Below, piece by piece: positions 1 to 64,000 of a stretch of 64,000 nucleotides of DNA. A program made the position numbers and the translations under genes. Origin of the DNA: Phycisphaerales bacterium (GTDB lineage: Bacteria > Planctomycetota > Phycisphaerae > Tepidisphaerales > Tepidisphaeraceae); the NCBI GenBank assembly GCA_020853095.1, contig JADYZN010000040.1, forward strand, positions 124,001-188,000, given 5' to 3'. The notes beneath the pieces were generated by a model. That model did no database searches and had not been told where the DNA came from. It worked only from the letters and a program-made list of their open reading frames with translations. Positions within the stretch are counted from its first letter, which is position 1. Every line of letters begins with the position of its first letter.

Positions 1-837
1 CAATTCGCGGGTGAACGCCCGGCCGGGCTTGGCATCGGAGAGGTATTTTTGCATGGCCTTGAGCATCACCTCCGGGTCCATGTCGGCCGCCACCGAGAAG
101 ACCATGTTGTTGGGGATGTAGGCCATTTTGTAATAGTCATACACATCGTCGCGGCTGAGGCCCTGGATCACCTCCTGATATCCGATGACCGGAACCCGCG
201 CGGGGCTGACCAGGTAGCGGTTGGTGGCGCTCATGTAGGCGAATTGGCGCATCGGTTCGCCTTTGCCTTTTTCCAGCTCGCGCTGAACCACCTGATATTC
301 GCGGTGATATTCATCGGGCGTGATCAACGCCCCCAGCATCCAGCCGGTCAACAGATCGGCGGCCTGTTCAAGGTGGTCGGGGGTGGTGTTGATGAAATAG
401 GCGGTGTGTTCCGCGGTGGTGTAGGCGTTGGAATCGTTGCCGATGGCCTGCAGCAGATTGCGGTTTTCGGACTCGGTTCGGCGTTGGCTGCTGCCGCCGG
501 CGACCAGGTGTTCCAAAAGGTGGCTCAGGCCGCCGCCAAGCCATTTGCCTTCGTAGACGCCGCCGGTGTAGACGTAGCCGCGCACCGCGCAGACGGGAGA
601 GGAGACCCGCTTGGTGATGACCACCGCGCCGTTGTAAAGAATGGAGACGATCTCATCCTTCTGGTTGACCAGCCGATAACGTTCGGCCGCATAATCCCTG
701 GCCGGCGCGGATTCAACCGCCGACGGGGTGGAGGAGGCCGGTTGTGCCGGTTCAGTGGTCGGCGGCTGCGCCTTGCTCATGCAGCCGAAAACCGACAACA
801 CGCCCGCGGCCGCCACGACAACCCATCGTCTGGTCAT
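1..837 (-). CDS. M16 (pitrilysin-type) zinc peptidase, lipoprotein, C-terminus cut by window edge
   Basis: The minus-strand frame from the ATG at 837 runs off the left edge, giving the first 279 residues. The N-terminus is a lipoprotein signal (MTRRWVVVAAAGVLSVFGC) with the lipid-anchored Cys at residue 19, followed by a Pro/Thr/Ser-rich linker. Residues 106-110 read HLLEH, the inverted HxxEH zinc motif of M16 peptidases, in the usual context after a GG-LSH stretch. It is therefore probably a membrane-anchored peptidase facing the periplasm. The response regulator gene ends 53 bases upstream on the same strand, so the two may be co-transcribed. Family assignment is firm; the substrate is unknown. 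Confidence 0.85.
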   Translation of the reverse strand, partial: MTRRWVVVAAAGVLSVFGCMSKAQPPTTEPAQPASSTPSAVESAPARDYAAERYRLVNQKDEIVSILYNGAVVITKRVSSPVCAVRGYVYTGGVYEGKWLGGGLSHLLEHLVAGGSSQRRTESENRNLLQAIGNDSNAYTTAEHTAYFINTTPDHLEQAADLLTGWMLGALITPDEYHREYQVVQRELEKGKGEPMRQFAYMSATNRYLVSPARVPVIGYQEVIQGLSRDDVYDYYKMAYIPNNMVFSVAADMDPEVMLKAMQKYLSDAKPGRAFTREL

Positions 838-890
838 ATTGATGCTCCATCATTCAAAAGAAAAGAGACTGCCTCGGAAACGAATCGGAT

Positions 891-1382
891 TTATCCGATG
901 GTTTCCTCATCCTGTTCGATTTCGTTCAGATAGGTCAGCGCCCGCTCCAGTTCGCCCTTGAGATGCCGGACGCGCAGCAGGCTCTTGACGCGCGTCAACA
1001 GTTCAAATTTGTTCACCGGCTTGGAAACAAAATCATCCGTGCCGCAATCGGTGGCTTCTTCGATGTCGCCCAGTTCGTTGAGCGCCGTCACCATCAGGAT
1101 TTGAATGTCGCGAGTCTTTGGATCGCCCTTGAGCTTGCGGCAGACCTGAAAGCCGCTCATCCGCGGCATCATGATGTCCAGCAGGATCAGGTCCGGCTGA
1201 TGCTGCTCCACTTTTTCCAGCGCCTCCACCCCGTCGGCCGCCGTCACCAGCCGCACCGGCAGCGATTCCAGAAACGCCTGCAGCAGCTCGACGTTCTGTT
1301 GATTGTCATCCACGATCAAGACCGTGGATTGCGGCAAAAAGGCCTCGTTGTTGACGCTCGCCGGCGGGTTTTGTTCGCTCAT
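891..1382 (-). CDS. Single-domain response regulator (receiver domain)
   Basis: This is a 163-residue protein made almost entirely of one receiver domain. The acidic pair is D25-D26, the phospho-acceptor is D69 (LLDIMMP), the switch Thr is T99 (MVTA) and the conserved Lys is K121 (SKP). No output domain follows; the last 40 residues look helical. A longer in-frame start exists upstream, but the ATG at 1382 has a good GAAGGG Shine-Dalgarno and removes an unlikely leader. It probably relays a signal from a histidine kinase outside the window to a protein partner. A promoter with near-consensus boxes lies at 1447-1475. Confidence 0.85.
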   Translation of the reverse strand: MSEQNPPASVNNEAFLPQSTVLIVDDNQQNVELLQAFLESLPVRLVTAADGVEALEKVEQHQPDLILLDIMMPRMSGFQVCRKLKGDPKTRDIQILMVTALNELGDIEEATDCGTDDFVSKPVNKFELLTRVKSLLRVRHLKGELERALTYLNEIEQDEETIG

Positions 1383-1446
1383 AATCCCTTCATGTTCAAC
1401 CAGGCATCCCACGCATCCCACCGCGATGGCGCCCACATTCAAATCG

Positions 1447-1475
1447 ACTATACGACTGGCCCCAAACCCTGTAAA
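1447..1475 (-). promoter_or_regulatory. Sigma-70-type promoter for the response regulator gene
   Basis: Read on the minus strand, TTTACA (1470-1475) and TATAGT (1447-1452) are separated by exactly 17 bases; each matches the consensus at five of six positions. The predicted start of transcription near 1440 leaves a leader of about 58 bases before the ATG at 1382. Confidence 0.5.
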
Positions 1476-1555
1476 GCGGCCCCATTGATCCAAAGGTTCC
1501 TGTGACGGGTTGCCATCAACCTGTGCAACTCATCGCCGTGGCGATTGGCCGGCCT

Positions 1556-1990
1556 TCACCGGATCGTTTGAATTTCGACCAGTTCCACCCAATTGCCGGC
1601 CGGATCCAGCAGCAGCAGGCTTTCGCGGCCGGCCACCAGACCGCGCTGGCGGGTGTATTCCATTTTCGCTTCGATCAATTTCAATTCCGTCCGGGCCAGC
1701 GACCGCACCTCGATCGTCACCGGCTTCATGTCCACCTCCGCCCTCTCCTGTTCGATCCATTCAAAACAGAGATTGAAATTGTCCGAGCGATAAACCGGCC
1801 CGCACATGGTTTGTTCCGACTCAAACTCCAGCAGGTCCAGATAAAACTGATCGAGCGCCGGCCCATCTTTCGGCCGGCCGGCCATTTTCACGTCCGAAAC
1901 CGCCACCAACCGAACCGGCAATGGCTCATCGAGCCGGGGCCGTCGATCCACCTCTGGCTGAAAATCACCGCGACTGGGTTCCAGTTCCAC
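1556..1990 (-). CDS. VOC (glyoxalase/bleomycin-resistance-like) superfamily protein
   Basis: This 144-residue protein ends in LLLLDPAGNWVELVEIQ, the typical last strand of a vicinal-oxygen-chelate module (DPxGNxxEL), and has a YLDLLEFE segment near residue 50, as in the first half of such domains. The start is a GTG at 1990 with a GGGAGG Shine-Dalgarno about nine bases upstream. It lies 22 bases after the polA stop on the same strand and is probably in the polA transcript. Metal ligands cannot be assigned by eye and the substrate is unknown. Confidence 0.65.
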   Translation of the reverse strand: MELEPSRGDFQPEVDRRPRLDEPLPVRLVAVSDVKMAGRPKDGPALDQFYLDLLEFESEQTMCGPVYRSDNFNLCFEWIEQERAEVDMKPVTIEVRSLARTELKLIEAKMEYTRQRGLVAGRESLLLLDPAGNWVELVEIQTIR

Positions 1991-2012
1991 CGTTCGTGCC
2001 CTCCCGGCAAAT

Positions 2013-4796
2013 TTATTTCACTTCCTGCCAGTTCTTCCCCCAGCCCGATTCTACCTTCAACGGCACGATCAGACCAAGCTGTTTGCCCGCATCCACCATC
2101 TCCTGGCGGACCATCGACGCCTCTTGTTCGACCGCGTCGGCCGGGGTTTCAAATACCAGCTCATCGTGAACCTGCAACAGCATCTTGCTGGGCCGATTTT
2201 CACGCCTGATGCGGTGATACACGTTGAGCATGGCGATTTTGATCAAATCCGCCGCCGATCCCTGCACGACGCTGTTGATGGCCATCCGTTCGCCGGCGTT
2301 GCGCAACGCCACCACGCCGCTGGAAATTTCCGAAATCGGACGGCGACGGCCAAGGATCGTCTCAACGTACCCCTGCGCCTGCGCTTCCATGACGCATTTT
2401 TCGAGAAATCGGTGAATGCTGGGAAATCGCTTGTGATACGCCGCGATCAGTTCCTCGGCCGCCTTGACGCTCAGGCCGTCGATGCGTTTGGCCAACCCAT
2501 AGGCGCTGACGCCATAGATGATGCCGAAATTGATGATCTTGGCCTGTGCCCGCTGTTCGCGGTTGACCTGTTCCAACGGCACGCCGAACACTTCGGCCGC
2601 CACGGCACGGTGAATGTCCTCATCGCGTTCAAATGCCTTCAGCAGCGCCGGTTCACGGGTGAAATGCGCCAGCATGCGCAATTCGACCTGGCTGTAATCC
2701 GCCGTCAGCAGCACATCATGTTCGCGGTCCCGCGGCACAAACGCCGAACGAATCCGCCGGCCTTCATCGGTGCGGATGGGGATGTTCTGCAAATTCGGAT
2801 CGCTGCTGCTCAACCGGCCGGTGGCGGCGCCGGTCTGGTTGAAACTGGTGTGAATCCGGCCGGTTTTGGGATTCACGTACCCGGCCAGGTTGTCCAGATA
2901 AGTGTTTTTCAATTTCACCAGGCTGCGATATTCGAGAATCAGTCTTGGGCATGGATGCTCACCGGCCAGCTTTTCCAGAACCTCCACGTCCGTGCTGGCG
3001 CCGGTCTTGGTGCGTTTGACGATCTTGAGCTTCAACCGGTTGAACAATACCTCCGCCAGTTGCTTGGGCGAATCGGGATTGAACTCGCATCCGGCCGCCG
3101 ACATGATCTGCGCCCGCAACAATTCGATGCGCTCTCCCAGCACCTTGCTTTGATCCTTCAACACCTGTGGATCAATCGCGATGCCGTTTTGTTCCATCTC
3201 CGCCAGGACGTCGATCAGCGGCGTTTCCAACTCATCGTTCAGTTTTTGAACCGCCGGCCATTGTTCCAGCCTGGCCCGCAACAAATCGGCCAGCCGCAGC
3301 GCGATGTCCGCATCCTCCGAGGCATATTGCGCCACCCGCTCCAGCTCAACACGGTCCATCGTGATCTGCTGCTTTCCTTTGCCGATCAATTCGGCCGTCG
3401 CCACCTTGCGGAAATTCAACAACTCCAGCGCCAACCGGTCGATCCCGTATTGCATCCGGCCCGGCTCGATCAGGAACATCGCCACCATGCTGTCCATCTC
3501 GATGCCTTTTAATTCCACCCCCGCCTGAAGCATCACCAACAGATCGTATTTGATGTTGTGGCCGACTTTTTTGATCGTTTGATCTTCCAGGATCGGTTTG
3601 ACATCTCGCAGGATTCGATCGCAATCCAGATGCTCGCTGCCAGCCGGACCGCGCACGGGAATGTAAAACCCCTGACCGGCCTTCCAACTGAAACTCATGC
3701 CGATCAGGTTTGAATTCATCGCCCCCAGGTCATCGGTTTCGGTGTCGAACGCGAACCGCTTCTGACGGCGCAACTGCGACAGGAAATCCACGAAGGCTTT
3801 CTCGGTCTGGATCAACCGATAGTCGCATCCGGCCGCCGTGAGGACCTCATCCGATCCATCCTGCCGCCTTGCCGTGCCCGCATCGCCAAACAGGTTCTCA
3901 TTGAACCACGCCGCCTTGGATGATCCTTCCGCATTGTCCCGCTCCTCAAGCCGACCCAGCAGGCTGGTAAACCCCAGTTCCTGAAAATGCGGCCGCAGCG
4001 CTGCGGCGTTGAATCCGCGAAAGATGCAGCTTTCCGGATCAAACTCAAACTCGACATCATCCTTCAGCGTCACCAGCGGCCGGGCGATCGCCAGATTGTC
4101 ACGATGCTTTTCAAAACTCTCCCGCATTTTTGGCGTCAATTCGCGCAGATTCTCCAGCACAGCCTCCGCCCGGCCGTATTTTTTGATGAGTTTGACGGCC
4201 GTCTTTTCGCCGATTCCCGGTATCCCCGGCACGTTGTCGGTGGTGTCCCCCATCAACGTCTGCACCTCCACCGCCTCGGCCGGGGTGTAACCGTGCTTCT
4301 GTTCGATGCCAGCCGCGTCGATCACCTCATCCCCCTGCACGTCGTACATGAACGTGCCGGGGTTGAGAATCTGCCGCAGGTCCTTGTCCTTGGAGACGAT
4401 GTACACGTCCCAATCCCCGTCGCGCAGCCGCCTGGCCATGGTCGCGATCAGATCATCGGCCTCATAACCGGGAGCCACGAAGATCGGCACCCCGGCATCT
4501 TTAACGATCCGCAATATGCGTTGTTCCTGCGGCCCAAAATCATCCGGCCGTTCTTTACGGTTGGCTTTGTACTGCGGAAAAATTTCCTTGCGAAAGACCG
4601 TCTCATCGCCGCTGTCGATCACCATCGCCAGATAATCCGGCTTTCGCTGCCGCACCAGGTTCAACAGCATCTGCGTGAAGACGAAGGTGGCCTTGGTCGG
4701 CTCGCCGGTGGAACTGGTCAAATCGCGGAACGGCGCGAAATAGGAACGGTAGATGTGGGCATGTCCGTCAATGATGTAAAACGATTTTTTCGCCAT
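2013..4796 (-). CDS. polA: DNA polymerase I
   Basis: This is a full-length 927-residue Pol I. Residues 1-290 form the 5' nuclease (MAKKSFYIIDGHAHIYRSYF; EADDLIA near 112; GDTTDNVPGIPGIG near 183-196). Residues 325-520 form the 3'-5' exonuclease, with catalytic D351 and E353 (FAFDTETD), an NIKYD exo II motif and a YASED exo III motif, so proofreading should be active. Family A polymerase motifs follow: motif A LTADYSQVELRML, motif B with KIINFGIIYG, and motif C LLQVHDELVFE. It serves Okazaki fragment processing and repair synthesis. A VOC gene follows after 22 bases. Only a weak Shine-Dalgarno is visible. Confidence 0.97.
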   Translation of the reverse strand: MAKKSFYIIDGHAHIYRSYFAPFRDLTSSTGEPTKATFVFTQMLLNLVRQRKPDYLAMVIDSGDETVFRKEIFPQYKANRKERPDDFGPQEQRILRIVKDAGVPIFVAPGYEADDLIATMARRLRDGDWDVYIVSKDKDLRQILNPGTFMYDVQGDEVIDAAGIEQKHGYTPAEAVEVQTLMGDTTDNVPGIPGIGEKTAVKLIKKYGRAEAVLENLRELTPKMRESFEKHRDNLAIARPLVTLKDDVEFEFDPESCIFRGFNAAALRPHFQELGFTSLLGRLEERDNAEGSSKAAWFNENLFGDAGTARRQDGSDEVLTAAGCDYRLIQTEKAFVDFLSQLRRQKRFAFDTETDDLGAMNSNLIGMSFSWKAGQGFYIPVRGPAGSEHLDCDRILRDVKPILEDQTIKKVGHNIKYDLLVMLQAGVELKGIEMDSMVAMFLIEPGRMQYGIDRLALELLNFRKVATAELIGKGKQQITMDRVELERVAQYASEDADIALRLADLLRARLEQWPAVQKLNDELETPLIDVLAEMEQNGIAIDPQVLKDQSKVLGERIELLRAQIMSAAGCEFNPDSPKQLAEVLFNRLKLKIVKRTKTGASTDVEVLEKLAGEHPCPRLILEYRSLVKLKNTYLDNLAGYVNPKTGRIHTSFNQTGAATGRLSSSDPNLQNIPIRTDEGRRIRSAFVPRDREHDVLLTADYSQVELRMLAHFTREPALLKAFERDEDIHRAVAAEVFGVPLEQVNREQRAQAKIINFGIIYGVSAYGLAKRIDGLSVKAAEELIAAYHKRFPSIHRFLEKCVMEAQAQGYVETILGRRRPISEISSGVVALRNAGERMAINSVVQGSAADLIKIAMLNVYHRIRRENRPSKMLLQVHDELVFETPADAVEQEASMVRQEMVDAGKQLGLIVPLKVESGWGKNWQEVK

Positions 4797-4824
4797 CGGT
4801 TTTCGTCAAAACATTCCCTCCCTC

Positions 4825-4830
4825 ATTATA
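4825..4830 (-). promoter_or_regulatory. -10 element upstream of polA
   Basis: A perfect TATAAT on the minus strand lies about 28 bases before the polA ATG. The -35 region (TGCCAT at 17-base spacing) is poor. Predicted leader about 22 bases. Confidence 0.35.
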
Positions 4831-4884
4831 GGAGCCAATGGCCGAAGATGGCATGGCGGACGTGAAAATAATTGACAAGGATGC

Positions 4885-6117
4885 TCAGCGCTCAAACGTC
4901 GGCGCGACGGCGGCGACGTAGCGCATGATCCGTTCATCCCGCTCCGTCCACGCCCTATCGCGCCGGGCGAAAACGCGGCGGGTGACTTCGATCGCCTTGT
5001 CCAGCGTATAGGACTGATCCCCCTCCTCGGTCAGAAAGCTGTAGCTGGGAATGTATCGCGGTAGATGATCGCCACGACCGACCATGCTGCAAAATCCAAC
5101 GTAACTGCCCGACTTGAAGACCGATTGCACCGCCGTCTTGACGTGATCGCCGATCAACGCACCCAGAAAATGCCGGCCGGATGCCACCTCCTGCCCCTCG
5201 ATGCGGGTGTGCACTTCTCCATAGGTGTTTTTCATGTTGCTGGTGGTGGTCCCCGCGCCAAGATTCACCCATTTGCCGACGTAGCTGTCGCCGACGTAAC
5301 CGTAATGCACCTTGTTGGTGTATCCCAGCAGGATCGAATTGGAGATTTCGCCCCCGACTTTTGACATCATGCCGATGCTCGTGCCGGCCTTGATGAACGT
5401 CTGCGGCATGATCTGGCAATATCGTCCGATGAAACAAGGGCCATGCACGACTGCGTTGGCGCCGATCGAAGCGTGATCCCCCACGAAGATCGGCCCCCGC
5501 GTGGCATCCAGCACGCATCCGGGTTGAAGCGACACCCCTTCCTCCAACCACACATCAGACTCATTGACCAGATAAAACGGACCGGCCGGCCGGGGATGGG
5601 GCACATCCCGCAGGCGGCTCCAGTCGGCCACCAGCGACACTTCATTCCAGCCGATCAGGTCGCACAGTGAATTGGCCAAACGGGTCTGCGGCATCGTTCG
5701 CGGCAAATTCGAAAGGTCCTGCCATCGCTGCGACCGCTCCAGCACATCCGACGGCGACAATCCCGGGCTTTGCACGTACGCGCTGCGCACCAATTCCAGG
5801 TCGTCCAGATCAACGCACGGCTGATGAGGATACTCAAACTTTGTCAGGTGGACCGTCCTGCCATTGACCAGCAGCGCCGGCTGGTCATCCAGCGGCTGGT
5901 TGACGGTCGTCGGCACAGGCATCTTCGGCACCAGCCGATCCTTGCAATGGTCAACCATCTCCGGGCGAACCCACAACGACAATCTCGTCGGCTCAAGAGA
6001 CCGCAACTGCTTGTCCAGGAGCGTGGACATCCCCGTCGCCAGCGTGAAGACCGGCCGGCTCAGCGCCAACGGCGCGAATCGATTCCAGCGACTCCCCTCA
6101 AAGATCACGATGTGCAT
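4885..6117 (-). CDS. GlmU-family sugar nucleotidyltransferase / left-handed beta-helix acyltransferase (alternative GlmU type)
   Basis: This 410-residue protein starts MHIVIFEGSRWNRFAPLAL, not the LAAGxGxRM loop of classical GlmU. Such starts are known from the alternative GlmU-like family of Bacteroidetes and Planctomycetes. From about residue 190 to 350 it has hexapeptide repeats of a left-handed beta-helix (IFVGDHASIGANAVVHG; GDSYVGKWVNLGAGTTTSN), as in the glucosamine-1-phosphate acetyltransferase half. I infer a role in UDP-N-acetylglucosamine or related nucleotide-sugar synthesis, in line with a GlmM-like mutase at 13.7 kb. The ATG has no Shine-Dalgarno, but a TATGAT box lies eight bases upstream. 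Confidence 0.8.
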   Translation of the reverse strand: MHIVIFEGSRWNRFAPLALSRPVFTLATGMSTLLDKQLRSLEPTRLSLWVRPEMVDHCKDRLVPKMPVPTTVNQPLDDQPALLVNGRTVHLTKFEYPHQPCVDLDDLELVRSAYVQSPGLSPSDVLERSQRWQDLSNLPRTMPQTRLANSLCDLIGWNEVSLVADWSRLRDVPHPRPAGPFYLVNESDVWLEEGVSLQPGCVLDATRGPIFVGDHASIGANAVVHGPCFIGRYCQIMPQTFIKAGTSIGMMSKVGGEISNSILLGYTNKVHYGYVGDSYVGKWVNLGAGTTTSNMKNTYGEVHTRIEGQEVASGRHFLGALIGDHVKTAVQSVFKSGSYVGFCSMVGRGDHLPRYIPSYSFLTEEGDQSYTLDKAIEVTRRVFARRDRAWTERDERIMRYVAAVAPTFER

Positions 6118-6125
6118 AAGGTTCC

Positions 6126-6131
6126 ATCATA
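6126..6131 (-). promoter_or_regulatory. -10 element eight bases before the GlmU-like start (leaderless candidate)
   Basis: TATGAT on the minus strand, with eight bases between it and the ATG at 6117. No convincing -35 box and no Shine-Dalgarno. The spacing fits transcription starting at or next to the start codon. Confidence 0.35.
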
Positions 6132-6212
6132 AATCCGCCGCCCAATCTCCACCATGCCCAACATTTGTCCATCGGAAATATCCGTCTGTGACTTGGGCCT
6201 GCGAACCCTCCC

Positions 6213-7049
6213 TTATGCATCTTTTTCAAACTCCTCCGCCGGTTCCGATAAAGCGGCCTCCGCCAACCCTGTCACCTTGATCCCCCTGATCGCAAGAAAC
6301 ATCGGAATTTCCTTGCGGGCGACGTTCTCGGCATGCGCCCGCGGCCCGGAGGTGCTGGTCTTGTGGCTCGCCCATTCCTCCATCGCATCCACCAGCAGCC
6401 CGGCCTGACGCATCGCCTTGACGTAACTTTCAATCGGCCGATGAAACGTCCAGGTATACTGCCCGGGCGCCTTTCCCGGATGGGTCACGATCGGGCTTTT
6501 TCGGGGAATCAGATATCGATCCACCCGCCGGTATTGCATCTTGTTCGCCTCATCCCACCCCCAGCTTGTTTCCTTGGGAGATCGAAAACAAGGGTGCATC
6601 ATGATGACCACCCACCTGCCCATCGGCTTCAATACCCGTGCCACGGCCGAGAAGACCCCCCCGATGGGATGAATGTTCTGAATCGCCAGCACGCACGCGG
6701 CCGCATCAAATGCGCCGACGGGCACGCCCGACAATTCCCGCGCATCGCCAAGCTGGTATCGAATCGACGCAGGCCCGCGCTGTCTGGCCGCTTCGATCAG
6801 GTCGGCCGCCGCATCCACCCCCATCGTCTGGACGCCGCTTTTTTGCAGCAATCGGCACAACACCCCCTGCCCGCACGCCACGTCGATGACGCTCTGCCCC
6901 GCTTGGGGATTCAGCAACCGCAGCACCCCCGGCAACACCACCTTGCGGTGATATTCCGAACCCTCCTCCCCCACCAACTGATCGTACCATCCGGCCACCT
7001 GATCCCAGTCCGTGGCCAATCCGGCCGTTCCCGGCTTTTGTTTCGACAT
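6213..7049 (-). CDS. Class I SAM-dependent methyltransferase
   Basis: This 278-residue protein has motif I VIDVACGQGVLCRLL near residues 74-88, followed by an acidic end of strand 2 (GVDAAADLIEAA), the usual SAM-binding layout of the UbiE/COQ5-like Methyltransf_11/25 group. A later segment FDAAACVLAIQNIHP is motif IV-like. The C-terminus ends in an acidic Glu-rich tail. The substrate cannot be inferred; neighbours are a GlmU-like gene and a CLC gene on the same strand with gaps of 95 and 66 bases. No Shine-Dalgarno is seen before the ATG; a weak TACCAT box ends six bases upstream. Confidence 0.85.
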   Translation of the reverse strand: MSKQKPGTAGLATDWDQVAGWYDQLVGEEGSEYHRKVVLPGVLRLLNPQAGQSVIDVACGQGVLCRLLQKSGVQTMGVDAAADLIEAARQRGPASIRYQLGDARELSGVPVGAFDAAACVLAIQNIHPIGGVFSAVARVLKPMGRWVVIMMHPCFRSPKETSWGWDEANKMQYRRVDRYLIPRKSPIVTHPGKAPGQYTWTFHRPIESYVKAMRQAGLLVDAMEEWASHKTSTSGPRAHAENVARKEIPMFLAIRGIKVTGLAEAALSEPAEEFEKDA

Positions 7050-7115
7050 GGCAAAATGGTAAAGGGACCGACGAACCGTGGCCAGAGGACAATACAGAAA
7101 GCCTGCCTCCCAACC

Positions 7116-8954
7116 TCAGCTTTCGGCCAGCTCCTTTTGATATCGCCTCATCAGCCCCGCGCGGGAGATCAGGCCGATCACCTTTCCATCGTTGCCCGCG
7201 ATCTCCACCGGCAATCGGGCCACATCGTGCCGGGCGAAGACATCCAGCACCGTCTCCAGCGCATCGGTGTTGCGGACCATCGGCACATCCGCCCGCATCA
7301 GCTCCCCCACCGTCAGGAGCGGGATCGCCTCGCGGTCGATCAATGCCGACTTGATCTCATCAGCGGTCAACATCCCCGCATACATTCCCCGCCGATCGAC
7401 GACGACAAAATCGTTGGTTTCCGAACCGGCGACCAAATCCCATATTTTCGCGAACGGATCGTCCATCCGCACCACCGTGGCGGGTTCCAGCATCACCTGC
7501 TCCACCATCATCCGCCGCAGCAACATCACATCCGCCACCGCCCCCAGCCGAACGCCCCGTTTTCGTAGGATCATGGTGTAGATCGAGTCGGCATACAAAA
7601 ACCGCGCCCCGCTGGTGGCGATGATGCACGCCAGCATCGCCGGCACGACAATCTGATAATCCCTGGTCACCTCGAACGTGATCAGCATCGCGGCCAACGG
7701 CGCATGCACCACCGCCGCCAGCACCGCCCCCATCCCCACCAGCGCATAGGCGTGAGGCTCTCCCCCGAATCCACCTCCGGTCAACAACAGCCCCACCATG
7801 CCGCCGCTGACCGCCCCCAGGAACAACGAGGGGGCAATGATCCCGCCCGCCCCGCCCGAACCCAGCGTCAAACACGTCCCCACCACCTTCATCACGCACA
7901 ACACCCCCAGCACCAGCAACAAAAATCCCCAGTGAAACTGCTGATAAAATTCCGGACCCAGCATCGGCCTGACCGCCCCATATCCATCCCCGAAAAACGC
8001 CGGCATCGAATACTGCGACCAGGGAATGAACTTCTGCTTGCCCAGCCCCCACCCCAGCGCCACGATATACGCCACCCCGATCCCGCCCAGCAACGCCCCA
8101 CCAATCGCCGGTTTGACGGCCATCGGCACGCGCATCTTCTCAAATCGCGCCTCCACCCAGTGCATCAACCTCGTGACGCACACCCCGACGAATGCGCACA
8201 ACACCCCCAGCAACGCGAAACTCCAAACCTGGGAAAAATGAAACGAGATCGGGATGTCCATCCGGGGCAGCGTGAAGATCGCCGCGTAAGGTTCATTGAA
8301 AACCTGCTGAAAGATCGACTGCGTGGCAAAGTTGGCGATCACCGACGCCACCACCACCGGCGCAAACGTCCGGATGGAAAAATCCCGCAGGATGACTTCC
8401 AGCGTGAACAGCACCCCGCCGATGGGCGCGTTGAAAATCGCCGAAATCCCCGCCGCCGAGCCGCATCCGATCAACACCGGCCCGTGCTGCCTGGCCACTC
8501 GAAACAGCCTCCCCACGCCCGAAGCGATCCCCGCCCCGATCTGAACGATCGGCCCTTCCGCCCCGGCCGACCCGCCGGATCCGATGGTGATCGCCGCTGT
8601 CACGATGCGCTCCAGAGCCACCTTGGGGTCAATCTGGCCGCCGGTCCGGCTGACCGATTCCATCACGTCGATAATTCCCCGCCCCTCGCGGATGCGAATG
8701 ATGTACCGGGTGAGAACCCCCACCGCCAACCCGCCCCCCGCCGGTATCACCACCAGCAGAAAGATCCACTTCCCATACAACGCCCCCGGACTGATGCGCT
8801 CATACAACATCTTGCGGATCAGCTCGATCAGCTCATGAAACCCCACTGCGGCGGCCGCCGTCAACACCCCGATCACGAACGCCAGCAACAGCAGCACCGT
8901 CTCCGGCCGAACCCTCACCCGCATCCCCATGCCACCCGATCGGACCGATTTCAT
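7116..8954 (-). CDS. CLC-family chloride channel/transporter with C-terminal CBS pair
   Basis: With the ATG at 8954 the protein has 612 residues. The membrane part carries the CLC signatures GSGGSAGAEGP (gating Glu E133) and a GGAGGIIAPSLFLG selectivity segment. At the position of the proton glutamate of transporters the residue is V187 (LFTLEVILR; E186 aligns with E202 of ClC-ec1), as in several channel-type CLCs. The last ~130 residues form two CBS domains (VEQVMLEPATVV; VGELMRADVPMV), probably an adenine-nucleotide sensor. The frame stays open for 64 more codons upstream, but these look non-coding. There is no Shine-Dalgarno; a TATTCT box ends eight bases before this ATG. Confidence 0.88.
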   Translation of the reverse strand: MKSVRSGGMGMRVRVRPETVLLLLAFVIGVLTAAAAVGFHELIELIRKMLYERISPGALYGKWIFLLVVIPAGGGLAVGVLTRYIIRIREGRGIIDVMESVSRTGGQIDPKVALERIVTAAITIGSGGSAGAEGPIVQIGAGIASGVGRLFRVARQHGPVLIGCGSAAGISAIFNAPIGGVLFTLEVILRDFSIRTFAPVVVASVIANFATQSIFQQVFNEPYAAIFTLPRMDIPISFHFSQVWSFALLGVLCAFVGVCVTRLMHWVEARFEKMRVPMAVKPAIGGALLGGIGVAYIVALGWGLGKQKFIPWSQYSMPAFFGDGYGAVRPMLGPEFYQQFHWGFLLLVLGVLCVMKVVGTCLTLGSGGAGGIIAPSLFLGAVSGGMVGLLLTGGGFGGEPHAYALVGMGAVLAAVVHAPLAAMLITFEVTRDYQIVVPAMLACIIATSGARFLYADSIYTMILRKRGVRLGAVADVMLLRRMMVEQVMLEPATVVRMDDPFAKIWDLVAGSETNDFVVVDRRGMYAGMLTADEIKSALIDREAIPLLTVGELMRADVPMVRNTDALETVLDVFARHDVARLPVEIAGNDGKVIGLISRAGLMRRYQKELAES

Positions 8955-8962
8955 GGCAAGGC

Positions 8963-8968
8963 AGAATA
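8963..8968 (-). promoter_or_regulatory. -10 element eight bases before the CLC start (leaderless candidate)
   Basis: TATTCT on the minus strand with eight bases to the ATG at 8954; no Shine-Dalgarno and a weak -35 region. It supports choosing 8954 as the start. Confidence 0.3.
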
Positions 8969-9177
8969 GCGACTGAAAATGAAGGGAGATAGTGGCCAAG
9001 GAAAAGATGCTGCCACGGGTCTGGACAACCCGGGTTTTGTTGCGGAACGGCTCCAACCGCACGCCCGATCGGTCCGAGGCTTGAATAATCCCCGTCAATC
9101 CTCTATTTTTTTGGCCTTCCGGCGGGTTTGTTAGGCCTGCCATCATTGATTTTCATACACACTAAAGAGGTCGATTC

Positions 9178-9762
9178 ATGTCAGCCATAGTCGGAAAACC
9201 CGCGCCGCAGTTTTCGCTCGATGCCGTCCATCAAGGCCAGTTTCGCACGGTTTCGCTGGATGATTACAAGAAAAAGTGGCTGGTGGTCTTTTTTTACCCG
9301 TTGAATTTCACGTTTGTCTGCCCCACTGAAATCCTCGCCTTCTCCGACCGAAGCGATGAATTTCACAAGCTGGGCGCGGAAATCGTTGGCGTCAGCGTGG
9401 ACAGCAAATATTCCCACCTGGCCTGGACCGACAAGGCGCGTAAAGACGGTGGAATTCATGGGTTGCGCTATCCTCTGCTGGCGGATTTGAATCGCGCCAT
9501 GGCCCGTGACTATGGCGTGTTGACCGATGGCGGGGTTGCGTTGCGCGGTTTGTTCCTGATCGACCCCAACGGCATCGTCCAGCACGCCACCATCAACAAT
9601 CTGGGCGTTGGCCGGTCGGTGGATGAAACCCTCCGCGTTCTTCAGGCGTTTCAGTTTGTACGCGAGCACGGCGACGTTTGCCCCGCCGATTGGAAGCCGG
9701 GTGCGGATGGGATGAAAGCCGACCCGGAAAAATCCAAAACCTATTTCGCCAAGCATGGATAG
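9178..9762 (+). CDS. Typical 2-Cys peroxiredoxin (AhpC/TSA family)
   Basis: This 194-residue protein has the peroxidatic Cys at C48 in FYPLNFTFVCPTEI and the resolving Cys at C168 in HGDVCPADWKPG, the hallmarks of AhpC/Prx1-type enzymes that reduce hydrogen peroxide and organic peroxides through a thioredoxin- or AhpF-type partner. The length is normal for the family. AAAGAGG lies seven bases before the ATG. The gene is divergent from the CLC gene and followed after 22 bases by a DUF1015 gene. No regulator-binding palindrome was recognised upstream. Confidence 0.95.
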   Translation: MSAIVGKPAPQFSLDAVHQGQFRTVSLDDYKKKWLVVFFYPLNFTFVCPTEILAFSDRSDEFHKLGAEIVGVSVDSKYSHLAWTDKARKDGGIHGLRYPLLADLNRAMARDYGVLTDGGVALRGLFLIDPNGIVQHATINNLGVGRSVDETLRVLQAFQFVREHGDVCPADWKPGADGMKADPEKSKTYFAKHG

Positions 9763-9784
9763 ACGCCTTTAGACAGGAGTTGTC

Positions 9785-11089
9785 ATGGCCAGGATTCGAC
9801 CCTTCGCCGGGATTCATTATGCCCGGCGCCCGGAACTCAATTTCTCCAATGTCATCGCCCCGCCATATGATGTGCTGGATGAAAAGGGCAAGGCGCGCCT
9901 GCAGACTTCCAGCCCGAACAACATCGTGAACATCGACCTGCCGCATCTGCCGGCCAAAACCGCCGGCCCGGATGAGGTGTACGTCCAATCGGCCAATACG
10001 CTGAAAAACTGGCTGGCCGATGGAACACTCCAACGCGACCAGCGCCCCGCCACCTACGTCTATTCGCAAACCTACGAACATGGTGGACGAAGTTTCCATC
10101 GCCGGGGTTTTATCGCCTTGGTTCGCCTGTCCGAATTTGGCCAGGGACAGGTCGTCCCCCATGAAAAAACCTACAAGGGTCCGATCGAAGATCGCCTGAA
10201 ATTGATGCGGGCCACCAAAGTCCAGCTTTCTCCGATCTTCGGCCTGTTCAGCGATCCGCGCAACCGGGTCACCAACCTGCTGTACAGCAAGGTCGCCAAA
10301 CCCTACCTGACCGGCACATTGGAAGGGGTGAAAAACGACCTGTGGACCGTGATCGACGCCGAGGTCGAAAACCAGTTGATCGACCTGATGAAAGACACCC
10401 CCATCTACATCGCCGATGGGCACCACCGTTACACCACCGCGCTGCAATACAAAAAGGAAATAGAGGAACAGCATGGCGGCCCATTGCCGCCAAACCATCC
10501 GGCCAACTGGTGCATGTTCGTGCTGGTGGGGATGCAGGACCCTGGCTTGTTGATCCTCCCGACCCATCGTTTGATCGGTGGATTGCAAGGCTTTGACATG
10601 GCCGGCTTTACGGCCGCCCTGGGCAATGATTTTGAAGTGATCGCCACGCCGCTCAGGCCGGACCATGTGGATGAGTTCGCTGAAACCCTTGCCGGATACC
10701 CCGGCCATAGCTTTGGCTTGTACGATGGGAAAACGAAAAAACTGTATGTCCTGCGGTTGAAAAACGAGCAGATACTCAAACCCTTTGAACCCAACCAAAG
10801 CGACGCCTGGCGGTCGCTGGATGTGGCGATCCTTCAGCGTTATCTGCTGGATGAGGTGATCCAACCCAAGTTCAATGCTGGCAAAGAGTTAACCAAAGGG
10901 TACACGGCCGACCCCAACGCCATCGCGCCCCAGGTGGACAGTGGGGCCTATCAACTGGCTTTGCTCTTAAAACCCACCCCGCTTCATGCTTTGGAAGAGC
11001 TTGGCAAGCATGGCGAGGTCATGCCGCAAAAGAGCACCTATTTTTATCCCAAACTGGCCACCGGAATGGTGATTAACCCGTTGGAATAA
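9785..11089 (+). CDS. DUF1015 family protein (ParB/SerK-like fold)
   Basis: The 434-residue protein shows the family start (RIRPFAGIHY... VIAPPYDVLDE) and the most conserved block IADGHHRYTTAL near residue 203. DUF1015 proteins are widespread in bacteria and archaea; an archaeal relative group is known as ADP-dependent serine kinase, but most members have no tested function, so no reaction is claimed. The gene follows the peroxiredoxin by 22 bases and is probably in the same operon. The start ATG is preceded by an ACAGGAG-type Shine-Dalgarno. Confidence 0.85.
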   Translation: MARIRPFAGIHYARRPELNFSNVIAPPYDVLDEKGKARLQTSSPNNIVNIDLPHLPAKTAGPDEVYVQSANTLKNWLADGTLQRDQRPATYVYSQTYEHGGRSFHRRGFIALVRLSEFGQGQVVPHEKTYKGPIEDRLKLMRATKVQLSPIFGLFSDPRNRVTNLLYSKVAKPYLTGTLEGVKNDLWTVIDAEVENQLIDLMKDTPIYIADGHHRYTTALQYKKEIEEQHGGPLPPNHPANWCMFVLVGMQDPGLLILPTHRLIGGLQGFDMAGFTAALGNDFEVIATPLRPDHVDEFAETLAGYPGHSFGLYDGKTKKLYVLRLKNEQILKPFEPNQSDAWRSLDVAILQRYLLDEVIQPKFNAGKELTKGYTADPNAIAPQVDSGAYQLALLLKPTPLHALEELGKHGEVMPQKSTYFYPKLATGMVINPLE

Positions 11090-11131
11090 CTCATTTTACG
11101 CCAATCGGCTGGCCTGTGGCGGACGGCCGCC

Positions 11132-11137
11132 TATAAT
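11132..11137 (+). promoter_or_regulatory. -10 element for the M16 peptidase pair
   Basis: A perfect TATAAT lies 33 bases before the TTG start at 11171. The -35 region (CTGGCC at 17-base spacing) is weak. Confidence 0.35.
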
Positions 11138-11170
11138 TTCGCACCACTTGATCCAGACGAAGGAGCCTCA

Positions 11171-12406
11171 TTGGGCGAACGATATTTTCAGCATACATTT
11201 GACAACGGTCTGACGCTTTTGGCCGAGAAGATGCCCGCCATGCAATCGGCGGCGATGTCGTTGATGATCCCGGCCGGGTCCAGCACGGATCCGGTGGACC
11301 GCAACGGTTCGGCCACCGTTTTGTCCGATCTGATTCTTCGCGGTGCCGGCGACCGCGACAGCCACGCCCTGACCGATTATCTCGACAGCTTGGGCTTGCA
11401 ACGCGCCTCCAGCGTCGGGATTCATCACACCCGGCTTGGATGTGCCGCGCTGGCCGAAAACGTCATGACCGGACTGGCGGCATATGCCGACATCATTCAG
11501 CGGCCGCAGATGCCTCAGAGCGGTTTTGACGCCGCACGCGATTTGGCACTTCAGGCGTTGGCGGGACTGGATGATGATCCAAGACAGAAATTGCTGGTGA
11601 AGTTGCGGGAGTGGCATTTCCCATCCCCCTTTGGCCGCAACTCGATGGGAAAGCGGCAAGACCTTGAAAAGTTGACCCTCGATTTGTGCCGTACGGATTT
11701 TGGCCGTCGGTATCATGCGGGGAGCGCCATCCTGGCGGTGGCCGGGAACGTCGATTTTACTTCATTGCAAAAACAGGTGCAGGAGTATTTCGGCTCGTGG
11801 AAGACCGGCACCAACGATGAAGTGCGGATCATGCCGCCACCCGGCGCCTATCACCACGAACCGCAGCAAAGCGAACAGACCCACATCGGCATCGCCTATC
11901 CTTCGATCACGGAGGATCATCCCGATTATTACGTCGTCCGGCTGGCGGTGGAGGTGCTCAGCGGCGGGATGAGCGGGCGGTTGTTCACCGAGGTTCGCGA
12001 GAAACGTGCATTGTGTTACAGCGTCTGGGCCGGTTACAGCAGCCTCAAAACCCAGGGAAGCATCATGGGTTATGCCGGCACGAGCAACGATCGCGCCCAG
12101 GCGACGCTGGATTGTCTGGTGGGCGAATTGCACCGGCTCAGCGATGGCATTACCGCCGAGGAATTGAAGCGGGCCAAGACCGGATTGAAGGCGGCCACGA
12201 TCATGCAGGGGGAATCGACCAGCGCCCGTGCCGGTGCGCTGGCGCACGATTATTTCATTCGAGGCCGGATTCGGACGCTCGATGAAATCAAAAACGCCGT
12301 CGATTCGGTGACATTGGACCAGGTGAACGCCTATCTGGCCGGCCACCGCCCCGGGCCGTTCACGGTGGTGATCGTCGGCCCCAAGGAATTGCGCCTGCCG
12401 GAATAA
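11171..12406 (+). CDS. M16 family protein lacking the zinc motif (non-catalytic partner)
   Basis: This 411-residue protein has the M16 fold pattern (FDNGLTLLAEKMP at the N-terminus; GGMSGRLFTEVREKRALCYSV in the second half). Where HxxEH should be, it reads VLSDLILRGAG, so zinc binding is lost. Such inactive members pair with an active M16 subunit, here the gene ten bases downstream, as in the two-subunit bacterial M16B peptidases. The second half keeps the R/Y-containing substrate-binding segment typical of the partner subunit. The start is a TTG with an excellent AAGGAG six bases upstream. Confidence 0.88.
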   Translation: MGERYFQHTFDNGLTLLAEKMPAMQSAAMSLMIPAGSSTDPVDRNGSATVLSDLILRGAGDRDSHALTDYLDSLGLQRASSVGIHHTRLGCAALAENVMTGLAAYADIIQRPQMPQSGFDAARDLALQALAGLDDDPRQKLLVKLREWHFPSPFGRNSMGKRQDLEKLTLDLCRTDFGRRYHAGSAILAVAGNVDFTSLQKQVQEYFGSWKTGTNDEVRIMPPPGAYHHEPQQSEQTHIGIAYPSITEDHPDYYVVRLAVEVLSGGMSGRLFTEVREKRALCYSVWAGYSSLKTQGSIMGYAGTSNDRAQATLDCLVGELHRLSDGITAEELKRAKTGLKAATIMQGESTSARAGALAHDYFIRGRIRTLDEIKNAVDSVTLDQVNAYLAGHRPGPFTVVIVGPKELRLPE

Positions 12407-12416
12407 GGATTTGATC

Positions 12417-13637
12417 ATGCCCCTGAAATTTCATCATCAGACGCTCAGCAACGGCCTGGACATCGTGGCCGAAATCAACCCGGATGCCCACAGCTTCGCG
12501 GCGGGGTTGTTCGTCAAGACCGGTTCCCGCGACGAGGAGTCGTCGATCAACGGCGTGTCGCACTTTCTGGAACACATGATGTTCAAGGGATCGGACCGGT
12601 ACACATGGGAGGATGTCAACCGGATTTTTGACGAGATCGGCGCGCGATACAACGCCTTCACCAGCCAGGAGATGACGGCGTATTACGCCAACGTGCTGCC
12701 GGAATTCACGGAAAAAGCGATGGAGCATCTGGCCCATCTGCTGCGGCCGGCGATTCGACAAAGCGATTTTGACACCGAGAAAAAGGTGATCCTCGAGGAG
12801 ATCGCGATGTACCTGGATGATCCGGGCCACCGGCTTTATGAGAAGCTGATGGAATTGCATTTTGGCAATCATCCCCTGTCGCAAAGCGTGCTGGGTCCGG
12901 CCGAGTCGATCCGCAATCTGAAGCGCGACCAGATGGCCGGTTATTTCAACGGCCATTACGGGCCGGGCAACATGGTCTTGTCGGTGACGGGATGCATGGA
13001 TTTTGACGAGGTGGTGAAACTGGCCGAGCGATACATGGGATCGTGGCCCAAGGTGGCCGCCACCCGCGATCAGCCACTGCCGCTGTACAAGCCGCAGGAA
13101 CAGGACCTGGTCGACGCCAAGCTCAATCGGCGATACACGATGGGCATGACCCCCGGCCCCAGCGCGCAGGATGAGCGGCGGTTCGCCGCGCGGGTGCTGG
13201 CGGACGTCATCGGCGATTCGGAAGGATCGCGCTTCTATTGGGCGCTGGTGGACAACGCCATCGCAGAGGATGCGGATTTCGGATTTTATCCGCACGATGG
13301 GTGCGGGAGTTTCTATTTCGCGCTGACGACCGATCCCAAACGTTCCAAACAGGCGTTGAAGGTGGCGATTGACGAATTGCAGCGCGTTCGCCGCGACCTG
13401 AACAATGATGAAGTCGAGCGGGCCAAAAACAAGATCGCCAGCGGCATCGTGTTGCAGGGCGAAGTGCCGCTGGGACGGATGCGCTCGATCGGCAGCCAGT
13501 GGATTTACAACAAGGGATACCGCTCGCTGGAAGAGGACATGGCCACCCTGCTGGCGGTCACGCCGGGGTCGTTGCAGCAGTTGATGGATGATTTTTCGTT
13601 CGATCCGATGACCATCGTCTCTCTGGGTCCGGGATGA
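12417..13637 (+). CDS. M16 family zinc peptidase, catalytic subunit
   Basis: This 406-residue protein carries HFLEHMMFKG, with the HxxEH zinc motif at H49-H53 and the downstream acidic helix (EKKVILEEIAMY) that supplies the third ligand. It resembles bacterial processing-peptidase-like M16B enzymes. An in-frame TTG lies two codons upstream, but the AAGGA Shine-Dalgarno is correctly spaced for the ATG at 12417. The preceding non-catalytic M16 gene is ten bases away, so the two probably form a heterodimer. The substrate is unknown. Confidence 0.92.
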   Translation: MPLKFHHQTLSNGLDIVAEINPDAHSFAAGLFVKTGSRDEESSINGVSHFLEHMMFKGSDRYTWEDVNRIFDEIGARYNAFTSQEMTAYYANVLPEFTEKAMEHLAHLLRPAIRQSDFDTEKKVILEEIAMYLDDPGHRLYEKLMELHFGNHPLSQSVLGPAESIRNLKRDQMAGYFNGHYGPGNMVLSVTGCMDFDEVVKLAERYMGSWPKVAATRDQPLPLYKPQEQDLVDAKLNRRYTMGMTPGPSAQDERRFAARVLADVIGDSEGSRFYWALVDNAIAEDADFGFYPHDGCGSFYFALTTDPKRSKQALKVAIDELQRVRRDLNNDEVERAKNKIASGIVLQGEVPLGRMRSIGSQWIYNKGYRSLEEDMATLLAVTPGSLQQLMDDFSFDPMTIVSLGPG

Positions 13638-13665
13638 GCAGATCCACAATTACAGGTGAAGGTCG

Positions 13666-15042
13666 ATGGAAGCATTAATGATCGGGGTGTCGGGAATGCG
13701 CGGAACGGTGGGCGGGACGTTGACGCCGCCGGTGGTGGGGCAGATGGCGGCGGCATTCGCGCGGTGGTTGCAATCATCGCATCGACCCGACCCCAACCGG
13801 CCTGTTCGCATCGTCTTCGGGCGTGATTCGCGTCCATCGGGCCATTGGGTGAGGGATGCGGCCGTGGCGACGCTGGTTGCCGCCGGCGCCCAAGTGATCG
13901 ACCTGGACATCGTCACCACCCCCGGCGTGGCGATGATGGTGAAGCATCTTCAGGCCGACGGCGCGATGATCGCCACGGCCTCGCACAATCCGATTCAGTG
14001 GAACGGGTTGAAGATGCTCAATCATCAGGCCGTCGCCCTGCCGCCGGAGGATGCGGAGCGGGTCAAACAACTGTTCATCGAAAACCAGCCTCAATTCGTC
14101 CGCGTGCAGCAGTTGATCCCGCCCCAAAAAAACAGCGAAACCCACGCCCTGCACAACAAGCGGGTTCTGGATCATGTTGACGTGCTGGGCATTTCGACCA
14201 AACGGTTCAAGGTGGTGCTGGACAGCGTCAACGGGGCGGGATGTGTCGCCACGGCGACGCTGTTGAACAAACTCGGCTGCCAGTTGATCCATCTCAACGA
14301 TTCGCCCGATGGGCAGTTTCAGCACGAGCCTGAACCAACCGAAGCCAACCTGACCGGCCTAGCCGACGAGGTGCGGCGACAGAAGGCGGCCGTCGGTTTC
14401 GCCCAGGACCCGGACGCCGACCGGCTGGCGGTGGTGGATGAGAACGGCACGTACATCGGCGAGGAATACACCCTGGCGCTGTGTGCAAAATGGATATTGA
14501 GCAAACGGCCGGGCGTGGCCTGCGCCAACCTCTCCACCAGCCGGATGCTGGATGACATCGCGGCCGCGACGGGTTCGAGGGTCGTTCGCACGCCCGTCGG
14601 CGAGGCCAACGTCGTGCAGGCGATGCTGCGACATCAGGCCGTCATCGGCGGCGAAGGCAACGGCGGCGTGATCGACACCCGCATCGTTCCCGGCCGCGAC
14701 AGCCTGGTGGCCATCGGCTACATCCTGAACCTGATGGCCGCCACGGGCAAAACGATCTCGCAACTGGTGGCGGAAATCCCGCGATACCAGATCATCAAAA
14801 CCAAGTTCGAGTGCCGTCGTGAGGATGCCAATCGCGCGGTCGAGGCGGTGAAAAAGGAATTCGCCGGCGAAAAGATCGACACGCAGGATGGCATCCGCAT
14901 CGACTGGCCGACGGCCTGGGTTCACGCCCGGCCCAGCAACACCGAGCCGATCATGCGGATCATCGCCGAAGCCCCCGACCGCCCCACCGCCGAACGGAAG
15001 ATCGCGGCGGTTCAGGCCGTCGTCGAACATGCGTTACAATGA
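13666..15042 (+). CDS. Alpha-D-phosphohexomutase, GlmM/ManB-like
   Basis: This 458-residue protein has the four landmarks of the family: the phospho-serine loop TASHNP (S106), the metal loop DPDADR (about 248-253), the sugar loop GEGNGGVI and a C-terminal phosphate loop ARPSNTEP. The TASHNP and GEGNGGVI forms fit phosphoglucosamine mutase as well as phosphomannomutase, so the exact sugar is uncertain. Together with the GlmU-like protein at 4.9-6.1 kb it could supply UDP-N-acetylglucosamine. It follows the M16 pair by 28 bases. A second ATG four codons in (13678) is an alternative start. Confidence 0.9.
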   Translation: MEALMIGVSGMRGTVGGTLTPPVVGQMAAAFARWLQSSHRPDPNRPVRIVFGRDSRPSGHWVRDAAVATLVAAGAQVIDLDIVTTPGVAMMVKHLQADGAMIATASHNPIQWNGLKMLNHQAVALPPEDAERVKQLFIENQPQFVRVQQLIPPQKNSETHALHNKRVLDHVDVLGISTKRFKVVLDSVNGAGCVATATLLNKLGCQLIHLNDSPDGQFQHEPEPTEANLTGLADEVRRQKAAVGFAQDPDADRLAVVDENGTYIGEEYTLALCAKWILSKRPGVACANLSTSRMLDDIAAATGSRVVRTPVGEANVVQAMLRHQAVIGGEGNGGVIDTRIVPGRDSLVAIGYILNLMAATGKTISQLVAEIPRYQIIKTKFECRREDANRAVEAVKKEFAGEKIDTQDGIRIDWPTAWVHARPSNTEPIMRIIAEAPDRPTAERKIAAVQAVVEHALQ

Positions 15043-15098
15043 ATGGCCCCGGCTGAAATCAAACGCCGGGTGGCAAATCGAAAGGAGCCGGAGGTCGA

Positions 15099-16469
15099 TT
15101 GGCTGAATTGAAGCGTAAGGAACTCTCGGTTCACCAGGAGCGGGCGGTGCTGGTGGGCGTGATTTTGCCGCAATCCACGGCCGACCCGCGCAATCCCCTG
15201 GGGGAACTGGGATCGCTGGCCAAAACGGCCGGCGCCAAGGTGGTCGGCCAGGTTCTGCAAAAGCGCCAACATCCCGACGCCGGAACGTACGTCGGCAGCG
15301 GCAAGGCGATCGAAATCGCCCGGTTGGCCATGCAGAACCGCGCGGACGTGGTGGTGTTTGACAACGATCTGTCGCCCGGACAGATCGGCGCGCTGGAAAA
15401 AATCATCAACGAGGAAGCCCAGAGCAAACGGGGCGAGGGAATCAAGGTCCTGGATCGATCCGAATTGATCCTCGATATTTTCGCCGGCAGGGCGCAGACG
15501 CACGAGGCCCGATTGCAGGTGGAATTGGCCCAGATGCAGTACACCTACCCGCGGCTGACGCGGATGTGGGGACATCTGGAACGCATCGCCGGCGGAGCGC
15601 CGGCCGGCATCGGCACGCGCGGCCCCGGCGAACAGCAGTTGGAAATCGACCGGCGACTGGTCCGCAAACGCATCGCCGATCTGAAACACGAGATCGACAA
15701 GATCCAGGATCGCAAGTCGCGGCTGGTGTCCAAGCGCAACCAGGAACATTTCACGGTCTGCATCGTCGGATACACCAACGCGGGAAAAAGCACGCTTTTC
15801 AACACGCTGACGGCGGCCGGAGCGTATGCGGATGACAAGCTGTTCGCCACGCTGGACACCAAGACGCGGGCGTGGCGGCTGGAGCGCGGGACCGAGGTTT
15901 TATTGAGCGACACGGTGGGGTTCGTGCGGGATCTTCCGCACAACCTGGTGGCGTCGTTCAAGGCGACGCTGGAGGAAGCGATTCACGCGGACCTGCTGCT
16001 GCACGTGCTGGACGTGGGCCATCCACACGCCGAACAGCAATTCAAAAGCGTTCACCAGGTTCTGGATGAAATCGGCGCCAAGGACAAGCCGGAAATTCTG
16101 CTCCTGAACAAAATCGACGTCGAACAAGCGGCCGATGCCTGGCCGACCTGGCGGACGCTGCATCACGGTTCCATCGCCATCAGCGCCAAAACCGGCCAGG
16201 GGCTGGACGAGCTGCACGAGAGGGTCTATCGGCACGTACTCGGCCAGCAGGTGGAGGCGACGCTGGAAGCGGACGTGACCAACGGACGGTTGCTGGCGTA
16301 CATCGAGTCGCACAGCCGGGTGCGCGATCGAAAATTCGTGGATGGCCGGGTGGAAATCGTCGCGATCATCGGAAAACAAACCCTGGCCGAACTGGCGCGC
16401 AACGGCCAGTTGGTCATCAAATCCGTGCGTGAGGCATCGGGCGCAATGGAAAATTCGATCAGGGAATGA
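15099..16469 (+). CDS. hflX: GTPase HflX
   Basis: The 456-residue protein shows the HflX order: an N-terminal glycine-rich domain (AGTYVGSGKAIEI), the signature GGAPAGIGTRGPGEQQLE near 165-182, a basic coiled region, then the GTPase with G1 GYTNAGKST (224-232), G3 DTVGF and G4 NKID. HflX binds the 50S subunit and splits stalled ribosomes under stress. The start is a TTG preceded by GGAGG four bases away, consistent with the first conserved residues. Its last 11 bases overlap the tail of the convergent CvpA-like gene. Confidence 0.95.
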   Translation: MAELKRKELSVHQERAVLVGVILPQSTADPRNPLGELGSLAKTAGAKVVGQVLQKRQHPDAGTYVGSGKAIEIARLAMQNRADVVVFDNDLSPGQIGALEKIINEEAQSKRGEGIKVLDRSELILDIFAGRAQTHEARLQVELAQMQYTYPRLTRMWGHLERIAGGAPAGIGTRGPGEQQLEIDRRLVRKRIADLKHEIDKIQDRKSRLVSKRNQEHFTVCIVGYTNAGKSTLFNTLTAAGAYADDKLFATLDTKTRAWRLERGTEVLLSDTVGFVRDLPHNLVASFKATLEEAIHADLLLHVLDVGHPHAEQQFKSVHQVLDEIGAKDKPEILLLNKIDVEQAADAWPTWRTLHHGSIAISAKTGQGLDELHERVYRHVLGQQVEATLEADVTNGRLLAYIESHSRVRDRKFVDGRVEIVAIIGKQTLAELARNGQLVIKSVREASGAMENSIRE

Positions 16470-18327
16470 CCTGGTTGAAGGTCTGAATCGGCTGGTTGCG
16501 GAAATCGAGCGACCGGAGGTGGGTGTTGGCGGGGACGACGTACGCGATCCAGAGATCGGTGGGCGTGCCTTCTTCGCGGCCAAGGCTCATCACCGGCCCG
16601 TCGGCGCGATACATGGCGATGAGTTTGTCGCTGGTCCCCTGTTTAAGGCTGGTCCAGGCGCCGTTGGGTTTGTAATGCCGGCCGGAGGCGTCCACCAGGT
16701 CGATCTCGCCCAGTGAATTGGCCCACGCCCATTTGTCGGCGTTTTCCTGCGGGTTGGCATAACCGCTGATCTGCACCATGGTCATGCCCGGAGGAACGTA
16801 CAGGTCGCGGACGACGTATTCTCCCTGCGCCATCTTCTGAATCGAATCAACCGCGTTGATGTTGAGCATGGAAAATTTGCGTTCAGTCAGAGAAAACGTG
16901 CCCGATGCGATCTGGCCGTTGCGAACGTTGTCATCCGGCGTGCCGACGTTGATGGCGGTGAAGAGGCTGCGCGAACCGTCGATGTTGCTGTAACGAAACG
17001 GCGCGGCCGACGAAACACCCGGCGCGCCGGGTATCGGGCCGGGTGCGCCGGGCATCGGCGGCATCCCCGGTGCGCCCGGTGTGCCCGGGGCGGGGGCGTT
17101 CGGGCGTTTGTCCGATGCGCCTTTGCGTAAAACGTGAATCAGCGGCGAGGGGTTGATGGAGGGGTCAATTTTTTTGCCGGATAAATCCACCTTGGCCAGA
17201 CGTTTGACTTCGAGGAAGACACCGGGATCGACGCTCAGACCTTCATCTTTCGCGCCCTGGGCCACATCCGATTGATCGACCAGAAAGACCAGATCGGCTC
17301 CCATGTCCTCGCCGGTGATCGAGACAAACAACGGATCGTCGATGCGGTTGTTGATCAGCAGGTTGGCGTTTTCCAGCGTGCCGATGGGATGATAGTTTTT
17401 GCCGTTGGCCACCAGCCGGACCGCACCGGGACTGAACCGGAATATTTTGTCCTTGTCGGTGGCGTTGATGTCAAAGATGGCCCGCACCACCAGCAACATC
17501 TGATCCGGAGCGGGCTTGAGCATCACCGGAAGCTGTCGGGTGCGGATCGAGTTGACTTCCGCATCCGACTGGGCGACCTGCGACAGGGAATAGACGCCGG
17601 CCACTTTCACCCATTCGGCCACGCCGGGGATGTTGATGGCCGTGTGCATCGCTCCGGGCTGAATGCCCAGCCGGCTGGTGTACATCTCCAAGGCATAATC
17701 GGGATGAACCGATTGCACGGTACGTTGTCCGGCCAGCGAGCCGGCGCTCAGATGCTCAGCCAACCCCAGCACCATCTCATCAACCGAGGGGATCAGCGAT
17801 TGCGCGCGGGCGTTTTCCTCAACATCGGCGCCGGCGCCGATCCGATCCACCGATACTTCGTCGAACACCTGTGCATCATACATCCGGTTGTTGAGACTGA
17901 CCTTGACCGGCCGGTCGGTGACCGGATATCGGGAAAAATAGGCGATCGTCACCCCAAACGGCAACGACTGTGCCGCGAGGGCGAAAATGCCGGTGGCGAA
18001 GATGCCGGCGATGATTCCCATGACCGCGCCGCCCACCTTGTCCACCACGGCCGGAAAACGCACGTTGCCGGGAATGGCACGGTCGAAGATCAATCGCAGG
18101 ATGACGTAAATCGCCGCGAAAAGAATCACCAGCGACATGGCCAGCGCCTGATCGCCGAATCGCCCTTTGAGCAGCATCATCACGAGTGTTTCGTGATAAC
18201 CAAACGCCAGCATCGCGGCGACAATCGCGATGACGGCCGAGATCGTGGCGCTGAAAAATCCCTGGACGTAGTGGAAAAAGGCGATCAGGCCGATCAGGAC
18301 AATGATGATGATGTTGAAAAGGCTCAT
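16459..18327 (-). CDS. CvpA-like membrane protein with large extracytoplasmic C-terminal region
   Basis: The 622-residue protein begins with four hydrophobic segments in the first ~130 residues, in a pattern like the CvpA/colicin V production family (MSLFNIIIIVLIGLIAFFHY at the start). The remaining ~480 residues are soluble and contain a Pro/Gly-rich linker (GAPGMPPMPGAPGPIPGAPG) near residues 420-445 that separates two beta-rich parts. No catalytic motif was seen. Planctomycete CvpA-like proteins of this size are usually of unknown function. The gene is followed tail-to-tail by hflX and preceded after 53 bases by the GspE-like gene on the same strand. Confidence 0.65.
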   Translation of the reverse strand: MSLFNIIIIVLIGLIAFFHYVQGFFSATISAVIAIVAAMLAFGYHETLVMMLLKGRFGDQALAMSLVILFAAIYVILRLIFDRAIPGNVRFPAVVDKVGGAVMGIIAGIFATGIFALAAQSLPFGVTIAYFSRYPVTDRPVKVSLNNRMYDAQVFDEVSVDRIGAGADVEENARAQSLIPSVDEMVLGLAEHLSAGSLAGQRTVQSVHPDYALEMYTSRLGIQPGAMHTAINIPGVAEWVKVAGVYSLSQVAQSDAEVNSIRTRQLPVMLKPAPDQMLLVVRAIFDINATDKDKIFRFSPGAVRLVANGKNYHPIGTLENANLLINNRIDDPLFVSITGEDMGADLVFLVDQSDVAQGAKDEGLSVDPGVFLEVKRLAKVDLSGKKIDPSINPSPLIHVLRKGASDKRPNAPAPGTPGAPGMPPMPGAPGPIPGAPGVSSAAPFRYSNIDGSRSLFTAINVGTPDDNVRNGQIASGTFSLTERKFSMLNINAVDSIQKMAQGEYVVRDLYVPPGMTMVQISGYANPQENADKWAWANSLGEIDLVDASGRHYKPNGAWTSLKQGTSDKLIAMYRADGPVMSLGREEGTPTDLWIAYVVPANTHLRSLDFRNQPIQTFNQVIP

Positions 18328-18380
18328 GAATTTCTCGGTAGCGGCCGGCGATGAAACCGGCCGGTCATGTGGATTGATGA

Positions 18381-20093
18381 CTACGCGACGGCCGGATTTT
18401 GCGGGCCTTTATCGGGTGGCCGGGATGCCGGTCGGCTGGAAGAACCCGAGGCTTCATTGCCCGCTTTCAAAACGCGCAACACCTCCTGGATGCTGGTGTC
18501 GCCCGCCTCGACGAGGCTTAACGCCTGTTCCTGCAAATACTTGGAACGCTGCTTGCGGAAGATGGCTTTCAGTTGGTTGACCGACCCGCCGGACGTGACG
18601 ATTTGTCGCACTTCATCGTCCACCTGCAGGATTTCGTAAATGCCGGTTCGACCATGAAATCGCAGATCATGGCAAAACTCGCACGAAAGTGGGTTGCCCT
18701 TGGCATCCCGCAACGGTTCGGTGCGGGCCTGGTACAGTTTGCTGATGCGGTCGGGGTCCATGTTCATCTTGCGCAACGTGGCGGGGTCGGGGGCATAGCC
18801 CACCTTGCAGGCGGTGCAGAGCTTTCGCAACACCCGGCCATTGATGATCATTTCCAGATTCTGCATGGCCTGTTTGTCGTTGCCGACGATCTTTCGCCAG
18901 TTGGACAACGCCTCGAATGTGTTGGCCGCCCGCGTCCCGACATAGACGCGGTGGCCGGCGGCGGCATATTTGATGAGGATGGCGGCGCTCTTGGGGTCGC
19001 GCACCTCGTTGATCATGAAGACATCCGGCTCGCGATCGACCACCCATTGCACCCGTTCGGTTTCTTCGGTGTTGGTGGCGTTGAGGGGGAGTGATTCCTG
19101 CGTGATTCCTTCAAGGTCCTGATCCGGATCGCGTTCGATGGTGATGATATGGCTCAGGAACGCATCATGGGAGCGGATCAATGCGTACAACATCGAGGTC
19201 AGCCCATGTTCGTGCGGCGAACTGACCAAGACGATGCCCTTGCCTTCGGCGACCGATGCCTGAATTTTTTCCAGTTGCGTGCCGGACAGACCAAGCTGTT
19301 GAAGGGTCAGGCAATGGCGGGTCTTGGCATCGGTGCGGAGGGTCATGGATTCGCCCGATGAGCTGCCGCTGGTCAACAGTTGCAATTCCCGCCGTTTGCC
19401 ATCGAGCGTGGCGCGGAACCCGCCGGTCTGGGGTTTGCGTTTCTCCTTGAGGTCCAGGCCGGCCAGTTCCTTCACGAACGACACCGCCCCGGCGCTGGCG
19501 CCGCGAGGCAGCGACAGGGAATTGTAACTGACCCCATCCACCTCAAACTGCACCGTGGACGCCCCTTCACCGGGCGTCACGTCGATGCGCTGAGCCCCTT
19601 TTCGCAGGGGATCGGTCAGCACCTGCTGCACCGCATCGTACGCCGCCCGTTCGGGCGCTTCGGCCGGCGGGGCCGCGACCGGCGAGCCGGCACGGTTGAA
19701 CAACAGCACTTCCCCCTCGGCCACCTTCACCTCGGATGGCTTTCTCGCAAAACTCCTGATCCAGTCGCTGAATTGTTTTTGCAAATCCCCCAACCCGACT
19801 TTGCGATGCCGGATGAACAAATAGGCGGCCGCGGCGACGATCATCACCAGCAGCATCACTCCAAACGCCGCCCAGAACCCTCCCATGTAAAGGAACAGCA
19901 CAATCGCCAAAATCCCCGCCGACATCTGGCCGATGTTGTTCTCGATGCGCGGAAGATGCGCCGCGGGCGCATCCTTGTCCATCCAGGTCATCCATCTCGT
20001 CCAGATCAGAAAAATCACCACCAGCGGGATCGTCTTCCATACGCTGATGTATTCCCCAACCGGCACCTGTGCCAGCAGCACACTCAAATCCAT
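18381..20093 (-). CDS. GspE/PilB-like protein with membrane N-terminus and degenerate P-loop (pseudo-ATPase)
   Basis: This 570-residue protein has hydrophobic helices at about 20-35 and 58-93, a linker, and then a domain that follows type II/IV secretion ATPases. The Walker A position reads SSPHEHGLTS (291-300) instead of GPTGSGKTT, so the lysine and GKT are missing. Walker B is altered to DVFMINEVRD (357-366), and the His box is replaced by VGTRAAN. The tetra-cysteine zinc site is kept: C426/C429 and C471/C474, with GRTGIYEIL after it. It therefore looks like a structural or regulatory relative, not an ATP-driven motor. GAAGGAGTC precedes the ATG. Family placement is good; loss of activity is inferred. 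Confidence 0.8.
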   Translation of the reverse strand: MDLSVLLAQVPVGEYISVWKTIPLVVIFLIWTRWMTWMDKDAPAAHLPRIENNIGQMSAGILAIVLFLYMGGFWAAFGVMLLVMIVAAAAYLFIRHRKVGLGDLQKQFSDWIRSFARKPSEVKVAEGEVLLFNRAGSPVAAPPAEAPERAAYDAVQQVLTDPLRKGAQRIDVTPGEGASTVQFEVDGVSYNSLSLPRGASAGAVSFVKELAGLDLKEKRKPQTGGFRATLDGKRRELQLLTSGSSSGESMTLRTDAKTRHCLTLQQLGLSGTQLEKIQASVAEGKGIVLVSSPHEHGLTSMLYALIRSHDAFLSHIITIERDPDQDLEGITQESLPLNATNTEETERVQWVVDREPDVFMINEVRDPKSAAILIKYAAAGHRVYVGTRAANTFEALSNWRKIVGNDKQAMQNLEMIINGRVLRKLCTACKVGYAPDPATLRKMNMDPDRISKLYQARTEPLRDAKGNPLSCEFCHDLRFHGRTGIYEILQVDDEVRQIVTSGGSVNQLKAIFRKQRSKYLQEQALSLVEAGDTSIQEVLRVLKAGNEASGSSSRPASRPPDKGPQNPAVA

Positions 20094-20145
20094 TCATGAC
20101 TCCTTCGGCCCGAAACAGCCGCAGCGCACCCTTTTGGTTGTTCGT

Positions 20146-20175
20146 ATTCTAGTAATAAGACTGGAGTTATGCCAA
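20146..20175 (-). promoter_or_regulatory. Promoter for the GspE-like gene
   Basis: On the minus strand TTGGCA (20170-20175) and TAGAAT (20146-20151) are 18 bases apart, with a predicted leader of about 45 bases ending in GAAGGAGTC before the ATG. Confidence 0.4.
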
Positions 20176-20243
20176 TTTTACTTTGGGGAGAAAATGCCTT
20201 GAACCTCTCCTCCAAACGGATCTATCACTCCAACCAATGGGTA

Positions 20244-20660
20244 TCATCGTTCGGGATGGTCCGGGTCGATGACGTGGATCGAGGGGGTGGCATCGGGCTG
20301 GGGCTTTGGCGATGGGGTTTGGCCGGTCAGGGGGATGATGATGGACTTTTGTTCCTCACCCCGTCGCATCACCTCGTAGGCCCGTTTCATGTCGCCGGCC
20401 AGTTCGCGGGCACTCAGGCCGCCGGTGGACATAAACATCAGCAGGATCGCCCCCACCTGGAGGATCGCGGTAAAGACGTACGCCATCACCGCGAACGCCC
20501 CCGGCTCTTTGCCGCTGACCATGTGCGCCACCGCATCCAGCAGGATGATCAGCACGATCGCGGCCAGTGCGGCATAAAACTGCGGCCGGTTTTTAACCAG
20601 GCTTGGGAAGACCACGCAGACAAAGAAAAACGCAACCAGTGCGGCGGTGACTCCTTGCAT
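20244..20660 (-). CDS. Small integral membrane protein of unknown function
   Basis: The 138-residue protein has three or four hydrophobic segments (residues ~5-20, 30-50, 60-80) followed by a soluble, basic then Pro-rich tail (TGQTPSPKPQPDATP). I do not recognise the family. An in-frame TTG two codons upstream is a possible alternative start. It is the last gene of a minus-strand set with the MauE/DoxX-like gene (24 bases upstream) and the rhodanese-like gene, which suggests a joint membrane role, possibly redox related, but this rests on position only. Confidence 0.6.
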   Translation of the reverse strand: MQGVTAALVAFFFVCVVFPSLVKNRPQFYAALAAIVLIILLDAVAHMVSGKEPGAFAVMAYVFTAILQVGAILLMFMSTGGLSARELAGDMKRAYEVMRRGEEQKSIIIPLTGQTPSPKPQPDATPSIHVIDPDHPER

Positions 20661-20684
20661 GGCCAACCAGAATACCGCGCCGAC

Positions 20685-21116
20685 CTATTTATGCGTAGCG
20701 AAGAATCGTCTTCTCATCAGGGCAAGGGCCAACACCGCCAATAAAATCAGCAAATCCCGTCCGATCATCCAAAGGGGGTTGGCCGGAGCGTCCATCCCGC
20801 CAAAACAGCCGCAATCCAAGGTAATCCCACGAATCAGGGCGCTGGCCTGCGCGGCCGTGAAAACCACCATCAGCATCGCCAGCCAAAGCAACGCCCCGCC
20901 CATCATGCGATGGGTCAGCAACGCCAACCCGCACAGCAGTTCCAGCCACGGCAGCCACACCGCCAGCACCCCCCCGCCGACAAACCCGCTCAGTTCATAA
21001 GCCCGGATCTGGGTGGCAAACAGCAGCGGATTGGTCGCCTTGATCGCGCCGGCATAAATGAAAACGCCGGCCAACCCCAGCCGAAGCGCCACCATCATCC
21101 AACCCATCTTCCTCAT
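20685..21116 (-). CDS. MauE/DoxX-like four-helix membrane protein
   Basis: The 143-residue protein has four hydrophobic segments and the sequence ITLDCGCFGG between helices 3 and 4. The CGCFG motif is characteristic of MauE-like members of the DoxX superfamily, which are linked to disulfide or quinone redox chemistry at the membrane. The frame is open far upstream, but the ATG at 21116 overlaps the stop of the rhodanese-like gene as ATGA, indicating translational coupling and deciding the start. The FGG segment and the conserved cysteines are intact. Confidence 0.75.
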   Translation of the reverse strand: MRKMGWMMVALRLGLAGVFIYAGAIKATNPLLFATQIRAYELSGFVGGGVLAVWLPWLELLCGLALLTHRMMGGALLWLAMLMVVFTAAQASALIRGITLDCGCFGGMDAPANPLWMIGRDLLILLAVLALALMRRRFFATHK

Positions 21117-21538
21117 GGCCGCTCCTCCCGCCACGAGGACCATCCACCGGCCAGCGTGAAAACAGCCGCATCGGGAAAAACCTCCCGCAACCGCCGGGCG
21201 ATTCTCTCCGGCTCGCCCGATGCCGTATTCTCCCCATACACCACAATCGCCCGGCCGGCCAATTCCATCTGATGAACGGCCGCCAGTTCCCGCTCCCAAC
21301 GGCTTTCGGTCAACGGCAGCGCCCCGTCAATGTGTCCCCGCCGCCAGGCTTGTTCTCCCCGCGCATCGATCCAAACGACATGCCCGCCCCACCGCCGGGC
21401 GGTCTCGACCGGCACCGCATCGGCCGGCAATATCTCCCGGACAAACGAAGGTCGATGCGGATGCCACAGGGCCGTCGCCACGCCCAGCAGCGCCGACACC
21501 CCCAGCAACACGGCCCATTGCACCATCGTTCGCTTCAC
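21113..21538 (-). CDS. Membrane-anchored rhodanese-like domain without the catalytic cysteine
   Basis: The 141-residue protein has one N-terminal hydrophobic segment (residues 7-24) and then a rhodanese domain (VWIDARGEQAWRRGHIDGAL, 55-74; GGWSSW at the end). The loop that should carry the sulfur-accepting Cys reads VVYGENTASGE, with G102 at the Cys position, so sulfurtransferase activity is not expected. It is coupled by ATGA overlap to the CGCFG-containing MauE-like protein. A binding or sensing role in a periplasmic redox pair is possible, but that is inference. Confidence 0.75.
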   Translation of the reverse strand: MKRTMVQWAVLLGVSALLGVATALWHPHRPSFVREILPADAVPVETARRWGGHVVWIDARGEQAWRRGHIDGALPLTESRWERELAAVHQMELAGRAIVVYGENTASGEPERIARRLREVFPDAAVFTLAGGWSSWREERP

Positions 21539-21563
21539 TCCGGTATTTTATGCCCCGCGGCGG

Positions 21564-22775
21564 CTACTCCCAACCGGTCAATTCCGGAATCTGCGTGAAG
21601 GCGATGCGGGTGGGGGCGGTCTGCCTCGACTCGTGCATCGCCCCGAAATAAACCGTGTCCGGCCCGAATCGCTCGTTGAGCCGATCCATCGTCCTGGCCA
21701 GTTTCAACCGCCGCCGCTCGGCCGGAAACAACGGCAAACTGGCGGACCGGTCCGTCGACAGCTCGTGCAACGTCACCGCCACCTTCATCGGGGCGCTGAA
21801 TTTCGGCCGCAACGGCCACAGCGCCTCGAACGCCTGGATCATCGTCTGCGTATCCTGGCACATCCCCAGCGCCATCGAGGCGTTCCAGCCGCTTTCAAAG
21901 AAGGCGAATGAGAGATCAATCTCCAGCCGCCCCGCCCAGTAATTGAGTCGGCGCAGTCGCGCTGACACCTTGTGGATCATCCGGATCAACACCCCCCGCG
22001 CCCCCTCATCCGTGCGCAGTTTCGGCGGCAACACGTGCGAATGCCCCACCGTGGCCCGGTGGGTGGGCGGCTCATGGACGTCGTACCCCCGCAACCAGTG
22101 CCACCAGCGCTGGCCGACGATCCCTCCCCAGAGCCGCTTCATCTGATCCTCACCCAGACCGCACAACTGCTCAACGGTCAAAATCCCTCCGCGGTTGAGC
22201 CGTTTGAGCATGCGCGGGCCGATGCCCGGCAAATCGTCCAAAGCAAACCGAAAAAGCGCCCGCGGCAAATCCGCATCCTCAAAAATCGTCAACCCATCCG
22301 GCTTTTGCGCATCGGCCGCCACCTTCGCCAGCAGCCGGTTGGGGGCGATGCCGATCGAACACTTGATCCATTCGTATTCCCGCGCGATCGCCCGCTTCAT
22401 CTCCCCGGCCACCTTCGCCGCGACGGCCGGATGGGCCTCGGCCGGAAACAACCGGCAGGAAAACTCATCAATCGAATGCACCTCCCGCACCGGCAGACAA
22501 CTTTCCAGTATCCGCTTGATCTGGTGGTGGATGCGGACGTATTCCATTGGCCGGGCCTCGACAATCCGCAACGACCGGCATTTTTTAGCTTCCCAGACCG
22601 GTGTGCCGGTGCGAATCCCCAATCGCTTGGCTTCGTAACTGGCGGCGATACAACAGGTGGTATCCACCATGGCCGCCACCACCGCCACCGGCCTGCCCCG
22701 CAACGCCGGCTGAAGCTGCTGCTCCACCGAGGCGAAATAGGCATTCATGTCCACATACAAAACCCGCAACGGCAT
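21564..22775 (-). CDS. Y-family (DinB/UmuC-type) translesion DNA polymerase
   Basis: The 403-residue protein has the palm motifs LYVDMNAYFASVEQQ (metal ligand D9; steric-gate position F14) and VHSIDEFS (D103, E104), a helix-hairpin-helix thumb (LDDLPGIGPRMLKRL) and a little-finger region. It therefore should be an active error-prone polymerase. It lacks the long C-terminal clamp-binding extension of ImuB and is longer than plain DinB (about 350). The N-terminus is decided by the ATG at 22775; a CCGGAG lies nine bases upstream. A tandem 10-base direct repeat overlaps its putative -10 box (22808-22831), suggesting repression. Confidence 0.9.
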   Translation of the reverse strand: MPLRVLYVDMNAYFASVEQQLQPALRGRPVAVVAAMVDTTCCIAASYEAKRLGIRTGTPVWEAKKCRSLRIVEARPMEYVRIHHQIKRILESCLPVREVHSIDEFSCRLFPAEAHPAVAAKVAGEMKRAIAREYEWIKCSIGIAPNRLLAKVAADAQKPDGLTIFEDADLPRALFRFALDDLPGIGPRMLKRLNRGGILTVEQLCGLGEDQMKRLWGGIVGQRWWHWLRGYDVHEPPTHRATVGHSHVLPPKLRTDEGARGVLIRMIHKVSARLRRLNYWAGRLEIDLSFAFFESGWNASMALGMCQDTQTMIQAFEALWPLRPKFSAPMKVAVTLHELSTDRSASLPLFPAERRRLKLARTMDRLNERFGPDTVYFGAMHESRQTAPTRIAFTQIPELTGWE

Positions 22776-22807
22776 ACCCAATCTCCGGCCAACCTGAACC
22801 CATGGAA

Positions 22808-22831
22808 AGTATACCTAACAGATACCTATCA
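22808..22831 (-). promoter_or_regulatory. Putative -10 box and overlapping direct-repeat operator of the Y-family polymerase gene
   Basis: On the minus strand TATACT (22808-22813) is a good -10 box. On the plus strand ATACCTAACA (22811-22820) and ATACCTATCA (22822-22831) are direct repeats with one mismatch at a pitch of 11 bases, one helical turn, covering the -10 and spacer. That is a typical position for a repressor. The regulator is unknown. Confidence 0.4.
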
Positions 22832-22925
22832 TACATCGGTTTTATGGAGATTGAATTCAAGAAAGTTCCAAGTTTTCTTCGCAATGAGATGGGAAATTCG
22901 GATCGGAGAGGATGCGGACATAAAA

Positions 22926-22958
22926 CAGGGGCCACGGTCGGGTGAACCGTGGCCCCTG
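22926..22958 (-). terminator. Rho-independent terminator of the delta-60 repeat protein gene
   Basis: A perfect 13-base-pair stem (22926-22938 with 22946-22958) and seven-base loop lie about 30 bases after the stop at 22989; on the minus strand the stem is followed by GTTTTAT. Confidence 0.75.
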
Positions 22959-22988
22959 GGGTTGATGAAATAAACAGACGGCCGGGTT

Positions 22989-25061
22989 TTACCAGTTGGC
23001 GACGACCGGAACATCTCCGGTCAGGCCAAAGGCGAAACCGCTGTCGCCGCCGGTGTAACCGCGGGTGGCATCGTTGTCGAAGGACCAGCCGCCGTTGCGA
23101 TAGACGCCGACGCGGGTGGCGCCCGAACCGACCCAGTCTCCCAGGATCGGCACGTCGCCGCTCAGGCCGAAGGCGAATCCGCTGTCGCCGCCGGTGTAGC
23201 CGCGGGAGCCATCGTCGTCAAAGGCCCAGCCGCCATTGCGGTAGACGCCGATGTCGCTGCGGCCGACGCCTTTCCAGTCGCCGACGATCGGGACATCGCC
23301 CGCCAGGCCAAAGTCAAAGCCCGCATCGCCGCCGGTGGCGCCGATGGTTCCATCGCTGTCCAAGGCCCAGCCACCGTTGCGGAAGACGCCCACATCGGTC
23401 TTGCCGTCGCCGTTCCAGTCGCCGACGATCGGGACATCTCCCGCCTGGCCGTAGCCAAACTGGGCGTCGCCGACCTGGAAGCCGATGGTTCCGTTGGAAT
23501 CTAGGATCCACAGGCCGTTGCGGAAGACGCCCACATCGGTCTTGCCGTCGCCGTTCCAGTCGCCGACCACCGGCTTGTCGCCGGCCTGTCCGAGGACGAA
23601 CTGGGCGTCGCCGACCTGGAAGCCGGCGATGCCGTTGGTGTCCAGTATCCATGTGCCATCCCGGAAGATGCCGGCGCGTTCCTTGCCGACGCCGTTCCAG
23701 TCGCCGACCACCGTCTTGTCGCCGGTGGTTCCCAAGGTGAAACCGCTGTCGCCGGCGGTGTAGCCGGGCACGGCGTCGCTGTCGACCGCCCATCCGCCGT
23801 TGCGGAAGATGCCAACCGTCTGGGCGGGCAGGAAATTGTAGCGGGCCAGGCCGATGTCGGTGGTGACGCCGGTCGCCAGGCCGGCGGCGACGATTTTGCC
23901 GGTGGATTGCACCGCGATGGCCGCGGCGTTGTCACCGCCGGCGCTGAAGTCGGTGGTGATCTTGCCGGCGTTGCCCCAGGTGGTGTCCACCGTGCCGTTG
24001 CCATTGAATCGGGCGATGGCGAAGTTGCCGGCGCCGACCCCGCCGGTGAAACCGGCCGTCACAATCTTGCCGTCGCCGGTCAGCGCGACGCTGCGGGCCT
24101 GGTCGAGGCTGTTGGTAAAGTCGAGCGTGGTGATGCCGCCGGTTCCGAACGATGTATCCAGCGAGCCGTTGGAGTTGAACCGGGCCAGCCCCATGGCGGT
24201 GTTCAACGGACCGGACAACTCGGTGTCGCCGGCGACAACGATCTTGTCTCCCTGCAACACCAGCGCCCGGGCGGTGTCGGTGTTGCCGGCGAAATCGGCG
24301 CCGGTGGCTCCGCCAGACCCGAAGGCCCCATCCTGCTGGCCGGTAGTGGTGAAGCGCATGAGCGTGAAATTCTCACCGGTGGCCGTAACCAGCAGTCGCT
24401 GGCTGCCATCGAGAATCGCTCCGGTCGCTGCGGGCAGCGCGGCGCTGGAGATCATGCCGTTGGTGCCATAGCTCGTATCAATCGAACCGTTGGCGTTGAG
24501 CCGGACGATGGCCAGTTGCGTGCTGCTTGGCCCGCCGCTGCTGACCGAGCCGACGACGATGATCTTGTCCCCCTGCATGACCACGCCGGTGGCGTTGTCC
24601 TGGGCAAGGAAATTGACGACGACTTTGCCGCCGGTGCCAAAATTGGTGTCCAGCGTGCCATCGGTCTTGTACCGCGCGATGGCGAAATCGGAATTGACGC
24701 CGTCGGAATAAAACGCCCGGCCGGCCAGGATGATCTTGCCATCCGTCTGCAGGGCAATGGCGTTGGCTTCATCCTGGTTGCCGAAGAAATCGGTGGCCGA
24801 CTTGCCCGCCCCGCCAAAGCCGGAGGGAACCAGCGTTCCGTTGGCGTTGTACTTGGTCAGCGCGAAATCAGAACTGTTGGCCTGATTGCCGTTGGCGGTG
24901 CTGCCGGCGACAAAAATGTTGTTCGAACCGTCAATCGCCATCGCCGAACCGGTGTCGTTGCGATTGAGAATGTCGGTGGTGGTCTTGCCGAGGGTGCCGA
25001 AGGTCGGGTCCAGTACGCCCGCCGACAACAATCGACGCTCTTCCAATGCCTCAATGTGCAT
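22989..25061 (-). CDS. Exported delta-60 repeat / VCBS-like repeat protein with planctomycete N-terminal motif
   Basis: From the ATG at 25061 (GGAG seven bases upstream) the protein has 690 residues. It starts MHIEALEERRLLSAG, the planctomycete extracellular motif. Residues ~15-430 are delta-60 repeats of ~55 residues (LDPTFGTLGK, then ALQTDGKIILAGR, FAIARYKTDGTLD), a probable beta-propeller. Residues ~430-690 are about six repeats of ~43 residues with the core GDWNGDGKTDVGVFRNG, like FG-GAP/VCBS calcium-binding blades. No enzyme motif is seen. The DNA of the C-terminal repeats (23000-23800) is itself strongly repetitive. A terminator follows. Its likely place is the outer surface or medium. 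Confidence 0.85.
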   Translation of the reverse strand: MHIEALEERRLLSAGVLDPTFGTLGKTTTDILNRNDTGSAMAIDGSNNIFVAGSTANGNQANSSDFALTKYNANGTLVPSGFGGAGKSATDFFGNQDEANAIALQTDGKIILAGRAFYSDGVNSDFAIARYKTDGTLDTNFGTGGKVVVNFLAQDNATGVVMQGDKIIVVGSVSSGGPSSTQLAIVRLNANGSIDTSYGTNGMISSAALPAATGAILDGSQRLLVTATGENFTLMRFTTTGQQDGAFGSGGATGADFAGNTDTARALVLQGDKIVVAGDTELSGPLNTAMGLARFNSNGSLDTSFGTGGITTLDFTNSLDQARSVALTGDGKIVTAGFTGGVGAGNFAIARFNGNGTVDTTWGNAGKITTDFSAGGDNAAAIAVQSTGKIVAAGLATGVTTDIGLARYNFLPAQTVGIFRNGGWAVDSDAVPGYTAGDSGFTLGTTGDKTVVGDWNGVGKERAGIFRDGTWILDTNGIAGFQVGDAQFVLGQAGDKPVVGDWNGDGKTDVGVFRNGLWILDSNGTIGFQVGDAQFGYGQAGDVPIVGDWNGDGKTDVGVFRNGGWALDSDGTIGATGGDAGFDFGLAGDVPIVGDWKGVGRSDIGVYRNGGWAFDDDGSRGYTGGDSGFAFGLSGDVPILGDWVGSGATRVGVYRNGGWSFDNDATRGYTGGDSGFAFGLTGDVPVVANW

Positions 25062-25327
25062 GTTGATCTCCAATATCCTTTCCCATCGAACCGCACGGTG
25101 TCCGGCAATCCTGCCGGCCGTCATCGTGTTCGTTATCCTGTCGGGCAACCGCTTCATCAATTGAAGCCGTAGTGCCCAACCGGGGCGGGAGTATAACCGA
25201 GAAACCCACCGGGCGAGAATAGGTCAAATCACGGGAATTTGATGTTCACCCACTATGAAAAGGCCCAATAATTGCTTTATTCGGCTTAAGATGCCATACA
25301 CTCCCCTAACATGCCCATCCGTGCAAC

Positions 25328-26239
25328 TCACAATTTGTCATAACCATATCGAACCATCCAAGGATGGGTCCGCACCGATTGATAAAACCGGCTGAGTTCC
25401 GGATCGTTCAAAAACGCCCGGCTCCGGCCGGAGTTGACGGACTGGCAAACTTTGTCAATGGTTTTGTCGGATGCCTTGGGCAACTGACAAAAATCAGCCA
25501 GTTGCCGAAGGTGTTTTTTCGGATCTTCAAGAAACCGCTCGTACACCACCGTGACGTGCGGATTGGGCAAACCCTCCAACACCCGCTCGGCCCGCTCGAC
25601 GTATTGCTCCCACAACGAGAACCCACCCTCGACAGTCAGACAACGGGCCGACCCGCGATATCCGGCCCGCTGCAATTTTGATCGCGTGCTGGCGCGGTTA
25701 AACCGCTGGTCAAACTTCTCGCGCCGACCCTGCAGGAGCTTGCGCTCGCGGACCATCAGGCTCGATGCCACGTCGATGCCGTTGCGGACGATGTTGATGA
25801 TCCGCGCCTTGGGAAACAGTTTCAGCCAAAGAGGAAGGGTGAAGACGTTGCGTGGATCCTTCCATCCCCAAGGCCGGCCCAGCGCATCGATCGAGCGGTA
25901 TTGAACCGAGTTTTTCAGCCCCATGAATCGGCGGGCGCTTCGCGACAGAAGATCGCCCCGCAGGCACCAGACGCTCATCTCGACGGCCGGTTCATGCGGC
26001 AAAAACGCCAGCATTCCGGCCGGATGATCCCAGGTGGCGTTGACGTTCCTGAACAACAGGTCGTTGATCTCAAGGAAATAAATCGCCTCGTGATCCCCCT
26101 GCACCTTTGCCCCCAGGAACAACCCCAGCTCATCGAGCAACTGCGCGATCATCGTCGTGCCGGAGCGGTGCATCCCCAGCAGGATCACCGGATCGACCGT
26201 GCATGCAATGGCCGGAGATTCGACCTTGGCTTGCGGCAT
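25328..26239 (-). CDS. Sulfotransferase family protein
   Basis: This 303-residue protein has the 5'-phosphosulfate-binding loop ILLGMHRSGTTMIAQLL (19-35) and, further on, the 3'-phosphate segment IVRNGIDVASSLMVRER, the two landmarks of PAPS-dependent sulfotransferases. A WGWKDPR segment lies between them, as in bacterial sulfotransferase_1/3 proteins acting on glycans or peptides. Its ATG shares one base with the stop codon of the 1627-residue surface protein gene (TAATG), so translation is coupled and expression should be tied to that protein. I infer that it sulfates that protein or its glycans; the acceptor is not shown by sequence. Confidence 0.85.
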   Translation of the reverse strand: MPQAKVESPAIACTVDPVILLGMHRSGTTMIAQLLDELGLFLGAKVQGDHEAIYFLEINDLLFRNVNATWDHPAGMLAFLPHEPAVEMSVWCLRGDLLSRSARRFMGLKNSVQYRSIDALGRPWGWKDPRNVFTLPLWLKLFPKARIINIVRNGIDVASSLMVRERKLLQGRREKFDQRFNRASTRSKLQRAGYRGSARCLTVEGGFSLWEQYVERAERVLEGLPNPHVTVVYERFLEDPKKHLRQLADFCQLPKASDKTIDKVCQSVNSGRSRAFLNDPELSRFYQSVRTHPWMVRYGYDKL

Positions 26240-29200
26240 TATCCGATGATCGTCCCGCTGATCACGCCCTTGATCGTCCGGTGATAAATCGGCGAACCGG
26301 AGATGACGGCGCCGGCCTCCACGTTGCCGTTGACCACCAGGTTCATCAGCGGCCCGCCGACGGTGGCCGTCACGCCGCCGAGGATCGACCCGCCGACCTG
26401 CAACAGGTTCAATCGATGAGTGTTGATCGACAGCGGCGTCACGCCGTTGCCGACCGATCCATCCACCGACAGCGTGCCGACGAAGCCGAAGGGCGTGCTG
26501 ACCGAACCATACAGGTTGCCGGCGCGAATCATCAGCGAACCGAGATTGCCCGCCTGTGCCAGCAACGTCGTGCCGGCGTTCAGGGAAGCGCCAACCAGCG
26601 TCACCCGGCCGATGTTCGCACCGGCGGTGATGTTGCCGTTGACGTTGCCGCCGGCGACGTTGATCGAATTGATGTTGACGCCGGCCGTGACGTTGTTGGA
26701 AATCACGTTCGGGCCGGTCAAGGCATCCGCCACCGCCGTCAGGTTGGCGATGCTGCCGGCGACGTTCAGCGATCCGACCATCTGGCCGTTGAGGCGGAAC
26801 TGCCCGACGTTGCCGGTGACGTTGACGTTCGTATTCATCGCCGCGCCGGGGATTCGCGGGGTTCCGATCGTCAGCCGCTGGAGGTTGCCGTTGATCTGCA
26901 ACACGTCGCCGATCGCGCCCAGGCTGTAGGATGAGACGATGCCGCCGACGCTGCCGTTGATGACCAGCGATCCGCCGAGCAGCGCGCCGCCCAGTCGCAG
27001 GTTGCCCAGCGCCAGCCCGCGGGCGTTCTGGCCCAGGATGGTGATGTCGCCAAGCAGGTTGTTGCCGACGAAAATCCGGTTGATCCGGCTGGTGGCGAAG
27101 ACGCTGCCGACCAGGTTGTTGGCAACCACCAGCGAGTTGATCACGCCGCTGGGGCCGATCGCGTTGATGAACGAGCCGTTCGCCATGCTGCCGCGGATGT
27201 TGATGTTGCCGATCGGGCCGGAGACCGTGAGGCCCGTGCGCAACAAGTCCGTGGCCGGCGCGAACACGCCGATCCGCCCGGTCAGGATCGACAGCCCGTC
27301 AATCAGGCTGCGCGTGCGGAGCGAGCCGATCGAATCCGCGAAAGCCAACTGCATGGGGTAAACATCCGTCGTGCCTTCACCTTTGACCGGGTTGCTGGGA
27401 ATCTCTTCGCCCGAGGCGCGGATGCGATAAGCCGAAACGGTGTTCAACGACCTTGTGCCGCGGGCGCGGACATCCTCCAGTACGCCGGTGTCGGTCACGT
27501 TGGCGATCACCGGCGTCAGGGCGGTTGTCCCCATGAATTCGTGCAGGTCGTTCACCCGGCTCAGGGACATTCCCGAGATCGGATCGAACGAATGGCCCAG
27601 TATCTCAATCGACCCTTCGCTGCGCCGAACCGAAGGCGAATATGCCGTTGTGCTGATGTTGGCGCCGTTGCCGTTGGCCACCAGATAACCCAGCGAGAAC
27701 CCGCTGACGATGCCCACCGAACGGATGCCATAGCCGGATGCGGCGATGCCGGACATCTGGCCGGTCGCCGAGTTGTACACCATCGAGTCGAGCATCCCGA
27801 ACCCGCCCGCCTGGATTGGCCCGACGCTGTTGCTGCTGATCCACGTACCGATGATCCCGCCGATCCCGGTGACGGTGATCGAACCGATGTCGTAAATCGC
27901 CCGGCCGATGGTCGTGCTCGGCGAAGTGACCTGAAGCAGGTTGTTGCTCTCAAGGGTCAATGCGAAATCCGTGGTCACGACGATGTCGGCGTTGATGAGC
28001 GCCCCGTTGACCAGCGTAATGCTTCCGATGCTGTCGAGCGAGACGATGTTGCCGCGAATGTCCGATCCCAATCCCTGGTTGGTGACGCTGTAGATGCGCC
28101 CGTTGGCGTACAGCCCCGCCTGGGAGAACGCCCCGCTGCCGCTGGGGGCGATCCCCTCGCCGATGTTGGCGTTGATGATCGATTCACCAGCGAAAATCGG
28201 GCCGTTGATCCCCTCGAACAGGCCCGGGATGTTCACCCGGTCGTTGTTGGGCGCCAACGTCCCGATGGTTCCGCCGACGTTGAAATTGCCGATCCCCTGG
28301 TTGGCGACGACCGAGATGATGTCGCCGCTGACGGAAATGCCGTTGCGCTGATCCGCAAAGGGAAGTTCGTTGGAAAAGACGCCGGTTTTTTCAACGGCCG
28401 CCCCGGTGTGGCTGCGCGCCAGCCCCAGCGTGGTTTTGCTGAACAGGGTGCCGATCGAACGGGCCGCGATGTTCACCAGCTCGCCGCCGGTGTTGTTGAC
28501 GATCGAGCTGAATCCCGTTGATGACCCGGCGATCTCGTAGATGTCGGTGATGGCCGTGCCGTTGATGTTGACGTTCAGTTCTGCCTGTCGGCTGTTGAGG
28601 CTCAGATTGGGCGCCGCGGGGAATGGTGAAAAACCGCCCCGATTGACCCGCGGCGTGGTCTGAGTGACCGATTGGCCCGCTCCGGTGATGGTCAGCCGGC
28701 CAACCTCGGCCGTGGGATTCACCCCGCCGCCGCTGGAGGTGATGTTGACCGGGCCGGTTGTCGTCACATCCACAATCGCCAGTCCCGCGCCGCCTCGCAC
28801 GCCATAGGCGGTCATCGTGATGCTGCCGACCGGCAACGAGGGATTGGAACCGGGGGTGTTGGGAACATAATTGGGATTGCGCGCCGCCACCGGCGTGAAG
28901 GTGATCTGCGATCCCGAATCATCCGTCACCGTAACCGACTGTCCCGGATCATAGGTGGCCGGCTCGGCCGTCGAGTTGCTGAAGAACCGATCCTGCCAGA
29001 TCGTTCCGCCGATGCGCAGATAACGGACGTTGCCCCCCGCGCCGGTGGAAAGCACCGGACCGCCCATCATCGCGGTGCCGAAATCGCCCGCGACGTCGAT
29101 CAGGTCGATGAATCCATCAAGCCCCACCGCATCCGCATTGGCCATCAACTTCGGCGGCGTCAGCACCGCCATGTCGCCGGCGCGGACCACGCCGATGCCC

Positions 29201-31122
29201 TTCTTGGTGATGAGATTGCCGCCGAATCGACCCGCCGCATCCACCACCTGATAATTACCGCCGATGGCGTCGGCCTGGCCCAACTGGTCGTTGACCAGCA
29301 ACAAACCCGACGTGGACCGCAGCAACCCCACGCTGCCGTTGGGAACGATCAACTGGATGCCCGATTTGGGAATCGCGCCGGCTTCCAGGCCGATGCCAGC
29401 CGCCTCGATCGAGCGCAGGTTGCCATTGGCGATGTCGATGGTCTTCGGACCACTGGACATGATCATGCCATGAGAAACCAGCGCCCCCAGGTCGCCCGAA
29501 TCCACCTCGATCGGCGTTGTCTCCAGAGAAATCGGGAAATCGGTCGATGGGAAGGCCGCGCCGAGGAACTGCGCCTGCGGCAACCATTGGTCACCCGCCG
29601 TGACAATGCCGCCCAGCGCGATGTCCCCCGCTCCGGCCATGCGAAGCGAATAGTCGATATTCCCCAACGTCGCGCTGACGCCGCTGAAGTTGGGGTCCGT
29701 CCCCGTGGCGATCGCCAGCCGATAAACGCCCGGCCGGTCAGCCGTGAATTGAAACGGTTGCCCGGCAACTGATCCCTGATCGACATCGCTGTAATCGGTC
29801 GCGATCAACCGGCCGGTGGGGTCGAAGACACCCAGGTGGATAAGCCCCGGCAAGAGGGAATCCAACTGCACCGTGTAGGTCGCTCCGGCCAGCAGCGATA
29901 CGCCGTAATAGTCGGTCAAATCCTGCGAATTCTGGTTCGCCTCCAGCGTGCCGGAAACATTGATGATGTTCGCCCCCAGGTCCCGATCCGCGATGGTTCC
30001 CAGATATTGCGGGGTGTCGAACGTGTCGTTGTTGAACGCCGCGACGCCTCCCAGCCGCCCATGCTCAAACGGATAGATGCCATTGAAAATGAACTGGCGA
30101 TCCTCCACCTCCACCTGCTGCGTGCCCATGCTCGGCACCAGTTGGCTGTGCGTGACGTGGGTCTTGCCGGTGTATCCGCCGGTCAACGACACGATCTGGC
30201 CGACCGTCCCCCCCACCTCGATGTCCACGCCCGTTTGATACGTGGACAAACCCACCGCGGCCGTCGCCGCATCCACCGCATCCGTCCCGATCGAAGCGTA
30301 ACTGATGATGTTGCGCGCATCCCCGGAGACCGTGAAGTTGTTGCTCAAAAAGGTTGCGCCGGCAAAGTCATTGCCCGCGTTGCCCGTCAACAGCCAGCCG
30401 GCATAGAACGTCTCGATCGAACCGGTGATGTTCACCCGACCGGTCACCGTCCCGCCAAAGGCGAACGTCCCCAGCGTCTGTTGATTGGCGATCACCAGGC
30501 CCGCCACGACATTGCGCGAGTCGCCGGCCAGATCGTCCACCGCCGGCCGAACACCCAGCGCCCCGCCCAGCGTGCCGGCCAGGATCGGCCGGCTGTCCTC
30601 ATTTTCCGCGTCGCCGATGTCCTTGGTCCGCGCCCCCAGATAAATCGCCCCGGTTCCTTCCGGCGTATTGACGTTGATGATCGGCCCCAGGTTGCTCTGG
30701 ACGTTCAGTCCGCTGGCCAGCGACCCGGAATACGGCTCCATCGGGCCGATCCCCGTGTCGCTGACGGTCACCTTGGCGATGGCGATGTATGATTTCTCAT
30801 CCCCCTTCGTGACGTAAACCTGGAACAAATCCGCCCCATCCCCATCCTCCACGCTCGAAGGGGCGAGGTTGCCCAGCGTCAGCGCATTGGTGTCCTTGTC
30901 AACGTACCCCGCGATGAACTCCGCCACCGCGTTACCGCCCACCGCGATCTTCACGACATTGTCGTCGGCATCCTTGTAATACTGGATGGTTGCGATCGGA
31001 GCGCCGCCTGGCGTGAACCCCCCGCCGGCGATGGTCGTCAGCAGTTGCCTCTTCTCAAGCGACTCGACCAACACGAGGCCGCGGGTGCGCTGGGACAGAC
31101 CGGACGGGCGGGGCAATGACAT
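26239..31122 (-). CDS. Giant surface protein (1627 aa) with planctomycete N-terminal motif and beta-helix-like repeats
   Basis: The N-terminus contains LVESLEKRQLLTTIAGGG (19-36), the planctomycete extracellular motif, with no classical hydrophobic signal peptide before it. The rest is rich in Gly, Asn, Ile and Val in short irregular repeats such as INVAGGNVNGNITAGANIG and VTGNVGQFRLNGQMVGSLNV, the pattern of a long parallel beta-helix or autotransporter-like passenger. Around residues 370-500 there is a segment like bacterial pre-peptidase domains (FDTPQYLGTIADRDLG; VYRLAIATG). No catalytic site was recognised. AGGAG stands nine bases before the ATG; a promoter lies at 31255-31283. The downstream sulfotransferase overlaps the stop codon. 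Confidence 0.85.
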   Translation of the reverse strand: MSLPRPSGLSQRTRGLVLVESLEKRQLLTTIAGGGFTPGGAPIATIQYYKDADDNVVKIAVGGNAVAEFIAGYVDKDTNALTLGNLAPSSVEDGDGADLFQVYVTKGDEKSYIAIAKVTVSDTGIGPMEPYSGSLASGLNVQSNLGPIINVNTPEGTGAIYLGARTKDIGDAENEDSRPILAGTLGGALGVRPAVDDLAGDSRNVVAGLVIANQQTLGTFAFGGTVTGRVNITGSIETFYAGWLLTGNAGNDFAGATFLSNNFTVSGDARNIISYASIGTDAVDAATAAVGLSTYQTGVDIEVGGTVGQIVSLTGGYTGKTHVTHSQLVPSMGTQQVEVEDRQFIFNGIYPFEHGRLGGVAAFNNDTFDTPQYLGTIADRDLGANIINVSGTLEANQNSQDLTDYYGVSLLAGATYTVQLDSLLPGLIHLGVFDPTGRLIATDYSDVDQGSVAGQPFQFTADRPGVYRLAIATGTDPNFSGVSATLGNIDYSLRMAGAGDIALGGIVTAGDQWLPQAQFLGAAFPSTDFPISLETTPIEVDSGDLGALVSHGMIMSSGPKTIDIANGNLRSIEAAGIGLEAGAIPKSGIQLIVPNGSVGLLRSTSGLLLVNDQLGQADAIGGNYQVVDAAGRFGGNLITKKGIGVVRAGDMAVLTPPKLMANADAVGLDGFIDLIDVAGDFGTAMMGGPVLSTGAGGNVRYLRIGGTIWQDRFFSNSTAEPATYDPGQSVTVTDDSGSQITFTPVAARNPNYVPNTPGSNPSLPVGSITMTAYGVRGGAGLAIVDVTTTGPVNITSSGGGVNPTAEVGRLTITGAGQSVTQTTPRVNRGGFSPFPAAPNLSLNSRQAELNVNINGTAITDIYEIAGSSTGFSSIVNNTGGELVNIAARSIGTLFSKTTLGLARSHTGAAVEKTGVFSNELPFADQRNGISVSGDIISVVANQGIGNFNVGGTIGTLAPNNDRVNIPGLFEGINGPIFAGESIINANIGEGIAPSGSGAFSQAGLYANGRIYSVTNQGLGSDIRGNIVSLDSIGSITLVNGALINADIVVTTDFALTLESNNLLQVTSPSTTIGRAIYDIGSITVTGIGGIIGTWISSNSVGPIQAGGFGMLDSMVYNSATGQMSGIAASGYGIRSVGIVSGFSLGYLVANGNGANISTTAYSPSVRRSEGSIEILGHSFDPISGMSLSRVNDLHEFMGTTALTPVIANVTDTGVLEDVRARGTRSLNTVSAYRIRASGEEIPSNPVKGEGTTDVYPMQLAFADSIGSLRTRSLIDGLSILTGRIGVFAPATDLLRTGLTVSGPIGNINIRGSMANGSFINAIGPSGVINSLVVANNLVGSVFATSRINRIFVGNNLLGDITILGQNARGLALGNLRLGGALLGGSLVINGSVGGIVSSYSLGAIGDVLQINGNLQRLTIGTPRIPGAAMNTNVNVTGNVGQFRLNGQMVGSLNVAGSIANLTAVADALTGPNVISNNVTAGVNINSINVAGGNVNGNITAGANIGRVTLVGASLNAGTTLLAQAGNLGSLMIRAGNLYGSVSTPFGFVGTLSVDGSVGNGVTPLSINTHRLNLLQVGGSILGGVTATVGGPLMNLVVNGNVEAGAVISGSPIYHRTIKGVISGTIIG

Positions 31123-31254
31123 GGATGCTTCTCCTAATGGTGAATGTCTCGGCGAACACCCGCGGGTGCGGCAGATGATGACACTGGTTTGAACGATCCA
31201 CCCTGAATTTTATTTCCTTCGATTCCTTTACAAATCCAGTGCCCTCAAAGGGCG

Positions 31255-31283
31255 TTTGTATCATTGCCCTTCGGGGGTGTCAA
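31255..31283 (-). promoter_or_regulatory. Promoter of the surface protein-sulfotransferase operon
   Basis: On the minus strand a perfect TTGACA (31278-31283) is 17 bases from TACAAA (31255-31260). Predicted transcription starts near 31248, leaving a leader of about 125 bases. A small hairpin (GCCCT/AGGGC, 31241-31253) sits right at the predicted transcript 5' end and could stabilise the mRNA. Confidence 0.55.
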
Positions 31284-31318
31284 CGAACTCCAAGTGTTTC
31301 AACAGCCTGTAAATGCGT

Positions 31319-32524
31319 TCAATTGCCCCGTTCCGACAAAGCCGGTGAGACCGGGCCTCTTGATGCCATTTTGACGCCCCAAAACATCGCGTAACCGAGC
31401 AAGATCACCCCCCCAAGGGGTTGCGGCCCAAGGGTCATGTAACCCCGCCCGCCAAACCACGCCGCGATGTGTACCGAGAGCATGAGCAGATACGCCAAAA
31501 CCACCAATCCGCGCTCCCAGAACGGCCGATGGTTCGCAAAAGTCAGCACCACAACCCACGTCGCCGCCGGAGCAAGAATCAGATACGTTACCGTTTCGGT
31601 GGCCGGGCCCAGTACCGTCATCCATCCGCATCCCATCACAAACGCCGCCACCAGCAGCCGATCCATCCCCCAACCGCGCCGTTGTCCCACCCAGCAGATG
31701 CCCGCCATCCACGCCGCCACCAGGATTTCGATCAACTTGTATGCCCTGTCGCTCATGTCCAGCCCCAGCCAGACCTTGGCAATCAGCCGCACATCCCGAT
31801 ACCACTCCCGAACCGGCACCACCTGGCGATTTTCCTGCCAGACGTACGCAAACCAGTCCCGGTATTGCCCCCGCACGTATTCCGGGCGTTGCAGCACGAA
31901 TGGCAGCAACAATCCGATCCCCAGTGCCAATGCCAATCGCCACCCCAGTTGTTTTGGATACAACAACACCAGCAACATCCCCAGCGCGACCGGATAAACC
32001 TTGAACAACGCGGAGACCGCCAGGCACGCGGCCGCGAGATTCCAGCGTTTGTCCATCACCGCCGCCACGCTCGCCAGCAACAAACCGACAACCAAGGCGT
32101 TGGGCTGACCATTGTTGATATTGGCCAGGGCATCGGGAAAAACCAGCAGGAAAATAATCGCCGCCAGGCCCGCATCACAATGTCTCGGCAACCCCCGCCG
32201 GCAGCACCACAACAACCCCCACACCAGCGCTGTCACGTTGATCCACCGCCAGAGGATGCCACCCAGTTTTTCCGGCAGCCACGAGACAGGAACCAACCCC
32301 GCCGCCACGATCGGGCTGTAGCGAAAACCCAATGCGCTCTTGAGATATAAGTCCTCTCCCTGCCACCACTTCTGCGCGGCTTCATAAAAGACCGGATAAA
32401 CGCTCTGGCGATGCGGCGACTGCACCCCCACGCGCACGCTGACAAAGATCACCGCTGCCACCCATAAGACAACCACCCCTTTCACCATTGCCGGCCAACG
32501 GCGCCATTGTTCAGCCCAGGTCAT
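31319..32524 (-). CDS. Polytopic GT87-family (DUF2029) glycosyltransferase
   Basis: The 401-residue protein has about nine to ten hydrophobic helices. Conserved blocks of the GT87 mannosyltransferase-like family are visible: the VYPVFYEAAQKWWQGEDLY loop near residue 42, FRYSPIVAAGLVP, and INNGQPNALVVGLLL around residues 137-151. Such enzymes use polyprenyl-phosphate sugars and transfer on the outer face of the cytoplasmic membrane. It is the last gene of the glycan set: its start overlaps the end of the ChbG/HpnK-like gene by 14 bases. The 194-base gap to the surface protein gene carries that gene's own promoter. Confidence 0.82.
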   Translation of the reverse strand: MTWAEQWRRWPAMVKGVVVLWVAAVIFVSVRVGVQSPHRQSVYPVFYEAAQKWWQGEDLYLKSALGFRYSPIVAAGLVPVSWLPEKLGGILWRWINVTALVWGLLWCCRRGLPRHCDAGLAAIIFLLVFPDALANINNGQPNALVVGLLLASVAAVMDKRWNLAAACLAVSALFKVYPVALGMLLVLLYPKQLGWRLALALGIGLLLPFVLQRPEYVRGQYRDWFAYVWQENRQVVPVREWYRDVRLIAKVWLGLDMSDRAYKLIEILVAAWMAGICWVGQRRGWGMDRLLVAAFVMGCGWMTVLGPATETVTYLILAPAATWVVVLTFANHRPFWERGLVVLAYLLMLSVHIAAWFGGRGYMTLGPQPLGGVILLGYAMFWGVKMASRGPVSPALSERGN

Positions 32525-33377
32525 GCTTCCCCCACAGTTTTGATTTGGTGGTTAAACAAGATCTAAAACCTTCCCAGTGCTGGGGTTGCGTTAATGCTTG
32601 CAACTCCTGTTGACGCTGTGAGATATAACTGTCCCGGCCGACTAGGGATTCATCGTATCGTCCGGGATGGACGACCCATTCCACAACTCCTGATTCTGGA
32701 AGCAGTTGCAAGTATTGTTGCCAGGGGAATGGCTGGCTTAAATCCTGTTGGCTCAACATGCCAAAGAAATAATCGTTTGTTTGAATGTGATGCTGGGATA
32801 ATTCACCATGTGCCCGCCGGCCAAGCCAATGAGCGGCCCGACGCCGAAGCCGGGTGGTTTTTATGTTTCGCATCATCGCAGACGGTTCAACCGTGGTTCG
32901 CGTGATCGGCGGCAACAATCGTTGTTCAATCGCGCGAATCAAAGCCTGTCGGATGGTCGGTAGCTGATGCGCATGGTGATGGGCATCCACATAAGCGGGC
33001 GGGCGGCCAAGAATCGATTCAAATTCCCTTGCCTGTGCCGTGATTTCATCAAATACGGCCGATGGGTTGATCCGGCCGGTCAATGCTCGTGCCCACAGCG
33101 CGCCATTGCCCAGCAGATTTCCTTCCCGATCCGTCAATCCCGACCCATCCAATCGGCTCAAAGGCTTTCCGCCGCCGGTCAGGACAAGATGCAGGCCGAC
33201 TTCCAGCGCCGGGGCCTGTGACAGCAAATCCACGGATGATCGGACATGCTCTGTCGTGGTGACCATCATGCTGGTGGCGGTCACAGGTCCGTTCAGATGG
33301 GCGTCGATGATGCCCTGGCTGGTTGGCCGGCCAAAGCCAAAATCATCCGCCGTCACAATGATTGAAGGGAAGCTCAT
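32511..33377 (-). CDS. ChbG/HpnK (YdjC) family deacetylase
   Basis: The 288-residue protein starts with IIVTADDFGFGRPTSQGII (metal-binding DD at 11-12) and has YVDAHHHAHQLPTIRQAL in the middle, the two metal and active-site blocks of the YdjC/ChbG/HpnK family. These enzymes remove acetyl groups from N-acetylglucosamine-containing oligosaccharides or hopanoid glycosides. Neighbours are GT2 (upstream, overlapping by the ATGA 33374-33377) and GT87 (downstream, overlapping by 14 bases), so a role in trimming a glycolipid or glycan intermediate is likely. The exact substrate is unknown. Confidence 0.88.
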   Translation of the reverse strand: MSFPSIIVTADDFGFGRPTSQGIIDAHLNGPVTATSMMVTTTEHVRSSVDLLSQAPALEVGLHLVLTGGGKPLSRLDGSGLTDREGNLLGNGALWARALTGRINPSAVFDEITAQAREFESILGRPPAYVDAHHHAHQLPTIRQALIRAIEQRLLPPITRTTVEPSAMMRNIKTTRLRRRAAHWLGRRAHGELSQHHIQTNDYFFGMLSQQDLSQPFPWQQYLQLLPESGVVEWVVHPGRYDESLVGRDSYISQRQQELQALTQPQHWEGFRSCLTTKSKLWGKHDLG

Positions 33378-34192
33378 TTGGTGAGCGGTGCGGGCTGAAT
33401 CGCAACATCAAGCGGCCGGGCATCCGATGGTGTTTGTCGCAAACTTTTGCGTAATTTCAACGTTTCAAACAACATCGGCCACCCATGGCGGACCATGCGC
33501 ACGGTGGTTGGGTCAACGTAGCTGAAGTTGACGGGCGCTTCGCCGGTTTTCATGCCGGCCGCACCGGCGCGGGCGAGCAGTTCCACGTCAAAAAAGAATC
33601 CATCGGTTCGCATGTGGGGCGACAATCGCTTCCATGCGGCGGCCGTCATGCCTTTGAGGCCGGCCTGCGTGTCCAGGATGGTGATCGGTAACATCTTGCG
33701 GAGCCACCAGTTAAACGTCCGGCTCATCAGATGTCGTTTGTAAATCGACGGAAAGTCGCGCGGGCTGATCAGGTATCGTGAATCGGCATGGATTCGATTG
33801 ACCACCGCCAGGTCAAATCCTTGCTTGAGCACGTCCATCAATTTGATCGCTTCATCCGGATCGTAAGCCAGGTCCACATCCGTGAAAAAACGGTATTCGG
33901 TGTCGGCCAGATCCAGGCCGCGACGCAGGGCGTACCCTTTGCCGTGATTTTCCGTATAAATTTCCACCCGCAGAAGCGGCGAATCCTCAGCCAGCAATTC
34001 GGTCAGACGTTTCGGCGTGTCATCGGAACATCCATCGCAGACGAACAACACGCACCAATCGGGGTTCTGCTCCACAAATCGCCGCAGACGCACCACAGTC
34101 CGGTCAATGAACGCGATGGCATTGTAGGTGGGAACCACCAGCGTGGCGCGCGGCGAGAATCCTTTGCGGTCCGGCGATGAAAGAAAAGACAT
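33374..34192 (-). CDS. Family 2 glycosyltransferase (dolichyl-phosphate glucosyltransferase-like)
   Basis: The 272-residue protein has a GT-A fold start TLVVPTYNAIAFIDRTVVRL, an acceptor loop NHGKGYALRRGLDLADTEY and the metal-binding FFTDVDLAYDPDEA (DVD). This combination with the NxGKGxALRxG block resembles Alg5/DPM1-like polyprenyl-phosphate sugar transferases. It could make the lipid-linked donor used by the GT87 protein two genes downstream. There is no C-terminal membrane segment. The stop overlaps the start of the deacetylase gene by four bases (ATGA). Confidence 0.88.
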   Translation of the reverse strand: MSFLSSPDRKGFSPRATLVVPTYNAIAFIDRTVVRLRRFVEQNPDWCVLFVCDGCSDDTPKRLTELLAEDSPLLRVEIYTENHGKGYALRRGLDLADTEYRFFTDVDLAYDPDEAIKLMDVLKQGFDLAVVNRIHADSRYLISPRDFPSIYKRHLMSRTFNWWLRKMLPITILDTQAGLKGMTAAAWKRLSPHMRTDGFFFDVELLARAGAAGMKTGEAPVNFSYVDPTTVRMVRHGWPMLFETLKLRKSLRQTPSDARPLDVAIQPAPLTK

Positions 34193-34263
34193 TGATTCAC
34201 GCTCCGCGCTTGATCAACAGGCCGGACATCATGCCCGGCCGGAATCCTCCGCGCAAGCGTATT

Positions 34264-35538
34264 TTAGCGTTGATGGGCGTGGACGCCAGTTTGAGGTTCA
34301 AAAAGACCTGAGATCACCCGCTCAAACATCGGCAGTGTTTTTTCGTCGCAATAGGCGGTTTCAAATGCCTTGCGAGCGGCGATTTTCATCGCGCCAAAGG
34401 AGGCCGGGTCGGCCATGGCCGATTCGATAAACCCAACCACCGCATCCACATCCCCTTCGCGCACGCTTAAACCACATCCGAACCGTACAATCGCCTCATC
34501 CACGTTGCTGCCGGCCGGCCCGACGTACAGGATCGGCAACCCCATCGCCAGGTTGGCGTGCATCTTGCTCGGGCTCATCACGCCGGCCATGTCTTCCCGA
34601 AGGCTGATCAACGCGCAACCGGCCGCGGCCATGATCCGGATGGTATCCTGCTTTTGTTGAACGTACCCATGCAAAACGAAGTTCTCCAATCCCTCGCGCT
34701 GGCGGATTTCCTTCAGTCCATCCCAGGCTTTGCCGCCGCCGACGAACAGGAAAACCACTTCGCGATCGCGCAGCCGACGGGCGGCCTGGATGATCGTGTC
34801 GAACCGATGGCCAAATCCGGCATTTCCGAGATACAGCACGATGAATTTCCCGGCCAGTGGTGGTTGTTCCATCGGCGGCCACGGAGAAAGATCGGTGGCG
34901 GAAGGGGCGAAGTAAGCCGCTTTTTCCCAATTGGGAATGACCGTCGTCGCAAGCGTACGATGGGGCCGGCAATATTGATCCAGCAGCAGGTCGGCCATCG
35001 CGTGATCGAGGCAGATCAGATGATCCAGACGGCCAAACAACTGGCGGTTGAGCCATCGCATCGACCGGCTGACGAGGCCTCCTGTTTTGAAAATTCCCGC
35101 GCGTTCTGTCGCTTCGGGATAACAATCCATGTTCCACAGAACCAGCTTGGTCCGCGGATGCAACGCGCGATGCAGGATGGAAGTCCATGCGATGTAAGGT
35201 GGCGTCGTCAACGAAATAATGACATCCTGAGGCGCAAGCCGCGTCATCCGATACGCGGCGCCAAGGTAAAAACTGGCGTAGTCGATGCAGCGTTTGATGA
35301 TCGTTTTTTTTCCCAGCCTCGGCGTCCAGATGCGATGCACACGGGGATTGTCGCCGGCCGACTGTTCCACCTGCGAGGCTTCGACATAACCGCCCCGGCT
35401 GGCAATGATCGTCATCTGGTGGCCATGTTCGGCCAGTCCTTCAGCCAACGATGCGGCCAGGTGGGCGGTTGGGCTGATGTCCGGGGCGTAAAACTGGTTG
35501 ATGATCGTGATTCGCATGAAAGGGAAAATCCGAGCCAT
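34264..35538 (-). CDS. GT-B glycosyltransferase, GT4 (WbuB-like) family
   Basis: The 424-residue protein begins with ITIINQFYAPDISPTAHLAASLAEGLAEHGH (residues 10-40), an N-terminal GT-B half, and carries FIVLYLGNAGFGHRFD and later SPSKMHANLAMGLPILYVG, the donor-binding E/H-x7-E-type region of GT4 enzymes, typical of WbuB-like exopolysaccharide transferases. The ATG at 35538 directly follows the STAS gene stop (TGAATG), which favours coupling and this start; an ATG at 35517 is an alternative. The 71 bases to the next gene contain no clear signal. Confidence 0.87.
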   Translation of the reverse strand: MARIFPFMRITIINQFYAPDISPTAHLAASLAEGLAEHGHQMTIIASRGGYVEASQVEQSAGDNPRVHRIWTPRLGKKTIIKRCIDYASFYLGAAYRMTRLAPQDVIISLTTPPYIAWTSILHRALHPRTKLVLWNMDCYPEATERAGIFKTGGLVSRSMRWLNRQLFGRLDHLICLDHAMADLLLDQYCRPHRTLATTVIPNWEKAAYFAPSATDLSPWPPMEQPPLAGKFIVLYLGNAGFGHRFDTIIQAARRLRDREVVFLFVGGGKAWDGLKEIRQREGLENFVLHGYVQQKQDTIRIMAAAGCALISLREDMAGVMSPSKMHANLAMGLPILYVGPAGSNVDEAIVRFGCGLSVREGDVDAVVGFIESAMADPASFGAMKIAARKAFETAYCDEKTLPMFERVISGLFEPQTGVHAHQR

Positions 35539-35880
35539 TCATTTTCTGGATTCGATCTGCAATGTGGCCAGGGCGGTGGTGACGTTGTCGCTGAAGGTGA
35601 AAATTTTGTCCAGTCCCGTGACGAGAAACGTGCCCCAGATGTGGGTGCTGATGCCGCACAGGACCAACCGGCCCCCTTCGGCGAGCGTCTGGCCCCGCAC
35701 GCGCAGCAAATGTGCGATGTTGGAGGAATTGACGAACCGGATGGCGTCAAAATCCAGTACCACGTCCAGCGGGTGGGAACCGGCGGCGGCCCGTTCGACG
35801 GCGGCCATGTCCTCGCTGAATTGGGGATCGTCCCCAAGGTGCGCTACCGCGATCGTGTCAGACCATTTTTCCACCGGCAT
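35539..35880 (-). CDS. STAS-domain protein (anti-sigma-factor antagonist type)
   Basis: The 113-residue protein is a single STAS domain: LDVVLDFDAIRFVNSSNIAHLLRV (37-61) holds the strand-helix with the regulatory serine pair, and a final helix follows. Such proteins are phosphorylated by HPK-like kinases and act as partner switches, although no kinase or phosphatase is in the window. It heads the minus-strand set STAS-GT4-GT2-deacetylase-GT87, with its stop directly before the GT4 start. Phosphorylation-dependent control of glycan synthesis is a possible reading. The upstream 85 bases show no clear promoter. Confidence 0.82.
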   Translation of the reverse strand: MPVEKWSDTIAVAHLGDDPQFSEDMAAVERAAAGSHPLDVVLDFDAIRFVNSSNIAHLLRVRGQTLAEGGRLVLCGISTHIWGTFLVTGLDKIFTFSDNVTTALATLQIESRK

Positions 35881-35965
35881 GGCGCTGTTCCGTTCCGAGT
35901 CCGTCCGCGAACCGGAAACACCGTAACCCCGATGCGCGGATTTGGCAATTTGCGATTCGCGTGAT

Positions 35966-36934
35966 TTACCGGATGCGAATCAACTGGTCGTCGGCGATGC
36001 CCAATTCCCGGCGCTTGGGGTCGATGTCGCGCAGAAACCTGCTGCCATCGGTGTAATATCCGGCCGTCGGTTGAAGCTCCGGCATCAGGCGCCGCCAGTA
36101 GGCGTTGAACCGGCTCATCAGGGCTTCGCGAAGATACTTGCTGAGCATCGACGCCAGCGCCACGGACAGGCACTGGGTTTCGGCCTTTTCGGTGAAGATC
36201 AACCGGACGATGTGGCCCGACTGGGACAAGTGATATTCTGCGTATCCATCCTGCTCCCGCACGATCTGTAACGACCAATCCTCGAACATCAACCGCAGCA
36301 GGTGGCCATAATGTTCACGCCCTCCCTGCCGGTCGCAGAAAATCACCAACCCCTGCCGTCCATGGGTGCGCAACAGATAATCCAGATGGCGGGCGGCAAT
36401 CGAAAAGAGCGCGCTCCCCTTGTTGCGAGTCTGCTCGATCATCTGGTTCAATCGACGTTCCAGGATGACCTGCGCACCAAGGTGAATACAGCGCAAACCG
36501 CCGCGCCGCATCTGGTCGCGGAAGGCATTGGCGAAAATCCGGATGGGGGCAAAATCCTGTTCCAGCGGAAATCGCTCATCGGCCGGGGGCTGATACCACG
36601 GATAGGTACGCAATTCCGCCGCGATGCCGGGAACCATGCGTTCAAGCAGATCGTCCAGCACATCGCATCCGCCGTCGCTGGCCGAAAAGATCGACAAAAC
36701 CGAGCGTTCCAGTTCTTTCAATCCGCCGGCGGAGGAGTAGACCAGCTTGCTGTCGTTGACGTGCAGCCGCCGTCCGCTTTTATGTCGGTTTTTGGATACG
36801 ACCCCGCGAAGGGCCTTCCAGAGACAGGGAATTTCGTTGGTCGCGTCGCCGGGCAGTTCAAACGCGCAACACCCGACCACCAGCGGCCCCAGGAGCGGCC
36901 CATACCCAGCCTCGTCAATCCCTGCCAGAATCAT
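35966..36934 (-). CDS. Divergent, enlarged RNase HII-like protein with GYG in place of GRG
   Basis: The 322-residue protein starts AGIDEAGYGPLLGPLVVG, matching RNase HII (DEAGRGPLAGP) with the acidic ligands D7 and E8 kept. NDSK (60-63), a third acidic residue in IFCDRQGGR (D201) and a fourth position SKYLRE (E270 where Asp is usual) follow the family order. Two features are unusual: the GRG motif that contacts the RNA-DNA junction is GYG (Y11), and the protein is about 100 residues longer, with an insert at about 65-140. It may cleave another RNA-DNA substrate. The promoter at 36943-36970 predicts a leaderless transcript. Confidence 0.72.
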   Translation of the reverse strand: MILAGIDEAGYGPLLGPLVVGCCAFELPGDATNEIPCLWKALRGVVSKNRHKSGRRLHVNDSKLVYSSAGGLKELERSVLSIFSASDGGCDVLDDLLERMVPGIAAELRTYPWYQPPADERFPLEQDFAPIRIFANAFRDQMRRGGLRCIHLGAQVILERRLNQMIEQTRNKGSALFSIAARHLDYLLRTHGRQGLVIFCDRQGGREHYGHLLRLMFEDWSLQIVREQDGYAEYHLSQSGHIVRLIFTEKAETQCLSVALASMLSKYLREALMSRFNAYWRRLMPELQPTAGYYTDGSRFLRDIDPKRRELGIADDQLIRIR

Positions 36935-36942
36935 GCGGGGGC

Positions 36943-36970
36943 ATTATATCGACCAACCATCCGGTGTGAA
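36943..36970 (-). promoter_or_regulatory. Promoter of the RNase HII-like gene, leaderless type
   Basis: TTCACA (36965-36970) and a perfect TATAAT (36943-36948) are separated by 16 bases on the minus strand; only eight bases lie between the -10 box and the ATG. It sits back-to-back with the tRNA-Asp promoter. Confidence 0.6.
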
Positions 36971-36971
36971 C

Positions 36972-36999
36972 TTGACAGGCGGCAAAAGGGTATTAGATT
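36972..36999 (+). promoter_or_regulatory. Promoter of tRNA-Asp
   Basis: A perfect TTGACA (36972-36977) is followed after 16 bases by TAGATT (36994-36999); the predicted start near 37006 is 14 bases before the mature tRNA 5' end. Confidence 0.6.
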
Positions 37000-37019
37000 A
37001 CGGCCCTTACATCCGAGCC

Positions 37020-37093
<74 letters not shown>

Positions 37094-37104
37094 TTTTATT
37101 TTCC

Positions 37105-37587
37105 CTATTTTTTCCCCATCGAACGCTGGCGTTGAAAGAAATTCCGCAGCAGTTCCGCGCATTGTTCGGCCAAAACGCCGGATGTGACCTCGACGCGGTG
37201 ATTGAGACGATCATCCTCCGCGATCCGATAAAGCGTGCGGACGCCCCCCGCCTTGGGGTCGTCACAGCCGTAGATCAATTTCGGCACGCGGGCGTTGACG
37301 ATCGCGCCGGCACACATCGGGCAGGGTTCCAACGTCACCACCAGGATGCAATCGAGCAGCCTCCAATGATCCAGAGCCTGCCCGGCCTGCCGCAGGGCGA
37401 TGATTTCGGCATGGGCGGTGGGATCGTGGTCGATTTGGCGGCGATTATACCCCCGGCCGACGATCCGGCCGGTGGGCTGGTGAACGATGATGCAGCCGAT
37501 GGGAACTTCGTCCAGCGAAGCCGCCTGTTGCGCCTCGGCCAGCGCCAGGCGCATCCATGTTTCGGCGGATTCAACGCTCAGGGTCAT
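37105..37587 (-). CDS. tadA: tRNA-specific adenosine deaminase
   Basis: This 160-residue zinc deaminase has HAEIIAL (zinc His and catalytic Glu) near residue 59 and LEPCPMCAGAIV (the two zinc cysteines) near residue 87. It converts A34 to inosine in tRNA-Arg(ACG). The length and the C-terminal RNA-binding helix (CAELLRNFFQRQR) match TadA, not cytosine deaminases. It follows the NifU-like gene by seven bases and converges on the tRNA-Asp gene. Confidence 0.95.
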   Translation of the reverse strand: MTLSVESAETWMRLALAEAQQAASLDEVPIGCIIVHQPTGRIVGRGYNRRQIDHDPTAHAEIIALRQAGQALDHWRLLDCILVVTLEPCPMCAGAIVNARVPKLIYGCDDPKAGGVRTLYRIAEDDRLNHRVEVTSGVLAEQCAELLRNFFQRQRSMGKK

Positions 37588-37594
37588 TGGACAA

Positions 37595-37849
37595 TCAGGG
37601 GACGGGCACGACGCTGGTGATTTCGGGAACGTGATCGCGGATGTTGCGCTCGATGCCCATCTGCAGCGTCATCGTGCTGCTGGGACAGCCGTGGCAGGCG
37701 CCATGAAACCGGATCTGCACGACCCCGCCATCGAGAACGTTGACCAGTTCGATGTCGCCGCCGTCGGCCTGCACCGCCGGCCGGATCAGGTCAATGATGG
37801 TTTGTACCCGTTCCCGCAGTGGCGTTGGAGATGGTGCGGCGGAAGTCAT
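37595..37849 (-). CDS. NifU-like C-terminal domain (Nfu) iron-sulfur scaffold
   Basis: This 84-residue protein is one Nfu domain: a helix-strand start LRERVQTIIDLIRPAVQADGGDIELV and the cluster-binding CHGCPSST (CxxC). Nfu proteins carry 4Fe-4S clusters to target enzymes. A longer frame upstream exists, but the ATG at 37849 has GAGG five bases before it and is the right length for the domain. A TATAAT box is at 37884-37889. The tadA gene starts seven bases later in the same transcript. Confidence 0.92.
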   Translation of the reverse strand: MTSAAPSPTPLRERVQTIIDLIRPAVQADGGDIELVNVLDGGVVQIRFHGACHGCPSSTMTLQMGIERNIRDHVPEITSVVPVP

Positions 37850-37883
37850 GGAAACCTCGTTTGGACGTTGCTGTTCACGTTGA

Positions 37884-37889
37884 ATTATA
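37884..37889 (-). promoter_or_regulatory. -10 element for the nfu-tadA operon
   Basis: A perfect TATAAT on the minus strand, 34 bases before the nfu ATG; a TTGTTC at 17-base spacing is a weak -35 box. Confidence 0.4.
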
Positions 37890-37935
37890 GGGTCAAAGTC
37901 GTCCCGGAACAACCGCCAGGTCGCAACGCCGGCGA

Positions 37936-38787
37936 TCAGGGTTGTGCCGTTGAAGAAATGGTCTGTTCCATCGGGACCATGCGCGGAATCAGCAGGATCA
38001 GTTGTTCGAGCCGTTCGGCGGGGGCATCCCGCATCAGAAATGCGTTGCCGATGCTGGTGGGCCAGCGCCCTTCGGGAGAAGGGGCGATCAGCAGAAAATG
38101 ATCCATCGCGACATCGGCCCTCAGATTCAGGTCATACAGCCGTTCGGGATGGACGTATTGTATCTCCCGTTCATCGTTGTTGACGCTGTATTGCAGGATT
38201 TTCCGTTCGGTCCGCACCACCGGGCAGAGGGCCACGCGGAGGGTGTCGGCCTTGCGCGGGGCGGGCTGAAACGAGACCGTCAGCAGGTTGTCGCTTCGAT
38301 CGAAACTGCGCCCCTGGAGCAGATTATCGGCGTTGAAATAAAAGAGATTTTGAAAGGGCAGGCCCTTGTTCATCTCCAGCTCGATGGAATTGGCCTCGCG
38401 GGCCATCATCGTGCTGTGGCGGACCAACGCCGGATTTTTCTCGATGAAATCCTTGAAAAACGGCCATTGATCGTTGGACGCCTCGCCCACCCGAATGCCG
38501 TTCTTATAGAGAATGTCGTAGGTGGCGACATCGACGACCTGTTCGTTGACCTGCTTCCAGAATTCCTCGTTGCCGCTGACCGCGCCGGCCGGGACCGCCA
38601 GTTGATAAATCTCCAGGCAGATGACCGATTGGGCCACCGGCGCGGGGTCACGCGGGTCGGGGTTGTCCCCCATCTGCGCGAAATGCCGCGAACTGGACGC
38701 CTGCTGGGTGGATTGGGACTGGGCCTCCCGGCCGGCGGCACAGCCGGCCACGCCAACCATCAACACCAGGATCAACAGTCGATCCAT
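37936..38787 (-). CDS. Lipoprotein of unknown function
   Basis: The 283-residue protein begins MDRLLILVLMVGVAGCAAG, a lipoprotein signal with lipobox VAGC (Cys16), followed by a Gln/Ser-rich linker. The mature part has alternating strands (VICLEIYQLAVPAG; TLRVALCPVVRT) with no recognised motif. It begins nine bases after the aminotransferase stop, on the same strand, and is probably co-transcribed with it. I do not recognise the family. Confidence 0.75.
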   Translation of the reverse strand: MDRLLILVLMVGVAGCAAGREAQSQSTQQASSSRHFAQMGDNPDPRDPAPVAQSVICLEIYQLAVPAGAVSGNEEFWKQVNEQVVDVATYDILYKNGIRVGEASNDQWPFFKDFIEKNPALVRHSTMMAREANSIELEMNKGLPFQNLFYFNADNLLQGRSFDRSDNLLTVSFQPAPRKADTLRVALCPVVRTERKILQYSVNNDEREIQYVHPERLYDLNLRADVAMDHFLLIAPSPEGRWPTSIGNAFLMRDAPAERLEQLILLIPRMVPMEQTISSTAQP

Positions 38788-38795
38788 ATGCCGCC

Positions 38796-40004
38796 TTACA
38801 ATTGCGCCAACAGGTCGATCACACGGTTCAGCCCCTCATCCCATTCATCCCGGCTGATGTTGATCGGCGGAGCCAGCCGGATGACCTGCTGGGCGGTGAG
38901 ATTCATGACCAGGCCCGCGTCCAGCGCTTTTTCCACCAGGTTTTGGGGAACGGCCGCCAGTTCGACACCCAAAAACAACCCGCGGCCGCGCACCTGTTTA
39001 ATTTTCGACTGAATTTTGGCTTCGCCTTTAAGCCGGGCGATGGCATGTTCGCCCAGCATGGCGGCACGCGCGGTGAGATTTTCACGCTCGATCACGTCAA
39101 AGATCGTGCGAGCCACCGCCGCGCAGATCGGATTGCCCCCAAGGGTCGAACCATGTTTTCCAGGTCCAAACAACTTGGACAGCTCCGGCTTGGCGAACAT
39201 CACCCCCACCGGCAACCCCCCGCCGATGGCTTTTCCGAGGGTCATCACATCCGGCTGAACGACTTTCCCGTCGGAGGTGCGAAAATGCTGATGGGCGAAC
39301 CATGCCCCCGTCCGGCCGCAACCGGTCCACACTTCGTCAAAAATCAGCGTTAAACCATGCTGATCACAGAGTTTGCGCACCTGGCCGGGGTACTCATCCG
39401 GATATTGATTGATCCCCCCTTCGCCTTGAATCGGTTCCATGAGGATGCCGGCGGTCTCGGCGTCGATCGCCTTGGTCAGCGCATCGATGTCTCCATGAGG
39501 AACCTGGACGAATCCGGCGACATCGGGAGCAAATCCATCCCGCACCTTGGGATTGCCGGTGGCGGCGATCATCGCCAGCGTCCGGCCGTGAAAACTCTTG
39601 TCCAGCGAGATGATTTTCCACCGTTTTGGCGACTGTTCCTGTCCTCGCAACCGGGCGAGCTTGCAGGCGGCTTCGTTGGCTTCCGCCCCGCTGTGGCAGA
39701 AAAACGCCTGGCCGGGAAAGGCGTATTTATTAAGCCGCTCGGCCAGCTCGATCTGCGGGACGCTGTAAAACTGGTTGCCGACGTGCCAGAGTTTTTTGGC
39801 CTGTTCGGTCGCGGCCGTCACCAGCGCCGGGTGACAATGGCCAAGGATCGCCCCGCCAAAACCGGCGAACAAATCCAGGTACTGTTTGCCCTGCGCATCC
39901 CAAACCCGACACCCTTCTCCGCGCACCATCACCACCGGCAGGCGGGCGTAATTGCCCATCAGAACCTGCTTGCCCCGCTCCAATATCTCCGACATCTGGC
40001 TCAT
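38796..40004 (-). CDS. Class III aminotransferase, acetylornithine/ornithine type
   Basis: This 402-residue PLP enzyme has the phosphate-binding block FCHSGAEANEAACKLAR (102-118), LIFDEVWTGCGRTG (PLP-ring Asp D223) and the Schiff-base lysine K258 in LGKAIGGGLP. FDEVWTGCGRTG and length fit the ArgD/RocD/succinylornithine subgroup. The start at 40004 is favoured by AAAGGAT nine bases upstream; the long in-frame extension upstream looks non-coding. Arginine synthesis is the simplest role, but no other arg gene is in the window. Confidence 0.88.
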   Translation of the reverse strand: MSQMSEILERGKQVLMGNYARLPVVMVRGEGCRVWDAQGKQYLDLFAGFGGAILGHCHPALVTAATEQAKKLWHVGNQFYSVPQIELAERLNKYAFPGQAFFCHSGAEANEAACKLARLRGQEQSPKRWKIISLDKSFHGRTLAMIAATGNPKVRDGFAPDVAGFVQVPHGDIDALTKAIDAETAGILMEPIQGEGGINQYPDEYPGQVRKLCDQHGLTLIFDEVWTGCGRTGAWFAHQHFRTSDGKVVQPDVMTLGKAIGGGLPVGVMFAKPELSKLFGPGKHGSTLGGNPICAAVARTIFDVIERENLTARAAMLGEHAIARLKGEAKIQSKIKQVRGRGLFLGVELAAVPQNLVEKALDAGLVMNLTAQQVIRLAPPINISRDEWDEGLNRVIDLLAQL

Positions 40005-40071
40005 CGACGACGATCCTTTCATGGAAGGGGGCAGAATACCAAAAATCAGGTGCAAACCAAACCCAAACACG

Positions 40072-40100
40072 TTGGCCGGCCTATGATGTTGTCGTACACT
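40072..40100 (+). promoter_or_regulatory. Promoter of the nitrilase-family gene (leaderless type)
   Basis: TTGGCC (40072-40077) and TACACT (40095-40100) are 17 bases apart. The predicted start near 40107 lies after an upstream ATG (40102) and just before the ATG at 40111, which is therefore the better start. Confidence 0.45.
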
Positions 40101-40110
40101 GATGGCATCC

Positions 40111-40917
40111 ATGGCAAACCCACTGACCATCGCACTGGCACAGATGAGCGTGAAGGCGGCCGACCCATCGGCCAATCTTGCCGCCGCCGGGGAGCTGGTC
40201 GGCCAGGCCCGCCAGCGCGGGGCGGACCTGATCTGTTTCCCCGAATTATGGACGACGGGTTTCGGGTGGGAACAAAATGCCCGGTTGATGGACCGGCTGG
40301 ATGGGGACATCGCCCGCATCGCCGACATGGCCGCCCGGCATCACATCTGGATCAGCGGATCGGTTCTGGCGCCGGTCAAAGGGGAGGAGGGAAAACTGGC
40401 CAACACGCTGCTGGTTTTTGATCCACAGGGCAAGCCAAGGGCGGTTTACCGCAAGATTCATCTGTTTGGCCTGATGCGCGAAAACGAACATCTGCGGGCC
40501 GGGGATGAACTGGTGGTACTGGATGCGCCCTGGGGCAAATCCGGCCTGGCGGTCTGTTACGACCTGCGGTTTGGCGAGATGTTTCGCGCCTATGCGCTGG
40601 CGGGGGCGAACGTGCAGTTGATCAGCGCGGCTTGGCCTCATCCCCGCCAGGAACATTGGCGGACGCTACTTCGGGCCAGGGCCATCGAGCAACAGATGTT
40701 CGTGGTCGCGGTCAACCAGGCGGGAAGCGAGGATTTCGGGGCCGGGGGGCGGATCACGTATTGCGGCCGTTCGGCCGTCATCGACCCGTGGGGCAATACG
40801 ATTGTCGAAGCCGATGAGCAACCGTCATTGATCTTCGCCACCATCGACCCGGCCGAATCGGAACGGGTTCGCCAAAAGATTCACGTTTTGACCGACCGCA
40901 GGCCGGATTTGTATTGA
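40111..40917 (+). CDS. Nitrilase-superfamily C-N hydrolase (omega-amidase-like)
   Basis: With the ATG at 40111 this is a 268-residue protein with the Glu-Lys-Cys triad E45 (CFPELWTTGF), K115 (AVYRKIHLF) and C149 (AVCYDLRFGEMFR). The YDLRF form and short length suit the omega-amidase/Nit2 branch, which hydrolyses alpha-ketoglutaramate and similar amides. It is divergent from the aminotransferase, and an aminotransferase with an omega-amidase is a known functional pair. No Shine-Dalgarno is present; the promoter spacing suggests a leaderless mRNA. An ATG at 40102 is the alternative start. Confidence 0.9.
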   Translation: MANPLTIALAQMSVKAADPSANLAAAGELVGQARQRGADLICFPELWTTGFGWEQNARLMDRLDGDIARIADMAARHHIWISGSVLAPVKGEEGKLANTLLVFDPQGKPRAVYRKIHLFGLMRENEHLRAGDELVVLDAPWGKSGLAVCYDLRFGEMFRAYALAGANVQLISAAWPHPRQEHWRTLLRARAIEQQMFVVAVNQAGSEDFGAGGRITYCGRSAVIDPWGNTIVEADEQPSLIFATIDPAESERVRQKIHVLTDRRPDLY

Positions 40918-40935
40918 TTTGGATGAATCATTCCC

Positions 40936-43900
40936 ATGCCCGTCCGATTTGTCATAGGTCGATCCGGCAGCGGCAAGACCGCCCACTGCGTGGAGCGGAT
41001 CGCACAGGCCTGTCGTGCCGAACCGCTGGGGCGGCCGATTCTCTGGATCGTGCCCAAGCAGGCGACGTTTCAGGCCGAACGGCAGCTCGCCTGTTCGGCC
41101 GGATTGCGCGGGTATTGCCGTGCGCGGGTGCAGTCGTTCGACCAGGTGGCGCGGGAGGTGCTGGCCGAATGCGGCGGCGTGGCCATCCCTGAAATCAGCC
41201 CGCTTGGCCGGCAGATGATCCTTGGACACCTGCTGCGGGTTCACGAAAAACAACTGGGGTACTTCGGTTCGGTCGCCCGGCAGGCCGGGTTGGTCGGCCG
41301 GTTGGACGCCACGCTGTCGGAATTGGAACGCGGCGGCAAATCCACCGCGGATTTGACGGCGCTGCTGGCCGGGATGGAACAATCCTCCGACGACGATTCT
41401 CAAACTCAAAGCCTGCGATTGAAGCTCCGCGATCTGCACCTGATCTTCGACGCCTATGAAAAATATCTGGGACAGGAACGGCTCGACCCGCACCGTCGGC
41501 TGGGGCAGGTGTTGCGTTCGATTGGCCAGTGTGAATCGCTGCGCGGCAGCTCGGTATTTGTCGATGGTTTCTTCGACTTCAACGAAGATGAGCGGCAAAC
41601 GCTCGGCGCGCTGGCCAAGACGGCGCTGGAGATGGAGATCACGCTGACGGCCGACCCGGATCATCCCACGCTGGCCGATCCGCACCATCTGCCCGATGAG
41701 ATGGACCTGTTTCACCAGACCCTCGATGCCTACCGGCGGCTCTGTTTCCGCCTCAGGGAGGATGGCATCAAGATCGAACCTCCCCTCCTGATGCGGGCCG
41801 TGCATCGCCATCAATCGGCCGACCTGGCGCGCATCCAGTCGCATTGGATGCAACCGCCGCCGGCCGATGCGCCCGACGCCGGCGGCCTGGAACTGGTGCA
41901 GGCGCCCCACCGTCGCGCCGAGGCCGAAGCCGCCGCCGACCGCGTGCGCGATCTGGTCGGCCAGGGCATGCGCTATCGGGACGTCGCCATCCTCTGCCGC
42001 GACCTTGGACAATACCACGAGCTTCTGGACGCCGCCTTTCGCGAGCGGGAGATTCCTTATTTCGCCGATCACCGCCGGGGCATGTCCCATCATCCGCTGC
42101 TGGAGATGCTGCGCTGCATCCTGGGCATCGTCCGCCAACCCCTCGCATCCGATGTGCTGTTGACGCTCCCCAAGACCGGCCTGGTCAAAGGGATCGACAT
42201 GGACGCCGCCGACCGGCTGGAAAACCACGTCCTGAACCATCGCATCCACGGCCCGACATGGACCGCCGCCGACCCATGGCCAGGCCTCGACGGCGGCCGC
42301 GACGAAACCTCCGATGATTTCTCCGATGAATCAAACCCCATCCCGCGCGGGACGGACGTGGATGCCCTGCGGCGGTTGGTGATCGATCCGCTGCGCCGCT
42401 GGATCGACGGGCCGGTGCGCACCGGCCGGCATCCGCTGTGGCATTTCACCACCGCGCTCTATGAAACGCTCCGCGGTTACGCCGTCCGCGAAACGCTCGA
42501 ACGATGGATGAATCAGGCCGAGGAATCCGGGGAATTTGAACGGCGCGACGAACACGAACAGACCTGGAACGAACTGAACGACCTGCTGGATTTGATGGTT
42601 GACCTGCTGGGCGATGAGCCGCTGTCCGCTGCGGATTTCGCGGAAATTCTCGAAGCGGGATTGGACCAGTTCGATCTGGCCCTCACCCCTCCCACCGTCG
42701 ATCAGGTGCTGGTCGGCCAGATGGACCGCACCCGCCTGAGCGACGTTCAGGCCGTGCTGGTCCTGGGTTTGTGCGAAGGTTCCTTCCCTCGACGCGGCGG
42801 CGAAGACCTGATTTTGTGCGATGAGGAACGCCGTTCGCTGCGACACTGGCGGCTGGAAATCGATCCCGACTCGCGCCGGCGGCTGCTGGATGAAAACCTC
42901 CTGGCCTATCGCGCATTTTGCCGCCCCAGTCATCGCTTGATCGTCTTTCGACCCGAGGCCGACGACTCCGGCCGCCCCCTGCCACCCTCAACGTACTGGG
43001 ATGCGTTGATCCGCCTGAACCCCGGCGCGCCGGTGCATTCGATCTCGCCGGATGCGGACGATCTGTCCACCCTCAGCACGCCCCGGCGGTTGATCACCCG
43101 GCTGATGCGCTGGGCACGCAAACCGGATGATTCCATCAGCGCGTTGCCCGCCTTGTATCAGTGGCTGGCGACCCATCCCTGCCGCGATGATGCGATGGAC
43201 CTGATGCGGTATCGCGCCTGGAAAGCCCTGAGCTATCACAACGAGGCCACCCTGCCGGCCGAATGGTCCGCCCGGCTGTTCGGCCTGCCGCTGGAAACTT
43301 CCGCCGGCAAACTCGAATCGTTCGCCTCCTGCCCCTTCCAGCATTTCGCACGATACGGCCTCTCCCTGCGACAGCGCGGCGACGACCAGTTGACGCTGGG
43401 CGATCAGGGGTGGGCTTATCACCAGATTCTCGGCCGGTTCATCGCCCAGATGCTCAAAAACAACGTCGACTGGCAAACCATGACCCCCGCCCAGCGCGAA
43501 AAAGCCATCGCAGGCATCGCCCGGGCGATCGGGTCAACCGCCAAAGGACAGCTTCTGCTCGGCAGCGCCCGCAACCAATACGTGCTGAATCGAATCGCAC
43601 GCACCGCCGAACAGGTTCTCCAGGCGCAGGCGGCGGCACTGAAACATGGCAAATTCACCCCGGCCTATACGCAGGTGCGATATGGCGGCGGCGGAACGCT
43701 GCCGGCGCTGACATTGTCCACCCTCTCCGGACAGACCATCCATCTGCAAGGCGCCATCGACCGGATCGACCTGATCAAAAACGGCTCATCGGCGGTGATT
43801 TACGACTACAAACTCTCCGGCGGCCCCTTGTCGTTCGCCAAGGCCTATTACGGCCTGTCGTTGCAACTGCTGGCCGCGCTGCTGGCGGTCAAATCCGGCG

Positions 43901-44406
43901 GATCGGCTTTGACCGGCCATCAGCTCGAACCGATGGGCGCATTGCACGTGCAGCTTCAACGCGATTTGAAATCCGTCGAACATCCCGATGATGCCCTTTC
44001 GCCGGACGATCCGGCCTTCCATCTGCGCATCAAACCGCGCGGCATCTTCAATCCGCTCTGTGCCCAGTCGCTGGATGACAATCTGGTCGATGGGAAATCC
44101 CAGGTCATTCAATATTCGCTCAAAAAGGATGGCCAAATCTCCAAAACCAGCGACGTGGTCACCCCTGAACAGTTTGATGCGCTGTTGAATCACGCCATCC
44201 GGACGATGGCCGGTCTGTCGCAGCAACTGCTTGAAGGGCAGATCCCCATCCGCCCCTACCTGATGAATCAGACTTCCGCCTGCACCCACTGCGAATTGCA
44301 GTCGGTCTGCCGGTTCGAGGTGGAACACAACCGGTATCGGCCCCTCGATGCGCTCAGCCGCGATGCGGTCCTGAATCAACTCCTGACCGAAACGGAGCCG
44401 GCATGA
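40936..44406 (+). CDS. addB: ATP-dependent helicase/nuclease subunit B (AddB)
   Basis: The 1156-residue protein has an N-terminal Walker A GRSGSGKT (8-15) and ends in a RecB-type nuclease. The nuclease has the four iron-sulfur cysteines of AddB: C799 (SFASCPFQHF) and C1116/C1119/C1125 (CTHCELQSVC). The catalytic D957 and K959 (YDYKLSGG) are kept. Length matches AddB (~1150). With AddA it forms the double-strand-break resecting complex equivalent to RecBCD. The start ATG is 18 bases after the nitrilase stop; the end overlaps addA by four bases (ATGA). Confidence 0.95.
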   Translation: MPVRFVIGRSGSGKTAHCVERIAQACRAEPLGRPILWIVPKQATFQAERQLACSAGLRGYCRARVQSFDQVAREVLAECGGVAIPEISPLGRQMILGHLLRVHEKQLGYFGSVARQAGLVGRLDATLSELERGGKSTADLTALLAGMEQSSDDDSQTQSLRLKLRDLHLIFDAYEKYLGQERLDPHRRLGQVLRSIGQCESLRGSSVFVDGFFDFNEDERQTLGALAKTALEMEITLTADPDHPTLADPHHLPDEMDLFHQTLDAYRRLCFRLREDGIKIEPPLLMRAVHRHQSADLARIQSHWMQPPPADAPDAGGLELVQAPHRRAEAEAAADRVRDLVGQGMRYRDVAILCRDLGQYHELLDAAFREREIPYFADHRRGMSHHPLLEMLRCILGIVRQPLASDVLLTLPKTGLVKGIDMDAADRLENHVLNHRIHGPTWTAADPWPGLDGGRDETSDDFSDESNPIPRGTDVDALRRLVIDPLRRWIDGPVRTGRHPLWHFTTALYETLRGYAVRETLERWMNQAEESGEFERRDEHEQTWNELNDLLDLMVDLLGDEPLSAADFAEILEAGLDQFDLALTPPTVDQVLVGQMDRTRLSDVQAVLVLGLCEGSFPRRGGEDLILCDEERRSLRHWRLEIDPDSRRRLLDENLLAYRAFCRPSHRLIVFRPEADDSGRPLPPSTYWDALIRLNPGAPVHSISPDADDLSTLSTPRRLITRLMRWARKPDDSISALPALYQWLATHPCRDDAMDLMRYRAWKALSYHNEATLPAEWSARLFGLPLETSAGKLESFASCPFQHFARYGLSLRQRGDDQLTLGDQGWAYHQILGRFIAQMLKNNVDWQTMTPAQREKAIAGIARAIGSTAKGQLLLGSARNQYVLNRIARTAEQVLQAQAAALKHGKFTPAYTQVRYGGGGTLPALTLSTLSGQTIHLQGAIDRIDLIKNGSSAVIYDYKLSGGPLSFAKAYYGLSLQLLAALLAVKSGGSALTGHQLEPMGALHVQLQRDLKSVEHPDDALSPDDPAFHLRIKPRGIFNPLCAQSLDDNLVDGKSQVIQYSLKKDGQISKTSDVVTPEQFDALLNHAIRTMAGLSQQLLEGQIPIRPYLMNQTSACTHCELQSVCRFEVEHNRYRPLDALSRDAVLNQLLTETEPA

Positions 44407-47400
44407 CCCGCACCGACGCACCATCTCGAATCTGGACGGCCGAACAAACCGAGGCGATTCACGCCACCGGAGCCAGCATCCTGGTCTCCGCCGCCGCCGG
44501 TTCGGGCAAAACGGCGGTGCTGGCCGAACGGTGCGCGCAGCGGGTCTGCGACCCGGACAACCCGGCGGACGTGGATGAGCTGCTGGTCGTCACCTTCACC
44601 GAACAGGCCGCCGCGGAGATGAAATCCCGCATCGCCCAGGCCATTCATCGCCGCCACCGCCAAACCCCCACCGCGCGCCTTGACCGGCAGTTGGCGCTGG
44701 TGGAACAGGCGCAGGTCTCCACGCTGCACAGTTTTTGCGCTCGCATCCTGCGTCAACATTTTCACCTGCTGGAACTGGACCCGGGCTTTGGCGTGATGGA
44801 TGGGGATGAAGCCGACCTGCTGCGATCGGAAATCGCCCGGGAACTGTTCGACCAGCGTTATCAACAGGAACCCGACGGCCTCTTTGACCGGCTGATCGAT
44901 TATTACGGCCAGGGGGACGATGCCCCGATCCTCCAACGCCTGCTGCGGACCCACGACATGCTGCGCAGCCTGATCGACCCCAGGGACTGGATGGACCGCG
45001 CCCGCCGGAACATCGCCGAATCGGCCAGCGGCGATTTCGCCGGCTCTCCCCTGGGACAACAGTTGCACCGGAGCATCGCCGAGTCGCTCGATGCCCTCGC
45101 CCAGCAGTCAACCGATTGCGACAAGCTGCTCAAGTCGCTGGGGGGATTCGATAAATACCAGCCGATCGTGGATCAACTGCGAGCCACCTTCGCCGACTGG
45201 AAAGACCTCCTCCATCGTCAGGGATTGCTCGGGCTGATCCAGTCGTTTTCCACCTTTGAGTTCCCCGGCCTGCCCGCGTATTCCAACAACCTGTCCGGCA
45301 AACAACTGGCCAAGGGGGCGATGGACGAGCTTAAAAAGCGGATCAAGGAAGGGCCGCTGGCCGATTTTCTCCGATTCACCCCCGACCAATGGCAACAGGG
45401 ACTGCGGACCACCCTCCCATACGCCGAACTGTTCCTGGACCTGATCGGGGAATTCGACCGCCGATACGCACAGGCCAAACGGGAGATTCGCGCCGTCGAT
45501 TTCACCGATCTGGAACAGCTCGCCCTGCGCATCCTGCGCGATGAATCCTCCACGCCCACCCGGCTGGTCCCCTCTCCGGTCGCCCGGACCTATCACCGCC
45601 GGTTCAAGCACGTCCTGGTCGATGAATACCAGGACATCAACGCCGTGCAGGATGCGATCCTGAATCTCGTCAGCCACGAATGCCTCGACCGCCCCCGCCC
45701 ACCACGCCTGCCGCCCAATCTCTTTTGCGTCGGTGACATCAAGCAAAGCATCTACCGCTTCCGACTGGCCGAACCCAGGCGGTTTCTCGACCGCCAGCGG
45801 CAACTGGCCGGTCCCGGATCCGATGGAAAGATCATCCACCTGCAATCCAACTTCCGCTCCCGCAAACCGCTGCTCGACGCGATCAACGCCCTCTTTTTTC
45901 GGCTGATGTCCACCGAACAACTGGAGATCGTCTACGACCAGACCCACGCCCTGACCGCCGGACAAACCTTCCCCGCCGACGGCCACCCCGATCAATTCAC
46001 CGGCGCGCCGATCGAGCTGCACCTGATCCCCACCAAGGCCGATTTTGATACCGCACGCGAGCCAAACCCCCTGTCGGATGAGGAGGATGCCCAGCCATTT
46101 GACCGCAGCGACATCGAGGCCGCCCTTCTGGCCGGCCGCATCCGCCAGATGATGGGGCACGATGGCCGCCCGCCCCGACAGATCACCGAAAAAGACCCCG
46201 CCGGCCAGTGGGTGTCCCGCCCGATCCGTTACCGCGACATCGTGATCCTGCTCCAGGCCGTCCACCGCAAGGCCGAACATTACGCCCGGATCCTTCGCCG
46301 GCACGACATCCCCGTCCACTCCGCCGGCGGCTCGGGATTTTTCGCCACCACCGAAATCCGCGACATGCTCGCGCTGCTGAAACTGCTGGACAATCTCCGC
46401 CAGGACATCCCCCTGGCCGCCCTGCTGCGCGGCCCGCTGGCCAATTTGCCCGATCGCGAGCTTTCCCTGGCCCGCATCCGCATCGCCTATCCGGCCGACG
46501 ACCACCCCGACTTCCACGAAGCGGTCTTCAAGTACGCCGCCGAACAAAAAGACGAGCTGGCCGCCGCCTTGCGGGACATACTGGACCGTCTGGGCCGCTG
46601 GCGCGAACTGGCCCGCACCCGCCCGCTGGCCGAGCTGCTCTGGACGATCTACCAGACCAGCGGCTACCTCGCCTTCTGCTCCGGACTTCCCAACGGCGCC
46701 CAGCGCGTCGCCAACCTGATCGCCCTGCACGAGCGCGCCCGCCAGTTCGGCCGCTTCCAACGCCAGGGCCTCAGCCGGTTTTTGCGATTCATGGATCAAC
46801 TGGAAAGGGAGGATGATCCCGCCCAGCCCTCCATCTGGTCGGCCGCCGACGACGCGGTGCGGATCATGTCGATCCACAAATCCAAAGGGCTTGAATTCCC
46901 GGTCGTCATCATCCCGGACCTGGGCAAAAAGTTTAACACCGAAGACCAGAGCAGCCCGATCCTGATCGACCGCTCGGCCGGACTGGGATTGACCATCCCC
47001 GATCCCGACCGTTCCATCCGTTATCCCTCCCTCGCCGGGCTGATGGTCAAACAGACCATCCATCGCCAGATGCTCGCCGAGCAGTTGCGGGTCCTTTACG
47101 TCGGCCTGACCCGCGCCAAGGAACATCTGATCCTCATCGGAACCGCCTCGCAAAACACCGTCGATGGCTGGCAGGCCCTCTGGACCGGCCGGACCAATCC
47201 ACCCTCCCCCACCGAGCTGCTCAAGGCCAACACCATGCTCGACTGGCTCGGCCCGGCCGCCTGCGCCATCGGTATGCCCCACATCCAGATGATCCAGCAC
47301 GCACCAGCCGACCTCGATGCCATCACCCTCCCCGACTCCCCCTCCAAATCGACCGATTCACTGGCCTCGCTGGCCGGACTGGTCCCACTGGACCCTCCCC

Positions 47401-48128
47401 CACCCCCATCAGCCGACGCCCAACGGGTCATCGACCGCCTCACCGGCCACTATCCCCACGCCCCATACACCCAGCTCCCGGCCGTTCAATCGGTCACCGG
47501 CTGGACCAAACGCGCCACCGCCGAAAAACCATCCCCCTCCCAGCCTTTTTACTCCTCCCGCAACAAATTGGCCGAGCCGGGCTTCATCTCCCCCGATTCT
47601 CCCCCCTCGGCGGCCGAACGGGGCAACGCCACCCACCTGGTCCTCCAGCATCTGGACTTTTCCCTCCCCTGCATCGGCGACGACCTGCGACTTCAGATTC
47701 AATCCATGCTCGACCGCAAGCTGATCTCCCCCGCCCAGTCGGCCCTGGTGGACCACCCGGCCATCGAATGGTTCTTCTCCACCGACCTGGCCACCCTGTT
47801 GCGCCGGCCGGAGGTCGATCTTCGCCGGGAACTGCCCTTTTATCTCACCTGCCACCCCGAACAATTCAACGTTCCCCCCTCCGCCGACCCGCTCGATCAG
47901 GTGATGGTGCGCGGCCGAATGGACCTTCTGGCCCTGACATCGACCGAACTGTTCATCGTCGACTACAAAACCGACCACCTCACCCCCCCGCAAGTCCCCG
48001 CCCGCGCCAAACTCTATTCCGGCCAGATGAACCTCTACCGCCAGGCTCTGGCCACCATCCTCAACCGCCCGCTGGATGGGATGTACCTGGTCTTTTTAAC
48101 CCCCCGAATCGTTCATCTGGTCCATTAA
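44403..48128 (+). CDS. addA: ATP-dependent helicase/nuclease subunit A (AddA)
   Basis: The 1241-residue UvrD/Rep-type helicase has motif I AAAGSGKT (30-37), motif II HVLVDEYQDINAVQ, motif III GDIKQSIYRFRLAEP, motif V SIHKSKGLEFPVV and motif VI YVGLTRAKEHL, followed by a RecB-like nuclease with FIVDYKTDHL (D1187, K1189). Both nuclease sites of the AddAB pair thus look intact. The ATG overlaps the addB stop (ATGA), coupling the two subunits. The C-terminal half (47300-47900) is unusually Pro/Ser-rich in an inter-domain stretch. Confidence 0.96.
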   Translation: MTRTDAPSRIWTAEQTEAIHATGASILVSAAAGSGKTAVLAERCAQRVCDPDNPADVDELLVVTFTEQAAAEMKSRIAQAIHRRHRQTPTARLDRQLALVEQAQVSTLHSFCARILRQHFHLLELDPGFGVMDGDEADLLRSEIARELFDQRYQQEPDGLFDRLIDYYGQGDDAPILQRLLRTHDMLRSLIDPRDWMDRARRNIAESASGDFAGSPLGQQLHRSIAESLDALAQQSTDCDKLLKSLGGFDKYQPIVDQLRATFADWKDLLHRQGLLGLIQSFSTFEFPGLPAYSNNLSGKQLAKGAMDELKKRIKEGPLADFLRFTPDQWQQGLRTTLPYAELFLDLIGEFDRRYAQAKREIRAVDFTDLEQLALRILRDESSTPTRLVPSPVARTYHRRFKHVLVDEYQDINAVQDAILNLVSHECLDRPRPPRLPPNLFCVGDIKQSIYRFRLAEPRRFLDRQRQLAGPGSDGKIIHLQSNFRSRKPLLDAINALFFRLMSTEQLEIVYDQTHALTAGQTFPADGHPDQFTGAPIELHLIPTKADFDTAREPNPLSDEEDAQPFDRSDIEAALLAGRIRQMMGHDGRPPRQITEKDPAGQWVSRPIRYRDIVILLQAVHRKAEHYARILRRHDIPVHSAGGSGFFATTEIRDMLALLKLLDNLRQDIPLAALLRGPLANLPDRELSLARIRIAYPADDHPDFHEAVFKYAAEQKDELAAALRDILDRLGRWRELARTRPLAELLWTIYQTSGYLAFCSGLPNGAQRVANLIALHERARQFGRFQRQGLSRFLRFMDQLEREDDPAQPSIWSAADDAVRIMSIHKSKGLEFPVVIIPDLGKKFNTEDQSSPILIDRSAGLGLTIPDPDRSIRYPSLAGLMVKQTIHRQMLAEQLRVLYVGLTRAKEHLILIGTASQNTVDGWQALWTGRTNPPSPTELLKANTMLDWLGPAACAIGMPHIQMIQHAPADLDAITLPDSPSKSTDSLASLAGLVPLDPPPPPSADAQRVIDRLTGHYPHAPYTQLPAVQSVTGWTKRATAEKPSPSQPFYSSRNKLAEPGFISPDSPPSAAERGNATHLVLQHLDFSLPCIGDDLRLQIQSMLDRKLISPAQSALVDHPAIEWFFSTDLATLLRRPEVDLRRELPFYLTCHPEQFNVPPSADPLDQVMVRGRMDLLALTSTELFIVDYKTDHLTPPQVPARAKLYSGQMNLYRQALATILNRPLDGMYLVFLTPRIVHLVH

Positions 48129-48236
48129 GGAATAGCAAAAACCAACCCGCCACAATTTTTTAACGAACCACCCACCATATAAACCGTATTATGTAATGGG
48201 GGTGTGTTTTTTGACCTTTGGAAGGAGCCGACACCC

Positions 48237-48914
48237 ATGTCCGATTCCGCGATGGTAGATTCCTCTCCCTCCACCCTCGAAGCTCTGTTGGAGGATCCAT
48301 CCCTGGGGGCCAAGACCCTCATGTATCGCTCCGCGGCGGTTCTATACGAGGCCGGTTCCCCCGCCGAACATCTGTATTACATCCACGAAGGGCAGATTCG
48401 TCTTTACCAGGTTGGCCCGCGGGGGGAGGATCGGCTGGTTGAGATTTATGGTCCGGGGAATTGGTGCTGCATCGAGGCCCTGGCCAATCCCGCCAGCCAC
48501 CCTCACCGGGCCGTGGTCATCTCCCGGGCCAAAATCACCCTCGTGCCGACCGATCCCTTCCTCAAGCTGCTGTCCCAATACCCCTCGCTGGTCGTCGGCG
48601 TGATCCGCTGCCTGGCCGGCAAGGTGCAGTCCGCCCGCGATGAGGCGGGCCGGCTGGTCTTCGACGACTGCGATGGGCGGCTGCTCAAGACGTTGATCCG
48701 CTTCAGCGACTCGGCCGCCGCCTCTCCCGCCCCCGGCGGCGTCGATCTGCACATCACCCACCGTCAACTGGCCGAGGCGGTGGGGGTCGCCCGCGAGACG
48801 ATCAGCCTGGCCCTGACGCAGTTTCGCCGCCGGCAGCTTCTTCGCACCGGCCGGAACCGCCTGAGCTTCGACCCGGACCAGTTGCGGCGATATCTCAATC
48901 CGCCGGCCGCCTGA
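48237..48914 (+). CDS. Crp/Fnr-family transcriptional regulator
   Basis: The 225-residue protein has a cyclic-nucleotide-binding-like beta-roll (residues ~25-130; GSPAEHLYYIHEGQIRLYQ) and a Crp-type winged helix (ITHRQLAEAVGVARETISLALTQFRR). The recognition helix RETISLAL resembles Crp at R-E but lacks the following Arg, so its site is not predictable by rule. There is no N-terminal Cys cluster of FNR type, so a direct iron-sulfur oxygen sensor is unlikely. AAGGAG precedes the ATG by ten bases. It lies close to the ric/hemerythrin stress genes and may control them, but this is inference. Confidence 0.9.
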   Translation: MSDSAMVDSSPSTLEALLEDPSLGAKTLMYRSAAVLYEAGSPAEHLYYIHEGQIRLYQVGPRGEDRLVEIYGPGNWCCIEALANPASHPHRAVVISRAKITLVPTDPFLKLLSQYPSLVVGVIRCLAGKVQSARDEAGRLVFDDCDGRLLKTLIRFSDSAAASPAPGGVDLHITHRQLAEAVGVARETISLALTQFRRRQLLRTGRNRLSFDPDQLRRYLNPPAA

Positions 48915-48956
48915 TCCATCCCAACCCCGACCGGGCGTCGATGGCCTCCGGTTCGC

Positions 48957-49595
48957 TCACCCGTTGCCCAGATGAAACTGCAACCGGGCGAAGGCGAGGG
49001 CGACGTTGCGCCGATCCACCCGCAAAATCTCCCTGAAGCGGAACCAATCCGAGCGCTGCTGATCGACCGCCCGGATGACGGCCGACCCGCCGCGCACGAA
49101 CAGGGCGATGTTGTGCTGGTCGGTCGAGATCGTCGAGCGCCACGAGGCGACGTGCGAACGGTAGGTCGCCGACAACGATCGCAACTGGGCGGCCATCGTC
49201 GCACGTTCCAGCGCCAACTGCTCCCGCGCTGCCGCCAGGGCGACCGGGTTGCCCGCGGCGGCCCGGACGGCCTCGATGGCGAGGTTGACCTTGGCCAATC
49301 CCGATGAGCGGGCCGAGAGGATCGACTGCTGGTCGGCCCGCAACTGCGTGTTGCGCGCGGCCAGGTGGCTGTTGAGGGTGTCAACGGCGGCCCGCCGGGC
49401 GACCGCCACGTTCCGCCAGGCGGCGGTGAGGTTGAGATTGTCCTGATGGAGCGTGACCGCGCGGGCCTGCATGTCCGCCGCGAGCTGGTCGCGGGCCGCC
49501 TGCAACTGCAACCGGTCCCCCAGAATCAAATCCGCCCGCGACAACAACACGCGGGATTCCAACGACTCCACGAACGTCCGCGAACGACTGGCCAT
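48957..49595 (-). CDS. Small helical surface protein with planctomycete N-terminal motif
   Basis: From the ATG at 49595 (GGAG seven bases upstream) the protein has 212 residues. It starts MASRSRTFVESLESRVLLSR, the same extracellular motif as the two large surface proteins. The rest is Ala/Arg/Gln-rich and predicted helical (QLQAARDQLAADMQARAV; AAREQLALERATMAAQL), probably a coiled coil or helical bundle. No catalytic residues or known domain are recognised. It is convergent with the Crp/Fnr gene and separated by 42 bases. The gene is upstream of a long repeat-rich non-coding stretch. Confidence 0.7.
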   Translation of the reverse strand: MASRSRTFVESLESRVLLSRADLILGDRLQLQAARDQLAADMQARAVTLHQDNLNLTAAWRNVAVARRAAVDTLNSHLAARNTQLRADQQSILSARSSGLAKVNLAIEAVRAAAGNPVALAAAREQLALERATMAAQLRSLSATYRSHVASWRSTISTDQHNIALFVRGGSAVIRAVDQQRSDWFRFREILRVDRRNVALAFARLQFHLGNG

Positions 49596-49679
49596 GAACC
49601 GTCTCCATAAAACCCATCCCCCCACCCGACACCCGCCGATGACCCACCGGCCGGCACGATTATACCATCAACCTGCCTC

Positions 49680-49751
49680 GATGCGCACCTCCTGGTCTTT
49701 CCAATCCGGAATGAATGTGCCACAGAGACACAGAGACACGGAGAAGAACAA
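49680..49751 (+). repeat. Dispersed 75-base repeat, copy 1
   Basis: Begins GATGCGCACCTCCTGGTCTT and ends in GGAGAAGAACAA; a GCCACAGAGACACAGAGA core is at 49719-49736. It matches copy 2 (50053-50128) with a handful of substitutions and a few length differences near the end. Confidence 0.8.
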
Positions 49752-49852
49752 ATCGTCGCTTGCGCTTCGCGGACTTTTTGGTCCGATACGTGGAATCATC
49801 AAAATCAATGGCCCGCGGGGCGGGAGCGACGGCGTTTTCCCGCCTAAGCGGT

Positions 49853-49948
49853 TCAAAAGGGTCTCCGTGAGGGTCAAAAGGAGGTCCGTGAGACTCAAAA
49901 GGACCTCCGCGCGACTCAAAAGGAGGTCCGGGAAACTCAAAAGGAGGG
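49853..49948 (+). repeat. 21-base tandem repeat, 4.5 copies
   Basis: Four full units starting at 49853, 49874, 49895 and 49916 and a half unit at 49937, each opening TCAAAAGG. Consensus TCAAAAGGAGGTCCGTGAGAC. The 21-base period would encode heptapeptides in every frame (for example LKRTSAR), but no start or conserved frame supports a protein. Confidence 0.85.
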
Positions 49949-50052
49949 CATTTTTTGTCGCGCGGGTTAAGTTGGTCCCCGGTTGGGTCGAATGAAAGGG
50001 ATGGGCGGGCGTTGGTTCGGTCGTGTGGCCGGATATAAACATCTTTCCGCCC

Positions 50053-50128
50053 GATGCGCACCCCCTGGTCTTTCCGATCAGGAATGAATGTGCCACGGAG
50101 ACACAGAGATCCCGGAGAAGAACAATCA
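50053..50128 (+). repeat. Dispersed 75-base repeat, copy 2
   Basis: Begins GATGCGCACCCCCTGGTCTT and holds the core GCCACGGAGACACAGAGA (50092-50109), the left arm of the inverted repeat that ends at 50203. Confidence 0.8.
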
Positions 50129-50203
50129 AAATATAAAAGTTGAATGTTCTGATTTTCCACTCCCTTCTCTTTGCGATCTCCGTGCTCTTTGTGTCTCCGT
50201 GGC
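50092..50203. repeat. Long imperfect inverted repeat of the CCACGGAGACACAGAG family
   Basis: GCCACGGAGACACAGAGA (50092-50109) faces TCTTTGTGTCTCCGTGGC (50186-50203) with one mismatch in 18; inner parts are also partly complementary (GGAGAAGAAC against GATCTCCGTGC). This looks like a short palindromic element, not a gene. Confidence 0.75.
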
Positions 50204-50267
50204 CAATATTTCCCCCTCCCCCCCGCCTAGGATTCCATCGGGGTGGGTTGCGGTCTAAACTGGGGAG

Positions 50268-50423
50268 ATGAAGCCTCGGGTCATCAAGGAGGATTCCCAA
50301 CCGGAGCCGGAGTATCTGGCCCCCTACGCGCTCGCGGCGCGACGGCACGCCAATGGGTTCGCCTCGCTGCTGTGGGCCAGCCGCAGGACGCAGGCGCTGC
50401 GGTCGGCGTTGATGGCAGCGTAA
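50268..50423 (+). pseudogene. 51-residue open frame, possibly the N-terminal remnant of a methyltransferase
   Basis: The frame reads MKPRVIKEDSQPEPEYLAPY at its start, then AARRHANGFASLLWASRRTQ, and stops at 50421-50423. The YxxPYxxAxxxHxxGFxSLLWASxxTQ layout reminds me of the N-terminus of methyltransferases from related planctomycetes, but this comes from memory and was not searched. No SAM-binding motif follows in any frame before 50642, so it would be a truncated gene. The Shine-Dalgarno (GGGGAG) is too close to the ATG. It may also be a chance frame. Confidence 0.3.
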
Positions 50424-50642
50424 AAACAGGCCGACCATCCCCTCAAAGCAGCCCATCGGGGCGTCGAAAGGGAGGTTTGGATGGACGACGGATAAGTTGA
50501 TGGAGAGAAGAGTGAATTGATTTTTGATTCGAAGAACGGGTCCACGAGGATACGCGGAATGTATTGATGCGACGAACGCATGGATTCACAAGCTCGGTGC
50601 GGAAGCTACGTCCGGCGCATTTCATTGCGGCGGAAATCGGTT

Positions 50643-51188
50643 TCAATGTCCTCTTCGTTTGGCCATTTCCTGGCCGATCTGGGTGACTTGGTCGCAGGCC
50701 AGCACCTGGCCGGCAAGCGGGAAAATTTCATTGTCCTCGACATGGATGTGACGTTGGTACAATTCCAGCAGCATTTGTAGCAATTCTTTCATGCGGTCCA
50801 GTTCAACTTGAACCAGCGTGCCTTGTGAAAGCCATTTTCGGCCGATGGTGTCCACTTCCTTGTGTGCGGCGTCGGCGCTCTGGTGGTCGGCCTCAAGGGC
50901 ATCGAGTTTGGCCATCGCCTGTCGCACGCGCGGGTCGTCCGATTGTCTCATTCGCGGGAACAACGATTCCTCCTCGTCGGCCGTGTGGCGCGGGGCGGCC
51001 GAATTGAAATAACGCAACGCCACCGTCAAGGCCTCCCGCTGCTGGGTGGTCAACGGTTGATCGCATCCAATCTCAACCACCCGCATCAAGACCCCCAGAA
51101 AGTTCTCGATCCGGCGGTGGCAATCGCCCAGCAAACCCAACGGCTGGTTAAAATCATGTTCCGCCTTGGCGCCCAGTTTCACCGGCAT
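50643..51188 (-). CDS. Hemerythrin HHE-domain protein
   Basis: This 181-residue four-helix protein has the di-iron ligands in order: GDCHRRIENFL (residues ~22-32), HTADEEESLFPRM (H-x-x-x-E), DHQSADAAH and HIHVEDNEIFPLA (H-x-x-x-E). Such stand-alone HHE proteins bind oxygen or NO and deal with iron or nitrosative stress. It lies downstream of ric on the same strand, after a terminator-like hairpin (51202-51252), so expression may be separately tuned. GAGG is seven bases before the ATG. Confidence 0.88.
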   Translation of the reverse strand: MPVKLGAKAEHDFNQPLGLLGDCHRRIENFLGVLMRVVEIGCDQPLTTQQREALTVALRYFNSAAPRHTADEEESLFPRMRQSDDPRVRQAMAKLDALEADHQSADAAHKEVDTIGRKWLSQGTLVQVELDRMKELLQMLLELYQRHIHVEDNEIFPLAGQVLACDQVTQIGQEMAKRRGH

Positions 51189-51201
51189 GGTACGACCTCG
51201 T

Positions 51202-51252
51202 CAAAAAACAATTGGATTGACCCGTGGACGTGTGGTCCGCGGTCAATCCAAT
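51202..51252 (-). terminator. Terminator or attenuator between ric and the hemerythrin gene
   Basis: On the minus strand a perfect 12-base-pair stem (51241-51252 with 51211-51222), extended by further inner pairs, is followed by TTGTTTTTTG. A competing 9-base pairing exists: TCCACGGGT (51276-51284) against ACCCGTGGA (51220-51228), and the upstream strand can also form its own hairpin (51265-51283). This allows an attenuation switch. Confidence 0.65.
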
Positions 51253-51290
51253 CGTAGAACCCTCCCCGTGTTCAATCCACGGGTGAAAAT

Positions 51291-52010
51291 TTATTTCCGC
51301 TGGCTGGCTTCCAACTCGGCCGCGCGGGGGAACAGGATGCTGTTCTCCTTGTGCACGTGGCGGTGGGTTTCGGCTTCCAGTTCTTCCAGCCCGGCCAACG
51401 TCGCCCGGAAGGTGTTGCACGCCTCCATCGGCGGGACGTAATCGTTGCTGATTCTTCGCATTTTGGCCAACGCCGCGCCGGCCTGCTCGTGCTCGGCTTC
51501 CATCACCTGGATCGGCCCCAGCACCCCGCCGGCATAACGACCATTGGGGCCTGATGGGCCACCTTCCAGGCCGCGAATCAATGGAAACAGCACCTGCTCC
51601 TCTTTCATGGTGTGCTGTTCCATCTCGTTGGCAAACCCTTCAAACGTGCTCTGCAAGTCCAGCAACCAGGGCGAATGGCTGCCATGCACCGCCGCGACTT
51701 TCCGAACCATCATCCGCAACCGGGGCAACTCCCGTTTCAGATAGTTGTGGTGGGTCTGTTCAATGTGGTTGGACAGCTCGGTCAGCGTGGCCTTGGACCA
51801 ATCCTTGCCATCGCTGGTGGCCGGGCCGTCCAGATCGGACTCCAGCAACCGTCGGACGGTCTGCGGATCCAGGCCTTTTTCGATGCAGGCCTGCGCCAAC
51901 GGCTTTTTACCGCCGCAACAAAAATCGATTCCCAACGCCTGGAACACCCGCGAGCGGTTCGGCCGCTCGATCACCAGTTGTCCAATCGTCGTCTCCATGC
52001 TGATGCTCAT
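51291..52010 (-). CDS. ric: Iron-sulfur cluster repair di-iron protein (Ric/ScdA/YtfE)
   Basis: The 239-residue protein has the ScdA N-terminal domain (TIGQLVIERPNRSRVFQALG, then IDFCCGGKKPL with the CC pair) and a hemerythrin-like C-terminus with ligands HNYLKRELP, HGSHSPW, EMEQHTMKEEQVLFP, EAEHEQAG and ETHRHVHKENSILFP. Ric releases iron and repairs iron-sulfur clusters damaged by NO or oxidants. GGAG six bases before the ATG at 52010 decides the start over upstream ATGs. The promoter (52043-52088) is packed with palindromes, indicating stress control. Confidence 0.93.
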   Translation of the reverse strand: MSISMETTIGQLVIERPNRSRVFQALGIDFCCGGKKPLAQACIEKGLDPQTVRRLLESDLDGPATSDGKDWSKATLTELSNHIEQTHHNYLKRELPRLRMMVRKVAAVHGSHSPWLLDLQSTFEGFANEMEQHTMKEEQVLFPLIRGLEGGPSGPNGRYAGGVLGPIQVMEAEHEQAGAALAKMRRISNDYVPPMEACNTFRATLAGLEELEAETHRHVHKENSILFPRAAELEASQRK

Positions 52011-52042
52011 CGTGGTCTCCTTCATCAAAGCACCCATTCATA

Positions 52043-52088
52043 TAGGATTATATCGGTCCTAATTTGGATATCAAGATAACATTATCTT
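52043..52088 (-). promoter_or_regulatory. ric promoter with two operator-like palindromes
   Basis: On the minus strand TTGATA (52069-52074) and a perfect TATAAT (52047-52052) are 16 bases apart. A TAGGA/TCCTA inverted repeat (52043-52061) covers the -10 box, a repressor position. A perfect 7+2+7 palindrome AAGATAATGTTATCTT (52073-52088) is centred at about -41 from the predicted start, the classic class II activator position of Crp/Fnr proteins. Confidence 0.6.
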
Positions 52089-52201
52089 TTTCATCCGATG
52101 AATTCTACGCCTGTCAAAGCAATTGGTTTGTCGAAAAGTGCGGGATTTTTTGGCCAATGGATGAACCCGCTGGTGATGGATAGAGGACAACGTTTCAAAA
52201 A

Positions 52202-52522
52202 TCAACCTTTGGACGTTGATTTCAGCCCGACAATGGCGATCAGGAGCAATGCCAGGAAGAACAGCCGCATCGGCGTGGCCGGCTCGTTCAGAAGGAGGAT
52301 ACCGAGAATCATCGCGCCCAACGCGCCGATGCCGACCCAGACCGCGTAGGCGGTTCCAATCGGCAAGGTTCGGGCGGCCATGGCCAGCAACATCATGCTG
52401 ATGACAATCGCCGCGCCGGTCAGGATGCTGGGGACCGGGCGGGTGAAACCGTGGGTGTATTTCAACCCGATCGCCCAGCCCGCTTCCAGAATCCCTGCGA
52501 CAATCAGCATCAACCAGGCCAT
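52202..52522 (-). CDS. sugE: SMR-family guanidinium exporter (Gdx/SugE)
   Basis: With the ATG at 52522 this is a 106-residue protein of four membrane helices. E13 in AGILEAGWA is the essential proton and substrate carboxylate, and [14 protein letters not shown] matches the Gdx (SugE) subtype, not the Qac subtype. Gdx proteins export guanidinium ion in exchange for protons. I looked for a guanidine riboswitch upstream and did not find one. The Shine-Dalgarno is weak. Confidence 0.9.
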
Positions 52523-52947
52523 GTTGGCATCTTTCGTTCCAATGGAATCGCGGGAGCATGGGTTGCCAACGGCAAACTTCACAAACAAGCCACCTGCTCA
52601 AAGAGTGACCTGTCATTTCCATGCGATCGATAACCTTTGGCGGGTACGATAGATATGAAACAGCGGTATTGCAATCATTTCAGCCCGATCCAAAATCCCC
52701 ATATGGATCGGACACGTTATTAATGCAAACGATTTCTTCTTGGAATTACCCGGTAGTGTTTGTCATGTGACCCAAATCCGGATATAAACCAGCCGCTCAT
52801 TTGGATGGTTCCAGCTTGCCGGCGGCTCGGTTGATCCGTCCGCATCAGACATGAAAAGAGACCCCTTCCAGAAGCGGTTCGGGCCGAGGCTGGAAGATCG
52901 CCCGCGAGGGCGTTGCGATAACTACCGATCGGGGAAGACGCGGCCTT
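52523..52947. other. 425-base intergenic region between sugE and the ABC importer
   Basis: No gene is supported. It holds the promoter of the ABC operon (52760-52788), a LacI-type half-palindrome AAACGATT (52727-52734), a small hairpin CGCCC-GCGA-GGGCG with a GNRA loop (52899-52912) in the ABC leader, and the poorly defined upstream region of sugE. The rest shows nothing recognisable. Confidence 0.5.
52760..52788 (+). promoter_or_regulatory. Promoter of the sugar ABC importer operon
   Basis: TTGTCA (52760-52765) and TATAAA (52783-52788) are 17 bases apart; each matches five of six consensus bases. A GTCATGTGAC palindrome (52762-52771) overlaps the -35 box and could be an operator. The predicted leader is about 150 bases. 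Confidence 0.55.
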
Positions 52948-54450
52948 ATGAAGTACCTGTTTATCGCCTGCCTGGTGGTGCTGACCGGGGCCAGCGTTTT
53001 GACGGCGCTGTGGCTCCCGGAATCCCGCAGTTCATTGCCCGTGTTGTACTGGGTGACCGATCCCAATCCGGCCCGCCAGGACCAGATCAATATTTTCAAG
53101 CAGTGGCTGAAGAAAAACGGCTATCCTGACATGGAATTGCGGGTGGACTCGGCCAACAACGACCAGAGCAAAAAAATCATCCAGGGCGTGTCGGGGGTGG
53201 CCGGAGACATCTGGGATCTCTATTCCAACGGGGAGACGCAATATTATTACGAGATCGGCCTGTTGCGGGATGTCACCGAGCCGGCGCTGCGGATGGGATT
53301 TGATCCCAGCCACACCTGGAAGGCGGGCGAGCCGGAGCTGATGGCGACGACGCACGATGGGCAGTTGCGGCAGTTCGCCTTTCCGTGCAATGCCACAGTG
53401 GGATTGTTTCTGGTCAATCGCCAAACCTTTCGCGACCACCAGCAGCCTTTGCCGCCCAAGGAATGGAAGGTGGATGAATTTGAACGCTTGGGACGCGAAT
53501 ACGTGCGGGCGGCCAACAAGGGGCTGCCCTCACGGCGATATTTTTACGCCGATGGCGTCAACCTGCTGACGTGGATGCGAAGTTGCGGCGTCGGCGAATA
53601 CAACGAAACGTTGACCCGCTGCACGATGGATGATCCGCGCTTCGCCCGATTGCTGGAGCGATGGAAGAACTGGATGGAGGTGGATCACATTATTCCATCC
53701 AACGCGGACCTTGCGGCGATGACCGCATCCGGCGGTTATGGCGGCACAAGCCCGCAGAAATTCAACTCCGGCGAATATGCCATGATCCATGCCGGCCGAT
53801 ACCTGCTGATCCAGATGCGGCAATTCGATGCGGACCGCAAAAAAAAGGGCCTGCCGCTGTTGGACATGACGACCGCCGGCCTGCCGTACGATGAATTCGC
53901 CAACGTGACCTTTGTCACCCGTTCGGCGGCGGTTTACGTCGGTTCAAAACACCCTGAGCTGGCCTACTATTTCCTCTCCTACCTGGCCTCCGAGGATTAC
54001 AACATGCAAATCGTGCGGGATGCGGATTCGCTGCCGCCCAATCCGGCTTACACGCGCACCGAGGCTTATCTGCATCCACCCGACCATCCCAACGAATGGG
54101 ATGTCCATGGGGCGTTCGCCAAAGCCGCCGAAACCATCGCCATCGGCAACAGCTACAGCCCGTTCGTCCTGCGGCAGATTTACAACCGTGAACTGGATGA
54201 GGCCACGCAGGAATTTCTCACCGACCGGATTTCCGCCGACCAGGCCGTCCGGCAACTGGCGTCGCGACTCAACCAGGCCATCGACCGGACGCTGGTGGAA
54301 AACCCGGAATTGAAACCGCTGTACGACAAGCTGGTCAAGGACCAGCAGACCATTGACTCCCTGCGGGCCAGGGGTGAAAAGGTTCCGCTGTCGCTGATCC
54401 GGGATCCGTTTCATCGGGCCTATTACCAGTACAAGGGGTGGGCACAATGA
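52948..54450 (+). CDS. ABC transporter substrate-binding protein, family 1 (sugar type)
   Basis: The 500-residue protein starts with an export segment (MKYLFIACLVVLTGASVLTA) without a lipobox Cys, so it is either cleaved or stays anchored. The mature part follows family 1 sugar-binding proteins (VLYWVTDPNPARQDQINIFK; GDIWDLYSNGETQYYYEIG; FNSGEYAMIHAGRYLLIQM). It ends in a long helical tail. The two following genes encode permeases with ATGA-type overlaps, so it is the receptor of a carbohydrate importer whose ATPase is elsewhere. The ligand is unknown. Confidence 0.88.
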   Translation: MKYLFIACLVVLTGASVLTALWLPESRSSLPVLYWVTDPNPARQDQINIFKQWLKKNGYPDMELRVDSANNDQSKKIIQGVSGVAGDIWDLYSNGETQYYYEIGLLRDVTEPALRMGFDPSHTWKAGEPELMATTHDGQLRQFAFPCNATVGLFLVNRQTFRDHQQPLPPKEWKVDEFERLGREYVRAANKGLPSRRYFYADGVNLLTWMRSCGVGEYNETLTRCTMDDPRFARLLERWKNWMEVDHIIPSNADLAAMTASGGYGGTSPQKFNSGEYAMIHAGRYLLIQMRQFDADRKKKGLPLLDMTTAGLPYDEFANVTFVTRSAAVYVGSKHPELAYYFLSYLASEDYNMQIVRDADSLPPNPAYTRTEAYLHPPDHPNEWDVHGAFAKAAETIAIGNSYSPFVLRQIYNRELDEATQEFLTDRISADQAVRQLASRLNQAIDRTLVENPELKPLYDKLVKDQQTIDSLRARGEKVPLSLIRDPFHRAYYQYKGWAQ

Positions 54451-55937
54451 GAACACGCGGGACGCGAACGGTTCGAAACGTGGGAGCGGGCGTGGCGTTT
54501 CTGATGCCCAACCTGCTGGGGTTCCTGGTGTTCACACTGGTGCCGCTGGTCTTCAGCATGGTGCTGGCGTTCAGCAACTGGGATTTGAAGCTTCACAACC
54601 AGTACAAGGACAAGCACATCCAGTTCATCGGCCTGGATAATTTCATCCAACTGATCAACGAGCCGAATTTCTGGAAGTACCTGGGCAATACGTTTTACCT
54701 GATGATGCTGCTGCCCTTCGGCATCGCCGCCAGCCTGATCGCGGCGATCCTGCTCAGCAAAGACCTGCGCGGCGGCAGCCGTCGAATGTGGGTGAGCCTG
54801 CTGCTGACGGCGATCATGGTCGGTTCGCTGCTGTTGCTGCTGGCCACCGGGCAGGGACGCAGCGGGATGGTCATTTTGATGGCCTCGCTGGTCGCCTCCA
54901 TCTTCATCGGCGGGGCGATCGGCGGACAGACGATCTACCGCACGCTTTTTTACATTCCCAATTTCACCGCGGGCGTGGCGACGATGCTGCTTTGGAAGCA
55001 TCTGTTCAACCAGCAAAGCGGGCCGATCAACTCGGTGCTTCGCGGGCCGTTGCTTGGTTTGACCGATGTCGTGCGACAATCACCGTCAACGCTGGTGCAG
55101 GCGGGCTTATGGGTGGCCGCGGGATTGATCGCTCTGGGGGCGTGGTTTGGTTTTCGCCGTCTGCGCAGGGCATGGGCGGATGGGGATTGCGGGTCGAGCG
55201 CGGCCGTCTTTTGCGGGCTATTCCTGATCCTGCCGGCCATTCTTGCCGTTCCCTGGTCGCCATTGCCGAGGGTCGGGTGGACCGTGCTGGCCGTCACGAT
55301 TGGCGTGGCCATTTGGCAATTAATCGTCGCATTTCGCGGCCGCGAATTTTACGGCCGGCCGTGGGATGGCGTCGGCAGCGCCCTGATGACGGCCACGTCG
55401 TTGATGTCGGTGCAACTGGTGATGCTGGGGCTGGGCATCGTCTGCTATTACCTGCCGGCCATGGCCGCGGTCCCCGATGGACTGACGCCTCCCAACTGGC
55501 TGACCGATTATGACTGGGCCAAGCCGGCCATGATGCTGATGGGTTTCTGGGGGGCCATCGGCTCGAACAACATGCTGTTGTACCTTGCCGCCTTGACCAA
55601 CGTCCCGGCGGAGCTTTATGAAGCGGCCGACATCGACGGCGCCTCGCGGATGGGCAAATTCTGGAACATCACCTGGCCGCAACTGGCCCCCACCACCTTT
55701 TTCATCGTTGTGATGGGCGTGATTTCCGGTTTGCAGGGTGGATTTGAACAGGCCCGCGTGATGACCAAGGGAGGTCCGGCCGGATCGACCACCACGCTCA
55801 GTTACATGATTTACAGCCAGGGTTTTGAAATCGGACGGCTGGGGTACGCATCGGCCGTGTCGTGGATGCTGTTCGCGATGGTCCTGGTGATCACGCTGTT
55901 CAACTGGAAATTCGGCAACAAGTATGTCAACGATTAA
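54447..55937 (+). CDS. ABC sugar permease (MalF/UgpA type) with extra central membrane region
   Basis: The 496-residue protein has the normal start of a MalF-like permease (FLMPNLLGFLVFTLVPLVFSM) and the EAA loop ELYEAADIDGASRMGKFWNIT near residue 395. Usual permeases of this type have about 300 residues; here about 150-200 residues with several additional hydrophobic helices (for example VWVSLLLTAIMVGSLLLLL-like and LWVAAGLIALGAWFGF segments) lie in the middle. The ATG at 54447 overlaps the preceding stop (ATGA); an upstream GTG is less likely. It should couple to the following permease. Confidence 0.87.
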   Translation: MRTRGTRTVRNVGAGVAFLMPNLLGFLVFTLVPLVFSMVLAFSNWDLKLHNQYKDKHIQFIGLDNFIQLINEPNFWKYLGNTFYLMMLLPFGIAASLIAAILLSKDLRGGSRRMWVSLLLTAIMVGSLLLLLATGQGRSGMVILMASLVASIFIGGAIGGQTIYRTLFYIPNFTAGVATMLLWKHLFNQQSGPINSVLRGPLLGLTDVVRQSPSTLVQAGLWVAAGLIALGAWFGFRRLRRAWADGDCGSSAAVFCGLFLILPAILAVPWSPLPRVGWTVLAVTIGVAIWQLIVAFRGREFYGRPWDGVGSALMTATSLMSVQLVMLGLGIVCYYLPAMAAVPDGLTPPNWLTDYDWAKPAMMLMGFWGAIGSNNMLLYLAALTNVPAELYEAADIDGASRMGKFWNITWPQLAPTTFFIVVMGVISGLQGGFEQARVMTKGGPAGSTTTLSYMIYSQGFEIGRLGYASAVSWMLFAMVLVITLFNWKFGNKYVND

Positions 55938-56916
55938 CTCCATCCGACCAGGCCAGTCCACCGAACCGGCCTCCATCCCGCCGGATTCGGCCAAGGTGGA
56001 CAAACTGTTGAATCGCCCCCCGGGCGACCGACGACGGTCTCGTTCGGTCAGGACGTACTTCTCGGTTTCGCTGCTGCACCTGGTGTTGGGGGCAATTTCG
56101 CTGGTCATGGTGCTGCCGTTTGTCTGGATGTTGCTGACCAGCCTCAAGCCGCTGAGCGAGGTCGCCTCCACCGACTGGATCCCCAGTTCGGTGGATACGG
56201 TGCAAACAACGGGCGTGCCGGTGCCGCGAAACTACGTTGACGTGTTCGATTACAACAACCCGGACATCAACCATCGGGGCATCCAGTTCGCGCGGTTTTA
56301 CTGGAACAGCATCTTCGTCGCGGCGTGGGCGACGTTTTTACAGGTTCTGACCAGCGCGATGGCGGCATTCAGTTTCGCCCGCCTGAAATGGCCGGGGCGG
56401 GATCGGGTTTTCCTGTTGTATCTGTCCACCATGATGCTGCCGGGCCTGGTGATGATGATCCCCAATTTTCAGATCATGATCTCGCTGGGGCTGGTGGATA
56501 CGTTCACGGGGCTGATCGTGCCGGCGGCGTTCAGCGCGTTCGGCACGTTTCTCATGCGGCAGTTCATGCTGAGCATACCACAGAGCCTCGACGAGGCGGC
56601 CGAGATCGACGGGGCGGGCAAGTGGCGGCTGTTCTGGGAGATCATTTTGCCCCTGTCGAGGCCGGGGCTGATCACGCTGACGATTTTCACCTTCATGGGC
56701 AATTACAACAGCTTCTTCTGGCCGTTGGTCATGCTGCGCAGCGAGGCCAAATACACGCTGCCGATCGGGTTGCTCTTTTTTGATTCAAGCCAGGGACAGG
56801 CCACCCACCTTCTGATGGCCGCCGTCACGATGTCGGTGGTTCCGATGATCGTGCTGTTCGTGCTGTTGCAGAAATACCTGGTCAAGGGTATCCAGTTGGG
56901 GGCGGTCAAAGGGTGA
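55924..56916 (+). CDS. ABC sugar permease (MalG/UgpE type)
   Basis: The 330-residue protein has a long hydrophilic N-terminus (~45 residues), six hydrophobic helices and the EAA loop SLDEAAEIDGAGKWRLFWEI before LPLSRPGLITLTIF. Overlap with the preceding permease gene is 14 bases. Together with the binding protein it forms an importer for a sugar or oligosaccharide; no ATP-binding subunit is encoded in this window, so a shared MsmK/UgpC-like ATPase is probable. It is followed by truD. Confidence 0.9.
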   Translation: MSTINSIRPGQSTEPASIPPDSAKVDKLLNRPPGDRRRSRSVRTYFSVSLLHLVLGAISLVMVLPFVWMLLTSLKPLSEVASTDWIPSSVDTVQTTGVPVPRNYVDVFDYNNPDINHRGIQFARFYWNSIFVAAWATFLQVLTSAMAAFSFARLKWPGRDRVFLLYLSTMMLPGLVMMIPNFQIMISLGLVDTFTGLIVPAAFSAFGTFLMRQFMLSIPQSLDEAAEIDGAGKWRLFWEIILPLSRPGLITLTIFTFMGNYNSFFWPLVMLRSEAKYTLPIGLLFFDSSQGQATHLLMAAVTMSVVPMIVLFVLLQKYLVKGIQLGAVKG

Positions 56917-56926
56917 TTGACCGGCC

Positions 56927-56932
56927 TACAAT
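56927..56932 (+). promoter_or_regulatory. -10 element before truD (leaderless candidate)
   Basis: TACAAT with seven bases to the ATG at 56940; no Shine-Dalgarno and no clear -35 box. It favours 56940 over the GTG at 56913 and the ATG at 56931. Confidence 0.3.
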
Positions 56933-56939
56933 GGATGCC

Positions 56940-58166
56940 ATGCGACTGCCCTATTTAACCAGCGAATTCCCCGGCATCGGCGGGGTCATCAAGCAGCGGG
57001 ACGAGGATTTTTTCGTCCAGGAAATCCCGCTTTACGAACCGGGCGGCGAAGGCGAACACGTTTACGCCGAGATTCAGAAGATCGGCGTCAGCACGTTTGA
57101 CGCGATTCGCCGGGTCGCCGGCGCGTTGCGGGTTTCATCGCGCGACATCGGCTATGCCGGCATGAAAGACGCCCGCGCCCTGACCCGACAGGTCATCTCC
57201 ATCCAGGGCACGACCCCCGAAGCGGTGATGGCCATGCAATTGCCGGACATCTCCGTGCAATGGGCCGCGCGACACGCCAATAAACTGCGGCTGGGCCATT
57301 TGTGGGGCAATCGCTTCGCCATCAAGATTCGACAGGTCAACCCCACGGACGTGGTTCGGTTGCCGCCGCTGTTGAACGTGCTGCGGGAACGGGGATTGCC
57401 CAATTATTTCGGCGAGCAGCGTTTTGGCCGGCGGGGCGACAACGCCCGGCTGGGCGCGGCGTTGATCGCGGCCGACGACCCGATGCTGTTGCGGTTGCTG
57501 CTTGGATCGCCCGATCCCAAATTGGATGATCCCGCTGCACTCGAAGCCCGACAGGCATTTGAACGCGGCGATCTTGAAACCGCGTTGCGGCTGCTCCCCC
57601 GTTATCTGGGCATGGAACGGCAGGTTCTTGGCCGGTTCATCAAGACCGGCAATCCCACCGCCGCCGTCAAGTCGATTGATGAGAAAATCAGGCGGTTGTG
57701 GGTCTCGGCGTTGCAATCGGAACTGTTCAATCAGGTGCTGGCCCGCCGGATCGGGTCTTTTGACCAGGTGCGATGCGGCGATCTGGCCTGGAAACACGAC
57801 AATGGCGCCTGTTTTCTGGTGGAGGATGCGGCCGTCGAATCGCCCCGGGCGGCGCGATTTGAGATCAGCCCCACCGGCCCGATGATCGGCTATCGCATGA
57901 CGTTGCCGCAGGGCGAGCCGCTTGAGATCGAGCAGGATGTTTTCGCCGGCCACGCCCTGTCGGGCGAACATTTCCGCCTCGCCGGTCATCACAAGGTCAA
58001 AGGCGTTCGCCGGCCGTTGCGCGTGCAGCCCAAAGACGTTGACCTGTCCGCCGGCGTGGACGATCATGGCCCGCATGTGACGTTGGTCTTCTCGCTGCCG
58101 GCCGGTTCGTTCGCCACCAGCCTGCTGCGCGAGGTGATGAAAACCGACGCCGACGCTCAATCATAA
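56940..58166 (+). CDS. truD: tRNA pseudouridine(13) synthase TruD
   Basis: With the ATG at 56940 this 408-residue protein begins MRLPYLTSEFPGIGG, as TruD homologues usually do. It has the catalytic Asp D77 in YAGMKDARALTRQ and the conserved NYFGEQRFGRRGDN block; the insertion domain lies in the middle. TruD makes pseudouridine 13 in tRNA-Glu. Possible upstream starts (GTG 56913, overlapping the permease stop, or ATG 56931) add only residues without family support. It is followed by a SET-domain gene after 16 bases. Confidence 0.93.
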   Translation: MRLPYLTSEFPGIGGVIKQRDEDFFVQEIPLYEPGGEGEHVYAEIQKIGVSTFDAIRRVAGALRVSSRDIGYAGMKDARALTRQVISIQGTTPEAVMAMQLPDISVQWAARHANKLRLGHLWGNRFAIKIRQVNPTDVVRLPPLLNVLRERGLPNYFGEQRFGRRGDNARLGAALIAADDPMLLRLLLGSPDPKLDDPAALEARQAFERGDLETALRLLPRYLGMERQVLGRFIKTGNPTAAVKSIDEKIRRLWVSALQSELFNQVLARRIGSFDQVRCGDLAWKHDNGACFLVEDAAVESPRAARFEISPTGPMIGYRMTLPQGEPLEIEQDVFAGHALSGEHFRLAGHHKVKGVRRPLRVQPKDVDLSAGVDDHGPHVTLVFSLPAGSFATSLLREVMKTDADAQS

Positions 58167-58182
58167 GCCGATCAAATTCACC

Positions 58183-58692
58183 ATGTTGTTCATCCCAACG
58201 GAAGTTCGACCCTCCCCCATCTTCGGCCGTGGATTGTTCTTGACGCATCCGCTGCAAAAAGGGGCCATCATCGCCTCGTTCACGCTCGACACGCGCCCCA
58301 TCGTCGAGGATGAATTCATCCGGCACATCACCCGGGGCGATCCTGCCATCACCCGCACCGGCACGCGATACATCGGGAAGTATTTCACCATCACCGATGA
58401 CACCGATTCAAACCTCAATTATTTCAATCATTCATTTGAACCCAACTGCCTGGTTCATTGCGGCATCGTCCTGGCAAGGCGGGACCTGCCGGCCGAAACC
58501 GAATTGACCATCGACTATCGCACGCTGGTCGATGCCTCGGACGTTGGGACGTATGCGGATGCCGTCACCGGCCGGGTCATCAAGGGATACACCGCCCGCC
58601 AGACCCTGTTGCGCACGGCCGCCGAATTGATTGAATTGATCAACACCCTGCCGGATTGGGAGCCTGCGCCGCCGCCTGATACTGATCGATAA
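58183..58692 (+). CDS. Stand-alone SET-domain protein
   Basis: The 169-residue protein shows the SET landmarks in order: GRGLFLTHPLQKGAIIASF near the N-terminus, NYFNHSFEPNCLVH (the NHSxxPN motif that closes the SAM pocket) and ELTIDYRTL (the C-terminal Tyr block). No post-SET cysteines are present. Bacterial SET proteins may methylate lysines on ribosomal, chromatin-like or surface proteins; the target here is unknown. The final 53 bases overlap the convergent hypothetical gene. It follows truD by 16 bases. Confidence 0.88.
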   Translation: MLFIPTEVRPSPIFGRGLFLTHPLQKGAIIASFTLDTRPIVEDEFIRHITRGDPAITRTGTRYIGKYFTITDDTDSNLNYFNHSFEPNCLVHCGIVLARRDLPAETELTIDYRTLVDASDVGTYADAVTGRVIKGYTARQTLLRTAAELIELINTLPDWEPAPPPDTDR

Positions 58693-59122
58693 GCGATTGC
58701 TGTCCATCCGCTATCCGCACCGACACGCTGCCGCCTGACGGGCCATCTTTGGTTTCGATCATCCCGACGATTCGCCGGCATCGGCGCTTGGTATAAACCA
58801 CGCCGCAGGTGAATTCGGCCGCGAAAACGTAACGATAACGCTCCGATTCCACCCCGTAGATGACGTCGTACACCCGCACGTCCGCCGCCCCCACGCAATC
58901 CAGCAACGGCGGCAGACGCGGCCCGATCCGAAACCGATCGGCGGGGCAAAAGTGCATCCCCATCCGCTCCGCCAGCGCCCGCAACCGTCGTCGTCGTTCC
59001 GCCCTCACCCAGAGCCGCCACGCGAAAAACAACGCCCCGGCCCCCACCATCGCCGTCAGAAATTCACCCGGAGAAAACCACACGTTGATTTCTTTGTTTG
59101 GCACACATGCCGCGCGGCCCAA
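58640..59122 (-). CDS. Membrane-anchored protein of unknown function
   Basis: The 160-residue frame has one hydrophobic helix (FLTAMVGAGALFFAWRLWV, ~21-39), a basic stretch (RAERRRRLRALAERM) and then a beta-rich domain (VYDVIYGVESERYRYVFAAE) with several Cys. No family is recognised. The start is uncertain: a TTG at 59122 directly follows the stop of the upstream gene (TAATTG), and GTG codons at 59104 and 59083 are alternatives. It is downstream of, and probably translated with, the secreted TPR/haem-motif gene, and overlaps the SET gene tail. Confidence 0.55.
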   Translation of the reverse strand: MGRAACVPNKEINVWFSPGEFLTAMVGAGALFFAWRLWVRAERRRRLRALAERMGMHFCPADRFRIGPRLPPLLDCVGAADVRVYDVIYGVESERYRYVFAAEFTCGVVYTKRRCRRIVGMIETKDGPSGGSVSVRIADGQQSLIDQYQAAAQAPNPAGC

Positions 59123-60322
59123 TTACTGGCCGGCCGGCGCGCTGGTCGGCTGGCTGGTCGGGACCATTCCCGGCGGCGTGTATTCAATCCCGTATTGAGG
59201 CTCGACCGGCCGCAGCGAGTCGCGCATCCACGTGATCAACTGCTTGTACCTCGCATCATCCCGACTGCGGAAGATCGGCCGATACCCCGGTGTCTGCGGG
59301 TGGTCGATGTCAGACTTGTCCGGTTGCAGGCCATACTGCGCCAACAACGACATCTCCGGCTGCGTCCGGTCGATCAACTTTCGTTGCGTTGGCCCCGAGC
59401 CAAACGAACCCCCCGGCGACGACAACGTTTTGGCGTAATTCTGCAGAATGTAAAAATTGGTGTACGCCACCGTATCGGTCGCCTCGCCATTGTTGAACAA
59501 CACCAGCTTTCCACCCGCCGGCCCGCCATGGCAGGCGCTGGTGGCGCAATTCTGCAAAACCATCGGCTGCACGAACCGACGAAATTCCAGCATCGACTGC
59601 GGATCGCTCAAAATCCGCACATCCCGCGTGAACTTCTCATCGGCACGGGTCAGAATTTCGATCGCCTGATCCACCGGCTGGAGATTATTGAAATAACTCT
59701 GGTCCTGGTTGTACGCCGCCACGAATCGCCGTTTGACGTCGTTTTCAAAACGAATCCGCACGTTCGTATCGGTGGACCGCAGCTCGAATTGCCGGATGGT
59801 GTTGACGTTGTCGGCCGTCAACAGCCGTTTTTCCACCGGCGGCGCCGGCGGGCGATTGGGCTGGCCGGTGGGGGTTTGGCTCGATGAAGGTGCGTTCTCC
59901 TCGTGGCTCTGATTGCGTTCCAGCGCCCTCTGCCGCTGGATCAATTCCAGAAACGTCGTCGCCTCCTCGTTGTTGGGATCGATCGCCAGCGCCTTCTCGA
60001 CCGCGTCGCGCGCCAGGTCGTAACGATGATTGTCAAACGCCCACCGCGCCAGTTGCAACCGGCCCTGCACATCCTTGGGATCCAGCTTTTCCAGTCGTTG
60101 TTGATATTCCTTGTCCAGGCTCTCGATGTAAGCGATCGACTGCACCTCCGACCGCTTCAGTTGCGTCTGAATGCCTCGAATGGTGACGATCACCGTGTCT
60201 TCCTTTTCGGTGACATCCCCCTCCATCTTGTGACCATCCTTCAACGTGACCACCCCCTGCTCGGCCCACAACGCCGACCCCAGCACGCACACCGCCACAC
60301 CCATCATCCACCGACGCAGCAT
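59123..60322 (-). CDS. Secreted TPR-containing protein with CX4CH haem-type motif
   Basis: The 399-residue protein starts with an export signal (MLRRWMMGVAVCVLGSALWA). Residues ~20-70 resemble a small beta domain (VTLKDGHKMEGDVTEKEDTV), followed by a TPR-like region (ARWAFDNHRYDLARDAVEKALAIDPNNEEA) and a Pro-rich linker. In the second half it has NCATSACHGGPAGGKLVL, a CX4CH motif as in some cytochrome-like proteins of planctomycetes that also have the CHGG sequence. One haem, or a divergent site, is possible. GAGGAG precedes the ATG. Confidence 0.75.
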   Translation of the reverse strand: MLRRWMMGVAVCVLGSALWAEQGVVTLKDGHKMEGDVTEKEDTVIVTIRGIQTQLKRSEVQSIAYIESLDKEYQQRLEKLDPKDVQGRLQLARWAFDNHRYDLARDAVEKALAIDPNNEEATTFLELIQRQRALERNQSHEENAPSSSQTPTGQPNRPPAPPVEKRLLTADNVNTIRQFELRSTDTNVRIRFENDVKRRFVAAYNQDQSYFNNLQPVDQAIEILTRADEKFTRDVRILSDPQSMLEFRRFVQPMVLQNCATSACHGGPAGGKLVLFNNGEATDTVAYTNFYILQNYAKTLSSPGGSFGSGPTQRKLIDRTQPEMSLLAQYGLQPDKSDIDHPQTPGYRPIFRSRDDARYKQLITWMRDSLRPVEPQYGIEYTPPGMVPTSQPTSAPAGQ

Positions 60323-60443
60323 AAGAAGCTCCTCATCGTGTGTTGTTCACCGTCGATCTCTCCCCTTTTTGCCTGCGCACTGTAAATCCGCCCGGCAAAT
60401 GTGGCAAGTTTCACATTGCATATGACACTTTTAACAACCGGGG

Positions 60444-60465
60444 TCTTTTTTATCATCAAAAAAGA
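60444..60465. promoter_or_regulatory. AT-rich palindrome upstream of the SNF2 gene
   Basis: TCTTTTTT and AAAAAAGA form a perfect eight-base inverted repeat with a six-base centre, in the 206-base region between two divergent genes. It could be an operator or a hairpin; no protein can be named. Confidence 0.35.
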
Positions 60466-60528
60466 GATAAACTGGTTCGTTTCGACCCCGGACCGGCTCG
60501 AAACGTTACATGGGAAAATAATTTGTCG

Positions 60529-63500
60529 ATGAATCCAACGGTGCAGGCGTTATGGGATGGACGGGAGGTGCATTTGTGCGCCCCCGTGGAAACCGAAGGT
60601 TCGGCGCCGCTGCCGGCCCAGACGCTGCGCGGACTGCTGGCGGGCAACGGCCATTCGACATCCGATCCGAAAATTGAACCCTTGTTGCTGTCGGCCGGTC
60701 GAATCGGACAAATACGAATCGGGCCGGAACGAGAGGTTCCAACCCTGGCGTGGGGCGCGGCCGATGGGTTGGATGTGCTGTTGGCGCTGGCCGGCGACGA
60801 GCGGGAGGAGGATTCGCTTTTTGCCGGTGAAAATCGCAATGGCGGGCCTGCGTTTCAACTCGGCCATTCGGTGCGATATTGGGGTCAACTGGCCCAACTG
60901 GCGATGCAGATGCTGGTCGGCCGTCGTTTTTATCCCGATCTGGAGGAAGGCCCCCAGGGACAACTGGCGGCGGCGTGGCGCCCTGCTCCAGGCGTTCACC
61001 TGACCGAGTTGCTGCCTCGTTACGCGGCCGCGATGCCCGAAGCCTGCCGGATGGTTCATCGACCCGATGAAGATGGGCGGGAGATCGAACCGCTGGCACG
61101 GGTTGAATCGTTTCTCAATCACGTCATCGACCATTGGATTCGCCGGGCGGTCTCGGATGATCCGTTTTTTGACCGGCCGCACGAACTGGCCGGGCAGTTT
61201 TCCACCCCCATGGAAGTACGGTGGCTGTCGGCGCTGCTGGGAACCGACAGCCAGTTGCGCGGCGAAGTGGCCGACCAGGCGATTTTGCTCGAACAGGTTC
61301 GCAACTGGACCGGCCGGCTGGATGAGCATCGCCAGCGCATCCCCTGGCGGCTGTGCATCACGTTGCTGGAACCGCGAATCGACCCGCCACTGGATTCGCC
61401 GCAAGACCCGCCGGCCAATTCCTGGCGGTTGAGTTTTTCGCTGCAATCGCCCGAGGATCAAAGCCAGGTGATCGAGGCGGCGGATTTGTTCAACCAGCCG
61501 CCGTTGTTGGGGCGAACGGTGGCACATCACCGCGCCCAGTTGCAAAGTGAACTGTCCCGCGCATCGGCGATCTGCCCCCCGCTGGAACGGCTGGAAGGCC
61601 AACCATCGCCAACCGGCCTGGAATTGTCGGCCACCGAGGCCCACCTGTTCATCCGCCGATGGTCGGCCGGGCTTCGTGAACTTGAAATCCGCTGCTTCCT
61701 TCCGGCATGGGCGGGCAACGGCGAAAGCGAACTGGGTTTGATCCTGAACGTGCGCCCCGGCGACATCGACGATCCGGAGGCCCCCCTTCCCGCCGGCGGC
61801 AACGGGAAAAAACCGGTGGATTTTTCATCCGGGCGGATGGGGCTGGGAGCGTTGTTGCATTTTGACTGGCAGGTGGCGGTCGGCGATCTCAACTTGTCGA
61901 TCCATGATTTTTCCCGGCTGGTCGAACAACAGCAGCCACTGGTGCGATTCGGCAACAAGTGGCTGGAAATCGACCCCCAGGCGGCCGAGACCGCGATGGA
62001 ATATCTGCGCCGGCAATCCACGGGAAAAATGTCCCTGGCGCAGGCCCTTCGCACCGCATGGGGGGCCAGTCGCACCGAGGCGGGATTGCCGGTGATGGGC
62101 GTGCGGGGAACGGGTTGGCTGGCGGATTTTCTCGAACAAACCCCCACGGCCGCGGTCGCGGAGCTGCAACAACCCTCCGATTTTGGCGGAACCTTGCGAC
62201 CCTATCAGCTTCGCGGTCTGCAATGGCTCGCATTCCTCGACCAGTTGGGCATCGGCGCCTGTCTGGCGGATGACATGGGGCTGGGCAAGACGATCCAGTT
62301 GATCGCATTGATGTTGCACGAGCGTTCGAGCGCTTCCAACAACGGTATTGGCCCCACGCTCCTGTTCGCCCCCACCAGCGTCGTGGGCAACTGGCAGCGG
62401 GAACTGGAGCGATTCGCGCCATCTTTGCGCGTGCTGGTTCATCACGGCCCCGGCCGGCTCGGTGGCGATGCCTTCGCCGAAGCGGCCAAACAGCACGATG
62501 TGATCCTGACCAGCTACGCGCTGGCCCATCGGGATCAGGCCGAATTGTCGGCCGTCTCCTGGCATCGGCTGGCGCTGGATGAGGCGCAGAAAATCAAGAA
62601 TCCATCGGCCGCCTCATCGGTTGCGATCCGCTCGCTGGAGGCCAATCTCCGCGTGGCGCTGACCGGCACGCCCATCGAAAACCACCTGTCCGAATTGTGG
62701 TCGATCATGGACCTGCTCAACCCGACGTTCCTGGGGTCCGCCGCCGAATTTCGCGAGCGATTCGCCATCCCCATCGAACGCCTTGCCGATTCGGCCCGCG
62801 CTGAGCGATTGCGCCGGCTGATCCGCCCGTTCATTCTCCGCCGCACCAAATCCGACCCGCGAATCGCCGGCGAATTGCCCGACAAGATGGAGATGAAGGT
62901 CTTTTGCAACCTCACGGGCGAACAGGCCGCCCTCTATCAGCAGATCACCTCGCAGATGCTCGACCGGATCGATTCGGCCGCCGGCATCCGACGGCGAGGG
63001 CTGATCCTGGCCGCACTCACCCGGCTAAAACAAGTCTGCGACCACCCCGCCCTGCTGGAATCATCCCCTTCATCGAGCGAAGGCGAAAACCATCCCATCC
63101 CCTCGGCCACCGCGCTGTCCGGCCGATCCGGCAAAGTCGAACGGCTGGTCGAAATGCTGGAGGAAGTCATCGAAGAAGGGGATGCGGCGCTGATTTTCAC
63201 CCAGTACCGCCAGATGGGTCATCTGCTGGAAAAAATCCTTCATCAACGCTTAAAAACGCCCCTCCTCTTTCTGCATGGCGGAACCCCCGCCCGCCAACGC
63301 CAGGCGATGATCGACCGTTTTCAATCCCCGGTGCGCGATCACCGGTTGTTCATCCTCTCGTTGCGGGCCGGCGGATTGGGGTTGAACCTGACGGCCGCCA
63401 ACCACGTCTTCCACTTTGACCGCTGGTGGAACCCGGCCGTCGAAGCACAGGCCACCGACCGCGCCCATCGTCTGGGCCAGACCCGCACCGTGCAGGTCCA

Positions 63501-63678
63501 CAAGTACATCTGCGCCGGCACCGTCGAAGAACGCATCGACAAGCTGCTGGGCGACAAACTGGCCCTGGCCGACCGCATCGTCTCCAGCGGCGATGAATGG
63601 CTGACCAACCTCTCGACCGACGAACTGCGCAACTATCTGACGCTTTCACAGGATGCCGTGGGAGACTTTGAATCATGA
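60529..63678 (+). CDS. SNF2-family DEAD/H helicase
   Basis: From the ATG at 60529 the protein has 1049 residues. The N-terminal ~500 residues are the bacterial SNF2-type accessory region. The motor has motif I DDMGLGKT (K587), motif II DEAQ (D684), motif III LTGTPIENHLSELWSIMD, motif V LRAGGLGLNLTAANHV and motif VI QATDRAHRLGQ. Bacterial SNF2 proteins move along DNA to remodel protein-DNA or RNA polymerase complexes. The upstream 63 codons of open frame contain no credible start and look like the leader. The stop overlaps the next small gene (ATGA). Confidence 0.92.
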   Translation: MNPTVQALWDGREVHLCAPVETEGSAPLPAQTLRGLLAGNGHSTSDPKIEPLLLSAGRIGQIRIGPEREVPTLAWGAADGLDVLLALAGDEREEDSLFAGENRNGGPAFQLGHSVRYWGQLAQLAMQMLVGRRFYPDLEEGPQGQLAAAWRPAPGVHLTELLPRYAAAMPEACRMVHRPDEDGREIEPLARVESFLNHVIDHWIRRAVSDDPFFDRPHELAGQFSTPMEVRWLSALLGTDSQLRGEVADQAILLEQVRNWTGRLDEHRQRIPWRLCITLLEPRIDPPLDSPQDPPANSWRLSFSLQSPEDQSQVIEAADLFNQPPLLGRTVAHHRAQLQSELSRASAICPPLERLEGQPSPTGLELSATEAHLFIRRWSAGLRELEIRCFLPAWAGNGESELGLILNVRPGDIDDPEAPLPAGGNGKKPVDFSSGRMGLGALLHFDWQVAVGDLNLSIHDFSRLVEQQQPLVRFGNKWLEIDPQAAETAMEYLRRQSTGKMSLAQALRTAWGASRTEAGLPVMGVRGTGWLADFLEQTPTAAVAELQQPSDFGGTLRPYQLRGLQWLAFLDQLGIGACLADDMGLGKTIQLIALMLHERSSASNNGIGPTLLFAPTSVVGNWQRELERFAPSLRVLVHHGPGRLGGDAFAEAAKQHDVILTSYALAHRDQAELSAVSWHRLALDEAQKIKNPSAASSVAIRSLEANLRVALTGTPIENHLSELWSIMDLLNPTFLGSAAEFRERFAIPIERLADSARAERLRRLIRPFILRRTKSDPRIAGELPDKMEMKVFCNLTGEQAALYQQITSQMLDRIDSAAGIRRRGLILAALTRLKQVCDHPALLESSPSSSEGENHPIPSATALSGRSGKVERLVEMLEEVIEEGDAALIFTQYRQMGHLLEKILHQRLKTPLLFLHGGTPARQRQAMIDRFQSPVRDHRLFILSLRAGGLGLNLTAANHVFHFDRWWNPAVEAQATDRAHRLGQTRTVQVHKYICAGTVEERIDKLLGDKLALADRIVSSGDEWLTNLSTDELRNYLTLSQDAVGDFES

Positions 63679-63884
63679 CCGACCAGCCCAAAATCGATCC
63701 GTGGCGATGCCCGCAACCACCACCCCGGCTGAAACTGGAGGCCGATCTTCCCTCCGCATTGGAAAAGCTCGGCCCTTCCCCCTTCGCCAAAAATCGATTC
63801 CCCTTCCTTGGATTCCTGGCCACCGTCTACGACCACGTTTGCGCCCATGCCCGACAACGCGGCGCTGATCCGAATTGCGAATAG
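63675..63884 (+). CDS. Small protein (69 aa) coupled to the SNF2 helicase
   Basis: The ATG overlaps the SNF2 stop (ATGA), so it is translated with the helicase. The protein has a Pro-rich N-terminus (PWRCPQPPPRLKL) and a C-terminal helix-rich part (PFLGFLATVYDHVCAHARQR). It has one CxP... Cys and one Cys near the end. I do not recognise a family, but the tight coupling makes it a likely helicase-associated factor. No stop or frameshift suggests decay. Confidence 0.7.
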   Translation: MTDQPKIDPWRCPQPPPRLKLEADLPSALEKLGPSPFAKNRFPFLGFLATVYDHVCAHARQRGADPNCE

Positions 63885-63902
63885 TTGATCGGCCTCTATC
63901 CT
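63875..63902 (+). promoter_or_regulatory. Promoter of the epimerase-like gene (leaderless type)
   Basis: TTGCGA (63875-63880) and TATCCT (63897-63902) are 16 bases apart, and seven bases separate the -10 box from the ATG at 63910. No Shine-Dalgarno is present. Confidence 0.45.
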
Positions 63903-63909
63903 TTCCACC

Positions 63910-64000
63910 ATGAAACTTTTGCTCATCGGCGGCAGCGGATTCATCAGCGGCGCCCTCGCGCGCACGGCGTTGGCCCGCGGCTGGAAGGTGGATTGCCTCA
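63910..64000 (+). CDS. NAD-dependent epimerase/dehydratase family protein, N-terminus only
   Basis: Only the first 30 codons lie in the window: MKLLLIGGSGFISGALARTA, then ARGWKVDCL. The GGSGFIS loop is the dinucleotide-binding turn of extended short-chain dehydrogenases (GxxGFIG). The rest is beyond the right edge, so the substrate cannot be inferred. Confidence 0.7.
   Translation, partial: MKLLLIGGSGFISGALARTALARGWKVDCL

Follow-up and report, generated by a model that had tools for sequence, protein, structure and literature searches.

A conserved membrane-anchored GspE/PilB-like protein without a P-loop, encoded beside a CvpA-like protein in Phycisphaerae

What is left for a protein with the fold of a secretion ATPase to do once its catalytic residues are gone? 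The question is raised by a gene in the window (i.e. the whole 64,000-nucleotide stretch of Phycisphaerales DNA analysed here), located on the minus strand (18381..20093) and recognized as an open reading frame with a match to the Pfam family T2SSE (PF00437). Its product, of 570 amino acids, is a membrane-anchored GspE/PilB-like protein without a P-loop, which a preliminary description, made from the sequence alone, had interpreted as a membrane-bound scaffold or regulator derived from a secretion ATPase and possibly acting with an active paralogue. In the open-licence literature on GspE, PilB, PilT, CvpA, pseudo-ATPases, and planctomycetes, we found no description of this protein or of its operon.

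Residues 154-540 match T2SSE with 174.7 bits (cut-off 24.9)—a whole-domain match that, together with the fold described below, places the protein in the GspE/PilB superfamily. Its scores against the NCBIfam models type_II_gspE (199.4 bits) and pilB (172.7 bits) lie below the respective curated cut-offs of 630.25 and 675.65 bits. The reading frame aligns with PilF of Thermus, GspE, and PilB of solved structure, and the alignment puts SSPHEHGLTS (residues 291-300; 19194..19223, minus strand) exactly opposite the Walker A sequence GPTGSGKS, where the preliminary description had located a degenerate P-loop. Leu298 replaces the lysine, so that the GxxxxGK[ST] signature of a working motor is missing, and the last glycine (G297) is retained. 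The altered Walker B motif, DVFMINEVRD (residues 357-366; 18996..19025, minus strand), was also read correctly, with the nuance that its catalytic glutamate, Glu363, is still there, as it is in only 15 of the 87 P-loop-less sequences compared below. The former His box, GHRVYVGTRAAN (residues 380-391; 18921..18956, minus strand), reads GTRAAN in the window protein, with R388 in the place of the catalytic histidine of a working motor, and is lost, as claimed. Both CxxC pairs are present (C426, C429, C471, and C474; 18672..18818, minus strand), giving the protein the tetracysteine zinc domain that is found in assembly ATPases and is absent from retraction ATPases (PMC5061722).

A P-loop relocated to another part of the protein was considered and rejected: elsewhere in the window protein there is no such pattern, only two bare GK dipeptides. 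Three chance P-loop patterns occur in other family members, all outside the P-loop position of the fold. The ATP cycle is not usable in the normal way by the window protein, and, as far as residues and fold allow a judgement, it represents a class-wide pseudo-ATPase, a member of GspE/PilB by fold and not a working member by its residues.

An AlphaFold2 model, run on an alignment of 52 orthologues (mean pLDDT 90.6), has the PilB/GspE fold following three predicted N-terminal membrane helices, and its best matches among solved structures are PilF, PilB, and GspE (VIA Z 35-37, rmsd 2.8-3.4 Å over 365-382 residues). The helices (residues 18-44, 49-69, and 73-98; 19800..20042, minus strand) form two hydrophobic stretches, in agreement with the two-part membrane N-terminus noted previously; they replace the soluble N1/MshEN-type domain and are conserved across the family. 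In some relatives (e.g. L136), a signal-peptide-like stretch precedes the three helices, which suggests that the N-terminus faces outward and that the GspE/PilB fold lies in the cytoplasm. The protein thus shares with GspE, PilB, and PilF the fold of the N2 and C-terminal domains, the zinc tetracysteine domain, and the order of the motifs, but differs from them in having neither the Walker A lysine nor the catalytic histidine, in its three-helix membrane N-terminus instead of a soluble N1 domain, and in its location outside any pilus or type II secretion cluster.

The CvpA-like reading frame reported 53 bases downstream starts at 18327, as described, and encodes a membrane protein of 622 amino acids with a long C-terminal region (16459..18327, minus strand). 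Its N-terminal 123 residues match Colicin_V (PF02674) with 26.5 bits against a gathering cut-off of 29.3 (31.1 bits in the genome search), the cut-off is exceeded in some relatives, and the protein is the only Colicin_V match in the window's genome. Of 99 loci, 96 have a CvpA-like gene directly downstream of the anchored GspE-like gene, and in one of the three exceptions the contig stops shortly beyond the GspE-like gene. Enteric CvpA has four to five predicted membrane segments and has been linked to bile-salt resistance (PMC6705877). The likeness to CvpA lies in the N-terminal membrane region, whereas the Phycisphaerae protein carries a long extra C-terminal region: its length is mostly 340-850 amino acids in Phycisphaerae and about 185-275 in the other sampled families. 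In the window's protein, residues ~125-622 contain conserved blocks (e.g. HPDY..E...RLG.Q.GA), have no match in Pfam, and are probably extracytoplasmic.

How general is the loss of the P-loop? A search with a family profile recovered one full-length match each in 145 of 148 sampled Phycisphaerae genomes (two cut by contig ends), and a contig scan, which detects close relatives only, gave full-length matches in planctomycetes alone. We compared 87 P-loop-less sequences, most of them from Phycisphaerae and seven from three other families (f74, f81, and f88), with 17 P-loop-bearing ones, four from the window's genome and 13 of the anchored kind. Every motif is canonical in all 17 of the latter. 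Among the 87, the Walker A lysine (position 298) and the His-box histidine (position 388) are found in none and the Asp-box aspartate in six, and the zinc cysteines are kept in 82-85; a state shared by so many sequences is beyond what chance would give. The identity of the window protein to orthologues of its own family outside the genus is 36-53%, and comparison with a same-genus orthologue (90% identity) gives a dN/dS of 0.087. From the state of the motifs and this ratio, it follows that the catalytic loss is old and that the gene is under purifying selection.

These data bear on whether the gene is merely a decaying remnant without function. The lost catalytic motifs fit decay, as do a copy in one genome (G009) that is split over three frames along with its CvpA-like neighbour and the loss of zinc cysteines in one genus (g25); however, a gene that is full length and single-copy throughout nearly the whole class, with a dN/dS as low as this and a gene order retained across deep divergence, makes decay scarcely credible as a general account. 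The split copy (L081; G009:C3, about 5700-8620) belongs to the window's family and has several intact reading frames around it; either joint decay or a local assembly error may be at work. In g25 (L076, L077, and L078), the zinc site reads LAESSR or LAKSSR and CPES; this is the only such group seen with three of the four zinc cysteines lost.

The same alignment speaks to a second possibility, namely that the protein is a working ATPase that makes use of non-standard residues, as kinases with a moved lysine do. A lysine at loop position 294 in 24 of the 87 members and an arginine at 298 in 17 would suit such an enzyme, but the window protein has H294 and L298, the catalytic histidine is absent from 87/87 and the Walker B glutamate from 72/87, and the replacements are inconsistent between orthologues; we regard this explanation as very unlikely. 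More credible, though still unlikely in our judgement, is a nucleotide-sensing regulator, in which the altered pocket would bind ATP, ADP, or another nucleotide without hydrolysing it and the bound state would control the CvpA-like protein. Pocket residues G297 (87/87), E320 (86/87), and threonine or serine at 299 (81/87) are consistent with it, as are the retained Glu363 of the window protein and the suggestion that nucleotide-free PilB is the signalling form in Myxococcus (PMC5544727). Unlike the residues of a maintained ligand site, though, the P-loop lysine and first glycine, the Walker B glycine and glutamate, and the Asp-box aspartate vary freely among orthologues, and the substitute lysine has no fixed place, K294 being a minority state.

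Relatives that still carry the P-loop reveal where the protein came from. In a phylum-wide search, full-length matches (membrane part included) were told from ordinary GspE/PilB matches, which start near residue 125-160, and full-length members were found in six family groups outside Phycisphaerae. In three of these (f41, f89, and f48), the protein has GPTGAGKS or GPTGHGKT, GEIRD, and a His box, with the anchor and the neighbours as in the window gene (L136-L148); in the other three (f74, f81, and f88), those motifs are lost. The P-loop-bearing proteins with the same membrane N-terminus bear out the proposed descent from a secretion-type ATPase. Set against the four canonical GspE/PilB proteins of the window's genome, the anchored proteins form one clade (100/100; motif columns left out).

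The number of losses is answered differently by different trees. The ATPase-family gene tree brings all P-loop-less members together with modest support (90/91), favouring one loss; two losses are compatible with it as well (p-AU 0.079). RpoB, by contrast, groups f74, f81, and f88 with f41 and f89 (100/99), and a union of the first three with Phycisphaerae is rejected (p-AU 0.0008); the tree of the PilT-type partner discussed below is concordant (f89, f81, f74, and f41 together; 100/99). On the RpoB result, and barring transfer of the gene, there were at least two losses of catalysis, in Phycisphaerae and in f74/f81/f88; that these silent groups cluster in the gene tree is probably a long-branch effect. 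A single loss, for which only the gene tree speaks, was set aside.

Loss of catalysis in an anchored protein leaves the question of whether an active paralogue works beside it. The order of the operon is PilT-like ATPase with an intact P-loop, membrane GspE-like protein, and CvpA-like protein. The PilT-like gene lies directly upstream in 50/56 Phycisphaerae loci that do not belong to the window's family, as well as in 12/20 loci of other families (62/76 in total); the P-loop is present in 89/89 PilT-like sequences collected, and the P-loop lysine, Walker B glutamate, and histidine are invariant in 20 aligned members. These partners form a separate subfamily (100/97 with one distant row, 98/94 without it) and score 530-603 bits against their profile, compared with about 330-450 bits for most other PilT proteins. 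Eight f41 loci have no adjacent PilT; in the f41 genomes, g24, and G038, the partner type is encoded elsewhere in the genome when it is not adjacent. The window's own family (f1) is different: an adjacent PilT is found at 0/23 loci, and the best PilT profile score in six genomes tested is 398-411 bits. Judged by these scores, the dedicated PilT has been lost from the family, which means that PilT is not an obligate partner everywhere. The idea of an active paralogue acting alongside is strengthened by this upstream neighbour in most lineages, but not in the one from which the window comes; in the window's genome, the active PilT genes and the active GspE/PilB genes that the preliminary description asked about lie on other contigs.

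The most conserved PilT-like protein of the window's family, L010 (G000:C26:22500-23675), has 69-96% identity across that family, far above the identity of the GspE-like protein. As the dedicated partner in a new location it was rejected, since it falls in a sister clade and a tree uniting it with the partners is rejected (p-AU 0.026); it is a possible substitute motor.

The silent protein might instead work within the cell's ordinary type IV pilus or type II secretion systems, either braking them in a dominant manner or joining active PilB or GspE in mixed rings. Such machines are at hand: T2SSF platform proteins are encoded in 61/61 genomes checked, and the window's genome encodes nine further T2SSE-family proteins that exceed the cut-off (eight were read, all with a P-loop). 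The operon itself, though, has a PilC-like gene in the sampled flanks of 1/100 loci and pilin-type N-termini in 8/100, a scarcity indicating that it does not form part of a pilus or secretion cluster. The protein is also anchored by helices of its own and has dedicated neighbours, a CvpA-like protein and, in most lineages, a distinct PilT subfamily; we hold a brake on pili or secretion to be a shade less probable than the nucleotide sensor.

Precedents for a silent ring come from type IV pilus motors, whose mutants reveal that loss of catalysis need not make a ring dispensable. In Vibrio cholerae, pilus retraction by PilU requires PilT but is supported even by a Walker A or B mutant of it, and the two are separate homohexamers that interact (PMC6821130, PMC6762196); ATPase-deficient PilB of Myxococcus xanthus still signals (PMC5544727). 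By analogy with PilT and PilU, the silent member would be needed for the active paralogue, the genes of the two being adjacent in most lineages; it differs in being natural, fixed class-wide, GspE-like, and anchored in the membrane, with a CvpA-like protein beside it. The M. xanthus case resembles ours in a regulatory role retained without hydrolysis but concerns a laboratory mutant of a working motor and has no link to CvpA.

On these analogies, we favour, with a probability of roughly 55%, a non-catalytic ring that, anchored in the membrane and tied to the CvpA-like protein, serves as an adaptor or regulator and, where a PilT-type motor is present, is either driven or read by that motor. The GspE-like fold, probably still ring-forming, would be fixed to the cytoplasmic side of the membrane by the three helices, which would stand in for the soluble N-terminal domain with which its relatives dock on other components of their machines. 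Such a ring would most likely be a fixed adaptor or a conformational switch between the CvpA-like protein and the cytoplasmic PilT-type motor, from which ATP hydrolysis would come in most lineages. In the window's family, the pseudo-ATPase would have to work by itself or with a different PilT paralogue, and this loss of the dedicated PilT is the main difficulty for the adaptor model. The eight f41 loci with no adjacent PilT, the two f41 genomes described below, and the retained Glu363 also count against it, and ATP binding without the lysine is conceivable.

An extension of the adaptor model, which we put forward only tentatively, is a phylum-level envelope machine, distinct from pili and secretion systems, in which a PilT-type motor and the anchored GspE-like ring work with a CvpA-type protein in place of the PilC/GspF platform, the ring having become a pure mechanical coupler in two lineages. 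A natural, ancient, and near-universal silent ring would offer a clean system for what such rings do besides burning ATP, and would provide CvpA, which is widespread and of unclear function, with a mechanical partner. The occurrence of the anchored protein with and without a P-loop beside the same neighbours in different lineages permits direct comparison.

Three minor observations follow. Two f41 genomes (G285, C1:6421853-6422968, 533 bits; G308, C12:1817-2926, 546 bits) contain a partner-type PilT and, in the phylum-wide search, gave no full-length membrane GspE-like match. An apparent PilT and GspE-like fusion in L072/L073 was rejected, the long reading frames being spurious upstream read-through and the PilT a separate overlapping frame. 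In the window itself, the C-terminal part of a 723-amino acid protein (22989-25160, minus strand) contains repeats of the form GIFRNGGW...GDSGF...GDW.
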